A stretch of DNA of 64,000 bases from Salminus brasiliensis (Eukaryota > Chordata > Actinopteri > Characiformes > Bryconidae). Made by a program: the position numbers and the translations under genes. Below are positions 1-64,000 of this stretch, piece after piece. The stretch is from NCBI RefSeq assembly GCF_030463535.1, contig NC_132892.1, positions 31,123,436 to 31,187,435 of the forward strand, read 5' to 3'. The notes beneath the pieces were generated by a model. The model was not told the DNA's origin. It made no database searches and worked only from the letters and a program-made list of their open reading frames with translations. Within the stretch, counting starts at the first letter, position 1. Every line of letters starts with the position of its first letter.

Positions 1-30
1 TATAAAATGGAATTAATAGAAATGAATTTC

Positions 31-36
31 TTTATT
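31..36 (-). terminator. cdc25: Candidate poly(A) signal of cdc25
   Basis: On the minus strand this reads AATAAA, about 260 bp downstream of the cdc25 stop codon, so it is a plausible cleavage signal for that transcript. A fragment of the common inverted-repeat element lies beside it at 49-79 and would form part of the 3' UTR. Confidence 0.4.
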
Positions 37-48
37 GTAGTAAAAAGT

Positions 49-79
49 CAGGTGTCCCAATACTTTTGTCCATAAAGTA
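49..79 (-). mobile_element. Terminal fragment of the common TIR element (copy A)
   Basis: Only the end containing GGTGTCCCAATACTTTTGTC is present. The body of the element is missing on both sides. It lies in the presumed 3' UTR of the cdc25 gene. Confidence 0.6.
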
Positions 80-292
80 AATGTAGTGTAAAAGTAACTG
101 ATTCTGATGCACCAGCACTGCTGCCGAAACACCTGGGTCATCTTCCCACCACACAGAAGACAAAGGAAGGACATCACGTCCAGCTTCATTAGTGGGTCTG
201 TCCACAGCACTGCAGTGACCAGCAGACGGGCCTCACTGCTGCAGACTGCTGTGATCTGATGTGACGTGTGGGAGGCCGGCTCCTGGTCAGTG

Positions 293-437
293 TTAAAAGC
301 GCGCTGCCCTCTGCTGCGATCTGACGGGCCGTCTGCGGTGATGCGAGCGCCTCTTTCTGCTGAATCGGTGAAGCTGCTCTCTGAAGTCCCGGTGACGCAT
401 GGGGACATAACTGCAGGGCTCGCACAGCTCCTGAGAC

Positions 438-470
<33 letters not shown>

Positions 471-1181
471 GAGAATGAGTGACAGACAGAAAAGCAGTCA
501 CCAGTAGAAATTCACCCATAACCCTTTAAAGCCTAGTGTATCATACTGGACCTATATGGACACTATATGGACAAAAGTATTGGGACACCTGCTTATTCAC
601 TGTTTCTTCTGAAATCAAGGCTATTGAAAAGAGTTTCTCCTGCTTTTGTTGGAGTAACTGTCTCTACTGTCCAGAGAAGAAGGGTTTCTACTAGATTTCG
701 GAGCTGGAGCATTGCTGTGAGGATTTGCTTGCATTTAGCGACAAGAGCACCGATAGTGAGGTCAGAATGCTGGACAATCACCATCCCACCTCATCATCCC
801 AAACGTACTGGATGGAGCTCCAGCATCCATCATTCCAGAGATCACAGTTAGTCTTCCACTGCTCCACAGCTTCTCAATGCTGGGGGGCTTTATACTAGCC
901 CCTGTAGCCCACGCCTGGCCTCAGGCAGCATGGTGCCAATAGGCGCTATTCCTATTGTATTGGCAATACATTTGTGTGTGTGTGTGTGTGTGTGTGTGTT
1001 ACCGGGCTGTGTTTGTAGAAGTGTTTGTAGCCTCCCTGCAGCAGGTAGAGCTCAGGATAAAGAAGTAGAGGATAGGCCTGAGCATTCACAGCTCTGTCCA
1101 GCTCCCTCAGATACTGACATCTACACACACACACACACACACAAATAAACAACCCTGACCCAACAGAACATTAGCATCTAA

Positions 1182-1214
<33 letters not shown>

Positions 1215-4200
1215 TCACAGGCGTGGTCCTCTCTCTGATGAAAACTCGCAGTGGAACACTATCAGCTTCCTGGGTGACGACCCTCCGTCTTTGACCTCCC
1301 CTGCCGCTGCAGGCGCCTGTGTCCCACCACTGCTCATGCCCTGCATGCCCACCGCAGAGGCCCCTCCGGGGTTAGGAGGGTCACGCTGGGCCTCAGGTGA
1401 GGTCTGGAAGGCGGTGAAGCTCTGGAGGAAGGCTTGGCGGATCTGAGCCTCAGTGTACAGGTTCACCGCTCCCTGTGGACAGGGCCAGCACCAGTGAACT
1501 GACTGGTGAAGTGAAATTCCAGGCGGTACTTCACTATTTTCTACTAGTGTCAGATTTAAGACTTGGTGCTTGGGTGGTTTCTGACACTGTCTGAGACACC
1601 GTGATCGTGTCGCATGGAAGTAGAGTCTGGTAGAGTACTGCTACTACAGCTACTACCCCCTGTGAGTATTACAGTGTCAGAAACCACATAAACAAGCCAC
1701 ATAAACTTCAGACACCTAGTCTGACCTGGCTAATCTAATAAATTGGGGTGGAAGGAGGGCCGGTGTGTAGTGTTGTTCAACCTTACACTTTAGTGATGAT
1801 GATTGGCAGGATCTGACTGTAGATATGCATTCAGCCCTGGTATTTACATTAGCTTATGTTACCTTAATGTGCCCCCCTTGATACTCGTATGGGTAGCGGC
1901 AGTCTATGATGAGGAAATCTTCCACCACAGAGCTGAACTGACCCCTGATCAGACCCGACACCTGCAGGACCACACAGAAAACATGTACATTGGTTCAAAT
2001 ACATATATATATATATTTATTTTATTTTATTTTATTTATTTTTTTATACGTCGAAAAAGGCTTATTAACTTCAAATCATTTTTTAATATTTAAATTTATA
2101 TTTATATAATATATAACAAACATAGATATACAACATTTATTAGTAAAGCTCTTGTAAAATATCCTTGTTGTGTGTGTTTACAAAACAGACAGTATAGTTT
2201 AAGTAATTTTTTTCTTGTATTTACTTTTTTTTCTTTTTTTCCTGATGTCCATTTATGAAAGATGAGCAATTTTACATGCTAATAAAAATGCAAGAATTCT
2301 TTAAATAATCATTTTTCTGTATCCTTTAAAATTAGGCACAGTCATTTTTTTGCTAATGTGTCTTTAAGACCAATTAATAAAACAGTCCAGCCTGAAACAC
2401 AACTTCAGTGTAAATGGGTGGGACTAAACTGCTGTATGCAGTTATATGTAAATGTATATGCAAATAGAAAAATAACTAAACTGTTTTTTAAAAAACTGGA
2501 TAATATATATATATTATATATATATATATTAATCATATATATATATATATAATCATAGTTTTTTTTATTTGATTAAAGATGACTCTAAAGAAATGGCTTG
2601 ATAAAAAAGTTATTTATTATTGAATTTTTATTGAATTATTGAATTATCAACTGCAGTTCACTCACAGTTTGAGCCGAGACGCAGTGAAGCTCCTGATGGC
2701 CCACATGCTCTACAGGAAGCACGTGTCGCTGTAAAAAGTCAGGAGATCACATATTGTAGTTCCACAGTGCTGCTGCTTACAGATCCCTACCCTATAACTG
2801 TAGAGATGTACAGTGAAGTGTGTCCTACATCATTTTAAAACAGATATTACTGTATAAGATTGTCATAACTGCTATTAAAATCCTCTCATACAGAAATGAC
2901 AGGTATCAGTATAGCTGGTATGACACTGTGCTTTACCTTACTGAAGTCTCCAATGAGGCGCTGGTCAGTGATGGCTGAGGTAGGGATGTGTCTGTGAGCA
3001 GATTTTCTCCTGGATCTCAGCCTCTGGAACAGCGCTACTGACTGGACCAAGAGACAGAACAGAAAAATGACTGGACTGGACTTCTTCAGAAACTACTATC
3101 AAATATTCAGTAACTACTATCAAATATTTAGTAACTACTATCAAATATTTAGTATCTACAATAAAGTATTCAGTATTTACTATAATGATTCGGTATCTAC
3201 TAAAGCATATTCAGTAACTGTAAATTATAATAAACTGTAATTAATTGTATTTAAAAACTACTATAAAGTATTCAGTATCTGCTTTAAATGATTCAGTATC
3301 TACTATCAAATATTCAGTATCTACTATAACATATTTAGTAATTACTATCAAATATTCAGTATCTACTAGATAATATTTAGTAACTACTATAAAATATTAA
3401 GTATCTACAATAAATTATTCAGTAACTGCTACAAAGTATTTAATATCTACTATACATTATTCAGTATCTACTATAAAGTATTCAGTCACAATTATACATT
3501 TAGGTTTTACTACACAATATCTACGATGAAATATTCAATATCTCCTGTAAATTATTCAGTATTTACTATGATGGTTCAGTATCTACTAAAGCATATTCAG
3601 TATCTACTGTAAATTATTCAGTATTTACTATAATGGTTCAGTATCTACTAAAGCATATTCAGTATCTACTGTAAATTATTCAGTATCTACTATAAATTAT
3701 TCAGTAACTACTATAAAGTTTTCATAAGTTTTCTATAAATTATTTAGCATTTTTCAGTACTATAAATAATTCACTACTCTATATAGTTCAGTATCTACTA
3801 CTAAATATTCAGTAAATACTACCCATTATTTAGTAACTCGTATACTACTTTCTCTTATCTACTATAAATGAAAGTGTAACTACTATAATTATACTATTAT
3901 ATAAAATATTCACTACTCTAAATGATTCAGTAAGCAGACAGTGCCTGACTGTAGAGTGATCAGTCAATCATGCTAAACTAGGCTTGATTCACATGTGCAC
4001 TTCATCCCCCTGTAAATGGGATGTGTTGGATACGATGGCTCTGCTGTACCGCAGGATCCGGTGGTTCTGTCTCGCTCAGGTGAACGGCGCCCTCCTCTGG
4101 AGAGCTGTGATGAGTTCTCTTGTTTCTACTCCCTGCCTCCTCCTCCGACTCAGGGCTGGATTTGCTGAACAGCTTCACACGCACTCGTTTCTGCACAAGC

Positions 4201-4564
4201 AGCAGAGAACACTACATTTCCCACAATTCCATATGTCACTTTCTTCTGCAGTATGCAGAATTTAAAGCGATAGTTTGGTATAATAAAAAAAAATAATAGT
4301 AGTATTTACATCGCTCACTTTAGTTAACGTAATCGATCAGCCAGGACACGTCTTGGTGTTTGAATTTAGATTTTTGAGCTATGAGGCTAATGTCGCTAAC
4401 AAGCAATGAAAGCTTATAGCCCACCGATTAGCATTGTACAAACTCCAGGCCCTAGTTCACACTCTGATACTAACGCGTGTCTGGTGGTTCTCCTTCTCCT
4501 TCCCATCTTCATCATCCTCATCATCCCCCGTTTCTCCTCTCAGACACCTTGCTCGCCGCCATCG

Positions 4565-4615
<51 letters not shown>

Positions 4616-5681
4616 GTATAGACAGTATATGAACACAGCATATACATATGAGTTTAGCTAATAGACGGCAGCTCGGGGTGGAGGGTCATTGGGTCGTTTA
4701 CCCTCCCAAAACTAAACAGGGGGTTTGCCTCTGAAGTTGTAGCAGGTTGCTATGGCAACATACAAGAACACTGCTTTGATTTTGGACAACAGGAAATGAA
4801 TACAACCCATGAGTATCGATTTAGGCCGTGAACAGCCAGCGACCTACAGTGACAGGGCATGATGATATGCCGTTGATAGCTAACGTTAGGCCACGCTAGT
4901 ACATACACTATATGTCCAAAAGTTTGTGGACACTCCTTCTAATAAATGCGTTCAGCTACGTTAATTTGTACTCAATGCTGACACAGATTGAATGCAAACA
5001 CACACACACACACAGGATGTTGGATGATGATCACCATCCCACCTCATCAACCCCAACCTCCAGCTCATCCCAAAAGTACTGGAAGGAGCACCACCATCCA
5101 TCATTCCAGAGAACACAGGTAATCTTCCACTGCTCCACAGTTTCTCAATGCTGGGGGGCTTTATTTATACCCCTCTAGCCCACGCCTGGCATTAGACAGC
5201 AGCATGGTGCCAATAGGTATGTTGGAGTCCTGTTGTATCGGCAGTCCTTCTCCACAGGGACTAGATGAGCTTCAAATGCATTTATTAGAAGGGGTGTCCA
5301 CAAACATTTGGACATATATTTGTACGGGAAAGAGGAGGGGGCTGGCTTTGCATGTATTGGAGGACAAAATATTAACATATTAATAAATAAATAAATTATT
5401 TGTTGGTACACCAATATAACTGCATACTGACATTACTAATGACACTCCTACATACTGCAGCTAATAATCCTAATAATAGTAATAACAGCACTAATAGCAG
5501 CAGGTTTAACTAATGCAAAGTTCTGCAGCTTTACTGTACCAGTTTCAAGGAGGGCCTCTGAGGGGGCGACGCTCTACTGTAGAAGAAAATACAGACTGCC
5601 GTCAGTGATACTACACAAAACACTGAATTTACAGGTAAAACATGAACACACACTCACCTTGGAGCCCTTCTCCTGCTTACT

Positions 5682-5726
<45 letters not shown>

Positions 5727-7545
5727 AACAATCCTGTACTGCTTTGTGCTCTTCCTGATGTAACTCACTCATTCATTAGCAGGTGTAGTAAAGAAATCAG
5801 TAAGCTGGGCTGGGCTGGCCCTCGGCTCCTCACTCCTGGGCCCTTATGTATTATAGCATAAGTAAGATTGCTGAGACTGTACTTGTATAACCTATGAAGG
5901 ACAACCGTATAATAAACAAACAAACAAGCTAAGAGATACTGAACTGAAGTGACGAGAATCAGCAGTGCAGCCTGAGTGTGCCTCTTTCTTTGTTTTCTGT
6001 GTGTGTATGTGTGTGTGTGGGTGTGTGTGTGTGTGTGTGTGTGATTAATGCTCTCTCTGTGGTCGTGTCTGGACCTGTTGGCGTCTCTGGTAGTTGCCCC
6101 CTCTGATCTCCTTGATTTCTCTCAGGGCTTTTCGGCTCTGGCGTCAGAGTGAGACGCCTCCTGGGGCTCAAACTGCTACCAAAAAAGACATGCAGCAAAA
6201 ATCCTCCTAAAGATTCTGAATCATTTATAGTAGACACTAAACAATTTAGAGTAGATACTGAATCATTTATAGTAGATACTAAAACATTTATAGTAGTGAC
6301 TGAATCATTTATTGTAGATTTTGAATCATTTATAGTAGACACTAAACAATTTAGAGTAGATACTGAATCATTTATAGTAGATACTAAACAATTTAGAGTA
6401 GATACTGAATCATTTATAGTAGATACTAAAACATTTATAGTAGTGACTGAATCATTTATTGTAGATTTTGAATCATTTATAGTAGATACTAAAACATTTA
6501 TAGTAGTTATTTAACCATTTAGAGTAGATACTGAATCATTTAGAGTAGTTACTGAATCATTTATAGCTGATTCTGAATCATTTATAGTAGTGACTGAATC
6601 ATTTATAGTAGTGACTGAATCATTTATAGTAGACACTAAACAATTTAGAGTAGATACTGAATCATTTATAGTAAATCCTGAATCATTTATAGTAGATACT
6701 AAAACATTTATAGTAGTTATTTAACCATTTAGAGTAGATACTGAATCATTTATAGTAGTTACTCAATCATTTATAGCTGATTTTGAATCATTTATAGTAG
6801 TGACTGAATCATTTATAGTAGACACTAAACAATTTAGAGTAGATACTGAATCATTTATAGTAAATCCTGAATCATTTATAGTAGATACAAAAACATTTAT
6901 AGTAGTTATTTAACCATTTAGAGTAGATACTGAATCATTTATAGTAGTTACTGAATCATTTATAGTAGATACTAAAACATTTATAGTAGTGACTGAATCA
7001 TTTATAGTAAATCCTGAATCATTTATAGTAGATACTAAAACATTTATAGTACTGACTGAATCATTTATAGTAGTTACTGAATCATTTATGTTAGATACTG
7101 AATCATTTATAGTAGATTCCAAATCATTTATAGTAGACACTAAACAAATTTAGAGTAGATTCTGAATCATTTATAGTAAATCCTGAATCATTTATAGTAG
7201 ATACTAAACAATTTAGATTAGATAATGAATAATTTGTAGCTGATCCTGAACAATTTATAGTAGTTATTGAACAATTTAGAGTAGATACTGAATCATTTAT
7301 AGTAGTTACTATATCATGTATAGCATATACTGAATCATTTATATTAGAATCTAAACAATTTAGAGTAGATACTGAATCATTTATGTTAGATACTGAATTA
7401 TTTATAGCAGTTACTGAATCACGCATAGGATATACCAATTCAGCATTTTCACCTGGTCTTCGATGTCTTACCTGTCCTGGCAGAGGAGGCTCTGCATGCA
7501 GCTGGAAAGCTCTGAGACGGGTGAAAGCTCAGAAACCGCCTCCAT
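293..7545 (-). CDS. cdc25: CDC25-family dual-specificity protein phosphatase (12 coding exons)
   Basis: CDC25 enzymes remove inhibitory phosphates from the Thr-Tyr pair of cyclin-dependent kinases and drive cell-cycle entry. Exons in transcript order: 7545-7472, 6175-6075, 5679-5658, 5576-5540, 4564-4475, 4190-4034, 3037-2937, 2728-2666, 1961-1863, 1472-1219, 1120-1003, 430-293. All phases join and give 417 codons. Seen directly: LIGDFSK, then [10 protein letters not shown] and GGHIK (residues 216-248), the active site [11 protein letters not shown] with Cys323 and Arg329, [12 protein letters not shown], and the C-terminal [14 protein letters not shown] ending in AARF-stop. The catalytic half is unambiguous. 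The N-terminal exons (acidic, SP/TP-rich, for example [11 protein letters not shown]) rest on splice signals and phase agreement, so they are less sure. At 417 residues it is short for the family. The divergence suggests a fish-specific paralogue such as cdc25d, but I cannot prove that. It is divergent from pi4k2a. Confidence 0.9.
559..972 (+). mobile_element. Common TIR element, 3'-truncated (copy B)
   Basis: It starts with ACACTATATGGACAAAAGTA and follows the shared body (GGAGTAACTGTCTCTACTGT, then the CTTCTCAATGCTGGGGGGC segment). It breaks off at a (TG)n tract directly beside a cdc25 exon donor at 1003. It lies in the last cdc25 intron. Confidence 0.8.
973..1213. repeat. (TG)n/(CA)n tracts around the cdc25 exon at 1003-1120
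   Basis: Dinucleotide tracts at about 973-1000, 1122-1143 and 1182-1213 directly abut the donor and acceptor of one cdc25 exon and the donor of the exon before it. Seen on the transcript strand, the acceptor is a run of TG ending in TGTAG. Confidence 0.85.
1219..1472 (-). CDS. cdc25: cdc25 catalytic exon with HCX5R active site and expanded loop
   Basis: This exon begins [15 protein letters not shown] and ends with the phosphatase signature HCEFSSER followed by GPRL. Between the NL at its start and the IVFHC strand lie about 65 residues, rich in Gly, Ala, Ser and Pro. Other CDC25 proteins have about 25 there. The donor is GTGAGA, followed immediately by a CA-rich tract (GT-rich on the plus strand). 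Acceptor is CTGTCCACAG. Confidence 0.92.
1574..1687. repeat. Inverted repeat with 17-bp perfect arms
   Basis: GTGGTTTCTGACACTGT at 1574-1590 is repeated as its exact reverse complement at 1671-1687, leaving an 80-bp centre. The same 17-mer, or nearly all of it, recurs at 48980-48996 and 63087-63103. It may be the end of a small non-autonomous transposon. Confidence 0.6.
3085..3960 (+). repeat. 21-bp tandem array 1 (cdc25 intron)
   Basis: Degenerate tandem units around TTCAGTATCTACTATAAA, period about 21 bp. They fill nearly the whole cdc25 intron between exons 4034-4190 and 2937-3037. The monomer family is the same as at 6205, 33630 and 44080. Confidence 0.85.
4565..4613. repeat. (CA)n microsatellite at a cdc25 acceptor
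   Basis: Uninterrupted (CA)n of about 48 bp. On the minus strand it is a (TG)n tract ending in TAG right before the cdc25 exon 4475-4564. Confidence 0.85.
4905..5325 (+). mobile_element. Rearranged TIR element with the same end at both termini (copy C)
   Basis: The left end, ACACTATATGTCCAAAAGTT, is the inverted form of the usual right end. The body from about 5018 then runs in plus orientation and finishes with the ordinary right end (GTGTCCACAAACATTTGGAC). Both termini therefore carry the same end sequence. It lies in a cdc25 intron. Confidence 0.75.
5684..5724. repeat. (CA)n microsatellite upstream of a 22-nt cdc25 exon
   Basis: About 40 bp of (CA)n. On the minus strand it precedes the acceptor of the proposed 22-nt cdc25 exon at 5658-5679 by a few bases. 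Confidence 0.85.
6205..7436 (-). repeat. 21-bp tandem array 2 (cdc25 first coding intron), inverted
   Basis: About 58 units of the 21-bp family. The plus strand here reads GAATCATTTATAGTAGATAC, the reverse complement of the monomer in the array at 3085-3960. It fills the intron between cdc25 exons 7472-7545 and 6075-6175. Unit variants (GTAGTGACT, GTAGTTATT) recur in blocks. Confidence 0.9.
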
Positions 7546-7859
7546 CCAAACTCTTCTGTGGGTTTAAAGTAAATGATTAAACCAATAAAGAAGATGTGAG
7601 ATCTTTTCTGATGATGTCTGATCTGATAACTAGTCTCACAAACAGACGTCAGTGTGGTCTAGCTCCTTTTACACAGCTTGATGTGCTTCATTTAATTTTT
7701 TATTTTTTATTTTTTTAATTTCTGAGCTTTTTCTAATCATAACACATTAAATACTGCAGTTTATTAGTAGGGTTTACTTTTACTTCCAACTTCTGTTCCC
7801 AGCAAGCTGCATAGTACAGCACTGTGCAGTTCAGAGGTTGTTATCTGGCCTAGTTTGAC

Positions 7860-8222
7860 CGTTTGTTCAGACCACCCCACCTCATCATCCCCAACTCCCC
7901 AACTCATCCCAAAAGTATTGGATGGAGCTCCACCACCATCCATCATTCCAGAGAACATCATTCCAGTCTTCCACTGCTCCACAGCTTCTCAATGCTGGGG
8001 GGCTTTATTTGCACCCCTCTAGCCCACGCCTGGCATTAGGCAGCATGGTGCCAATGGGTTTATCAATGTTTATGTACTCCAGAGAGTCCTATTCTAATGG
8101 CAGTACTTCTTCTATACAGGGACCAGACAAGCTGTATGTGTGCATTTGCACATCTGTTTCAACAATAGGTGCCACTTAAAATAGCTCAATGCATTCATGT
8201 TAAGGGGTGTCCACAAACATAT
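7860..8222 (+). mobile_element. Common TIR element, 5'-truncated (copy D)
   Basis: It begins inside the body (CCCACCTCATCATCCCCAAC) and runs to GGGGTGTCCACAAACAT. The left terminus is missing. It lies in the presumed first intron of cdc25. Confidence 0.8.
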
Positions 8223-8347
8223 TGTGTATGTAAATCATGCACATCATGTAGCAGTATAAATTATGCAAATTATAGAATTCTATAAAAGGCTAAATTCCAG
8301 TGTTCGGAAACAAACATAATTAATCAGTTCAGCTGTTCTTCTCCTAC

Positions 8348-8650
8348 CTGAAGAAGATTCGATGAGGAGGTGATGAGCTGAGGAAGAGCCGCTTAAAGAT
8401 CAGATGGAGAGCTGATAAGGAGCTGACGAGGAGCTGATAAGCTAATGAAGAGTTGCTTGAAGATCTGATGGAGAGCTGATGAGAAGCTGTCGAGGAGCTG
8501 ATGAAGAGCTGCTTAAAGATCTGATGAAGAGCTGATGATGAGCTGATAAGATAATGAAGAGTTGCTTGAAGATCGGATGGAGATCTGATAGAGAGCTGAT
8601 GAGAAGCTTTGAAGTAATTGGATGGCTGCAGCCAGTGTGAAGTGTCCTCC
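8348..8650 (-). other. cdc25: Proposed 5' untranslated exon of cdc25
   Basis: On the minus strand the segment ends with CTTCTTCAG followed by GTAGGAG, a good splice donor. It would join the acceptor of the start-codon exon at 7555. The exon consists of degenerate repeats of CATCAGCTCTTCATCAG type, about 100 bp period. The transcription start is inferred only from the promoter-like sequence just upstream. Confidence 0.4.
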
Positions 8651-8730
8651 TGTCTCAGCTGTGTGCTGTATGGACAGTATTTAACTCCACTCCTGAGTTA
8701 AGCCACGCCCCCCTGGAGATGCCTGTTACT
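8651..8730 (-). promoter_or_regulatory. cdc25: Candidate cdc25 promoter
   Basis: On the minus strand a GC-box-like GGGGGGCGTGGC is followed about 20 bp later by a TTAAATA element. Both lie just upstream of the proposed 5' exon. This is inference from motif spacing only. Confidence 0.35.
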
Positions 8731-8875
8731 ACAACACGCGCTGCGGGATCAAAGCTGCCAGGGAAGCGCGACCGGTCCCATGGGCACCAACCCAGACAAC
8801 AACACTCGGTTAGTGACGAAGAACGAGAGAAGCCAAATCAGTGTGAAAAGGCTGGTGCAGGAGATACTAAACACT

Positions 8876-9078
8876 AAATGGACAAAAGTATTGGGACACC
8901 TGCTCATTCTTTGTTATATCCTGCTTTTGTTGGAGTAACTGTCTCTACTGTCCAGGGGAAAAAGCTTTCTACTAGATTGTGGAGCAGCATTGCTGTAGGG
9001 ATTTGATTGCATTCAGCGACAAGAGCGTTGGTGAGGTCAGGTTGTTGGATAATGATCACCACCTCATCCCCAACTCTC
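8876..9078 (+). mobile_element. Common TIR element cut off by the 40-bp satellite (copy E)
   Basis: It has a normal left half (ACTAAATGGACAAAAGTATT) and a body up to CACCTCATCCCCAACTCT. From there the sequence passes without a gap into the first unit of the 40-bp satellite array. Confidence 0.8.
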
Positions 9079-12000
9079 TGCAGAAAACTAGTGGTCTTTA
9101 CTGGTCTCTAACATGTCCTACAGAAAACTAGTGGTCTTCTATAGTCTCTAACATGTCCTGCAGAAAACTAGTGGTCTTCTATAGTCTCTAACATGTCCTG
9201 CAGAAAACTAGTGATCTTCTATAGTCTCTAACATGTCCTGCAGAAAACTAGTGGTCTTCTATAGTCTCTAACATGTCCTGCAGAAAACTAGTGGTCTTCT
9301 ATAGTCTCTAACATGTCCTGCAGAAAACTAGTGGTCTTCTATAGTCTCTAACATGTCCTGCAGAAAACTAGTGGTCTTCTATAGTCTCTAACATGTCCTG
9401 CAGGAAACTAGTGGTCTTCTATAGTCTCTAACATGTCCTGCAGAAAACTAGTGGTCTTCTATAGTCTCTAACATGTCCTACAGAAAACTAGTGATCTTAT
9501 ATAGTCTCTAACATGTCCTGCAGAAAACTTGTGGTCTTCTATAGTCTCGAACATGTCCTGCAGAAAACTAGTGGTCGTCTATAGTCTCTAACATGTCCTA
9601 CAGAAAACTAGTGATCTTATATAGTCTCTAACATGTCCTGCAGAAAACTTGTGATCTTATATAGTCTCTAACATGTCCTGCAGAAAACTAGTGATCTTAT
9701 ATAGTCTCTAACATGTCCTGCAGGAAACTAGTGGTTTTTACTGGTCTCTAACATGTCCTACAGAAAACTAGTGGTCTTCTATAGTCTCTAACATGTCCTA
9801 CAGAAAACTAGTGGTCTTCTATAGTCTCTAACATGTCCTACAGAAAACTAGTGATCTTATATAGTCTCTAACATGTCCTGCAGAAAACTTGTGGTCTTCT
9901 ATAGTCTCGAACATGTCCTGCAGAAAACTAGTGGTCTTCTATAGTCTCTAACATGTCCTGCAGAAAACTAGTGGCCTTCTATAGTCTCTAACATGTCCTG
10001 CAGGAAACTAGTGATCTTCTTTAGTCTCTAACATGTCCTGCAGGAAACTAGTGATCTTCTATAGTCTCTAACATGTCCTGCAGGAAACTAGTGATCTTCT
10101 ATAGTCTCTAACATGTCCTGCAGAAAACTAGTGATCTTATATAGTCTCTAACATGTCCTGCAGGAAACTAGTGGTTTTTACTGGTCTCTAACATGTCCTA
10201 CAGAAAACTAGTGGTCTTCTATAGTCTCTAACATGTCCTGCAGGAACCTAGTGGTTTTTACTGGTCTCTAACATGTCCTACAGAAAACTAGTGGTCTTCT
10301 ATAGTCTCTAACATGTCCTACAGAAAACTAGTGGTCTTCTATAGTCTCTAACATGTCCTACAGAAAACTAGTGATCTTATATAGTCTCTAACATGTCCTG
10401 CAGAAAACTTGTGGTCTTCTATAGTCTCGAACATGTCCTGCAGAAAACTAGTGGTCTTCTATAGTCTCTAACATGTCCTGCAGAAAACTAGTGGCCTTCT
10501 ATAGTCTCTAACATGTCCTGCAGGAAACTAGTGATCTTCTTTAGTCTCTAACATGTCCTGCAGGAAACTAGTGATCTTCTATAGTCTCTAACATGTCCTG
10601 CAGGAAACTAGTGATCTTCTATAGTCTCTAACATGTCCTGCAGAAAACTAGTGATCTTATATAGTCTCTAACATGTCCTGCAGGAAACTAGTGGTTTTTA
10701 CTGGTCTCTAACATGTCCTACAGAAAACTAGTGGTCTTCTATAGTCTCTAACATGTCCTGCAGGAACCTAGTGGTTTTTACTGGTCTCTAACATGTCCTA
10801 CAGAAAACTAGTGGTCTTCTATAGTCTCTAACATGTCCTGCAGGAAACTAGTGGTCTTCTATAGTCTCTAACATGTCCTGCAGGAACCTAGTGGTTTTTA
10901 CTGGTCTCTAACATGTCCTACAGAAAACTAGTGGTCTTCTATAGTCTCTAACATGTCCTGCAGGAAACTAGTGGTCTTCTATAGTCTCTAACATGTCCTG
11001 CAGAAAACTAGTGGCCTTCTATAGTCTCTAACATGTCCTGCAGGAAACTAGTGGTCTTCTATAGTCTCTAACATGTCCTGCAGAAAACTAGTGGTCTTCT
11101 ATAGTCTCTAACATGTCCTGCAGGAAACTAGTGATCTTATATAGTCTCTAACATGTCCTGCAGGAAACTAGTGATCTTATATAGTCTCTAACATGTCCTG
11201 CAGAAAACTAGTGGCCTTCTATAGTCTCTAACATGTCCTGCAGGAAACTAGTGGTCTTCTATAGTCTCTAACATGTCCTGCAGAAAACTTGTGGTCTTCT
11301 ATAGTCTCTAACATGCCCTGCAGAAAACTAGTGGTCTTCTATAGTCTCTAACATGTCCTGCAGAAAACTAGTGGTCTTTTATAGTCTCTAACATGTCCTG
11401 CAGGAAACTAGTGGTCTTCTATAGTCTCTAACATGTCCTGCAGAAAACTAGTGGTCTTCTATAGTCTCTAACATGTCCTGCAGGAAACTAGTGATCTTAT
11501 ATAGTCTCTAACATGTCCTGCAGAAAACTAGTGGTCTTCTATAGTCTCTAACATGTCCTGCAGAAAACTAGTGGTCTTCTATAGTCTCTAACATGTCCTG
11601 CAGAAAACTAGTGGTCTTCTATAGTCTCTAACATGTCCTGCAGGAAACTAGTGGTCTTCTATAGCCTCTAACATGCCCTGCAAGAAACTAGTGGTCTTCT
11701 ATAGCCTCTAACATGCCCTGCAAGAAACTAGTGGTCTTCTATAGTCTCTAACATGTCCTGCAGAAAACTAGTGGTCTTCTATAGTCTCTAACATGTCCTG
11801 CAGAAAACTAGTGGTCTTATATAGTCTCTAACATGCCCTGCAGAAAACTAGTGGTCTTCTATAGTCTCTAACATGTCCTGCAGGAAACTAGTGGTCTTAT
11901 ATAGTCTCTAACATGTCCTGCAGGAAACTAGTGATCTTCTATAGTCTCTAACATGTCCTGCAAGAAACTAGTGGTCTTCTATAGTCTCTAACATGTCCTG

Positions 12001-12251
12001 CAGAAAACTAGTGGTCTTCTATAGTCTCTAACATGTCCTACAGAAAACTAGTGGTCTTCTATAGTCTCTAACATGTCCTGCAGGAAACTAGTGGTCTTAT
12101 ATAGTCTCTAACATGTCCTGCAGAAAACTAGTGATCTTATATAGTCTCTAACATGTCCTACAGAAAACTAGTGGTCTTCTATAGTCTCTAACATGTCCTA
12201 CAGAAAACTAGTGGTCTTCTATAGTCTCTAACATGTCCTGCAGGAAACTAG
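9078..12251 (+). repeat. 40-bp satellite array 1 (about 79 units)
   Basis: Head-to-tail 40-bp units of the form CTGCAGAAAACTAGTGG followed by TCTTCTATAGTCTCTAACAT and GTC, nearly all in exact 40-bp register. Units vary at a few fixed positions (CAGAAA/CAGGAA, GTGGTC/GTGATC, TTCT/TTAT). A 13-unit block starting near 9721 is repeated 520 bp later. The array lies between the divergent cdc25 and pi4k2a promoters and has no protein-coding content. Confidence 0.97.
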
Positions 12252-12349
12252 GTAACTAATAGTCTGTGGTTTTATATGAAAAACTAACTGTTAGTCTAAC
12301 TGTTCTCTAAGTTAGACTAATCATATTATAGGTGTTAATTCTAATGGAT

Positions 12350-12353
<4 letters not shown>

Positions 12354-12390
<37 letters not shown>

Positions 12391-12409
12391 TAATAAGAGG
12401 GGGGGGGGT
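12354..12409 (+). repeat. (ATT)n and G-run
   Basis: A (TTA)n tract followed by a nine-G run, about 350 bp upstream of the pi4k2a start codon. Confidence 0.85.
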
Positions 12410-12479
12410 AGACAGCCGTAAGTCATCCTCATAAACTCTGAGTAAACTCTGAATCAGCTCAGCGCCTCTGTGTTGTGTT

Positions 12480-26565
<14,086 letters not shown>

Positions 26566-26976
26566 AGAACTGGAGAGTGTGTGTGTGTCTGTGTGTGACT
26601 TTTATTTACACACACACACACACTGAAGTGACCCACTAAGAACTCGTAGAAGAACCGTTCTACTGTAGTCAGACTTGCAATGGACATGCGCATGATTGCC
26701 ATGCCACAGCGCTTGCTCACCTGTGCTCTGCTGCCCTCTGGCTGTGTGGAGAAGGAACTGCAAGAATACACAGTTAAAAAAGAAGAAACCGCTGCATGTC
26801 TAGAACGTCCTGCTGCCTCTACTACAGACATGCTCTACTACGGCCGCGCCTCTCACCGTGATTACACTCGATTATGAGTATCTTTAGAGCTTCACTCAGA
26901 ATCACAATCTCTCTAGTCCTCGCCAGTTCTAACACACTACCCCCCGACCCCTCAGATTTAGTTATTTTTTATTTTA

Positions 26977-27017
<41 letters not shown>

Positions 27018-27250
27018 TCAAGTATGTGAGGGGGGAGAGGGGGCCAGCATCTTTTTTCTTTTTTTTTTTTGGCACATGTACTTTAAAAAATATTAAATAT
27101 TTCAACATTTATATTTTGTTTTTTTGTTTTCTTGTGTTTTTTTTGCACATCTATTCTTTTTTTATTATTATTTTAGGGTTTTTTTTGGTTGGTGTTTGTC
27201 ATTTTGCAACACTTAACTGTTTAAAATAAATCTGTTTATTCAGACTCCCT
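26566..27250 (+). other. pi4k2a: pi4k2a 3' UTR
   Basis: T-rich sequence downstream of the TGA, with (ATT)n near 26985. AATAAA at 27225 is followed by a T/G-rich stretch typical of a cleavage site. A second possible signal, ATTAAA, is at 27732. Confidence 0.6.
27225..27230 (+). terminator. pi4k2a: Poly(A) signal of pi4k2a
   Basis: Canonical AATAAA about 660 bp after the stop codon, with a T-rich downstream element. Confidence 0.6.
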
Positions 27251-29249
27251 ACCTCTTATTTTGTTTTATTTTTTTTCTTTTGTAATTTTTTTTGTTTTGT
27301 TTTTTTGTCCCCCACTTTTTTCTTGTCCACTTCTAATCTCTACATTTAATTTAAGGTTTTGCTTTGTGTGCATGCATCTTCATGTATCCAGGCCATTCAG
27401 AGGGTGTATATCTAAACTGATCACATGCAGAAACACTGGAGCGATCCATTCTCAACACTGGGGAAAGTTGGTATGATGCCATTATCATGGTACGATTAGA
27501 TATGTATCAGCTACCGTCACTCTTCCCCCACTTTGTTGCATTGGAACATCTGGGGTTTTTTGTTTTGTCTTTTTGTTAAATTACTTTTTGAAAAACAGGT
27601 GAATTACTTTTTTTTTTATTATTAACAGATGTCAACAGAACTGACGTTAACATGTCTTGTGGCGATGCACTGTATAATTTGTATGTAATGTATTTACTGA
27701 TAAAAGATAAGCTATAACTGCACCATATTCAATTAAAACAGAGAAGACGCATTATTTTTTTTTTTCATCAAATAACAGTTTAATCAGGAATTTTGACAAA
27801 CAGCACACAAATGTGTGTGAGAATACATCTTTTCAAACAACACAATGCAGGAAATAATCGACTGGTGATCTAAGGCATTTAATAGTGTTATTGATTTTAC
27901 AACTGCAGCTACATTCCTTCTAGCTAATACTAGTCTAAGCTGTTTACAATACTTGCTCTTTTCAGAATGGCTAATTGCCCATTAAGGCAATTAACACTGT
28001 AAAGTGAAAGAACAAGAAAACTGATTGTTTTTTTTAATGCATATTTACCGTCCACAGATCCTTCAAAGTTATTTAGCCATTAATTGGATAGGCTTCATGA
28101 TGCTGGAGCATATATTGCTAACATGCTACTGAGTTAAGACGATGTGCATAGCATCTCAAGTATTACCAGGCAGTCTGCCTCAAGCTGAACATTCTCACAA
28201 TAACACCAAGTATCAGCTGACATTTTAACTAGAGAGTAAAAAGACAGGAGATGCTCAACGAGACCCCAGATGGACCCAGTTTTCACCTTACGCCAGATGT
28301 TAGATAGCTGATTGGCTAAGATTGGTTTGGTGCTTGACGTTACTGCTGATGTAGTTTTGCAATGGAGCGATAAAGCTAATCTAGGTAACTAATAGAGGTT
28401 GATCATGCAGAATTTTATATTTAAGCTCTAGGACTTAAATAAGAGGCCTTTGGAAACGTTCAGAGATGTCTTTGAACATTTGGGGTAAGATGGAGAACTG
28501 TACATGTTTTAATTTGGGAAGAACCTTTCTTTAAGAGAAATAATTACTGATTACTACACTACGGTAGTGTGCGATTGTGACCGCATGAGCAGAACTTAAC
28601 CGAAAAAGGTCCGAAATTAGACTAAACAACACCTCCACCACTGGAAAGCCCTACTTGGAAGGTCCCAGAGTCAAAAATCCAAGATGGCCGCACCGTACGT
28701 CAACAGTAGTAAAAGCCGTAGGGCTGTACAGTCTATTAGCACTGCTATCTGTCTCTCCTTAAATCAGGCGTACCCACCGTACATGTGGACGCATTTGCAT
28801 GGTGTTTGAATACGCAAAAGACAGCATAGCAATGCGTTATCAACTGGTATCGCTAACAATACTAACCTGGGACGTATAAAGTGGGCCATTTTTTTTTGTT
28901 GTTGTTGTTGGATTTGCCACAAAAGACAGGGCAAGGATCGTCAAACCAGACTCTTAAGTGTTTTGAAATAGTGTAAAAATAATAATAATGCTTAACTGAA
29001 ACGCCATTAACTTCCGAGATAAATGGAACGCAGCAAAAGTATACGAGGCCCAGACAGAAATATTAGCGTGTGCTGGAGATCTGCTAGATTTAAATATGTC
29101 CCAAAAATCTGATTCGAAGTTCACAAAACATCTAAGAATCAAGCTAAATCTAATCTGCCTCAGAAACACTCAGAACCTTTACCACCACTATTGTAGACGA
29201 ATCAGTGCAGTAGTGTAATATGGCTGTAGTGAACCGCTCAGGCTTTTGC
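27251..29249. other. Intergenic, no gene seen
   Basis: The sequence lies between the convergent pi4k2a and avpi1 genes. Apart from T-runs and A-runs I recognise no exon, transposon or RNA gene. Open frames are short. Confidence 0.5.
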
Positions 29250-30900
29250 ACGAGCCATGCTAGTTAAACGGAGAGCTCAGCCCAAAAAAAGAAAATGGCT
29301 AACAGTAGCTAACAGGATGTGAAGGCCAGCAGTTGGTTGTTAGCTGAGAGCATGCTAACAAAATGCTAACTCCACTTTCCCCACTGATTAGAGATTGGAC
29401 AAAATGCTAACTTGTATTTCTCAGGGAATGGATGCTAAAAACATGCCTGCTACTTTGTTTTTTAGTAAGTGGAAGCTAGCAAAATGCTAATTTTAGTTTT
29501 TTAGTGAAGGAAGGTTAACAAGACAATGCTAACTCCTTTTCTCAGTGATCTGAAGGACAAATTTGAGGAAAACCAAACCCAAAACCCTGTTTCTGACTGA
29601 ACAGAAGCTAACAAGAAAATGCTAACTTAGTTTCCGTTCACAAAAAACTCTAATTCCAGTTTATCTTTTAATGAAAGCTAAAGGAATGGAAGCTGAAGTC
29701 GTCCATGTCTAGTTTCTCAGTGATTGAACACTGTTTTGTTAAATTCCAGTCTCATTTCTCAGGGAAGCTAATGCTAGCTAGTGTTTCTCACTGAATGGAA
29801 GCTAACATTTTAAACTCAATTTCTTAGGGACTGGAAGCTTAAAAAAAGGCAAGTTTACTTGTGTTTCTTAGTGAGTGGAAACTAACAAATTGGTAATTCC
29901 AGTTACTCACTGAATGCAAGTTAACAAGGAAATGCTAACTCTCGTTTCTCTGTGAATGGAAGCTAACAAATGCTTGCTAATTTGAGTTTCTCAGTGACTA
30001 GAAGCTAACACAGAAATGTTAACTCCTGTTTGTCAGTGAATTGTTTCTGGGTGAATGCAAGAAATCCTTTCAGTCCTTTCAGTTTCTCAGGGAACGGAAG
30101 CTAACAAGGAAATGCTAACTCACGTTTCTCAGTGGATGGAAGCTAAAAATGTCTAATTCTAGTTTCCCCATTTAAGGGACTCTTAAAGAAATACTTGCTA
30201 TCTTGTTTCTTGGTGAATGATAGCTAACAAGGAAATGCTAATTCTTGTTTCTCAGGGAATGGAAGCTAAAAGAAATGCTAACTTGTGTTTTTTCAGGAAA
30301 TTGACAACAACTAGACAATCCATCTTCTGTTTCTGACTGAATGCAAGGTCTCCTAACGAGGTCTCCTTCCAGTTTCTCAGGGAACGGAAGCTAACAAGGA
30401 AATGCTAACTCTTGTTTCTCAGGGTATGCAAGCTAAAAGAAATGCTAACTTGTGTTTCTCAGGGAACGGAAGCTAACAAGGAAATGCTAACTCTTGTTTC
30501 TCAGGGTATGGAAGCTAAAAGAAATGCTAACTTGTGTTTCCCAGGAAATTGACGACAACTACACAAGCCATCTTCTGCAAGCTAACGAGGTCTCCTAACG
30601 AGGTCTCCTTCCAGTTTCTCAGGGAACGGAAGCTAACAAGGAAATGCTAACTCGCGTTTCTTAGGGTATGGAAGCTAACTCGCATGCTAACTCGCGTTTC
30701 TCAGTGGATGGAAGCTAAAAATGTCTAAATCTAGTTTCCCATTTAACGGAATCAAATAGAAATGCTTGCTAACCTTTTTCTTAGTGAATGGAAACTAAAA
30801 AGTATGCTAACTTGTGTTTCATCAAATTGAAGGGAACTAGACAAGCCAACTCCTGTTTCTCAGGGAATGGAGGGGAACAAGGAACACCATGAGCTAACTA
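29250..30900 (+). repeat. ~42-bp degenerate minisatellite
   Basis: Units of the type GGAAGCTAACAAGGAAATGC, TAACTC, TGTTTCTCAGGGAA repeat with many substitutions. The unit pattern is sharper at 30330-30710, where a larger block (CTCCTAACGAGGTCTCCTTC) occurs twice. Confidence 0.85.
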
Positions 30901-31596
30901 GGCCGGGGTAATTCCAGTCTCCTCTTGAATCCCAGCTAACTGCTGGCTTTCATGATCTGCTGGCATTCATTTTTAGCTACGTTAGCCTTTTCCTTTTCTT
31001 GCAAACCTGCTCCAAGGAGGGAGAGGAGGCTAATCCTAGAGCAGCTGGTCTTGGGTTGTGTTTCATAAGAAAATGAGAAGATCTCTGTGCTAACACAGGT
31101 GGGTTAGCAGTCTCTAACCCTGTAGTGCCTCTCCAGTTTAGTGTTCAAGTTTCCACGCTCTGAAGAGGAGGTGTTGTATCCTGCTCCTTTGTGAGGTCCA
31201 TTTCTTTAGTTTCTCAGGTGTCGTATGGTCCATGATTTATAGCGTTACTTCAGTCCACTTTATGAGACAGGAGAACCGTCAGTTCACAATAACTGACTGT
31301 AGCCCAACTGTTGGATGGTGGACCTTCTCAGTAGACCTTCTCAATGACCAAACAGATGGGCTACACTCAGCAACCTACGCACCTATATGGTAGGGATTGC
31401 TCATAAAGTGGACAGAGAGTGTAGATACCAGGTAGGTGTTTCTAATAAACTGGCCACTCAGGTTATATTGAGTGAGTATGTCCTGCTGTGGCCTGGTTGA
31501 CCCGTACAGGGTTGGCTATCGGATTATTGTCTAATCCCATTCTCTCAGCCGCCGTTAATCCCACAATGTCCCGCCTCCGCCTGCCTGGTGCCACCA

Positions 31597-34500
31597 TCAG
31601 TGTCGAATGCGGTGGAGGTAGCGTTCTGGATCCTTCTCCGCAGCACCGTTTCGGCTCCAACCACCCCGTGCCTCCGCCTCTTCTTCATACAGGATGTCCC
31701 CAGAGTCGCGTGACCCAGCCTTGAGAGGGTCCTGCCCCCCGCAAGCTCCCAAAGCAGCGTCTTCATCATCAGCTGTGGCCTCGGATGATTGTCCAGGTGA
31801 CCGGTCTCTGAATCTAACGGAACATGGAAGTAAAACAGGGACACTTAAAAAAAAAAAAAAAAAAACACGACTTCACATGTATGACTACACTGAATGGTCA
31901 GAAGTATTGGGACACCTGCTCATTCTTCTGAAATCAAGGGTATTAAAAAGTTGGTTCTGCCTTTGTTGGAGTAACTGTCTCTACTGTCCAGGGAGGAAAG
32001 CTTTCTACTTGATTTTGGAGGAGCATTGCTGTGAGGATTTGGTTGAGAAACCAGGATGTTGGATGATGATGATCACCACCCCACCACATCATCCCCAACT
32101 CATCCTAAATGTACTGAATGCAGCACCACCATCATTCTCCATTCTCCAGACAGTCCAGACAGACAGTACTTCTTTACGGGGCCTAGACAACGTTGGTTGA
32201 CCGGCTTAACTACTAGCTTGGATAAGCTGGTCAACCATCTTAACCAGCTTGCTTACCAGTACAGGGCATGTTTTCGGGTGGATGACCGGCCTGTCGACCA
32301 GCTTGTCAACCCCCTTGGCCATCAAAGACTAGCCAAAACCTTCTAAAACCAGCTATGAGCATCAAGCAGCATAAGTGGGCCACCTTATAGACACTGTTGA
32401 TGGGTTGACTTTCCCAATCCTTCAGGCTGTCTCATGATATTTTATTTAGGCTTGAAGAATGGAAGCTAGAATGGAGATAAGAGTTGTTAACACTATAAGG
32501 ACAAATGTTTGTGGACACCTCTACTAATGCATACATTCAGCTACTTTAAGTTGCACCCATTGCTGACACAGATGTACAAATGCACACACACACAAAGCTT
32601 GTCTAGTCCCTGTACAGAAGTACCGCCAATAGAATAGGACTCTCTGGAGCAGATCAATTAGGTGACCCTAGTGGCACCATACTGCTTAATGCCAGGCGTG
32701 GGCTAGAGGGGTATAAAGACCCCCAGCATTGAGAAGCTGTGGAGCAGTGAAACAGTGTTCTCTGGAATGACGGAGGGGCTTCATCCAGTAGTTTGGGAAG
32801 TTAGGATGAGGTGGGATGGCGATCATCATCCAACATCTTTACCTGCCTAACGCTCTTGTCCTTGAATGCAATCGAATCCTCACTGCAATGCTCCTCCAAA
32901 ATCTAGTAGAAAGTCTTCTTAGCTGGACAGCAGAGACAGTTATGCCAACAAAAGCAGGATCAACTCTTTTTTAATACCCTTGTTTTAGAAGAAGCAATGA
33001 ATTAGCAAGTGTCCAAATACTTCTGTCCGTATAGTGTAGCTATAGGTCTATGGCCGGAGTCATTTTAAAGAGGGTTTTAAAAGGGACGTTTTCAAGAATT
33101 CTTTATAATGCAGTGTTTGAGGGGTCAACACAAGTCATTCAGAGTGGTTTGTTCTGGTATAGTATTAAAACATACCAACACCAGTGAATCTACACACGTA
33201 TTCTGAGTTTTATCTCCTCTCCAACATGACTAGCTTTTAGAGAATAAGCCATTTTCATGGCATCAGACATCAGTGTAAATGTTACTGCTATATCAAATAC
33301 TTTAGCTTTACTGTAGCTTTTAGAGTCTCAGTTTCTTTAGAGTGGAGCATTTCACACCAAACCCACTCTAAATGACTTTGTTTACATCTGAACCACTTAA
33401 TTATGCAGAAGCTGAAATATGTGGACTTCCCCTTTAAGGTAAGATGGAGTACAGATATGTCAGCTGGATGAACGTTCTGATAGGCTGCTGTTCTGTTGTG
33501 AAAGCAAGAGATCAGGAGCCCGATCTGTTTGGACAAGTGTCAAATACAGGTCACAGATTTAAGACACATTTTGATATTTACATTTTAAGACTTAGTTATG
33601 TATTAACCACTGATTTTTTTATTGGCTATAAATTATTCAGTGTCCACTACTAATTATTCCATATATACTCTGAATCATTCAGTCTCCACTATCAATTATT
33701 CAGTCTCCACTATCAATCATTCAGTCTCCACAATGATTCATTCGGTATCCACTATCCACTATGAATCATTCAGTGTACACAATAAATCATTCAGGGTCTA
33801 CTATGAATCCTTCAGTATCCACTATGAATCCTTCAGTATCCACTATATACTATGAATCCTTCAGTATCCACTATGAATCCTTCAGTAGCCACTATCCACT
33901 ATTAATTGTTCATTATCCACTATCCACTATGAATCCTTCAGTAGCCACTATGAATCCTTCAGTAGCCTACTATGAATCCTTCAGTAGCCTACTATGAATC
34001 CTTCAGTAGCCTACTATGAATCCTTCAGTATCCACTATGAATCCTTTAGTATCCACTATGAATCCTTCAGTATCCACTATATACTATGAATTATTCAGTA
34101 TCCACTATGAATCCTTCAGTATCCACTATATACTATGAATTATTCAGTATCCACTATCCACTATGAATCCTTCAGTATCCACTATGAATCCTTCAGTAGC
34201 CACTATCCACTATTAATTGTTCATTATCCACTATCCACTATGAAACCTTCAGTAGCCACTATGAAACCTTCAGTAGCCACTATGAAACCTTCAGTAGCCA
34301 CTATGAATCCTTCAGTAGCCACTATGAATCCTTCAGTAGCCACTATGAATCCTTCAGGGTCTACTATGAATCATTTAGTATCCACTATCCACTATGAATC
34401 CTTCAGTATCCACTGTGAATCCTTCAGTGTCCACTGTGAATCCTTCAGAGTCCACTGTGAATCCTTCAGAGTCCACTGTGAATCCTTCAGGATCCACTAT

Positions 34501-35165
34501 GAATCACTGAGTGTTTACTATGAGACTAATATGTACTGTATGTTGTTTGAGTGTGAGGAGCTGTGGGCCTACATATGGGCCTTTAGGGCTTAAAGGGTTA
34601 AGAAAATCAGATGTGGGCCACTTAGGCCTGCAGTGTGAGCAGTGTGTCCCTTAGTAAGGACAGCTCTAATGCAAGGACTCTCTCTCTGCCAGTGTCTCTC
34701 TGCCAGTGTCTCTCTGCCAGTGTCTCTCTGCCAGTGTCTCTCTGCCAGTGTCTCTCTGCCAGTGTCTCACCTGGAGTGTCCAAACGCCCGAACCCCTCTG
34801 GTGGTCGAGACAACGTCACTGCGATGAGGTTCTGCACGGATTCCGCTGCGGTTTCGGGCCCGGACCCTTAAACCCACCAGTGCCTGCGCCAGCCTTTCTT
34901 CATCTTCTCCTTCATCTTCTTCTTGCCCGCCGTCCTCCCCCTCCCCCTGCCCCGTTCTCCAGTCGCCCCACACCATTCGCGCCCGTTGCTCAGCATCCGG
35001 TTCTCCAGCCGAGCGGAACAGACGCCGCAGCTGCCGCAGGTTCACACCCTGGAAGATGTTGGCTGAGCCGGACTTGCGGATGCGACGCTCAGAGGCTGTG
35101 GGCCGGCAGAACGTGGGCTGGGACGGGCCGGGCAGGGCCGGGGGTGCAGCTGCGACATCCTCCAT
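31597..35165 (-). CDS. avpi1: Arginine vasopressin-induced protein 1 (two coding exons)
   Basis: AVPI1 is a small soluble protein induced by vasopressin in kidney cells and linked to MAPK signalling; its biochemical activity is not settled. Exon 35165-34771 starts MEDVAAAPP and carries the family core SGSANIFQGVNLRQLRRLF (about residues 35-53) and an acidic stretch before ERLAQALVGLRVR. It ends AFGHS with a CAG/GTGAGA donor. The second exon, 31807-31597, begins AG/A GAC CGG, is acidic, and ends DPERYLHRIRH-stop. Human AVPI1 ends SYLHQIRH. Phases agree and give 201 residues (human 147). The intervening ~3 kb intron holds three repeat blocks. Reading straight through the donor gives a stop one codon later, so an unspliced model would wrongly end at 34767. 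A 5' non-coding exon probably lies at about 37.8 kb. Confidence 0.9.
31886..32190 (+). mobile_element. Common TIR element, right part lost (copy I)
   Basis: It starts ACTGAATGGTCAGAAGTATT and follows the usual body, then breaks at CAGACAGTACTTCTTTACGG. It lies in the avpi1 coding intron. Confidence 0.8.
32190..32400 (+). repeat. ACCAGCTT-type interspersed repeat
   Basis: Short inverted and direct copies of AAGCTGGTCAACC and ACCAGCTTGTCAACC. It resembles small palindromic repeats common in fish genomes; family not assigned. Confidence 0.5.
32492..33044 (-). mobile_element. Common TIR element, complete (copy J)
   Basis: A full-length minus-orientation copy with both ends (ACACTATAAGGACAAATGTT on the left and TTCTGTCCGTATAGTGTA on the right). 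It lies in the avpi1 coding intron. Confidence 0.88.
33630..34520 (+). repeat. 21-bp tandem array 3 (avpi1 intron)
   Basis: Units of the type ATTCAGTATCCACTATGAAT; many have CCTTCAGTA in place of ATTCAGTA. Same family as at 3085, 6205 and 44080. Confidence 0.88.
34680..34768 (+). repeat. 14-bp tandem repeat abutting an avpi1 donor
   Basis: About six units of TCTCTCTGCCAGTG. On the minus strand they begin immediately after the avpi1 donor GTGAGA at 34770, so the intron opens with CACTGGCAGAGAGA repeats. Confidence 0.88.
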
Positions 35166-35173
35166 CTTCAGCA

Positions 35174-35540
35174 CCTCTGAGGGGTCAAAAGAGAAGGTAA
35201 ATGAACAAAGTTAGACAGCCTTTTCCAAACTAGCCTCTTACCATGAATGCGTGAGTGCTCTACAGTGGAAGGCGGAAACCTGGTTACCATGGTTACAGAC
35301 CTGCACGTTGTAGCTGAGCTGTCATCATGGTCTGCATTGAATTTTATTTCTAAATGTATGCGTGCATGGAGAGAACACTACCACTACCAGCTCCCACCCC
35401 AAAAATAAAGGTCCTGCAAAGGGTTCTTTGTAGAACAACCAATAGGGGAACCATGTTGGGTTCTATAAAGAACCATTTCTGTGAATAACCTATAAATTGG
35501 TAAAGAACTTCTTTAAACCTTTATAAAGTTCTACCCACAT
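35174..35540 (-). other. avpi1 intron 1, proximal part
   Basis: It includes an ostariophysan-like repeat at 35400-35525 built on GGTTCT/AGAACC words (GGGTTCTTTGTAGAACAACC). No exon seen. Confidence 0.45.
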
Positions 35541-35626
35541 ACACTATATGGACAAAAGTATTGGGACACCACCTTTTTCCTTCTAAAATGCATCATCCCC
35601 AACTCATCCCAAAAGTACTGGATTTG
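35540..35626 (+). mobile_element. Common TIR element fragment (copy K)
   Basis: Left end ACACTATATGGACAAAAGTA, then an internal deletion jumping to CATCATCCCCAACTCATCCC. It is followed by an A-run. Confidence 0.75.
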
Positions 35627-36018
35627 GGTTGGGTTAAAAAAAAACAAAAAAAAAAAAAAAACAGGATACGCAAGCTTATCTGAGCATCACGGCCCCTCAT
35701 TACGGATTTTCCAGACGCCAAAGCACTGATAATGCTGGGAAATGTGGGTTTTCTTCAGATTTATCATATTTAGGCCATACATTAGCTCATGCAGACAACC
35801 ACAGAAGCCGTTTAGCAGCTTTATAGCCAACTGCCTTATTGCAGTGTGTGTGTGTGTGTGTGTGCGCAGCCACTGGAAGGGTAGACGTCAGTGGAAACAT
35901 CTCATTAAGATCGTCCTGCAGCATCACTAATCATTAACCTACTGACCTAGACACAGTGCCAAAGCCTTTTGCCTGGAAAACAACAAGTCAAGCCCAAGAT
36001 TAATGCTTCCCCCTAAAA

Positions 36019-36057
<39 letters not shown>

Positions 36058-36612
36058 CTGCTGGCCCTCATGTGACCGTGTCTGCCTGCACCGAAACCAA
36101 GAACATTCACTATTCCAGAAGAGAATCCAAAACTGGAAAAATGAAAACACATGAATGAAATATGAATCTGATACATTTTGCTATCGTGGTACAGAACATG
36201 CTTTTATGAGTGTATCGTGGATATCGTCAGTACTTAAAGAGCACTGATTAACTGCACCTTTCATTATAAAAAGTGTCATTAGTATTATGTAATTCAGTGG
36301 AGTGAAGCATAATTGAGTTAAAACCATGGTATTCAGTATGGAAGAGCATTTGGAATGCAGTTTTAAAAGAAATTACGCTGTTGGTACATTTTTGTCTACA
36401 TAAAAAATAAACTAAACTAAAATAAACAAAATATTGAGATAAATATCGTAAAAAAATGTCTTTAAATATCGTGATATAAAACTGTAAATATAATAAATGT
36501 GACATGATTTTGGACTTAACTACAACAGCTCGAAGATCCTGACGATTGGTTTGGGCGTCACGTCATCAGTAACACAGAAACCCCCACGTCACACAAAGCC
36601 AACAATTTACAT

Positions 36613-37022
36613 ACACGATACGGACAAAAGTATTGGGACACCTGCTCATTCACTGTTTTATCCTGCTTTTGTTGGGGTAACCGTCTCCACGGTCCAGTAA
36701 AGAAGGCCTTCTCCTAGATTTTGGAGCTGGAGCACTGCTGTGAGGACCAAAGCCTTCTGGAGCTCCACCATCCATCATGCCAGAGAACACAGTTAGTCTT
36801 CCACTGCTCCACAGCTTCTCAATGCTGGGGGGCTTTATTATACCCCTCTATCCCACGCCTGGCATTATTAGGCAGCATGGAGCCAATAGGGTTACAATAA
36901 TCTGCTCCAGAGAGTCCTATTCTACTGGCAGTACTTCTTCTCTACAGGGACTAGACTACAAGCTGTGTGTGCTTGTCGTCTCGTAGCTGAAGGCATCCAT
37001 TAGAAGAGGCGTCCACAAACTT
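36613..37022 (+). mobile_element. Common TIR element (copy L)
   Basis: Plus-orientation copy with internal deletions, ending GGCGTCCACAAACTTACA. It is the left arm of an inverted pair with copy M. Confidence 0.85.
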
Positions 37023-37067
37023 ACAAAGGGGAACTAAACCTTCCCCTCTTTTTTTTTTTGTATGTGC

Positions 37068-37094
37068 ACCCATTGCTGACCCAGATGTGCAAAT

Positions 37095-37150
<56 letters not shown>

Positions 37151-37404
37151 CTGCCAATAGAATAGGACTCTCTGGAGCAGATAGGAAGGGGTATACGAAG
37201 CTGTGGAGCAGTGGAAGACTCACTGTGCTCTCTCTCACTGTGTTCTCCACCCAGTACTTCTGGGATAAGCTGATGAGTCTTCCTCTCTGGACAGTAGAGA
37301 CAGCTACTCCAACAAAAGCAGGATCAGCTCTTTTAGTAGCCTTGATTTCAGAAGGAACAGTGAATAAGCAGGTGTCCCAATACTTCTGGCCACATAGTGT
37401 GTAT
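37068..37404 (-). mobile_element. Common TIR element (copy M), inverted partner of copy L
   Basis: Minus-orientation copy, interrupted by a ~50-bp (CA)n tract at 37096-37147 and ending in the inverted left terminus (CAGGTGTCCCAATACTTCTG). It lies in avpi1 intron 1. Confidence 0.85.
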
Positions 37405-37468
37405 GTAGTACAAGACATGTATGCTTTGATTTGATCCAAATACTTATTGCATATGATAACATCTATCC

Positions 37469-37521
<53 letters not shown>

Positions 37522-37673
37522 GCCTGCAAGCTACAAGTCTGGGGTCCCTGCAGCCCCACATGACACGTCATACCTCTACCTACTTGTTTGTGGAGTCACA
37601 AATGAAGCTGCATCGCTTAATTAAACGATGCATGCATGCATACACACACACACACACACACACGCACACACAC
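37469..37673. repeat. Two (CA)n microsatellites
   Basis: Tracts at about 37471-37517 and 37641-37673, with (TGCA)n between them. They lie in avpi1 intron 1. Confidence 0.88.
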
Positions 37674-37792
37674 TCCACAGTCCTGCCACTGCATGCGCGA
37701 GCCTGCATGCTGACCTGTGCTCCATTTAACTGGCTAAACTACGGTCTGCCTAATCATCCACCGACCAGCTAAAAACACACACCCCAGCCCAC

Positions 37793-38000
37793 CTTCCCGT
37801 CCTGTGCGCGGATGATAATCCTCCTTAACTCCTCGGAATCATCTGTGGGCTGATCTATTCGCCTGTAAAGCTCCCAAACGTGCGGAGTTTCACACGATCG
37901 CTGTGCTTCTGCCTCGCCGGGCGACAAAAACACACAGTAGTTTCGCTATGTACACGCACAGCACGGCGCTGGCCAATGGGAGAGCTCGGTTCGACGCTAA
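37793..38000 (-). other. avpi1: Proposed 5' untranslated exon of avpi1
   Basis: On the minus strand the exon ends CGGGAAG before GTGGGC, an acceptable donor. The sequence is CpG-rich. It is open in one frame for about 45 codons but has no ATG after the last in-frame stop, so I treat it as non-coding. Confidence 0.45.
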
Positions 38001-38100
38001 GGCCCGCCTTTTGCGCGGGTCTGCCCAATCGGAGCGGAGCTGCGTGAAAAAAAGAGAAAATCGCGGTGTCGTTTTTCATTGACGTCAATGCTGTTGTTCG
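37965..38100 (-). promoter_or_regulatory. avpi1: avpi1 promoter with palindromic CRE and CCAAT boxes
   Basis: A CpG-rich segment. The 12-bp palindrome ATTGACGTCAAT (38078-38089) contains the full cAMP response element TGACGTCA at 38080-38087. CCAAT boxes lie at about 37976 and 38022. The gene is known to be vasopressin-induced, and vasopressin acts through cAMP in kidney, so the site fits. Distance to the exact start site is unknown. Confidence 0.6.
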
Positions 38101-38424
38101 GCGCAGTGTGCGAGAACGTCAGAGCCGTTTTGGGAGGGTAGAGACACGGACAAAACCACGTATCTGATGAAATACTTGTTTTTAAGTAGGTTAAACAGGT
38201 TTAAACGCTTCTAATTAGACTTTGCTAAGCATTTTTGTTTTCAACGAGCTGCCAAGGACACGAAGTAGAGCCTAAATGGTTGTTTATCTCATTAAATAAA
38301 GCAATAAAACGTTATAAATGCTGATATAACTGCAATAAAATCCTGTATAAGCTTCGTTTAACAGTCCAAAAAAACACCCTCGTCTCCTTATAGGTTATGC
38401 AAGGTCATGTGCTAACGAGAAGCA

Positions 38425-38440
38425 CCGCCAGGTGGCACTG
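38425..38440 (+). promoter_or_regulatory. CTCF-like motif
   Basis: CCGCCAGGTGGCACTG is a close match to the CTCF core, about 340 bp upstream of the avpi1 CRE. Motif match only. Confidence 0.35.
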
Positions 38441-38539
38441 TGGTGTCCACTCTATATAGTCAACAGACTGTATAGAGAATTACTAACAGTAGGTGAATCC
38501 CCTTAGAGATACACAACATTTAGAATATAGAGATACACC

Positions 38540-38840
38540 CCCACGAAGAAGGGTATAGGGCGTGGAAGTGGCTGAGCTCCATCCAATACCTTTGCGATGG
38601 ACTAGGACTAGGAATAGGACTAGGAGTGGAGTTCGTGATCCAGAACTAATCATCCTTCATCAGTACCTGACCTCACTAATGCTCTTGCCTTGACCCGAAA
38701 CGCATCAGATCCTCACAGCAGTGATACGGCATCTAGCGTAAAGCCTTCCCAGAAGAGTAGGAGCTGTTACTGGAGCAAATGCCAGACAGACCATCTTCCC
38801 TGTTCCATCTTACCCTTGATTTTGGAAATGCAGTGCATTC
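38540..38840 (-). mobile_element. Degraded common TIR element (copy N)
   Basis: Only parts align, such as CTCACTAATGCTCTTGCC and AGATCCTCACAGCAGTGAT. It is an old minus-orientation copy without recognisable ends. Confidence 0.55.
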
Positions 38841-39349
38841 TGGTAGTCCCTGTAAGGCAGGAGGGAGGATTAAACAGGGTGATCTCATTATTTTTGCCTG
38901 GAGGCTCAAGGTTGACTAATGGTTCGTTCAGACGGTTATATCTCCTTTCTGGAACAGGGAGCTTTAATTCAGATCAGCTGACACGTCAGGCGCCAGGTCA
39001 CAGTCTAACATGTTTATGACATTAATAACTTTAAGGGTTATGTGGTGATACTGAGATATGATTTACTGCTGATTAGGTGAAGCGCAGGCCTTTAATGCCC
39101 GGCATGTTTCATCACTGGCTGTGTGGTTCGGTAGCATGAAAACATTCAAAGATCAAGCACAAGCAACTCGACAAGCTTTCCGACCTAAATTCACTCAGAT
39201 GAATCATAAATATGATGAAAAGTGGCTGCGGTTGGCTACTGCCAAACTGCTCACATTGGTGACACTGGGACACACACATGATTGGTGTTTATTTAGGTTT
39301 GCAGTCAGGCTTTTTTAGGCTGTGGCCAATCAGCTGTGATGGGAAGCAG
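38841..39349. other. Intergenic, no gene seen
   Basis: Unique-looking sequence between the avpi1 promoter and the 73-bp array. No supported exon. Confidence 0.45.
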
Positions 39350-40145
39350 TTTTACCAATGGTTGATGTAGATGCAGGTACATGTAGAACAACAGTAGCGA
39401 TGAGAAGGTGGGACTTGAGCAGTTTGACCAATGGTTGATGTAGATGCAGGTACATGTAGAACAATAGTAGCGATGAGAAGGTGGGACTTGAGCAGTTTGA
39501 CCAATGGTTGATGTAGATGCAGGTACATGTAGAACAATAGTAGCGATGAGAAGGTGGGACTTGAGCAGTTTGACCAATGGTTGATGTAGATGCAGGTACA
39601 TGTAGACCAATAGTAGCTGTGAGAAGGCGGGATTTGAGCAGTTTGACCAATGGTTTATGTAGATGCAGGTACATGTAGACCAATAGTAGTGGTAAGAAGG
39701 TGGGATTTGAGCAGTTTGACCAATGGTTGATGTAGATGCAGGTACATGTAGACCAATAGTAGCTGTGAGAAGGTGGGATTTGAGCAGTTTGACCAATGGT
39801 TGATGTAGATGCAGGTACATGTAGACCAATAGTAGCTGTGAGAAGGCGGGATTTGAGCAGTTTGACCAATGGTTTATGTAGATGCAGGTACATGTAGACC
39901 AATAGTAGCGATGAGAAGGCGGGATTTGAGCAGTTTGACCAATGGTTGATGTAGATGCAGGTACATGTAGAGCAATAGTAGCTGTGAGAAGGTGGGATTT
40001 GAGCAGTTTGACCAATGGTTGATGTAGATGCAGGTACATGTAGAGCAATAGTAGCGGTGAGAAGGCGGGATTTGAGCAGTTTGACCAATGGTTGATGTAG
40101 ATGCAGGTACATGTAGACCAATAGTAGCGGTGAGAAGGCAGGACC
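39350..40145 (+). repeat. 73-bp tandem array (about 11 units)
   Basis: Units start GACCAATGGTTGATGTAGAT, continue GCAGGTACATGTAGACCAAT and finish with AGTAG, GAGAAGG and GGATTTGAGCAGTTT. The period is 73 bp and units differ by only a few bases. Long open frames on the minus strand are repeat artefacts. Each unit holds GACCAATGG, a perfect NF-Y-type CCAAT box. Confidence 0.95.
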
Positions 40146-40413
40146 TAAGCAGATTTAAGTGTTTAAAGCTGTAAAAACCTGCATACTGATCGTGTGGTGA
40201 CTGTAGAAGCAAATGCTGATGTGAAATCAATGAGAAATCCCGATCAGGCACATTTATTACATCCCACAAGGAGGATACGTCCAGGAATAAGAGGACATAT
40301 GGCCACAGTGTAGTATGTTTCTGATGATGCTGTGTATGGAAACGTTAATAATAATATAAAATATTCACATGTTAACTGGCCAATTTCTGTCGTGTTTGTT
40401 AATGTAAATGTAT

Positions 40414-40570
40414 TAGGGGCAGTGGTTAGAGCTCCAGACTCCTAATGACAGGGTTGTGGGTTCAATGCCCGGGCTCAACAGGTTGCCACTGTTGCCACTT
40501 TGCCCTTCCATTCATTCGGCTGTGTGTTTCCTACCACACTGTACATAGTACAGTGACAAATACATGCACC
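40414..40570 (+). mobile_element. tRNA-derived SINE fragment
   Basis: An A-box-like CAGTGGTTAGAGCTCC and a B-box-like GGGTTCAATGCCC lie in tRNA spacing. The CCGGGCTCAACAGGTTGCCA segment is shared with the SINE at 54258-54425. The tail is ACAGTGACAAATAC. Confidence 0.65.
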
Positions 40571-40712
40571 TTAACTTTTTTACTTTATAGTAAAACTTTA
40601 CAATGGTTACACCGTGCCTTTAAATCCTCTGGGACCAAAGCAGTCAGTCACATATTATTAGAGAAATGAAATTCACATCGTTTTAAAGGTCTAAATTCTA
40701 CATTTTCCACAT

Positions 40713-41232
40713 GTACACTATCTTCACAAAAGTTTTGGGACACCTGCTTATTCACTGTTTCTTCCGAAATCAAGGTTATTAAGAAGAGTCTCCTGCTTTT
40801 GTTGGAGTAACTGTCTATACTGTCCTTGGAGGAAGACTTTTTGCAAGATTTTGGAGCTGGAGCATTGCTGTGAGGATTTGATTGTATTCGTTAGTGAGGT
40901 CAGAATGTTGGATGATCACCTTCCCACTTCATCGTCCCAAATGTACTGGATGGAGCTCCAGAGGACACAGTTCTTCCACTGCTCCACAGCTTCTCAATGC
41001 TGGGGGGCTTTACACCCCCCTCTAGCCCACGCCTGGGATTATTAGGCAGCATGGTGCCAATAGGATCAAGATGTTTATTATCTGCTCCAGAGAGTCCTAA
41101 TCTATTGGCAGTAGTTCTTCTCTACAGGGACTAGACAGTCTGTGTACATCTGTGTTAGAAATGGGTGCAACCTAAAGTAGCTGAATGCATTCATTAGAAG
41201 GGGTGTCCACAAACATTTGGACATATAGTGTA
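40713..41232 (+). mobile_element. Common TIR element, complete (copy O)
   Basis: Plus orientation with both ends; the right end reads ACATTTGGACATATAGTGTA. About 520 bp. Confidence 0.9.
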
Positions 41233-41885
41233 TATCTTTATTAGAAGACAGACTGGACACTCAGCTTTTATTTTAATATCATTTATACATGCAGTTTAGA
41301 TACCGGACAACAGAGAGCTTAGCAATTCCTTTAATGTACAGTAAATAAATGAGCTCAGAATGGCATTGTGTCTTAACATTGAGCAGATATCTCAGACCCA
41401 TCAATGTTTGACTCCACCTGATTCCACCTGGGACCCCCTCAAACGTCTGTGTTTATTAGCTCGGGGTCATGGGCGCTCGCCTAGGGCCTAATATCTCAGT
41501 TCTGCAGTATCAGCAGCGTCATCACTGTTTCATCAGCTGCTGGTGACAGACAGGGACTGCAGGGGTGTTCTGTTAATGCAGCTGCAACCATGTAAAAGAG
41601 CAGATTCAGCGACCTTCAGAGTCTGTCCGTTCCTCACTCAACACTCTGAACTTGACCCTGAGCGAGTTTACATGCACAAAATAATCTGATCACTGCAAAA
41701 ATAATCAATAATGCCATTATCACATTCACAAGCACTTAAATCGTCTGATAGTGAGAATAACTTTATGTATGTGGAATGAGGATTTCACCTTGGTGGGACT
41801 TTCCCTAATTCAATTAATCAATCAATCCATAAATAAAACTCAGACAATCGCTAAATCCACCAAATAACCAACCAATAAATCAATC
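41233..41885. other. Intergenic, no gene seen
   Basis: Unique-looking sequence between copy O and the 39-bp array. No exon supported. Confidence 0.45.
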
Positions 41886-43025
41886 AACACAGACAATCAA
41901 TCAACTCAGGAAGTTAACTCAATCAACACAGACAATCAATCAACTCAGGAAGTTAACTCAATCAACTGAGACAATCAATCAACTCAGGAAGTTAACTCAA
42001 TCAACTGAGACAATCAATCAACTCAGGAAGTTAACTCAATCAACACAGACAGTCAATCAACTCAGGAAGTTAACTCAATCAACACAGACAATCAATCAAC
42101 TCAGGAAGTTAACTCAATCAACTGAGACAATCAATCAACTCAGGAAGTTAACTCAATCAACACAGACAGTCAATCAACTCAGGAAGTTAACTCAATCAAC
42201 TGAGACAATCAATCAACTCAGGAAGTTAACTCAATCAACTGAGACAATCAATCGACTCAGGAAGTTAACTCAATCAACACAGACAATCAATCAACTCAGG
42301 AAGTTAACTCAATCAACACAGACAATCAATCAACTCAGGAAGTTAACTCAATCAACTGATACAATCAATCCACTCAGGAAATCAATCAATTTATGCAATC
42401 AATCAACTAAGCCAATCAACCATTAACATCAGAAAAACAATCAACCAACTTAGACAATCAATAAAGCAAGCAAGTAATCAATCAACTCGAACAATCAAGC
42501 AATCAATAAACTCAGGAAGTTAACTAAATCAACTTAGACAATCAACTCAGACAATCAATACACTGAGGCAATCAATTAACTCAGGCAACAAATCAATCAA
42601 CTCAGAAAAACAATTAATCAATCAATCAACCAACTCAGACATTAAATAAATCAAGCAAGCAATTAATCAACTCAAACAATCAAGCAATCAACCCAAACAA
42701 CCAAGTAATCAATCAACTAAGGCAATCAATCAACTCAGAAAACAATTAATTAATCAATCAACCAACTCAGGCAAGCAATCATTCAAGCAAGCAATTAGTC
42801 AACTCAAACAATCAAGCAATCAACTCAAACAATCAAGCAATCAATAAACTCAGGCACTCAACCCGGACAATCAACTCAGACAATCAATCAATTCAAACAA
42901 TCAAACAATCAATAAACTTAGGTAATCAACTCAGTCTATCAACGAAGACAACCAAGCAATCAATAAACTCAGTCAACTCAGACAGTCAATTAACCCAATC
43001 AATTAACTCAGACAATCAATGAACT
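41886..43025 (+). repeat. 39-bp tandem array with a degenerate CAATCAA tail
   Basis: About 12 regular units of CAATCAATCAACTCAGGAAG followed by TTAACTCAATCAACACAGA or ...CAACTGAGA span 41886-42385. Beyond that, irregular CAATCAA/AACTCAG words continue to 43025. Confidence 0.9.
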
Positions 43026-43270
43026 CAAATTTAAAATTCATCTTGAGTTAGGTAGGTTCAGAAGGTTCTTGCACGGTGGGTCTCTCTCCACTGTGAACAG
43101 GATGTCTTGGATATTATGGGATATCTTGATCATCATAGGATCTTCCTTCAAACATCATCTATCCATGGCACCTCGTCAGGCAACCTTTCACACAGATATT
43201 GGACTTGAACTTCATGGCTAGCAACAAGCCTCGTATAACAGATCCATTCATCCTGCATCAGCTCCTCCGG

Positions 43271-43288
43271 TCACTAGAGGGCAGTGCT
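43271..43288 (+). promoter_or_regulatory. CTCF-like motif
   Basis: TCACTAGAGGGCAGTGCT matches the common CTCF core CCACTAGAGGGCAG at all but the first base. It lies just downstream of the zmat4-like gene. Motif match only. Confidence 0.35.
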
Positions 43289-43394
43289 CACATGTTCTAC
43301 AAGTTCTGCTTCAGCTTCAGGCTGAAAAACCAACGTCAGAGAATCTTAACATGTGATTAAGAGAGAGAGAGGAACTAAAGCAGAGCCACAGAGC

Positions 43395-43495
43395 CAGAGC
43401 CACGGTCATGCTGCTCCATCAGCATGGTCATGCTGGTCATGCTGGTCCATCAGCATGGTCATGCTGGTCATGCTGGTCCATCAGCATGGTCATTT
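43395..43495 (+). repeat. ~31-bp tandem repeat
   Basis: About three units built from CATGCTGGTCCATCAGCATG, downstream of the zmat4-like stop codon. Confidence 0.85.
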
Positions 43496-43544
43496 GTCAA
43501 CCCCATTTGACCCCATTAATAATATACCTAGTAAAGGCCGGTAC

Positions 43545-43654
43545 TCACTTGGCCTGGTGTTTGGACCCCTGGAGGTGGGCGTGGTACTGTTCTACAGAGT
43601 TCAGAGACACTGTACACACACTGCAGGAGTAACTGCCTCTCACACCTGCGGGTC

Positions 43655-43689
<35 letters not shown>

Positions 43690-46537
43690 TTTATTACTGC
43701 CCCCATAAGTGTGTACTTCTGTCTTCTGTATGAGTGTGTGTTATACACTATTGGGATAGTGTGAGTGGTCTAGGCCTTTGACCTGTGGTTGCCATGGTGT
43801 CCGGTGCCAGGTGTCCGGTGAGTTGCCGTAGTAACTGTGCTCTGGCTGTGTTCCTGCTGTGTTTCTTCCCTCTGTAGTGCTGTCGGGCCATCAGAGGGTT
43901 ATTAAAGCATGCTCCACACAGACAGCAGAAACGCACCTCCTCCTCCTCTGCTGTGCTGCTACTGGACCGGGGAGGGGGCGGGGCTACAGGAGAATCAGAG
44001 ATGAAGGTGGTCCCAGGGGTGGAGTCTGCTAAAAACAAGGCACAAGTAAACAACAGATGTGTTTATTATTGTATGAAGTATTTTTAATTATTCAGCAACT
44101 GCTGTAAAACTAAACATGATATATATATATATATATACATATATATGTATATAAATTATTTAGTGTGTACTAAAATTTATTTGGTACGTCGTATAACATT
44201 TTCAGTTCCTAATATAATAATTTCAGTATATACTATAAATGATTAACTAAATATGCTATAAATAAATATGCTATGAATTATTCACTAACTACCATAAAGT
44301 ACCATGAAGTATTCAACTGTCAATTATTTGGTGTCTACTATAAATTATTCAGTATTTGCTATGAATTATTTAGCATCTACTATAAATTATTCTGTATTTA
44401 TTATACATTATTTAGTACCTACCTAAGAATCTACTACAAATTATTTAATATCTACTATTAATTATTCAGTAACTTTATTTAATATCTACAACAAAATATT
44501 TAGTAACTAGGAGATTCCTTTCAGAATACACTAAAACTTATTCAGTTATTACTTTAAATAATTCAGTACCTACTACAGATGATTCAGTATCTACTGTAAA
44601 TTATTCAGTATCTACCGTAAATGATTCAGTACCTATTATAAATTATTCAGTATCTACTGTAAAATATTCAGTACCTACTACAGATTATTTAGTATCCACA
44701 GTGAATTATTCAGTATCTACTGTAAATTATTCAGTATCTACTATAAATGATTCAGTACCTATTATCAATTATTCAGTATCTACTGTAAAACCTTCAGTGC
44801 CTACTACAGATTGTTATGCAGTACCCTCTATCAATTATTCAGCATCTATTATAAAATATGCAATACCATCTACAGATGATTCAGTATCTACTGTAAATTA
44901 TTCAGTATCTACTATAAATGATTCAGTCTCTACCATAAATGATTCAGTACCTATTATCAATTGTTCAGCATCTATTATAAAATATTCAGTACCTACTACA
45001 GATGATTCAGTATCTACTGTAAATTATTCAGTATCTATTGTAAATGATTCAGTACCTATTATAAATTATTCAGTATCTACTGTAAAATATTCAGTACCAT
45101 CTACAGATCATTCAGTATCCACAGTGAATTATTCAGTATCTACTGTAAATTATTCAGTACCTATTATCAATTATTCAGTATCTACTGTAAAACCTTCAGT
45201 GCCTACTACAGATTGTTATGCAGTACCCTCTATCAATTATTCAGCATCTATTATAAAATATGCAATACCATCTACAGATGATTCAGTATCTACTGTAAAT
45301 TATTCAGTATCTACTATAAATGATTCTGTCTCTACCGTAAATGATTCAGTACCTATTATCAATTATTCAGCATCTATTATAAAATATTCAGTACCTACTA
45401 CAGATGATTCAGTATCTACTGTAAATTATTCAGTATCTATTATAAATGATTCAGTACCTATTATAAATTATTCAGTATCTACTGTAAAATATTCAGTACC
45501 ATCTACAGATCATTCAGTATCCACAGTGAATTATTCAGTATCTACTGTAAATTATTCAGTACCTACTATAAATGATTCAGTACCTATTATCAATTATTCA
45601 GCATCTATTATAAAATATGCAATACCATCTACAGATGATTCAGTATCTACTGTAAATTATTCAGTATCTACTATAAATGATTCTGTCTCTACCATAAATG
45701 ATTCAGTACCTATTATCAATTGTTCAGCATCTATTATAAAATATTCAGTACCTACTACAGATGATTCAGTATCTACTGTAAATTATTCAGTATCTATTAT
45801 AAATGATTCAGTACCTATTATAAATTATTCAGTATCTACTGTAAAATATTCAGTACCATCTACAGATCATTCAGTATCTACTGTAAATTATTCAGTATCT
45901 ATTATAAATGATTCAGTACCTATTATCAATTGTTCAGCATCTATTATAAAATATTCAGTACCTACTACAGATGGTTCAGTATCTACTATACATTATTAAT
46001 TACCTACCATAAATTGTTCATTACCTATTATCAATTATTCAGTATCTACTACACACTACACACTTGTACTGGTAATGGCAGTGAGTAACCGATCTATCCA
46101 GGTTCGGCCTACAAATGAGGTCTTTTGCAGCTCAGTTGTTAAGTTGGACAGATTTTCTTAAATCTATTAGAATTTGTAGCACTCCGCTGTGTTGTGGTCT
46201 GTAAAGTCTCTCCAAGTTGGCAACTGTGTTTACTAAACCCACACATTATAGAACAGAGCAAACTGACGGCTGGGGTAGTCTGTGGTGAGGCTGTTGTCCA
46301 GGGCTGGGGTGTCTTCTTTATCTGCTAGGAAACAGAGAACAGACATCTGGCCCACTGCCTGCTCTGCTCCGCAGTACCTGTGTGCTGGTGCCGGGTGCTC
46401 TCTGCCTCCCCCTGCACCAGCCGAACTCTCTTGGCGTGTATTTTGCCGCGGTAATGCGACTGAGCCACCACCGGAGAGGTGAAGAACATGTTACACAGAG
46501 TACAGCACTTATTAACATCCACCTCTTCTGTACTGTC

Positions 46538-46574
<37 letters not shown>

Positions 46575-46737
46575 ACTACCACACTGATATCCACAGGATT
46601 CGGTATGGACAAAAGTATTGGGACACCTGCTCATTAACTGTTTCTTCTGAAATCAATGGTCTTAAAAAGAGTTTCTCCTGCTTTTGGTGGAGTGACTGTC
46701 TCTACTGAGGGGGGAGTGTATGAGCCGATGTGTCAAA

Positions 46738-46775
<38 letters not shown>

Positions 46776-48223
46776 GAAAACACTCAGGATGAGGACAATG
46801 TCTCTCAGGCTCAGGTGTGATTTGGACCCACTGAGACTTTGTGGGGGAACTGTCAATCATTTTGTACCCTGTTAGCCTCCCTGAGGGCAGCCATGCTAAC
46901 AGTAAAAACAACATCCAGCTCGTAGCTCCAGGCTAACCAATGCTCCCCACACAAGCTTCAGTCCACAGGCACAGCGCAGCGAGAGCAGTGAAGACAGCAG
47001 CTTTCTCAAAACCCAAAAACTTTTCACTGACTGAAGACCCTCATGGGCCCTGCAGGAAGCTGCAAGAACGTCCTAAATGATAAATAATATAGTCTAATTA
47101 TGGAATTATAGTATTTGTATTATACAGTAGTAAACACATCATTTTATCACCATGTTTTAAAAATGAGGCATTCCAGATAATACCTTTATTATTTAAATGT
47201 ATTTATTTAAATGTACCTAGTAAAGGCTGGTACTCATTTGGCCTGATGTTTGGACCCCTGGAGGTGGGCGTGGTACTGTTACATATAATTATTTACATTT
47301 ATTTATTATTTAAATATTGCACAAAGATAACACAAGTAAACACAAAATGTCGTTGAAGGTTAAATGAAGGTTTTTATTATTAAGGGGAAAAAATCCAAAC
47401 CTGTGTGAAAGAGTGATTGTCCACTAAACCTAATACCTGGTTGGGCCACCCTTAGCAGCAACTACTGCAATCAAGTGTTTGTGATAACTTGCAATGAGTC
47501 TTATACAGCGCTGTGGGAGAATTTTTTGCCCACTCCTCTTTGTAGAATGATTGTAATTCAGCCACACTGGAGGGTTTTTGAGCATTAACCACATTTTTAA
47601 AGTCATGCCACAGCAGCTGAATCAGATTCAGGTCAGGACTTTGACTAGGCCACTTGCTGGTGTGTTTTGGGTCATTGTCCTGCTGCAGAACCCAAATGCG
47701 CTTCAGCTTGAGGTCTCGAACAGATGGCCAGACATTCTCCTTCAGGATGTTTTTGGTAGTCAGTAGAAGTCTTCCAGGTCCTGAAGCACAGTGTCATGTA
47801 GGTTTGGACCCCCCCCCCCTAATAATAAAAACCTTCATTTAAAACTGCATTTTGTGTTTAATTGTTATCTTTGTGTCATGTTTAAATTTGTTTGATGATC
47901 TGAAACATTTAAGCGCAACAAACTTGTAAAAATGTAACTTAATGGCATTAATATCGCAACAATATTCTGTGATTAATTCATTCTGATTATTCACGAGTTA
48001 AAATGCTAGCTAGCACCTCCTTGAATTTTTGGGCGGGAGAACAAGTAAACGTGCCTAATAAAACATCTGGGGTTTTTTTCTTTTAATATCTGAGTGAAGT
48101 TTAGAGAATTTTAGCTCCAACACAAAAGCTTTAACAGAGAAAAAGCTTCACCAACTTTTTGAGAGATACATGAATGATCAGTGATTGGGAAGAGACTAGG
48201 AAGAGCAGCAATGTGTGTGTGTG

Positions 48224-48276
<53 letters not shown>

Positions 48277-49201
48277 ATGAGAGTTATTAGTTATGAGATT
48301 GAATCTATTTTCCAGCATTAATAAAGTGTAATCTACCCTCTAAACTCAACAGTAGGGACGCTGCGTTTACATCGCTAAGTAAAAGCGCTAATCCGTCACT
48401 AGCCTCTGTAACGAGAGAGATAGAGGCCTACGGGAGGAAGTTGGGGCCCAACTAAGATTATTAATTTGCATTAAAAAGAAAGGTTAACACATTAAAGTTC
48501 GCAAATTAATCAATAAATATAAATATATATATATAACGTGTCTCAATAATGTACATGCACACACACACACATGCGCTCTTACAGGGTTGTCTGGTCTGAG
48601 GCGTTTGGAGGGTGGGCCGCCGTCCTCAGGGTGCAACATGTAGAACAAACGGACTTTACTGGCATGCTTCTTACTCTGCAACACACACACACACACACAC
48701 ATTTATTTAGGCAAACCACTGATAAATTATTATTATTTACAATGGAGAACACACACACCATGGTGTTAATTCTGGGTATAAAATAGTTAAACACACAACA
48801 AATCTGGTCGATCTGCCAAGATCTGGGCTTGCGAGGCTAATTTAGCTAGCTAGCTAGCTAACAACTCATGGAAGCCTATACCCCGCCAACTAGCATGTTG
48901 CTAACTGCATGTGTAAATGATCACACACTCTCCTCAAACCCCGTGGAGGTGTTCAGTCATCTCTAATAGACTTGCTTCTGTGGTTTCTGACACTGTAGGA
49001 CTCTATCTAGAACTGCTATCTAGAACCATGGACTACAGTGGGGAATACGCAACACACTAAAACCCAGAGGACAGACAGTCCGAGTGTGTGTCTGACCCGG
49101 TAGTGTGCGATGCGCTGTGACGGGGAGATGAGCTGAGCGTTACAGATGCTGCAGTACGTCTCTGTGAGCAGAACACCCTCACACACTCCCGCAGACTTCA
49201 T
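43545..49201 (-). CDS. zmat4: ZMAT4-like matrin-type zinc-finger protein (5 coding exons)
   Basis: ZMAT4-family proteins carry four matrin-type C2H2 fingers of the kind that bind double-stranded RNA or DNA; the exact role is unknown. Exons in transcript order: 49201-49097, 48675-48583, 46537-46378, 44025-43783, 43645-43545. Phases agree and give 233 residues (human ZMAT4 has about 229). The start is [10 protein letters not shown], directly after the acceptor. Finger 1 [19 protein letters not shown] spans exons 1-2, followed by [19 protein letters not shown]. Finger 2 is [19 protein letters not shown], finger 3 [19 protein letters not shown] and finger 4 [19 protein letters not shown]. The protein ends QAK-TGA; the stop overlaps a GTGAGT that could act as a donor, so a short further exon is possible. 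It is a zmat4-type paralogue; the symbol is provisional. Confidence 0.88.
43659..43686. repeat. (CA)n tract before the last zmat4-like exon
   Basis: On the minus strand a (TG)n tract lies about 13 bp upstream of the acceptor GACCCGCAG at 43646. Confidence 0.85.
44080..46060 (+). repeat. 21-bp tandem array 4 (zmat4-like intron)
   Basis: About 90 units of the type ATTCAGTATCTACTGTAAAT fill the intron between zmat4-like exons 46378-46537 and 43783-44025. A higher-order block containing CCTTCAGTGCCTACTACAGA starts at 44791 and again at 45193 (402 bp apart). Because 21 is divisible by three, a 432-codon frame (44701-45999) stays open; it is not a gene. Confidence 0.92.
46540..46573. repeat. (GA)n tract used as acceptor tract
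   Basis: On the minus strand this is (CT)n ending in CAG at the acceptor of the zmat4-like exon 46378-46537. Confidence 0.85.
46602..46712 (+). mobile_element. Common TIR element, 5' fragment (copy P)
   Basis: Left end GGACAAAAGTATTGGGACAC, broken at CTGTCTCTACTGAGG. It lies in a zmat4-like intron, followed by a (CA)n tract at 46740-46772. Confidence 0.8.
47214..47280 (-). pseudogene. Partial copy of the last zmat4-like exon
   Basis: About 65 bp nearly identical to 43527-43589, including the codons for [14 protein letters not shown] and the stop. It sits in the intron between the second and third coding exons of the same gene, same orientation, with no acceptor upstream. It is an intragenic duplication, not a working exon. 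Confidence 0.8.
47306..47920. mobile_element. Internally deleted DNA transposon with long terminal inverted repeats
   Basis: The left end (ACAAAGATAACACAAGTAAA ... AAGGTTTTTATTATTAAGG) is the inverse of the right end (TAATAATAAAAACCTTCATT ... TTATCTTTG). The body contains CTAATACCTGGTTGGGCCAC, as in a repeat widespread in fish. Superfamily not assigned. It lies in a zmat4-like intron. Confidence 0.75.
48225..48271. repeat. (AT)n microsatellite
   Basis: About 45 bp of (AT)n in a zmat4-like intron. Confidence 0.9.
48676..48702. repeat. (CA)n tract at a zmat4-like acceptor
   Basis: On the minus strand this is (TG)n then TTGCAG, the acceptor of exon 48583-48675. Confidence 0.88.
48830..49030 (+). 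repeat. GCTAAC/GTGGTTTCTGACACTGT module
   Basis: The segment from AGCATGTTGCTAACTGCATG through TCACACACTCTCCTCAA and GTGGTTTCTGACACTGTA to TATCTAGAACCATGG is shared with 63000-63130. (TAGC)n lies at its left edge. Confidence 0.65.
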
Positions 49202-50264
49202 CTGGAGAGCACAGGTGAAGGTTATCAGGTGCATGCAGGGGGTTTACAGCCAGGCTTATTGTTCTTATAGCTTCACCAGTGGTCATCACCATTACACACA
49301 AAACCTACACAAACAAGTTCAATGGCTATAAATGTGTTGTAGGCATGGTGACCCCTGGTGACCCCATTCACCACCAGGTAAAGAAAGCTGAACTGGTAAG
49401 TTTCTCTACAGTGAACCACTACAGTCTCCCATCAGTCCTGCAAATCTACATGCTACTGTAAATACATTAGCATAATAACTCAATATTAGTATTATACCAG
49501 TATATATATATATATATATATCAGTAATCCATTAAATCTGGTTCCCTTAAGGACATTTAGTGTGTGGATAATGTGAATATAAATATATTTTTATAAATAA
49601 TTGTTTCTGTTGATAAAATAATTAAAATGATTTCTTTTCTTTACTGTTTATATTAACACTTGTTTTTTATTTGATAAAAATTCAATAATTTAAAAAGTTA
49701 TTTTAAATCATATTTTTTTTATTATTATCATTTTTTGGATCCAATTTTAGAGCCATCTACCCAACTCACTCAGTTGTTAGTACCCCGTACCCCCATCACT
49801 GGGACAGGGACTCATGCAGGCCTCTTCCCTCATATACATCGGCCAGCAGATGCCTGTGCCTGCCAGCTAATTGTGTTCTCTTAGGCTCTAATTATTATTA
49901 TTATTGTTGTTATTATCATTATTATTATTATTATTGTTGTCAATAATAATCATAATAAAAACTCGTTATTATTCTCACAACCCATGCAATATGAGTTGTT
50001 TTTTTTTAAATCAAAGATTTAATTAAGTTTTTAAGTATTATTTAATTGAACACATTAACAATCCCAGGGTCTATCGAACATTCCAGGTGGGTCCAAACAT
50101 TGATTACACACTTTAATACCTTATTAATTAATCAGTCCGCTGGTTTGCACTGCGGTCACTGTAGTTAAGGAATGATGGGTCTAACCTCTTACACTGTGAC
50201 CTGTGCTCACTCTATATGGTGACTCTACATTAGACTCTACATAAAGACTGTAAACCCGTCTTAC
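49202..50264 (-). other. zmat4-like intron 1, no gene seen
   Basis: AT-rich intron with (AT)n near 49500 and (ATT)n tracts near 49890-49935. No further exon supported. Confidence 0.5.
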
Positions 50265-50420
50265 CTTTCGCTGTCTTCTTCACACTCACTTCACTACACA
50301 CACATCTCCTCCCTCCTCTCTGATGCACACACACACACACACACACACACACAGCACTCGTAGTTGGAAAATTAAATTATAATGAAGAAGCTGCTCGTGT
50401 TTCACATGTTGCTCTCCTCT
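50265..50420 (-). other. zmat4: Proposed 5' untranslated exon of the zmat4-like gene
   Basis: On the minus strand it ends CAGCGAAAG before GTAAGA, a strong donor joining the ATG exon at 49201. It contains a (CA)n tract at 50325-50353. Confidence 0.55.
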
Positions 50421-50429
50421 ATAACACGG

Positions 50430-50460
50430 CAGACGAGCCCCTGCTTTTATAGCACAAGCA
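50430..50460 (-). promoter_or_regulatory. zmat4: TATA-box promoter of the zmat4-like gene
   Basis: The minus strand reads GTGCTATAAAAGCAGGGG, with the TATA box at 50444-50451. Transcription would start about 30 bp further, near 50415, just inside the proposed 5' exon. Confidence 0.6.
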
Positions 50461-50514
50461 TGAGAGGGGTGTTATGATGGGAGGGGCAACTCTGGGTGGG
50501 ATCTGCAGCCCCTT

Positions 50515-53105
50515 GTGAGATGGTAAACAGTGTTGCAGGAACACCTACTCTGTTAAAGGGACGTCTACAGTGTTGAAGGGACATTTACAGTTATGAAGGG
50601 ACACATATAGTGTTGATGGGACACCTACTCTGTTCAAGGGACACCTACAGTGTTTATGGGACATCTACATTGTTAAAGGAACACATACAGTCTTGATGGG
50701 ACATCTATAGTATTAAAGGGACATCTACAGTTATGAAGGGACACCTATAGTGTTGATGGGACACCTATAGTATTAAAGGAACACCTACAGTATTGAAGGG
50801 ACAACTACGGTGTTGAAGGGACATCTACCATTATGAAGGGACACCTATAGTGTTGATGGGGCACCTATAGTATGAAAGGAACACCTACAGTGTTAAAGAG
50901 ACACCTACAGTGTTGAAGAGACATCTACAGTTATGATGGTACACCTACAGTGTTAAAAGAACATCTAGTATTGAAGGGACACCTACTGTGTTAAAGGACA
51001 GTGTTGAAGGGACATCTACAGTGTTGAAGGAATACCTACAGTGTTAAAGGACAGTGTTGAAGTGACACCAACAGTGTTGAAGGGACACCTACAGTGTTAA
51101 AAGAACATCTAGTGTTGAAATGGACACCTACTGTGTTAAAGGACAGTGTTGAAGGGACATCTACAGTGTTGAAGGAATACCTATAGTGTTATAGGACAGT
51201 GTTGAAGGGACACCTACTGTGTTAAAAGACACCTACAGTGTTAAAGGGCAGTGTTGAAGGGACACCTACAGTGTTGAAGGGACACCTACAGTTTTAAAGG
51301 GATACCTACAGTATTAAAGGACAGTGTTGAAGGAACACCTACAGTGTTGAAGGGACACCTACAGTGTTAAAGGACAGTGTTGAAGGGACACCTACAGTGT
51401 TGAAGGGACACCTACAGTGTTAAAGGACAGTGTTGAAGTGACACCTACAGTGTTGAAGGGACACCTACAGTGTTAAAGGACAGTGTTGAAGGGACACCTA
51501 CAGTGTTAAAGGACAGTGTTGAAAGGACACCTACAGTGTTAAAGGGACACCTACAGTGTTAAAGGACAGTGTTGAAAGGACACCTACAGTGTTAAAGGGA
51601 CACCTACAGTGTTAAAGGACAGTGTTGAAAGGACACCTACAGTGTTAAAGGACAGTGTTGAAAGGACACCTACAGTGTTAAAGGACAGTGTTGAAAGGAC
51701 ACCTACAGTGTTAAAGGACAGTGTTAAAGGGACACCTACAGTGTTAAAGGACAGTGTTGAAAGGACACCTACAGTGTTAAAGGGACACCTACAGTGTTAA
51801 AGGACAGTGTTGAAAGGACACCTACAGTGTTAAAGGACAGTGTTAAAGGGACACCTACAGTGTTAAAGGACAGTGTTGAAAGGACACCTACAGTGTTAAA
51901 GGGACACCTACAGTGTTAAAGGACAGTGTTGAAAGGACACCTACAGTGTTAAAGGACAGTGTTAAAGGGACACCTACAGTGTTAAAGGACAGTGTTGAAA
52001 GGACACCTACAGTGTTAAAGGGACACCTACAGTGTTAAAGGACAGTGTTGAAAGGACACCTACAGTGTTAAAGGACAGTGTTAAAGGGACACCTACAGTG
52101 TTAAAGGACAGTGTTGAAAGGACACCTACAGTGTTAAAGGGACACCTACAGTGTTAAAGGACAGTGTTGAAAGGACACCTACAGTGTTAAAGGACAGTGT
52201 TAAAGGGACACCTACAGTGTTAAAGGACAGTGTTAAAGGGACACCTACAGTGTTAAAGGACAGTGTTTAAAGGACACCTACAGTGTTAAAGGACAGTGTT
52301 GAAAGGACACCTACAGTGTTGAAGGGACACCTACAGTGTTGAAGGGACACCTACAGTGTTGAAGGACAGTGTTGAAGTGACACCTACAGTGTTGAAGGGA
52401 CACCTACAGTGTTAAAGGACAGTGTTGAAGGGACACCTACAGTGTTAAAGGACAGTGTTGAAAGGACACCTACAGTGTTAAAGGGACACCTACAGTGTTA
52501 AAGGACAGTGTTGAAAGGACACCTACAGTGTTAAAGGGACACCTACAGTGTTAAAGGACAGTGTTGAAAGGACACCTACAGTGTTAAAGGACAGTGTTGA
52601 AAGGACACCTACAGTGTTAAAGGACAGTGTTGAAAGGACACCTACAGTGTTAAAGGACAGTGTTGAAAGGACACCTACAGTGTTAAAGGGACACCTACAG
52701 TGTTAAAGGACAGTGTTGAAAGGACACCTACAGTGTTAAAGGACAGTGTTAAAGGGACACCTACAGTGTTAAAGGACAGTGTTGAAAGGACACCTACAGT
52801 GTTAAAGGGACACCTACAGTGTTAAAGGACAGTGTTGAAAGGACACCTACAGTGTTAAAGGACAGTGTTAAAGGGACACCTACAGTGTTAAAGGACAGTG
52901 TTGAAAGGACACCTACAGTGTTAAAGGGACACCTACAGTGTTAAAGGACAGTGTTAAAGGGACACCTACAGTGTTAAAGGACAGTGTTTAAAGGACACCT
53001 ACAGTGTTAAAGGACAGTGTTGAAAGGACACCTACAGTGTTGAAGGGACACCTACAGTGTTGAAGGACAGTGTTGAAGGGACACCTACAGTGTTAAAGGG
53101 ACATA
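50515..53105 (+). repeat. 20/33-bp composite minisatellite
   Basis: Units GGGACACCTACAGTGTTAAA alternate with GGACAGTGTTGAAAGGACAC-type units, giving 20-bp and 33-bp steps. It is irregular at 50515-51000 and highly regular at 51500-53050, where ~100-bp composite blocks recur. It fills the space between the divergent zmat4-like and zfyve27 promoters. Confidence 0.95.
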
Positions 53106-53389
53106 TAGCTATAGTGTGGAGGGTGTTAATGGTACACATTTCAGGACCGTCTCTGGAAGACATCTGGACAGGCACTCAACCCCAGTTCATTAAATTCAGT
53201 GACGGACTCCAGCGACACCTACCGGCCGACTGTGAGCGTGTCTCTGCCGCTTTGCCTGGAAGGAGATGACATAAATCATTGCAGGCGTCTCTCTCAAAAA
53301 CATCCACATTTAATATTAAACACGAAAAAACATCAAAAACTAAAATAAATCAAAAGAAAACAGACAGAGGGATCAAAACGACTCCATCG

Positions 53390-53642
53390 GTGTTTAACTC
53401 CACGCCCTGCGCGCGCTCTGATGCGGCTCTCGGCGATCTGCTCGTCGGCCTGCGTGCTACGGAAGGAGCTCGGAGCAGCGGCTTAGCGACAGTTTCTACA
53501 GTTTAACTCTAATTTCAGTTCGATTTTAGTGGATTAATTTAATAATTACAACTCTGCAGAAGAGGCAGACCCGCCTGGATGGAGCCGGGCGTGTTAGGAG
53601 CTCAGTAGAGGCCGTGTTGAGCAGAATTAGCTGCAGTTTCAG
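53390..53642 (+). promoter_or_regulatory. zfyve27: zfyve27 CpG-rich promoter and 5' untranslated exon
   Basis: A CpG-rich stretch (CCCTGCGCGCGCTCTGATGC and following), without a TATA box, leads into an exon ending GCAGTTTCAG before GTGAGT at 53643. This exon would splice to the start-codon exon at 54722. Confidence 0.6.
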
Positions 53643-54199
53643 GTGAGTCAGGAGGGACAGGGAAGGTCGCTGTTGTTTACTCTTCATTAATGTCCATTAT
53701 AAAGTTGTTTATCTGCCTTTTCTGAGATTCCTATGTTATTAATGAGGGCTTATTATTTTAACTGTTTAATGAGAGGTGATGTCATTAGTCTTGGTGTCCT
53801 CCTGGCAGTGAAGGGGGGCATGGGGGGAGGTTTAGAGAAGCTGTTCTGGGTTATTAGTGAATTACAGAGGAGATTCAGTGCATTTGACTGTATTTAGATA
53901 TTAATATTGAAATATTTTAATATACATATACTAGAAGTCATTTATATAATTCAATTGATTTGACAATACATTTTCTGACTCTTGAGCAAAAATCATTCAT
54001 AAATGACATAATAATAATAAACATTAATCCATAATTATGATGCTTATCATTTCTGTATCCACGTGTTGTCCGGTCCTGAGCACAAATCATGAGACGTCCA
54101 AATCGGTCAAACTGCAGAGTGAAAATGTTAAAATGCCTAATCAGTGTAATCTTTTGACAAGACACATTGGACACAGATTGGAATTTGGCTTCAGTGCAG

Positions 54200-54205
<6 letters not shown>

Positions 54206-54238
<33 letters not shown>
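54206..54238. repeat. (CA)n at the SINE tail
   Basis: (CA)n tract next to the 3' end of the SINE at 54258-54425. Confidence 0.85.
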
Positions 54239-54239
<1 letters not shown>

Positions 54240-54257
54240 AGTGAAACACACACACAC

Positions 54258-54425
54258 TCAGTGGACAATGAGCACACGTGCCCGGAGCGGTGGGCAGCCA
54301 TTGCAGAGAGGGTGAAGGGCCTTGCTCAAGGGCCCAACAGTGGCAGCTTTGCTGAGCCCGGGTATCGAACCCACAACCCTGTCTTTAATAGCCCGGAGCT
54401 CGAACCGCTGAGCCACCCCCCCCAC
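54258..54425 (-). mobile_element. tRNA-derived SINE
   Basis: The minus strand reads GGTGGCTCAGCGGTTCGAGC (A-box region), then GTGGGTTCGATACCCGG (B box). A body follows with GGGCCCTTGAGCAAGGCCCT and a tail running into (TG)n. It lies in zfyve27 intron 1. It shares its head with the copy at 40414. Confidence 0.8.
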
Positions 54426-54750
54426 CCCCCCATTAGACTGTAGATTTAATAGTAATCAGACATATTTCTGTAATTTCAATAATGACAACATGCAAAACGT
54501 CTAAATTAGACGTTTGCATTTACATGTAAATATTTAATTACATGTGTTGTGAATAAACAGGTTCTGTGGCATCTCTTCTTATCATACTCAATTGACCTGA
54601 ACTCACCTATGTAGAGCATTAAAGAACTTTACAGTAAGAAATACATGCTAATGGAGAGACTTATTATTATTATTATTATTATTATTTATTTTTATATCTA
54701 TATTTTTTTACTGTCCTCCAGGGCAAACTGAAACTGTCCCGTCGCTGAGG

Positions 54751-55102
54751 ATGCAGGAGGTTGTGCAGGGCAGTGGGGATCGGGCAGATGTGGCCCAGTC
54801 TCCCGTGAAAGACACCCAGTCTTTGGACTCCAGCTCCGAGCTGGGAGGCCCCCGAGCGCTGACTTTTGACCTCCTCGACATGGTGGTCTCCTACAAACGG
54901 ATGGCCATTTTTCTAGAGCCGGTGATGGACGCGCTGGAGGTGTTGCGATACCTGCTTGGGTCAGTAGCCTGTCTGTATGGCCTTTTTTTTTTTTTTTGGA
55001 GTCTTGGAACACTGACCTCATTGACCCATATTATTATTATTATTATGCATTTATGATGACTGAATAGAGAGCTAATGTTGTTATGCTGTAGTTAGCACTA
55101 AG

Positions 55103-55157
<55 letters not shown>

Positions 55158-56760
55158 GGAGGATACCTCTCTGTTCTCTGCTCTGTTGCATCCTCCTGAA
55201 CATCCTCTTCATCACCCTGAGTGAAGGTAAGTAGCTGTTGTGTTTATAGTGCTTAGATGTTCAGTTTTCGTTGATGTAGCTTCATCAATATCAATTCTAT
55301 TGTTCTATGAATGATTATGGACAGCTAATTAATAAATATAAATTAATAAATAAATTATTATTATTATTAATAAATAATAGTAAAAATTAAGCATCTCTCT
55401 ATCTTTCTCTCTCTCTAGTGGCTTGGTTCTCCCTGTTCATGTTGGTGGTGTCTGTCCCGGCTGTGCTGGGGTACCTTGGCGACCGTTGCCAGGGTGTTGC
55501 CAGTGATACGGCCGTGCAGAAGAAGAAGCATTACGCCGTTCAGCGCAGAGAACTGCAGACCGTCCACATAAGCCGGCAGGAGGCCATGCTGGAGGTCAAG
55601 GGCCTGTGAGTGGAACGTGAAGTCAGGCTTTGGTCAGATTTGGACGTCACACGTTTCTGAAAGATATGTCTGACCCGGCTCTGCTTGGGTTCAGGTTTCA
55701 CATCAGGGATTCTCTCCGCCTGTCTCCCACCTTTAACACCACACTGATGCACCTACACCCACTTCAGTTCAGGGACTGATGGGATCATTGACTCTGAACT
55801 GTCACACTTCAGTCTTCAGTATTACAGTGCTGTGGGTGCAGCTACCCAGAATCCTTTACTGAAAAATAAGAAGCTTATTTTCCATCAGTTCCCTCATACT
55901 AAATTCTGACCACGGTGGGAGTCCTAATGTTGGCTATATTGAGCCCTGAAATGGACATCTTGGTGGGCTCAGAGCTAACGGTCATATGTCAAAGACAAGA
56001 CATGTTAGAGACATGTGATACCAGAGAATAATAGGAGTTGTAATTCATTATGGTGGGTGTGTGGGTGTGTGTGTGTTGCAGACTGAAGCGACTGGACGAG
56101 CTCCTGACCCAGGCATGTGTGTATGCTGAATCTGTGTACAAGATCTTATACTGGGAGAGTCATGCGACTTCTTCTGTGTGAGTAACACACATGCACACAC
56201 ACATACAAACTTAACATCAAAGACTTGGTCAAACATATATATTTATATGATATATAAAACCTTTTATATACACATTAAATGGACAAAAGTATTGGGACAC
56301 CTACTCAACTTTCTTCTGAAATCAAGGGTATTAAAAAGAGTTTTTCCAGCTTTTGTTGGAGTAACTGTTTGGAGCATTGCTGTGAGGATTTGATTGCATC
56401 CCAACTTATCCTAAACGTTTCAGATGGAGCACCATCCACCATCCCAGTTCTTCCACTGCTCGACAGTTCAATGCTGGGGGGCTTTATACCCCTCTAGCCC
56501 ACGCCTGACATTAGGCAGCATGGTGCCAATAGGTTTATGATGTTGATCTGCTCCAGAGAGTCCTATTCCATTGTCAGTACTTGTTCTCTACAGGGACTAG
56601 ACTAGCTGTAGGTGTGTGTGTACATTTGCACATCTGTGTCAGCAATGGCAAACTTAAAGTAGCTAAATGCATTATTTAGAAGGGCTGTCTACAAACATTT
56701 GGACAGAGTGTATATTAGCTTGTGGTTAGTGCAATAATTCAAATAGAATTATGAAATTAT

Positions 56761-56805
<45 letters not shown>

Positions 56806-58957
56806 GGTTTTACGGTTTTCTGCTGATGATGGTGTGTATGCTGTACACCGCACCTGTGGGCTGGAGCCTATCTCTGATCAACAGCGCCCTCTTCCTGTGG
56901 AACCGAGACTTCTGCAGAGGTCAGTCTACACACCCTCTTTAGAAACAATAAACAGTCATTTAAGAGTGGGAGTGTCTAAAGCGTAAGTCCCGCCCCTTTT
57001 TCCTGCTCATTTTTTTAGGGCTTTACTCAGCCAAGGTTTTCCTGAGACAGGTGGAAAATCCCTCACATCTCTTGCGTTACTATAGTAACGACAACACATC
57101 CGTCCAGTTTAGACTGTAATCACAGAAATAGGAATCAGGGAAATGGGAACAAACATACCAACAAACAACACCTCAAAACTCTTAAATAGAAAAGGCGGTT
57201 CTCTGAAGAACCACAACAACTCAAAGAATCATTTGGACGCTTAAAAGGTTCTTCACATCGGTGGAATTTCTTTTAGACAGCACCAGAAGGTTCCAGTATC
57301 GGTCAGGTTGTCAAAGAAGCCTTTTTTCAGAACTATATAGAAGCCCTACTGGTTATTGAGAGACTGCTGTTCCCAGGAAAGACAGTAAATGAGAGACACA
57401 TAGAGGAGAGTGAGGGACGTCCCGGCAGGGGTGTTACACTCTAATGCACTCACTCATCACTCTCCTCATTGATCTCGCACAGATTGACATACTGTGGACT
57501 CCCCCCTCCCCCCCCCCTCTCCCTGCAGTTGTGCTGCAGCTGAAGCGGGTTTTACACTCGTCTCCATCACAGCCTGCAGAGGGAGACACTGAGAAGAGTG
57601 AAACAGAACCGGGCAACTTACCGGACCGGACCCCCACACCCACCAGTCTGGAGGTGAGAGAGAAAACAAGGACAACAATGGAGGGAGAGAGAGGGGACAT
57701 GGGAAATTGAGCATGAGGACAAGGGTAAAGTAAAGTAGAGATGGAGAAAGAGGACAACATGATAGCAAGAGAGGAGACAAGGAAAGAGAAAGAAAGAGAG
57801 TGTGATCAAGTACAAATTGAAGGGGACAGAAAGGGGGACAAATTAAAGAGACAGAAGACATAGAGAAATGAGGGCGGGAGGAGACGAGAGAGAAAGGGGA
57901 CAAGGAATGAGAGAGACAGGTGGGGGGAAGGGAGAGGACAAATTAAAGAGACAGAAGACAGGAAAGTGAGGGAGGGCAGAGGGGAAAAAGGACAAAGGAA
58001 AGAGAAGATAAAAGGGAGCAAATGGGCAAAGAGGAAAGAGAAGGAGACAGAGGTTAGAGAGGACAAAGGAAACAGAAAGGGACAATGAAAAGAGAGAGGA
58101 CAAAGGAAAGGGAGACAAAATTAAAGAGACAGAAGACAGGAAAGTGAGGGAGGGCAGAGGGGAAAAAGAGGACAAAGGAAAGAGAAGATAAAAGGGTTGC
58201 TCCCTTTTATCTTCTCTTTCCTTTGTCCTCTTTTGGCCAAAGAGGAAAGAGAAGGACACAGAGGTTAGAGAGGACAAATGAAACAGAAAGGGACAATGAA
58301 AAGAGAGAGGACAAAGAAAAGCAAAGGAGAGCGTGGGAAGAAAGAAGGGACACTAGAGAGAGAGAGTGATCGAGTGGTGAGTTCTGTCTCTTTGCAGGAT
58401 CTCTCACCTGGAAGTGTTGAAGAGGCGGAGGAGGCGGAGCCTGATGACGAGTTTAAAGATGCCATAGAGGTACACCTGCCCCTCCCCCTTCTCTCTCTTT
58501 CCCTCTTTTCCTCTCTCTCCCCATCTCTCTCTCTCTCTCTCTCTCTCTCTTATGTGCTGTGTCTGACTTGTTCTCCTATCTCTGCTGTCTGCCTGCGTAA
58601 GGAAAACCAGCTGGCCCTGCAGGTGAGTAGCTCCCTCTAGAGGATTGGAGGAGCACTTCAACCTCGAGTGTAAACCTCCCAGTGTTCTAGATAGGTTTTA
58701 ATGTTTTTAATATAATAACAATGAGATATAAGAAATAATCGAGACGCTGAGTTTCCCAAAAGCATCGTAGCACATAGCTGATTCTCACAGGGTTAAGCGA
58801 GCATCACATTGAATACTTTCACTTTCTCTCTCTCTCTGCCTGTTAAGAGGATCCTAAAATAAAGAAGCTTTGGGGAAACTGGGCCCTGATTTGTAGCGAC
58901 TTCAGTCACTAATAGCAGCCACTAACTCCCATCCTGCCTAGGTCATAGCTTAGCATG

Positions 58958-58994
<37 letters not shown>

Positions 58995-59495
58995 ATGTAA
59001 AATAATGCATTCTTCTAAGCTGGAGAAGCTACAAAAACAGATTGCTTCTTTGATTTGATGAGAACCAGCTTCTTTATCTCCACCTATTCAGCCTACCACA
59101 GTTTAGCCACGCCCACTCACACGGCAGTCCTCAGGAGTGGTTCAGCTCTGGGTGCTTTTTGAATGAGGCACAGTGACAGGGCAACCAATCAGAATAGAGC
59201 CGTGCTAAAGGTCCACCTCCAGACCCTCTGATACTACCTTTCAGTCTCTGAAGGACTCTGATTAATTGATCAGTTGATAAATTAATCCATACTAACTATC
59301 CAGTACTTATAGTAGTAACAGCACTAGGTTAAGTGTGTGTGTGTGTGTGTGTGTGTAGTTAAGTAGCTCACCTCTTTGCTTTGCTCTCAAATGAATCACA
59401 GCTGGCTTTTGTGGTGAGTAGCTGCTGGTTCAGTCTGATTTGATAATCTTTTCCATTCATGTAAATGACGATACGAAAATCTGCACTCTTGCATG

Positions 59496-59549
<54 letters not shown>

Positions 59550-62500
59550 CCTGCACGTAAGTATTCTACCTATTCTGAGCATGTGCACCAAGTTGCAGAG
59601 AATGATGATGAGTGATCTTGGTGAGTGAAATCTGGTCTAAATATCTGATATTTATTTGAATGCTGTTGATCCAAAAATCTGCTGAATTTTAAATATTATT
59701 CTATAATATTCTAGATTTAAGATCATTTCACTTACTGAAGTGTGTTGTTTGCAGTGTGTGAGTGTGTGTACTGCATCTGTGAATGGGTGTCCATGTTTAA
59801 AGTTGTTATTCAACTCACGGAGGCACTTCTCATTTGTGTGCATGAGTGTTGTTTGTGTGTATTTATTTTTTAGAATTGTTTATTTTGTGTGGATTATTTT
59901 GTAATAGGAAATATTACAAAATATGTATTTTAAAAAATCATAATGTTCAGTCATTTTAAACGTGATTTAGATATTTATGTATATATTATTTCATTTTATT
60001 TATTTATTATTATTTTTAAGACATTTGCATTTCCCCTTTAAGTGGTTTATATAATTGACATGTCCTTGCCCCACCCACAAATGCATTGTTACATTGTTTA
60101 ATAGCAACTGTTGCTACATTAGACAAGCTTTACAGATCTCTGACCCGAATCCCATTCAACACATTTTTTTGGGTTTTTTGTATTCAAATATGCCAAGAAA
60201 AATAGTATATTTAATTTAATTGGTATTTATTTATTTATTTTTGGTGTGTAAACAGAGTGAGTGGTTGTTTTGTAATTGTTTTTTAATCTGCTTAGTTTCG
60301 ATTAGCTACGTTAGCACAGTCCAGTTTCCCATTAGTCTCAATAGACTTTTTGCTGACGTTCTGTAAAGCATGTCTTAACCCAGCTGCAGTATTTGTGGGC
60401 GGGGCAAGGACAAGTCAGTTCCATATGTAAACGCCCCCCCCCCCCCCCCCCTTTTTGAATATAGGTGTTGCCTGCAGTAATCGGGCTGACCAAAGCCCTG
60501 TGGAGACGCATAGCTCATAAGGTGCCCCTCCCACTCCGTCAGTCATCTGTTCCGGGTGTTCTAACTAAGCCTCTTCCAAGCCTTTCCCTCGTTTTATTGG
60601 CTAAAACTCACAATGATGTCACAATGGTGGTGGCTTGGTAACCCAGGAATACCGGGCTCTAATTGGTCCCCATGTTCCACCTCTTTGGTGTAGAGTTCAT
60701 TGCGAGAGCTACGATGTTACATGGGTTGTGTGAAGAAAACTGAGAAAATCATAACGGGCGGTGCCATATTTAGTGGGCTAAAAGCTTCTTTTAAAGGAAT
60801 ACTCCAGCAAGTTTCAACACAGCCTCCATGCGCTGTAGAGGTGGGCAATATGGCGGTACTAATGAGCGGTATGCTCTTCTGGACGTGTTGTGGATATTGT
60901 CAACACTGGCCAATTGTTTCCTGTTTGATTGGACGCCGGGCAGCAAATTCTGAATGAAAACAGCTGGCTGATGTGCATTGATTTAGACATGTTGTTAGCA
61001 CCGTAGCACCATGCTAATTCCTTAACTTCTCAGCATTAACCTAAAAAAGCAAACTTTAGACACCAAATATGACAATCAGCCAAGACAGGTTTAGGGCCTG
61101 GAGTTTGCTTCGTTAGTTTTACACTGGTGCTACAAGGCTAACGTAGCTAAGAAGTAATGGAAGATTAGCATCCAGCTAGCCTTATATTAACTGCAACTGC
61201 GAGGATGTCGGCTACATGAGCCAGGGTCAAAATGCCTTAATAAAATAAAGTCCCTGTAGAGAAGAAGTACTGCCAATAGATTAGGAGCACTCTCTGGAGC
61301 AGATAATAAACATCATGACCCCATGGCACCATGCTATAGAGGGGTATAAATAAAGCCCCCCAGTATTGAGAAGCTGTGGAGCAGTGGAAGAACTACTGTG
61401 ATCTCTGGAATGATGGATGGTGGAGCTCCATCCAGTACTTGGTGGGGTGGTGATCATCATCAACCAACATCCTGACCTCACTAACGCTCTTGTTGCTGAA
61501 TGATCAATCAAATCCTCACAGCAATGCTACTCCTAAATGAGGTAGAAAGCCTTCTTCCTTGGACAGTAGAGACTGCTCCTCCAACAAAAGCAACTCTGAT
61601 GATTATTATTACAGTATAATAAATAAGCAGGTGTCCCAATACTTTTGTCCATATAAGACAGGCATTGTTTTATTGTGGAAATGTCTATAACAACTATGAA
61701 TATAATATTGGTGCCATATCGCCCACCCCTAACATTTGGTGTCAGGGGAAAGTTGAGGGGGTCGTTCTCTGCACAGCACAGATATAAAATCAGAGATAAT
61801 GTTGAAAGATGAATATTCCTTTAAGTTTTTACAGTTTATATTAATTTAAACAGCTAATACAGACATCGCCCGCTACATATGGTGCCTGTAACACAAACGC
61901 TAACATCCGAAATTGATCTCTCAGTTAGAGGAACCTCCACACTGCCTTGGCTTGAGCTTTTCAGTTTGGTGCAGTTGCGCTGTAATGGCGGCAAGGCTGG
62001 ATGTTCGCAATATTACTTTAATAAATTCAAATATACATAATTTTCCTCCCTCACTTCAATGCAGTCGGTCATTAAAATCATATTTGGTTTCTGAAGTTTT
62101 GAAGCTTCTTTCGTTTTACACTGATGCTACAAAGCTAATGTAGCTAATGCATGAGCTGAGGTTGTTGTTAGCAACATTAGCTTCTCAACTAAAGAAGCAA
62201 ACTTTAGACACCAAATTTAACCAAACGGCGTCTGAAAGTAGCTTCTTTAGTTTTACACTTGAGCTAAACCGCATGATTGATTAAAGTATGCTAATTCATT
62301 GGTTGTTAGCTACATTAGCTTAATAGGTCCAGCACAAAACTAAAGAAGCAAACTTCAGACCTAATATGACCAACACAGGCTAACATCAGCCAAGGCTAAT
62401 GTTGCTAACATGCAATAGAAGCTCATACCTCACCAATGATGCTAACTGTATGATTGAGGTGTGCTAATTACATTAGCTCTTAGCTAAATTAGCTTCAAAC

Positions 62501-63753
62501 TCAAGCACAAATCTAAAGAAGCTAATTTTAGTCACCAAATTTGACACACAAACACGGTCAGCCAAGTCCAGTTTTACACTGGAGCTACGAGGCTAATGTT
62601 GCTAACAAGCAATCGAAGCTCATACCTCACCAATAGTGCTAACTGCATGATTAAAAGATGCTCATTTCATTAGTTGTTAACTACATTAGCTTTGTTGCTC
62701 CATTATAAACCTAACAAAGCAAACTTCAGACACTAAATATGACCAAATATGATCTGCCACATTTATTATTATTTAATTATTCATTTTTGAACACACCAAC
62801 ACAGTTTAGATGGAGTGTGGGATTGGATATATTGTTAGCACCAAGCTAATTCCATTACTATGTTAGCTACGTTAGCCATGCTGCTTTAGCATAAAACAAA
62901 ACAAGCTTCAGACACCAAATATGATATTATTGAGGTTTGAGGTTTGCTTCCTTAGTGTAACACTGGAGCTACAAGGCTAACGTAGCTTACAGGTATTGGA
63001 AGATTAGCATGGTGCTAATGCCTAAATTATCACACACTCTCCTCAAGCAGTGGAGGTGAGCGGTAGTCTCTAATGGACTCGATTATGTGGTTTCTGACAC
63101 TGTATGACTCGCTGTTATCTAGAACCATGGGCTGAAGTACAAGCTGAAGGGATTGTTAGCTGTTGTTAGCTATGCTAATGTACCTCAGCCCTGAGCTCAA
63201 CTACATAGGCATGTTTTGGCTGATCGACTGGATTTGAGGGAGTAAAATGTGTAAATATGATATTTATGTTTATATATATTTATTTATGACCAGTAATGAC
63301 CAGAAGACACAAAATTAGCCGTTAACTAAAGGCTGTTGGACAGACTTTCTTCTCGAGCCTGTATGCAGTTGGTGTGTGGGTTCCTCTGTGCTAAAGACTA
63401 ACCGAAGGATGCCTCTAAACGGACCCATTCAGAGAACTATACTGGATGTGGGTGCAGGACGAGCTGTTTCTGGAGGTTCTTTATTATTGGACTAAGTGGT
63501 CACCCTCTAGTGGTCACTGTCCGAACTGCACTGCATGAGTTAATATTCAAGTTGTTCTCTCTCTCTCGCTCTCTCTCTCTTTCTGTCTCCCCCTCCCTAT
63601 CTCTCCAGGACGATGAGGAATCGGTGTCCGTGTGCAGTTCTGATTATGACTCCGTATCTGATAACGGCCTGTTGAGCAGGAACGAGCCCATACGCAGCAA
63701 GGTGTCCAAGCTAACGGAGAAACTCCGCAAGCGCGTGCCCACCAACTCGACTG
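54751..63753 (+). CDS. zfyve27: Protrudin (ZFYVE27), N-terminal and central exons
   Basis: Protrudin is an ER membrane protein that binds VAP, Rab11-GDP, kinesin and PI3P, and promotes endosome transport and neurite growth. Coding exons: 54751-54959, 55156-55226, 55419-55605, 56082-56177, 56807-56919, 57529-57653, 58398-58469, 58602-58622, 63609-63753. Phases agree for 346 residues, then a split codon. Seen: FDLLDMVVSYKRM, hydrophobic segments at about 72-92 and 94-114, a hairpin segment at about 189-219 (FYGFLLMMVCMLY), acidic SVEEAEEAEP leading into the FFAT motif DDEFKDAIE (283-291), then a 7-residue microexon ENQLALQ. LSRNEPIRSKVSKLTEKLRK follows. The FYVE zinc finger is beyond the window (human protein 416 residues), so the gene is partial here only because the window stops. 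Exon 2 starts at 54722 with 29 nt of 5' UTR. Confidence 0.96.
55108..55153. repeat. (TG)n tract at zfyve27 exon 3 acceptor
   Basis: About 45 bp of (TG)n run straight into TAG at 55155, with no ordinary polypyrimidine tract. Confidence 0.9.
56273..56714 (+). mobile_element. Common TIR element (copy Q)
   Basis: Left end ATTAAATGGACAAAAGTATT and right end ACAAACATTTGGACAGAGTG. Body with small deletions. It lies in zfyve27 between exons 56177 and 56807. Confidence 0.88.
56763..56806. repeat. (GT)n(GC)n tract at a zfyve27 acceptor
   Basis: (GT)n followed by GCGCGCGCGCAG forms the acceptor of exon 56807-56919. Confidence 0.9.
57185..57355 (+). repeat. GGTTCT/AGAACC interspersed repeat
   Basis: Words GGCGGTTCTCTGAAGAACC and AAAAGGTTCTTCACATCGG resemble the element at 35400-35525. 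Family not assigned. It lies in a zfyve27 intron. Confidence 0.45.
57654..58380 (+). repeat. Polypurine intron of zfyve27 with tandem duplication
   Basis: Nearly pure purine on the plus strand (AGAGAGGACAAAGGAAA words). A block of about 180 bp containing GAGACAGAAGACAGGAAAGT occurs at about 57947 and again at about 58127. The second copy carries a perfect hairpin at 58164-58234. Long minus-strand frames are composition artefacts. Confidence 0.88.
58164..58234. repeat. Perfect 33-bp inverted repeat with 5-nt loop
   Basis: Arms 58164-58196 and 58202-58234 are exact reverse complements, with TTGCT between. The purine arm matches the surrounding tandem unit, and the pyrimidine arm is an inverted copy of it. 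Confidence 0.92.
58602..58622 (+). CDS. zfyve27: 21-nt protrudin microexon after the FFAT motif
   Basis: GAAAACCAGCTGGCCCTGCA plus a final G encodes ENQLALQ. It is flanked by the acceptor GCGTAAG and a strong GTGAGT donor. It is in frame with both neighbours, so skipping it keeps the frame. The upstream tract has three TGC triplets within about 18 nt of the acceptor. Confidence 0.8.
58623..60959 (+). other. zfyve27 intron 9, proximal part
   Basis: It contains (GT)n at 58959-58991, 59334-59356 and 59502-59544 and a 20-C run near 60433. No exon, transposon or RNA gene recognised. Confidence 0.5.
60960..63180 (+). repeat. Degenerate ~230-bp GCTAAC-rich repeat
   Basis: Phrases such as AAAGAAGCAAACTTTAGACA, CACCAAATATGACCA, GAGCTACAAGGCTAA and TTAGCTACATTAGC recur about six times, interrupted by copy R of the TIR element. 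Related single phrases occur at 4376-4440 and 48830-49030. Confidence 0.7.
61247..61658 (-). mobile_element. Common TIR element, one end lost (copy R)
   Basis: Minus orientation, from TCCCTGTAGAGAAGAAGTAC to GTCCCAATACTTTTGTCCAT. It is inserted inside the GCTAAC-rich repeat of zfyve27 intron 9. Confidence 0.87.
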
Positions 63754-63854
63754 GTCAGAACTCACTCACTGTAAAATGCTACATGTCATTGGACAAGCTA
63801 ATCTACTCACTAATTATTATATTTTCATAATTACTTTTTTAATTAATGCATTCA

Positions 63855-64000
63855 TAAATGAGTTCAATGAGAAACCGGGCACTGCTAATCACCTGCCCAA
63901 TTCCATCCCTACAGTGAACCCAATGGTCACTCTTGCTAAGCTCCAAAGATCCTGTGTGCAGATGGGACAAACTTTCAGAAGGTCAACCATCACAAGCTGG
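63855..64000 (+). mobile_element. Tc1-like transposase fragment with scrambled order
   Basis: One open frame reads KPGTANHLPNSIPTV, directly joined to NPMVTLAKLQRSC and FRRSTIT. In Tc1-type transposases the NPMVTL part belongs to the N-terminal DNA-binding region and the HLPNTIPTV part to the middle of the catalytic region, so the order is reversed. It continues past the window edge, in the zfyve27 intron. Confidence 0.7.

Follow-up and report, generated by a model that had tools for sequence, protein, structure and literature searches.

On the plus strand of the window, that is, the whole 64,000-nt stretch of Salminus brasiliensis DNA that was analysed (contig NC_132892.1), nine predicted exons of one gene lie between 54722 and 63753. 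The frame remains open in the joined model, which has 355 residues with a 21-nt exon and 348 without it. The last exon inside the window stops at 63753 and the remainder of the gene lies beyond the window, where the C-terminal FYVE domain of protrudin would be encoded. The gene is probably zfyve27, which encodes protrudin, a protein aiding the growth of nerve-cell extensions. Its joined protein presents, after an acidic tract, the FFAT-like core EFKDA-E, a protrudin feature, and in Pfam it showed a match to the reticulon-homology family PF24456 that is sub-threshold (E 0.004, 17.1 bits, cut-off 27). Since this match is only sub-threshold, the identification as zfyve27 is based on the FFAT core, the human protrudin sequence and the neighbours.

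With respect to the neighbours, a PDB search with one frame near 12.6 kb gave PI4K2A (4hnd, E 4.2e-17), a frame near 22.5 kb is a piece of a PI3/PI4 kinase, and a minus-strand frame at 34.8-35.2 kb matches PF15063 and is taken here as likely avpi1; two of the four frames examined with Pfam had no match. The vertebrate neighbourhood of zfyve27 includes pi4k2a and avpi1, and the pi4k2a-like and avpi1-like sequences upstream are consistent with it. The scan of viral contigs with the joined protein returned seven pattern matches, none of them confirmed by tblastn, and the PDB search with the FFAT region gave no matches at E up to 1. The features of the locus are as follows.

12622-22947, plus strand: PI4K2A-like (pi4k2a-like) sequence upstream of zfyve27, from PDB and Pfam matches
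34770-35210, minus strand: frame bearing PF15063, avpi1-like, upstream of zfyve27, from a Pfam match
58398-58469, plus strand: zfyve27 exon with acidic tract and FFAT-like core, from translation and gene model
58449-58469, plus strand: FFAT-like core EFKDAIE
58470-58601, plus strand: 132-nt intron with a UC-rich tract, open in frame throughout
58555-58596, plus strand: TGC triplets starting at 58555, 58583, 58590 and 58594 (-47, -19, -12 and -8)
58595-58601, plus strand: atypical acceptor GCGTAAG, the sole one with A at -3 among nine acceptors
58602-58622, plus strand: phase-0 microexon of 21 nt encoding ENQLALQ, putatively equivalent to mammalian exon L
58623-58630, plus strand: donor GTGAGTAG after CAG (CAG/GTGAGT), with the tied top score among nine by a rough matrix
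59373-59424, plus strand: TGC tract, microexon and donor in what may be a second, diverged copy, from alignment, with no AG at the matching acceptor
59402-59413, plus strand: hypothetical 12-nt exon LAFV in the second copy, with acceptor CAG at 59399-59401 and donor GTGAGT
63609-63753, plus strand: next zfyve27 exon of the joined model, beginning DDEESVSVCSSDYDSVSDNGLLSRNEP

The exon at 58398-58469 translates to DLSPGSVEEAEEAEPDDEFKDAIE and ends in frame at DDEFKDAIE, in coordinates, frame and peptide as the first-pass annotation had read it. The letters of its core are identical to EFKDA-E of human protrudin, which, according to PMC3261905, is FFAT-like and binds VAP, and in which D4A abolishes the binding. 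The donor of this exon, GAG/GTACAC (58469), is the weakest among the nine donors of the model as scored with a rough matrix. In the following intron, the UC-rich tract is composed of CT runs of 10 nt and 26 nt, from -93 and -78, respectively. As this intron is open in frame, its retention would add 44 residues and would not halt translation.

Directly after the FFAT core sits the 21-nt in-frame microexon, with codons GAA AAC CAG CTG GCC CTG CAG, flanked by AG at 58600-58601 and GT at 58623. The earlier claim of an in-frame exon of 21 nt encoding ENQLALQ holds in all these respects (coordinates, frame and peptide). Both of its junctions are of phase 0, as are those of mammalian exon L, and so the frame stays open whether the exon is included or skipped. 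The intron downstream is 4,986 nt long; several diverged direct-repeat families (D4-D9) around GCTAA/TTAGC motifs are found within it at 61035-63017. Predicted RNA folding around the microexon does not stand out (z -0.46), since 63 of 200 shuffles are equally or more stable.

In mouse Zfyve27, exon L, which gives the isoform protrudin-L, is 21 nt long, is located between exons VIII and IX, encodes seven residues adjoining the FFAT motif and has an atypical acceptor. It is neuron-specific, both SRRM4 and the 3'-most UGC are required for its inclusion, and the inclusion supports VAP binding, for which the source cites earlier work (PMC5247714). The same paper agrees with what had been claimed about mammals, that is, seven extra residues beside FFAT in the neuronal isoform and the use by SRRM4 of UGC near the acceptor. 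The Salminus microexon is like mouse exon L in its 21 nt, its seven residues, its place next to FFAT, a close upstream TGC and an atypical acceptor, GCGTAAG, with purines near the AG. It is unlike exon L in its peptide, in having four TGC within 50 nt against the seven described for the upstream intron region of the mouse, and in the possible second copy downstream in this window.

The three TGC triplets reported just upstream of the acceptor are indeed there, at -19, -12 and -8, and a further one is at -47. The first three lie between the polypyrimidine tract and the acceptor, in the SRRM4-type layout. In the whole window, at least three TGC are found in 294 of the 127,960 20-mers of both strands (0.23%). 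When TGC was counted in the last 20 nt before the AG, for the 20 AGs of both strands that follow a tract of at least 80% pyrimidines, one AG had at least three and four had at least one. The other eight acceptors of the model have none or one TGC in -50 to -1; a single TGC occurs in four of the eight, and in three of these four it belongs to an ordinary TGCAG at -5. A single TGC is therefore common at other acceptors and means little, the cluster being the distinctive part. The UC tract is weakened as evidence, because CT runs of at least 8 nt also precede two of the eight other acceptors.

The arrangement is also like that of the zebrafish microexons that depend on Srrm3/4, which have an upstream UGC and a UC-rich tract, are in frame and are up to 30 nt long; for zebrafish Srrm4 microexons, UGC with a UC tract is described as canonical (both from the main text of PMC12626420). 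Compared with this set, the dependence of the Salminus exon on Srrm3/4 is putative. The exon itself was searched for in the main texts. There, zfyve27 has no occurrence in PMC12626420, it is named in PMC12626424 only for mouse work and in one reference, with no statement on a fish exon, and protrudin appears in PMC7821500 only among the references; no statement on this exon in fish was found in the main texts searched. A zebrafish exon is possibly already listed in RNA catalogues or supplementary tables.

Taken as a whole, 58602-58622 is most probably the counterpart of mammalian protrudin exon L and neurally regulated. We infer homology with exon L from the sequence, and brain-specific inclusion with an effect on VAP binding in S. 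brasiliensis by analogy with the mouse. In zfyve27 the exon would form an optional 21-nt cassette adjoining the FFAT-like core on its 3' side. Without Srrm3/4, the acceptor, whose polypyrimidine tract is interrupted by the TGC triplets and which has GCGTA ahead of AAG, would be too poor for use, and 58398-58469 would be spliced to 63609-63753. In neurons, Srrm3/4 acting on the UGC at -8, -12 and -19 would lead to inclusion of the microexon, and ENQLALQ would be placed between the FFAT core and the subsequent DDEE stretch.

It is rather unlikely that the microexon, although genuine, is constitutive in this species and lacks a neuronal switch. The acceptor scores -0.6, which is weak, and three of the eight other acceptors, all of which follow GT repeats, score lower by the same rough matrices; a weak acceptor by itself is therefore no mark of an alternative exon. 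These lower-scoring acceptors, the strong donor at the tied top of the nine and the frame that is open with the microexon included would all suit constitutive use, but an acceptor with A at -3 and clustered TGC is how regulated neuronal microexons are arranged (PMC5247714 and PMC12626420), and mouse exon L is neuron-specific.

The proposed conservation in fish is weaker for the peptide. The exon agrees in position, size, phase, type of acceptor and nearby UGC, but only two of the seven residues of ENQLALQ are identical to the mammalian peptide taken for comparison. Against this mammalian peptide, 1,286 of the 83,217 stop-free 21-mers of the window (1.5%) reach the BLOSUM62 score of ENQLALQ. 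Among 402 mouse-zebrafish microexon pairs, length is kept in 90.3% (PMC7821500), and the protein sequence of 95 mouse-zebrafish microexons is termed highly conserved (PMC12626420), each according to the main text. A predictor that ranks microexons by likely function gave the human ZFYVE27 microexon 0.116, the lowest score among the 19 cases taken from the literature (PMC8627023), so that poor conservation may be a trait of the exon itself. In summary, the place and the regulation of the microexon look conserved and its residues hardly.

Because its residues have drifted and its size and position have not, the insert probably acts through spacing or general character rather than a fixed sequence. 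It would probably shift the acidic stretch by seven residues and add a short, largely uncharged segment; spacing and general character are thus favoured over exact residues. Net charge was rejected as a mechanism: over the first ten residues past the FFAT core it is -4 both with and without the microexon. A link of ENQLALQ to LALQ of human protrudin, which we take to have ELALQDNG in its next exon, was also rejected, because DSVS of the fish occupies the place of LALQ and the next fish exon aligns through DNGLLSRNEP, both relative to that human sequence.

A possible second copy was spotted by eye, before statistical testing, about 790 nt downstream of the microexon (791 nt by exon register). 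The TGC tract, the exon and the donor of the microexon can be aligned there to TCTTTGCTTTGCTCTC..GAATCACAGCTGGCTTTTGTG/GTGAGTAGCT; the pair was also found as a direct repeat (D11, 74% over 34 nt). Its exon, 59393-59413, would encode ESQLAFV, and AAT stands in place of the acceptor AAG. For the 33-mer of exon plus donor, 24 of 33 positions match between the copies, a value reached by none of 200 dinucleotide shuffles of the intron (maximum 21), and the best match elsewhere on the plus strand for the other eight exon ends is 19-21. On the other hand, the gapped score of 36 is reached by two of 200 shuffles, and seven of the 36 donor-like 33-mers of the window match at 24 or more somewhere. After removal of this pair the count is five of 34, which indicates that such matches are not rare here, dispersed repeats being possible among the five. 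The exon letters alone match at 13 of 21 positions, and other places of the window reach 14. With these controls the second copy does not count as proven.

The second copy is likely to be either a remnant of a duplication or a fortuitous similarity, and the chance that it is spliced is small. A tandem duplication of the FFAT-adjacent microexon, with the second copy lacking the matching AG and spliced as the 12-nt exon LAFV, is quite improbable. In that case the splicing would proceed from the CAG eight bases inside the second copy, and the acidic stretch would be set off from the FFAT core by graded inserts of 0, 4, 7 or 11 residues. If it is spliced, the second copy would represent a neuronal microexon that has undergone duplication; no such case in protrudin is described in the titles and abstract openings searched, which cover few subscription papers and no supplements.

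It is very improbable that the exon, although genuine and neuronal, has a separate origin at the same place or was replaced by its own duplicate, and would then not strictly be exon L. The two of seven residues in common with the mammalian peptide, and the slightly higher score of ESQLAFV against this peptide (10, compared with 8 for ENQLALQ), point in that direction, but place, phase and length are identical, and an independent gain of 21 nt at one and the same junction is improbable.

The whole window was scanned for in-frame exons of 6-30 nt free of stop codons, with rough splice-site matrices and with the scores of the microexon itself as cut-offs, so that the case itself set the thresholds; the microexon was the sole candidate (one on the plus strand, none on the minus). 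That AG and GT merely happen to stand in this arrangement and are never used for splicing is hardly credible: microexons are short and easily imitated, and this one is predicted from genomic sequence, but neither strand has another candidate of such a score, and the microexon is in frame and of the expected length in the expected place.

The preferred reading, a neurally regulated counterpart of exon L, is mostly one of expected conservation, the kind of exon being known from the mouse. If inclusion in neurons only proves true, the SRRM4-protrudin switch would extend from mouse to fish and would be testable in larvae. The useful part is the poor conservation of the peptide, which predicts that spacing or general character, and not the exact residues, matters beside the FFAT motif.
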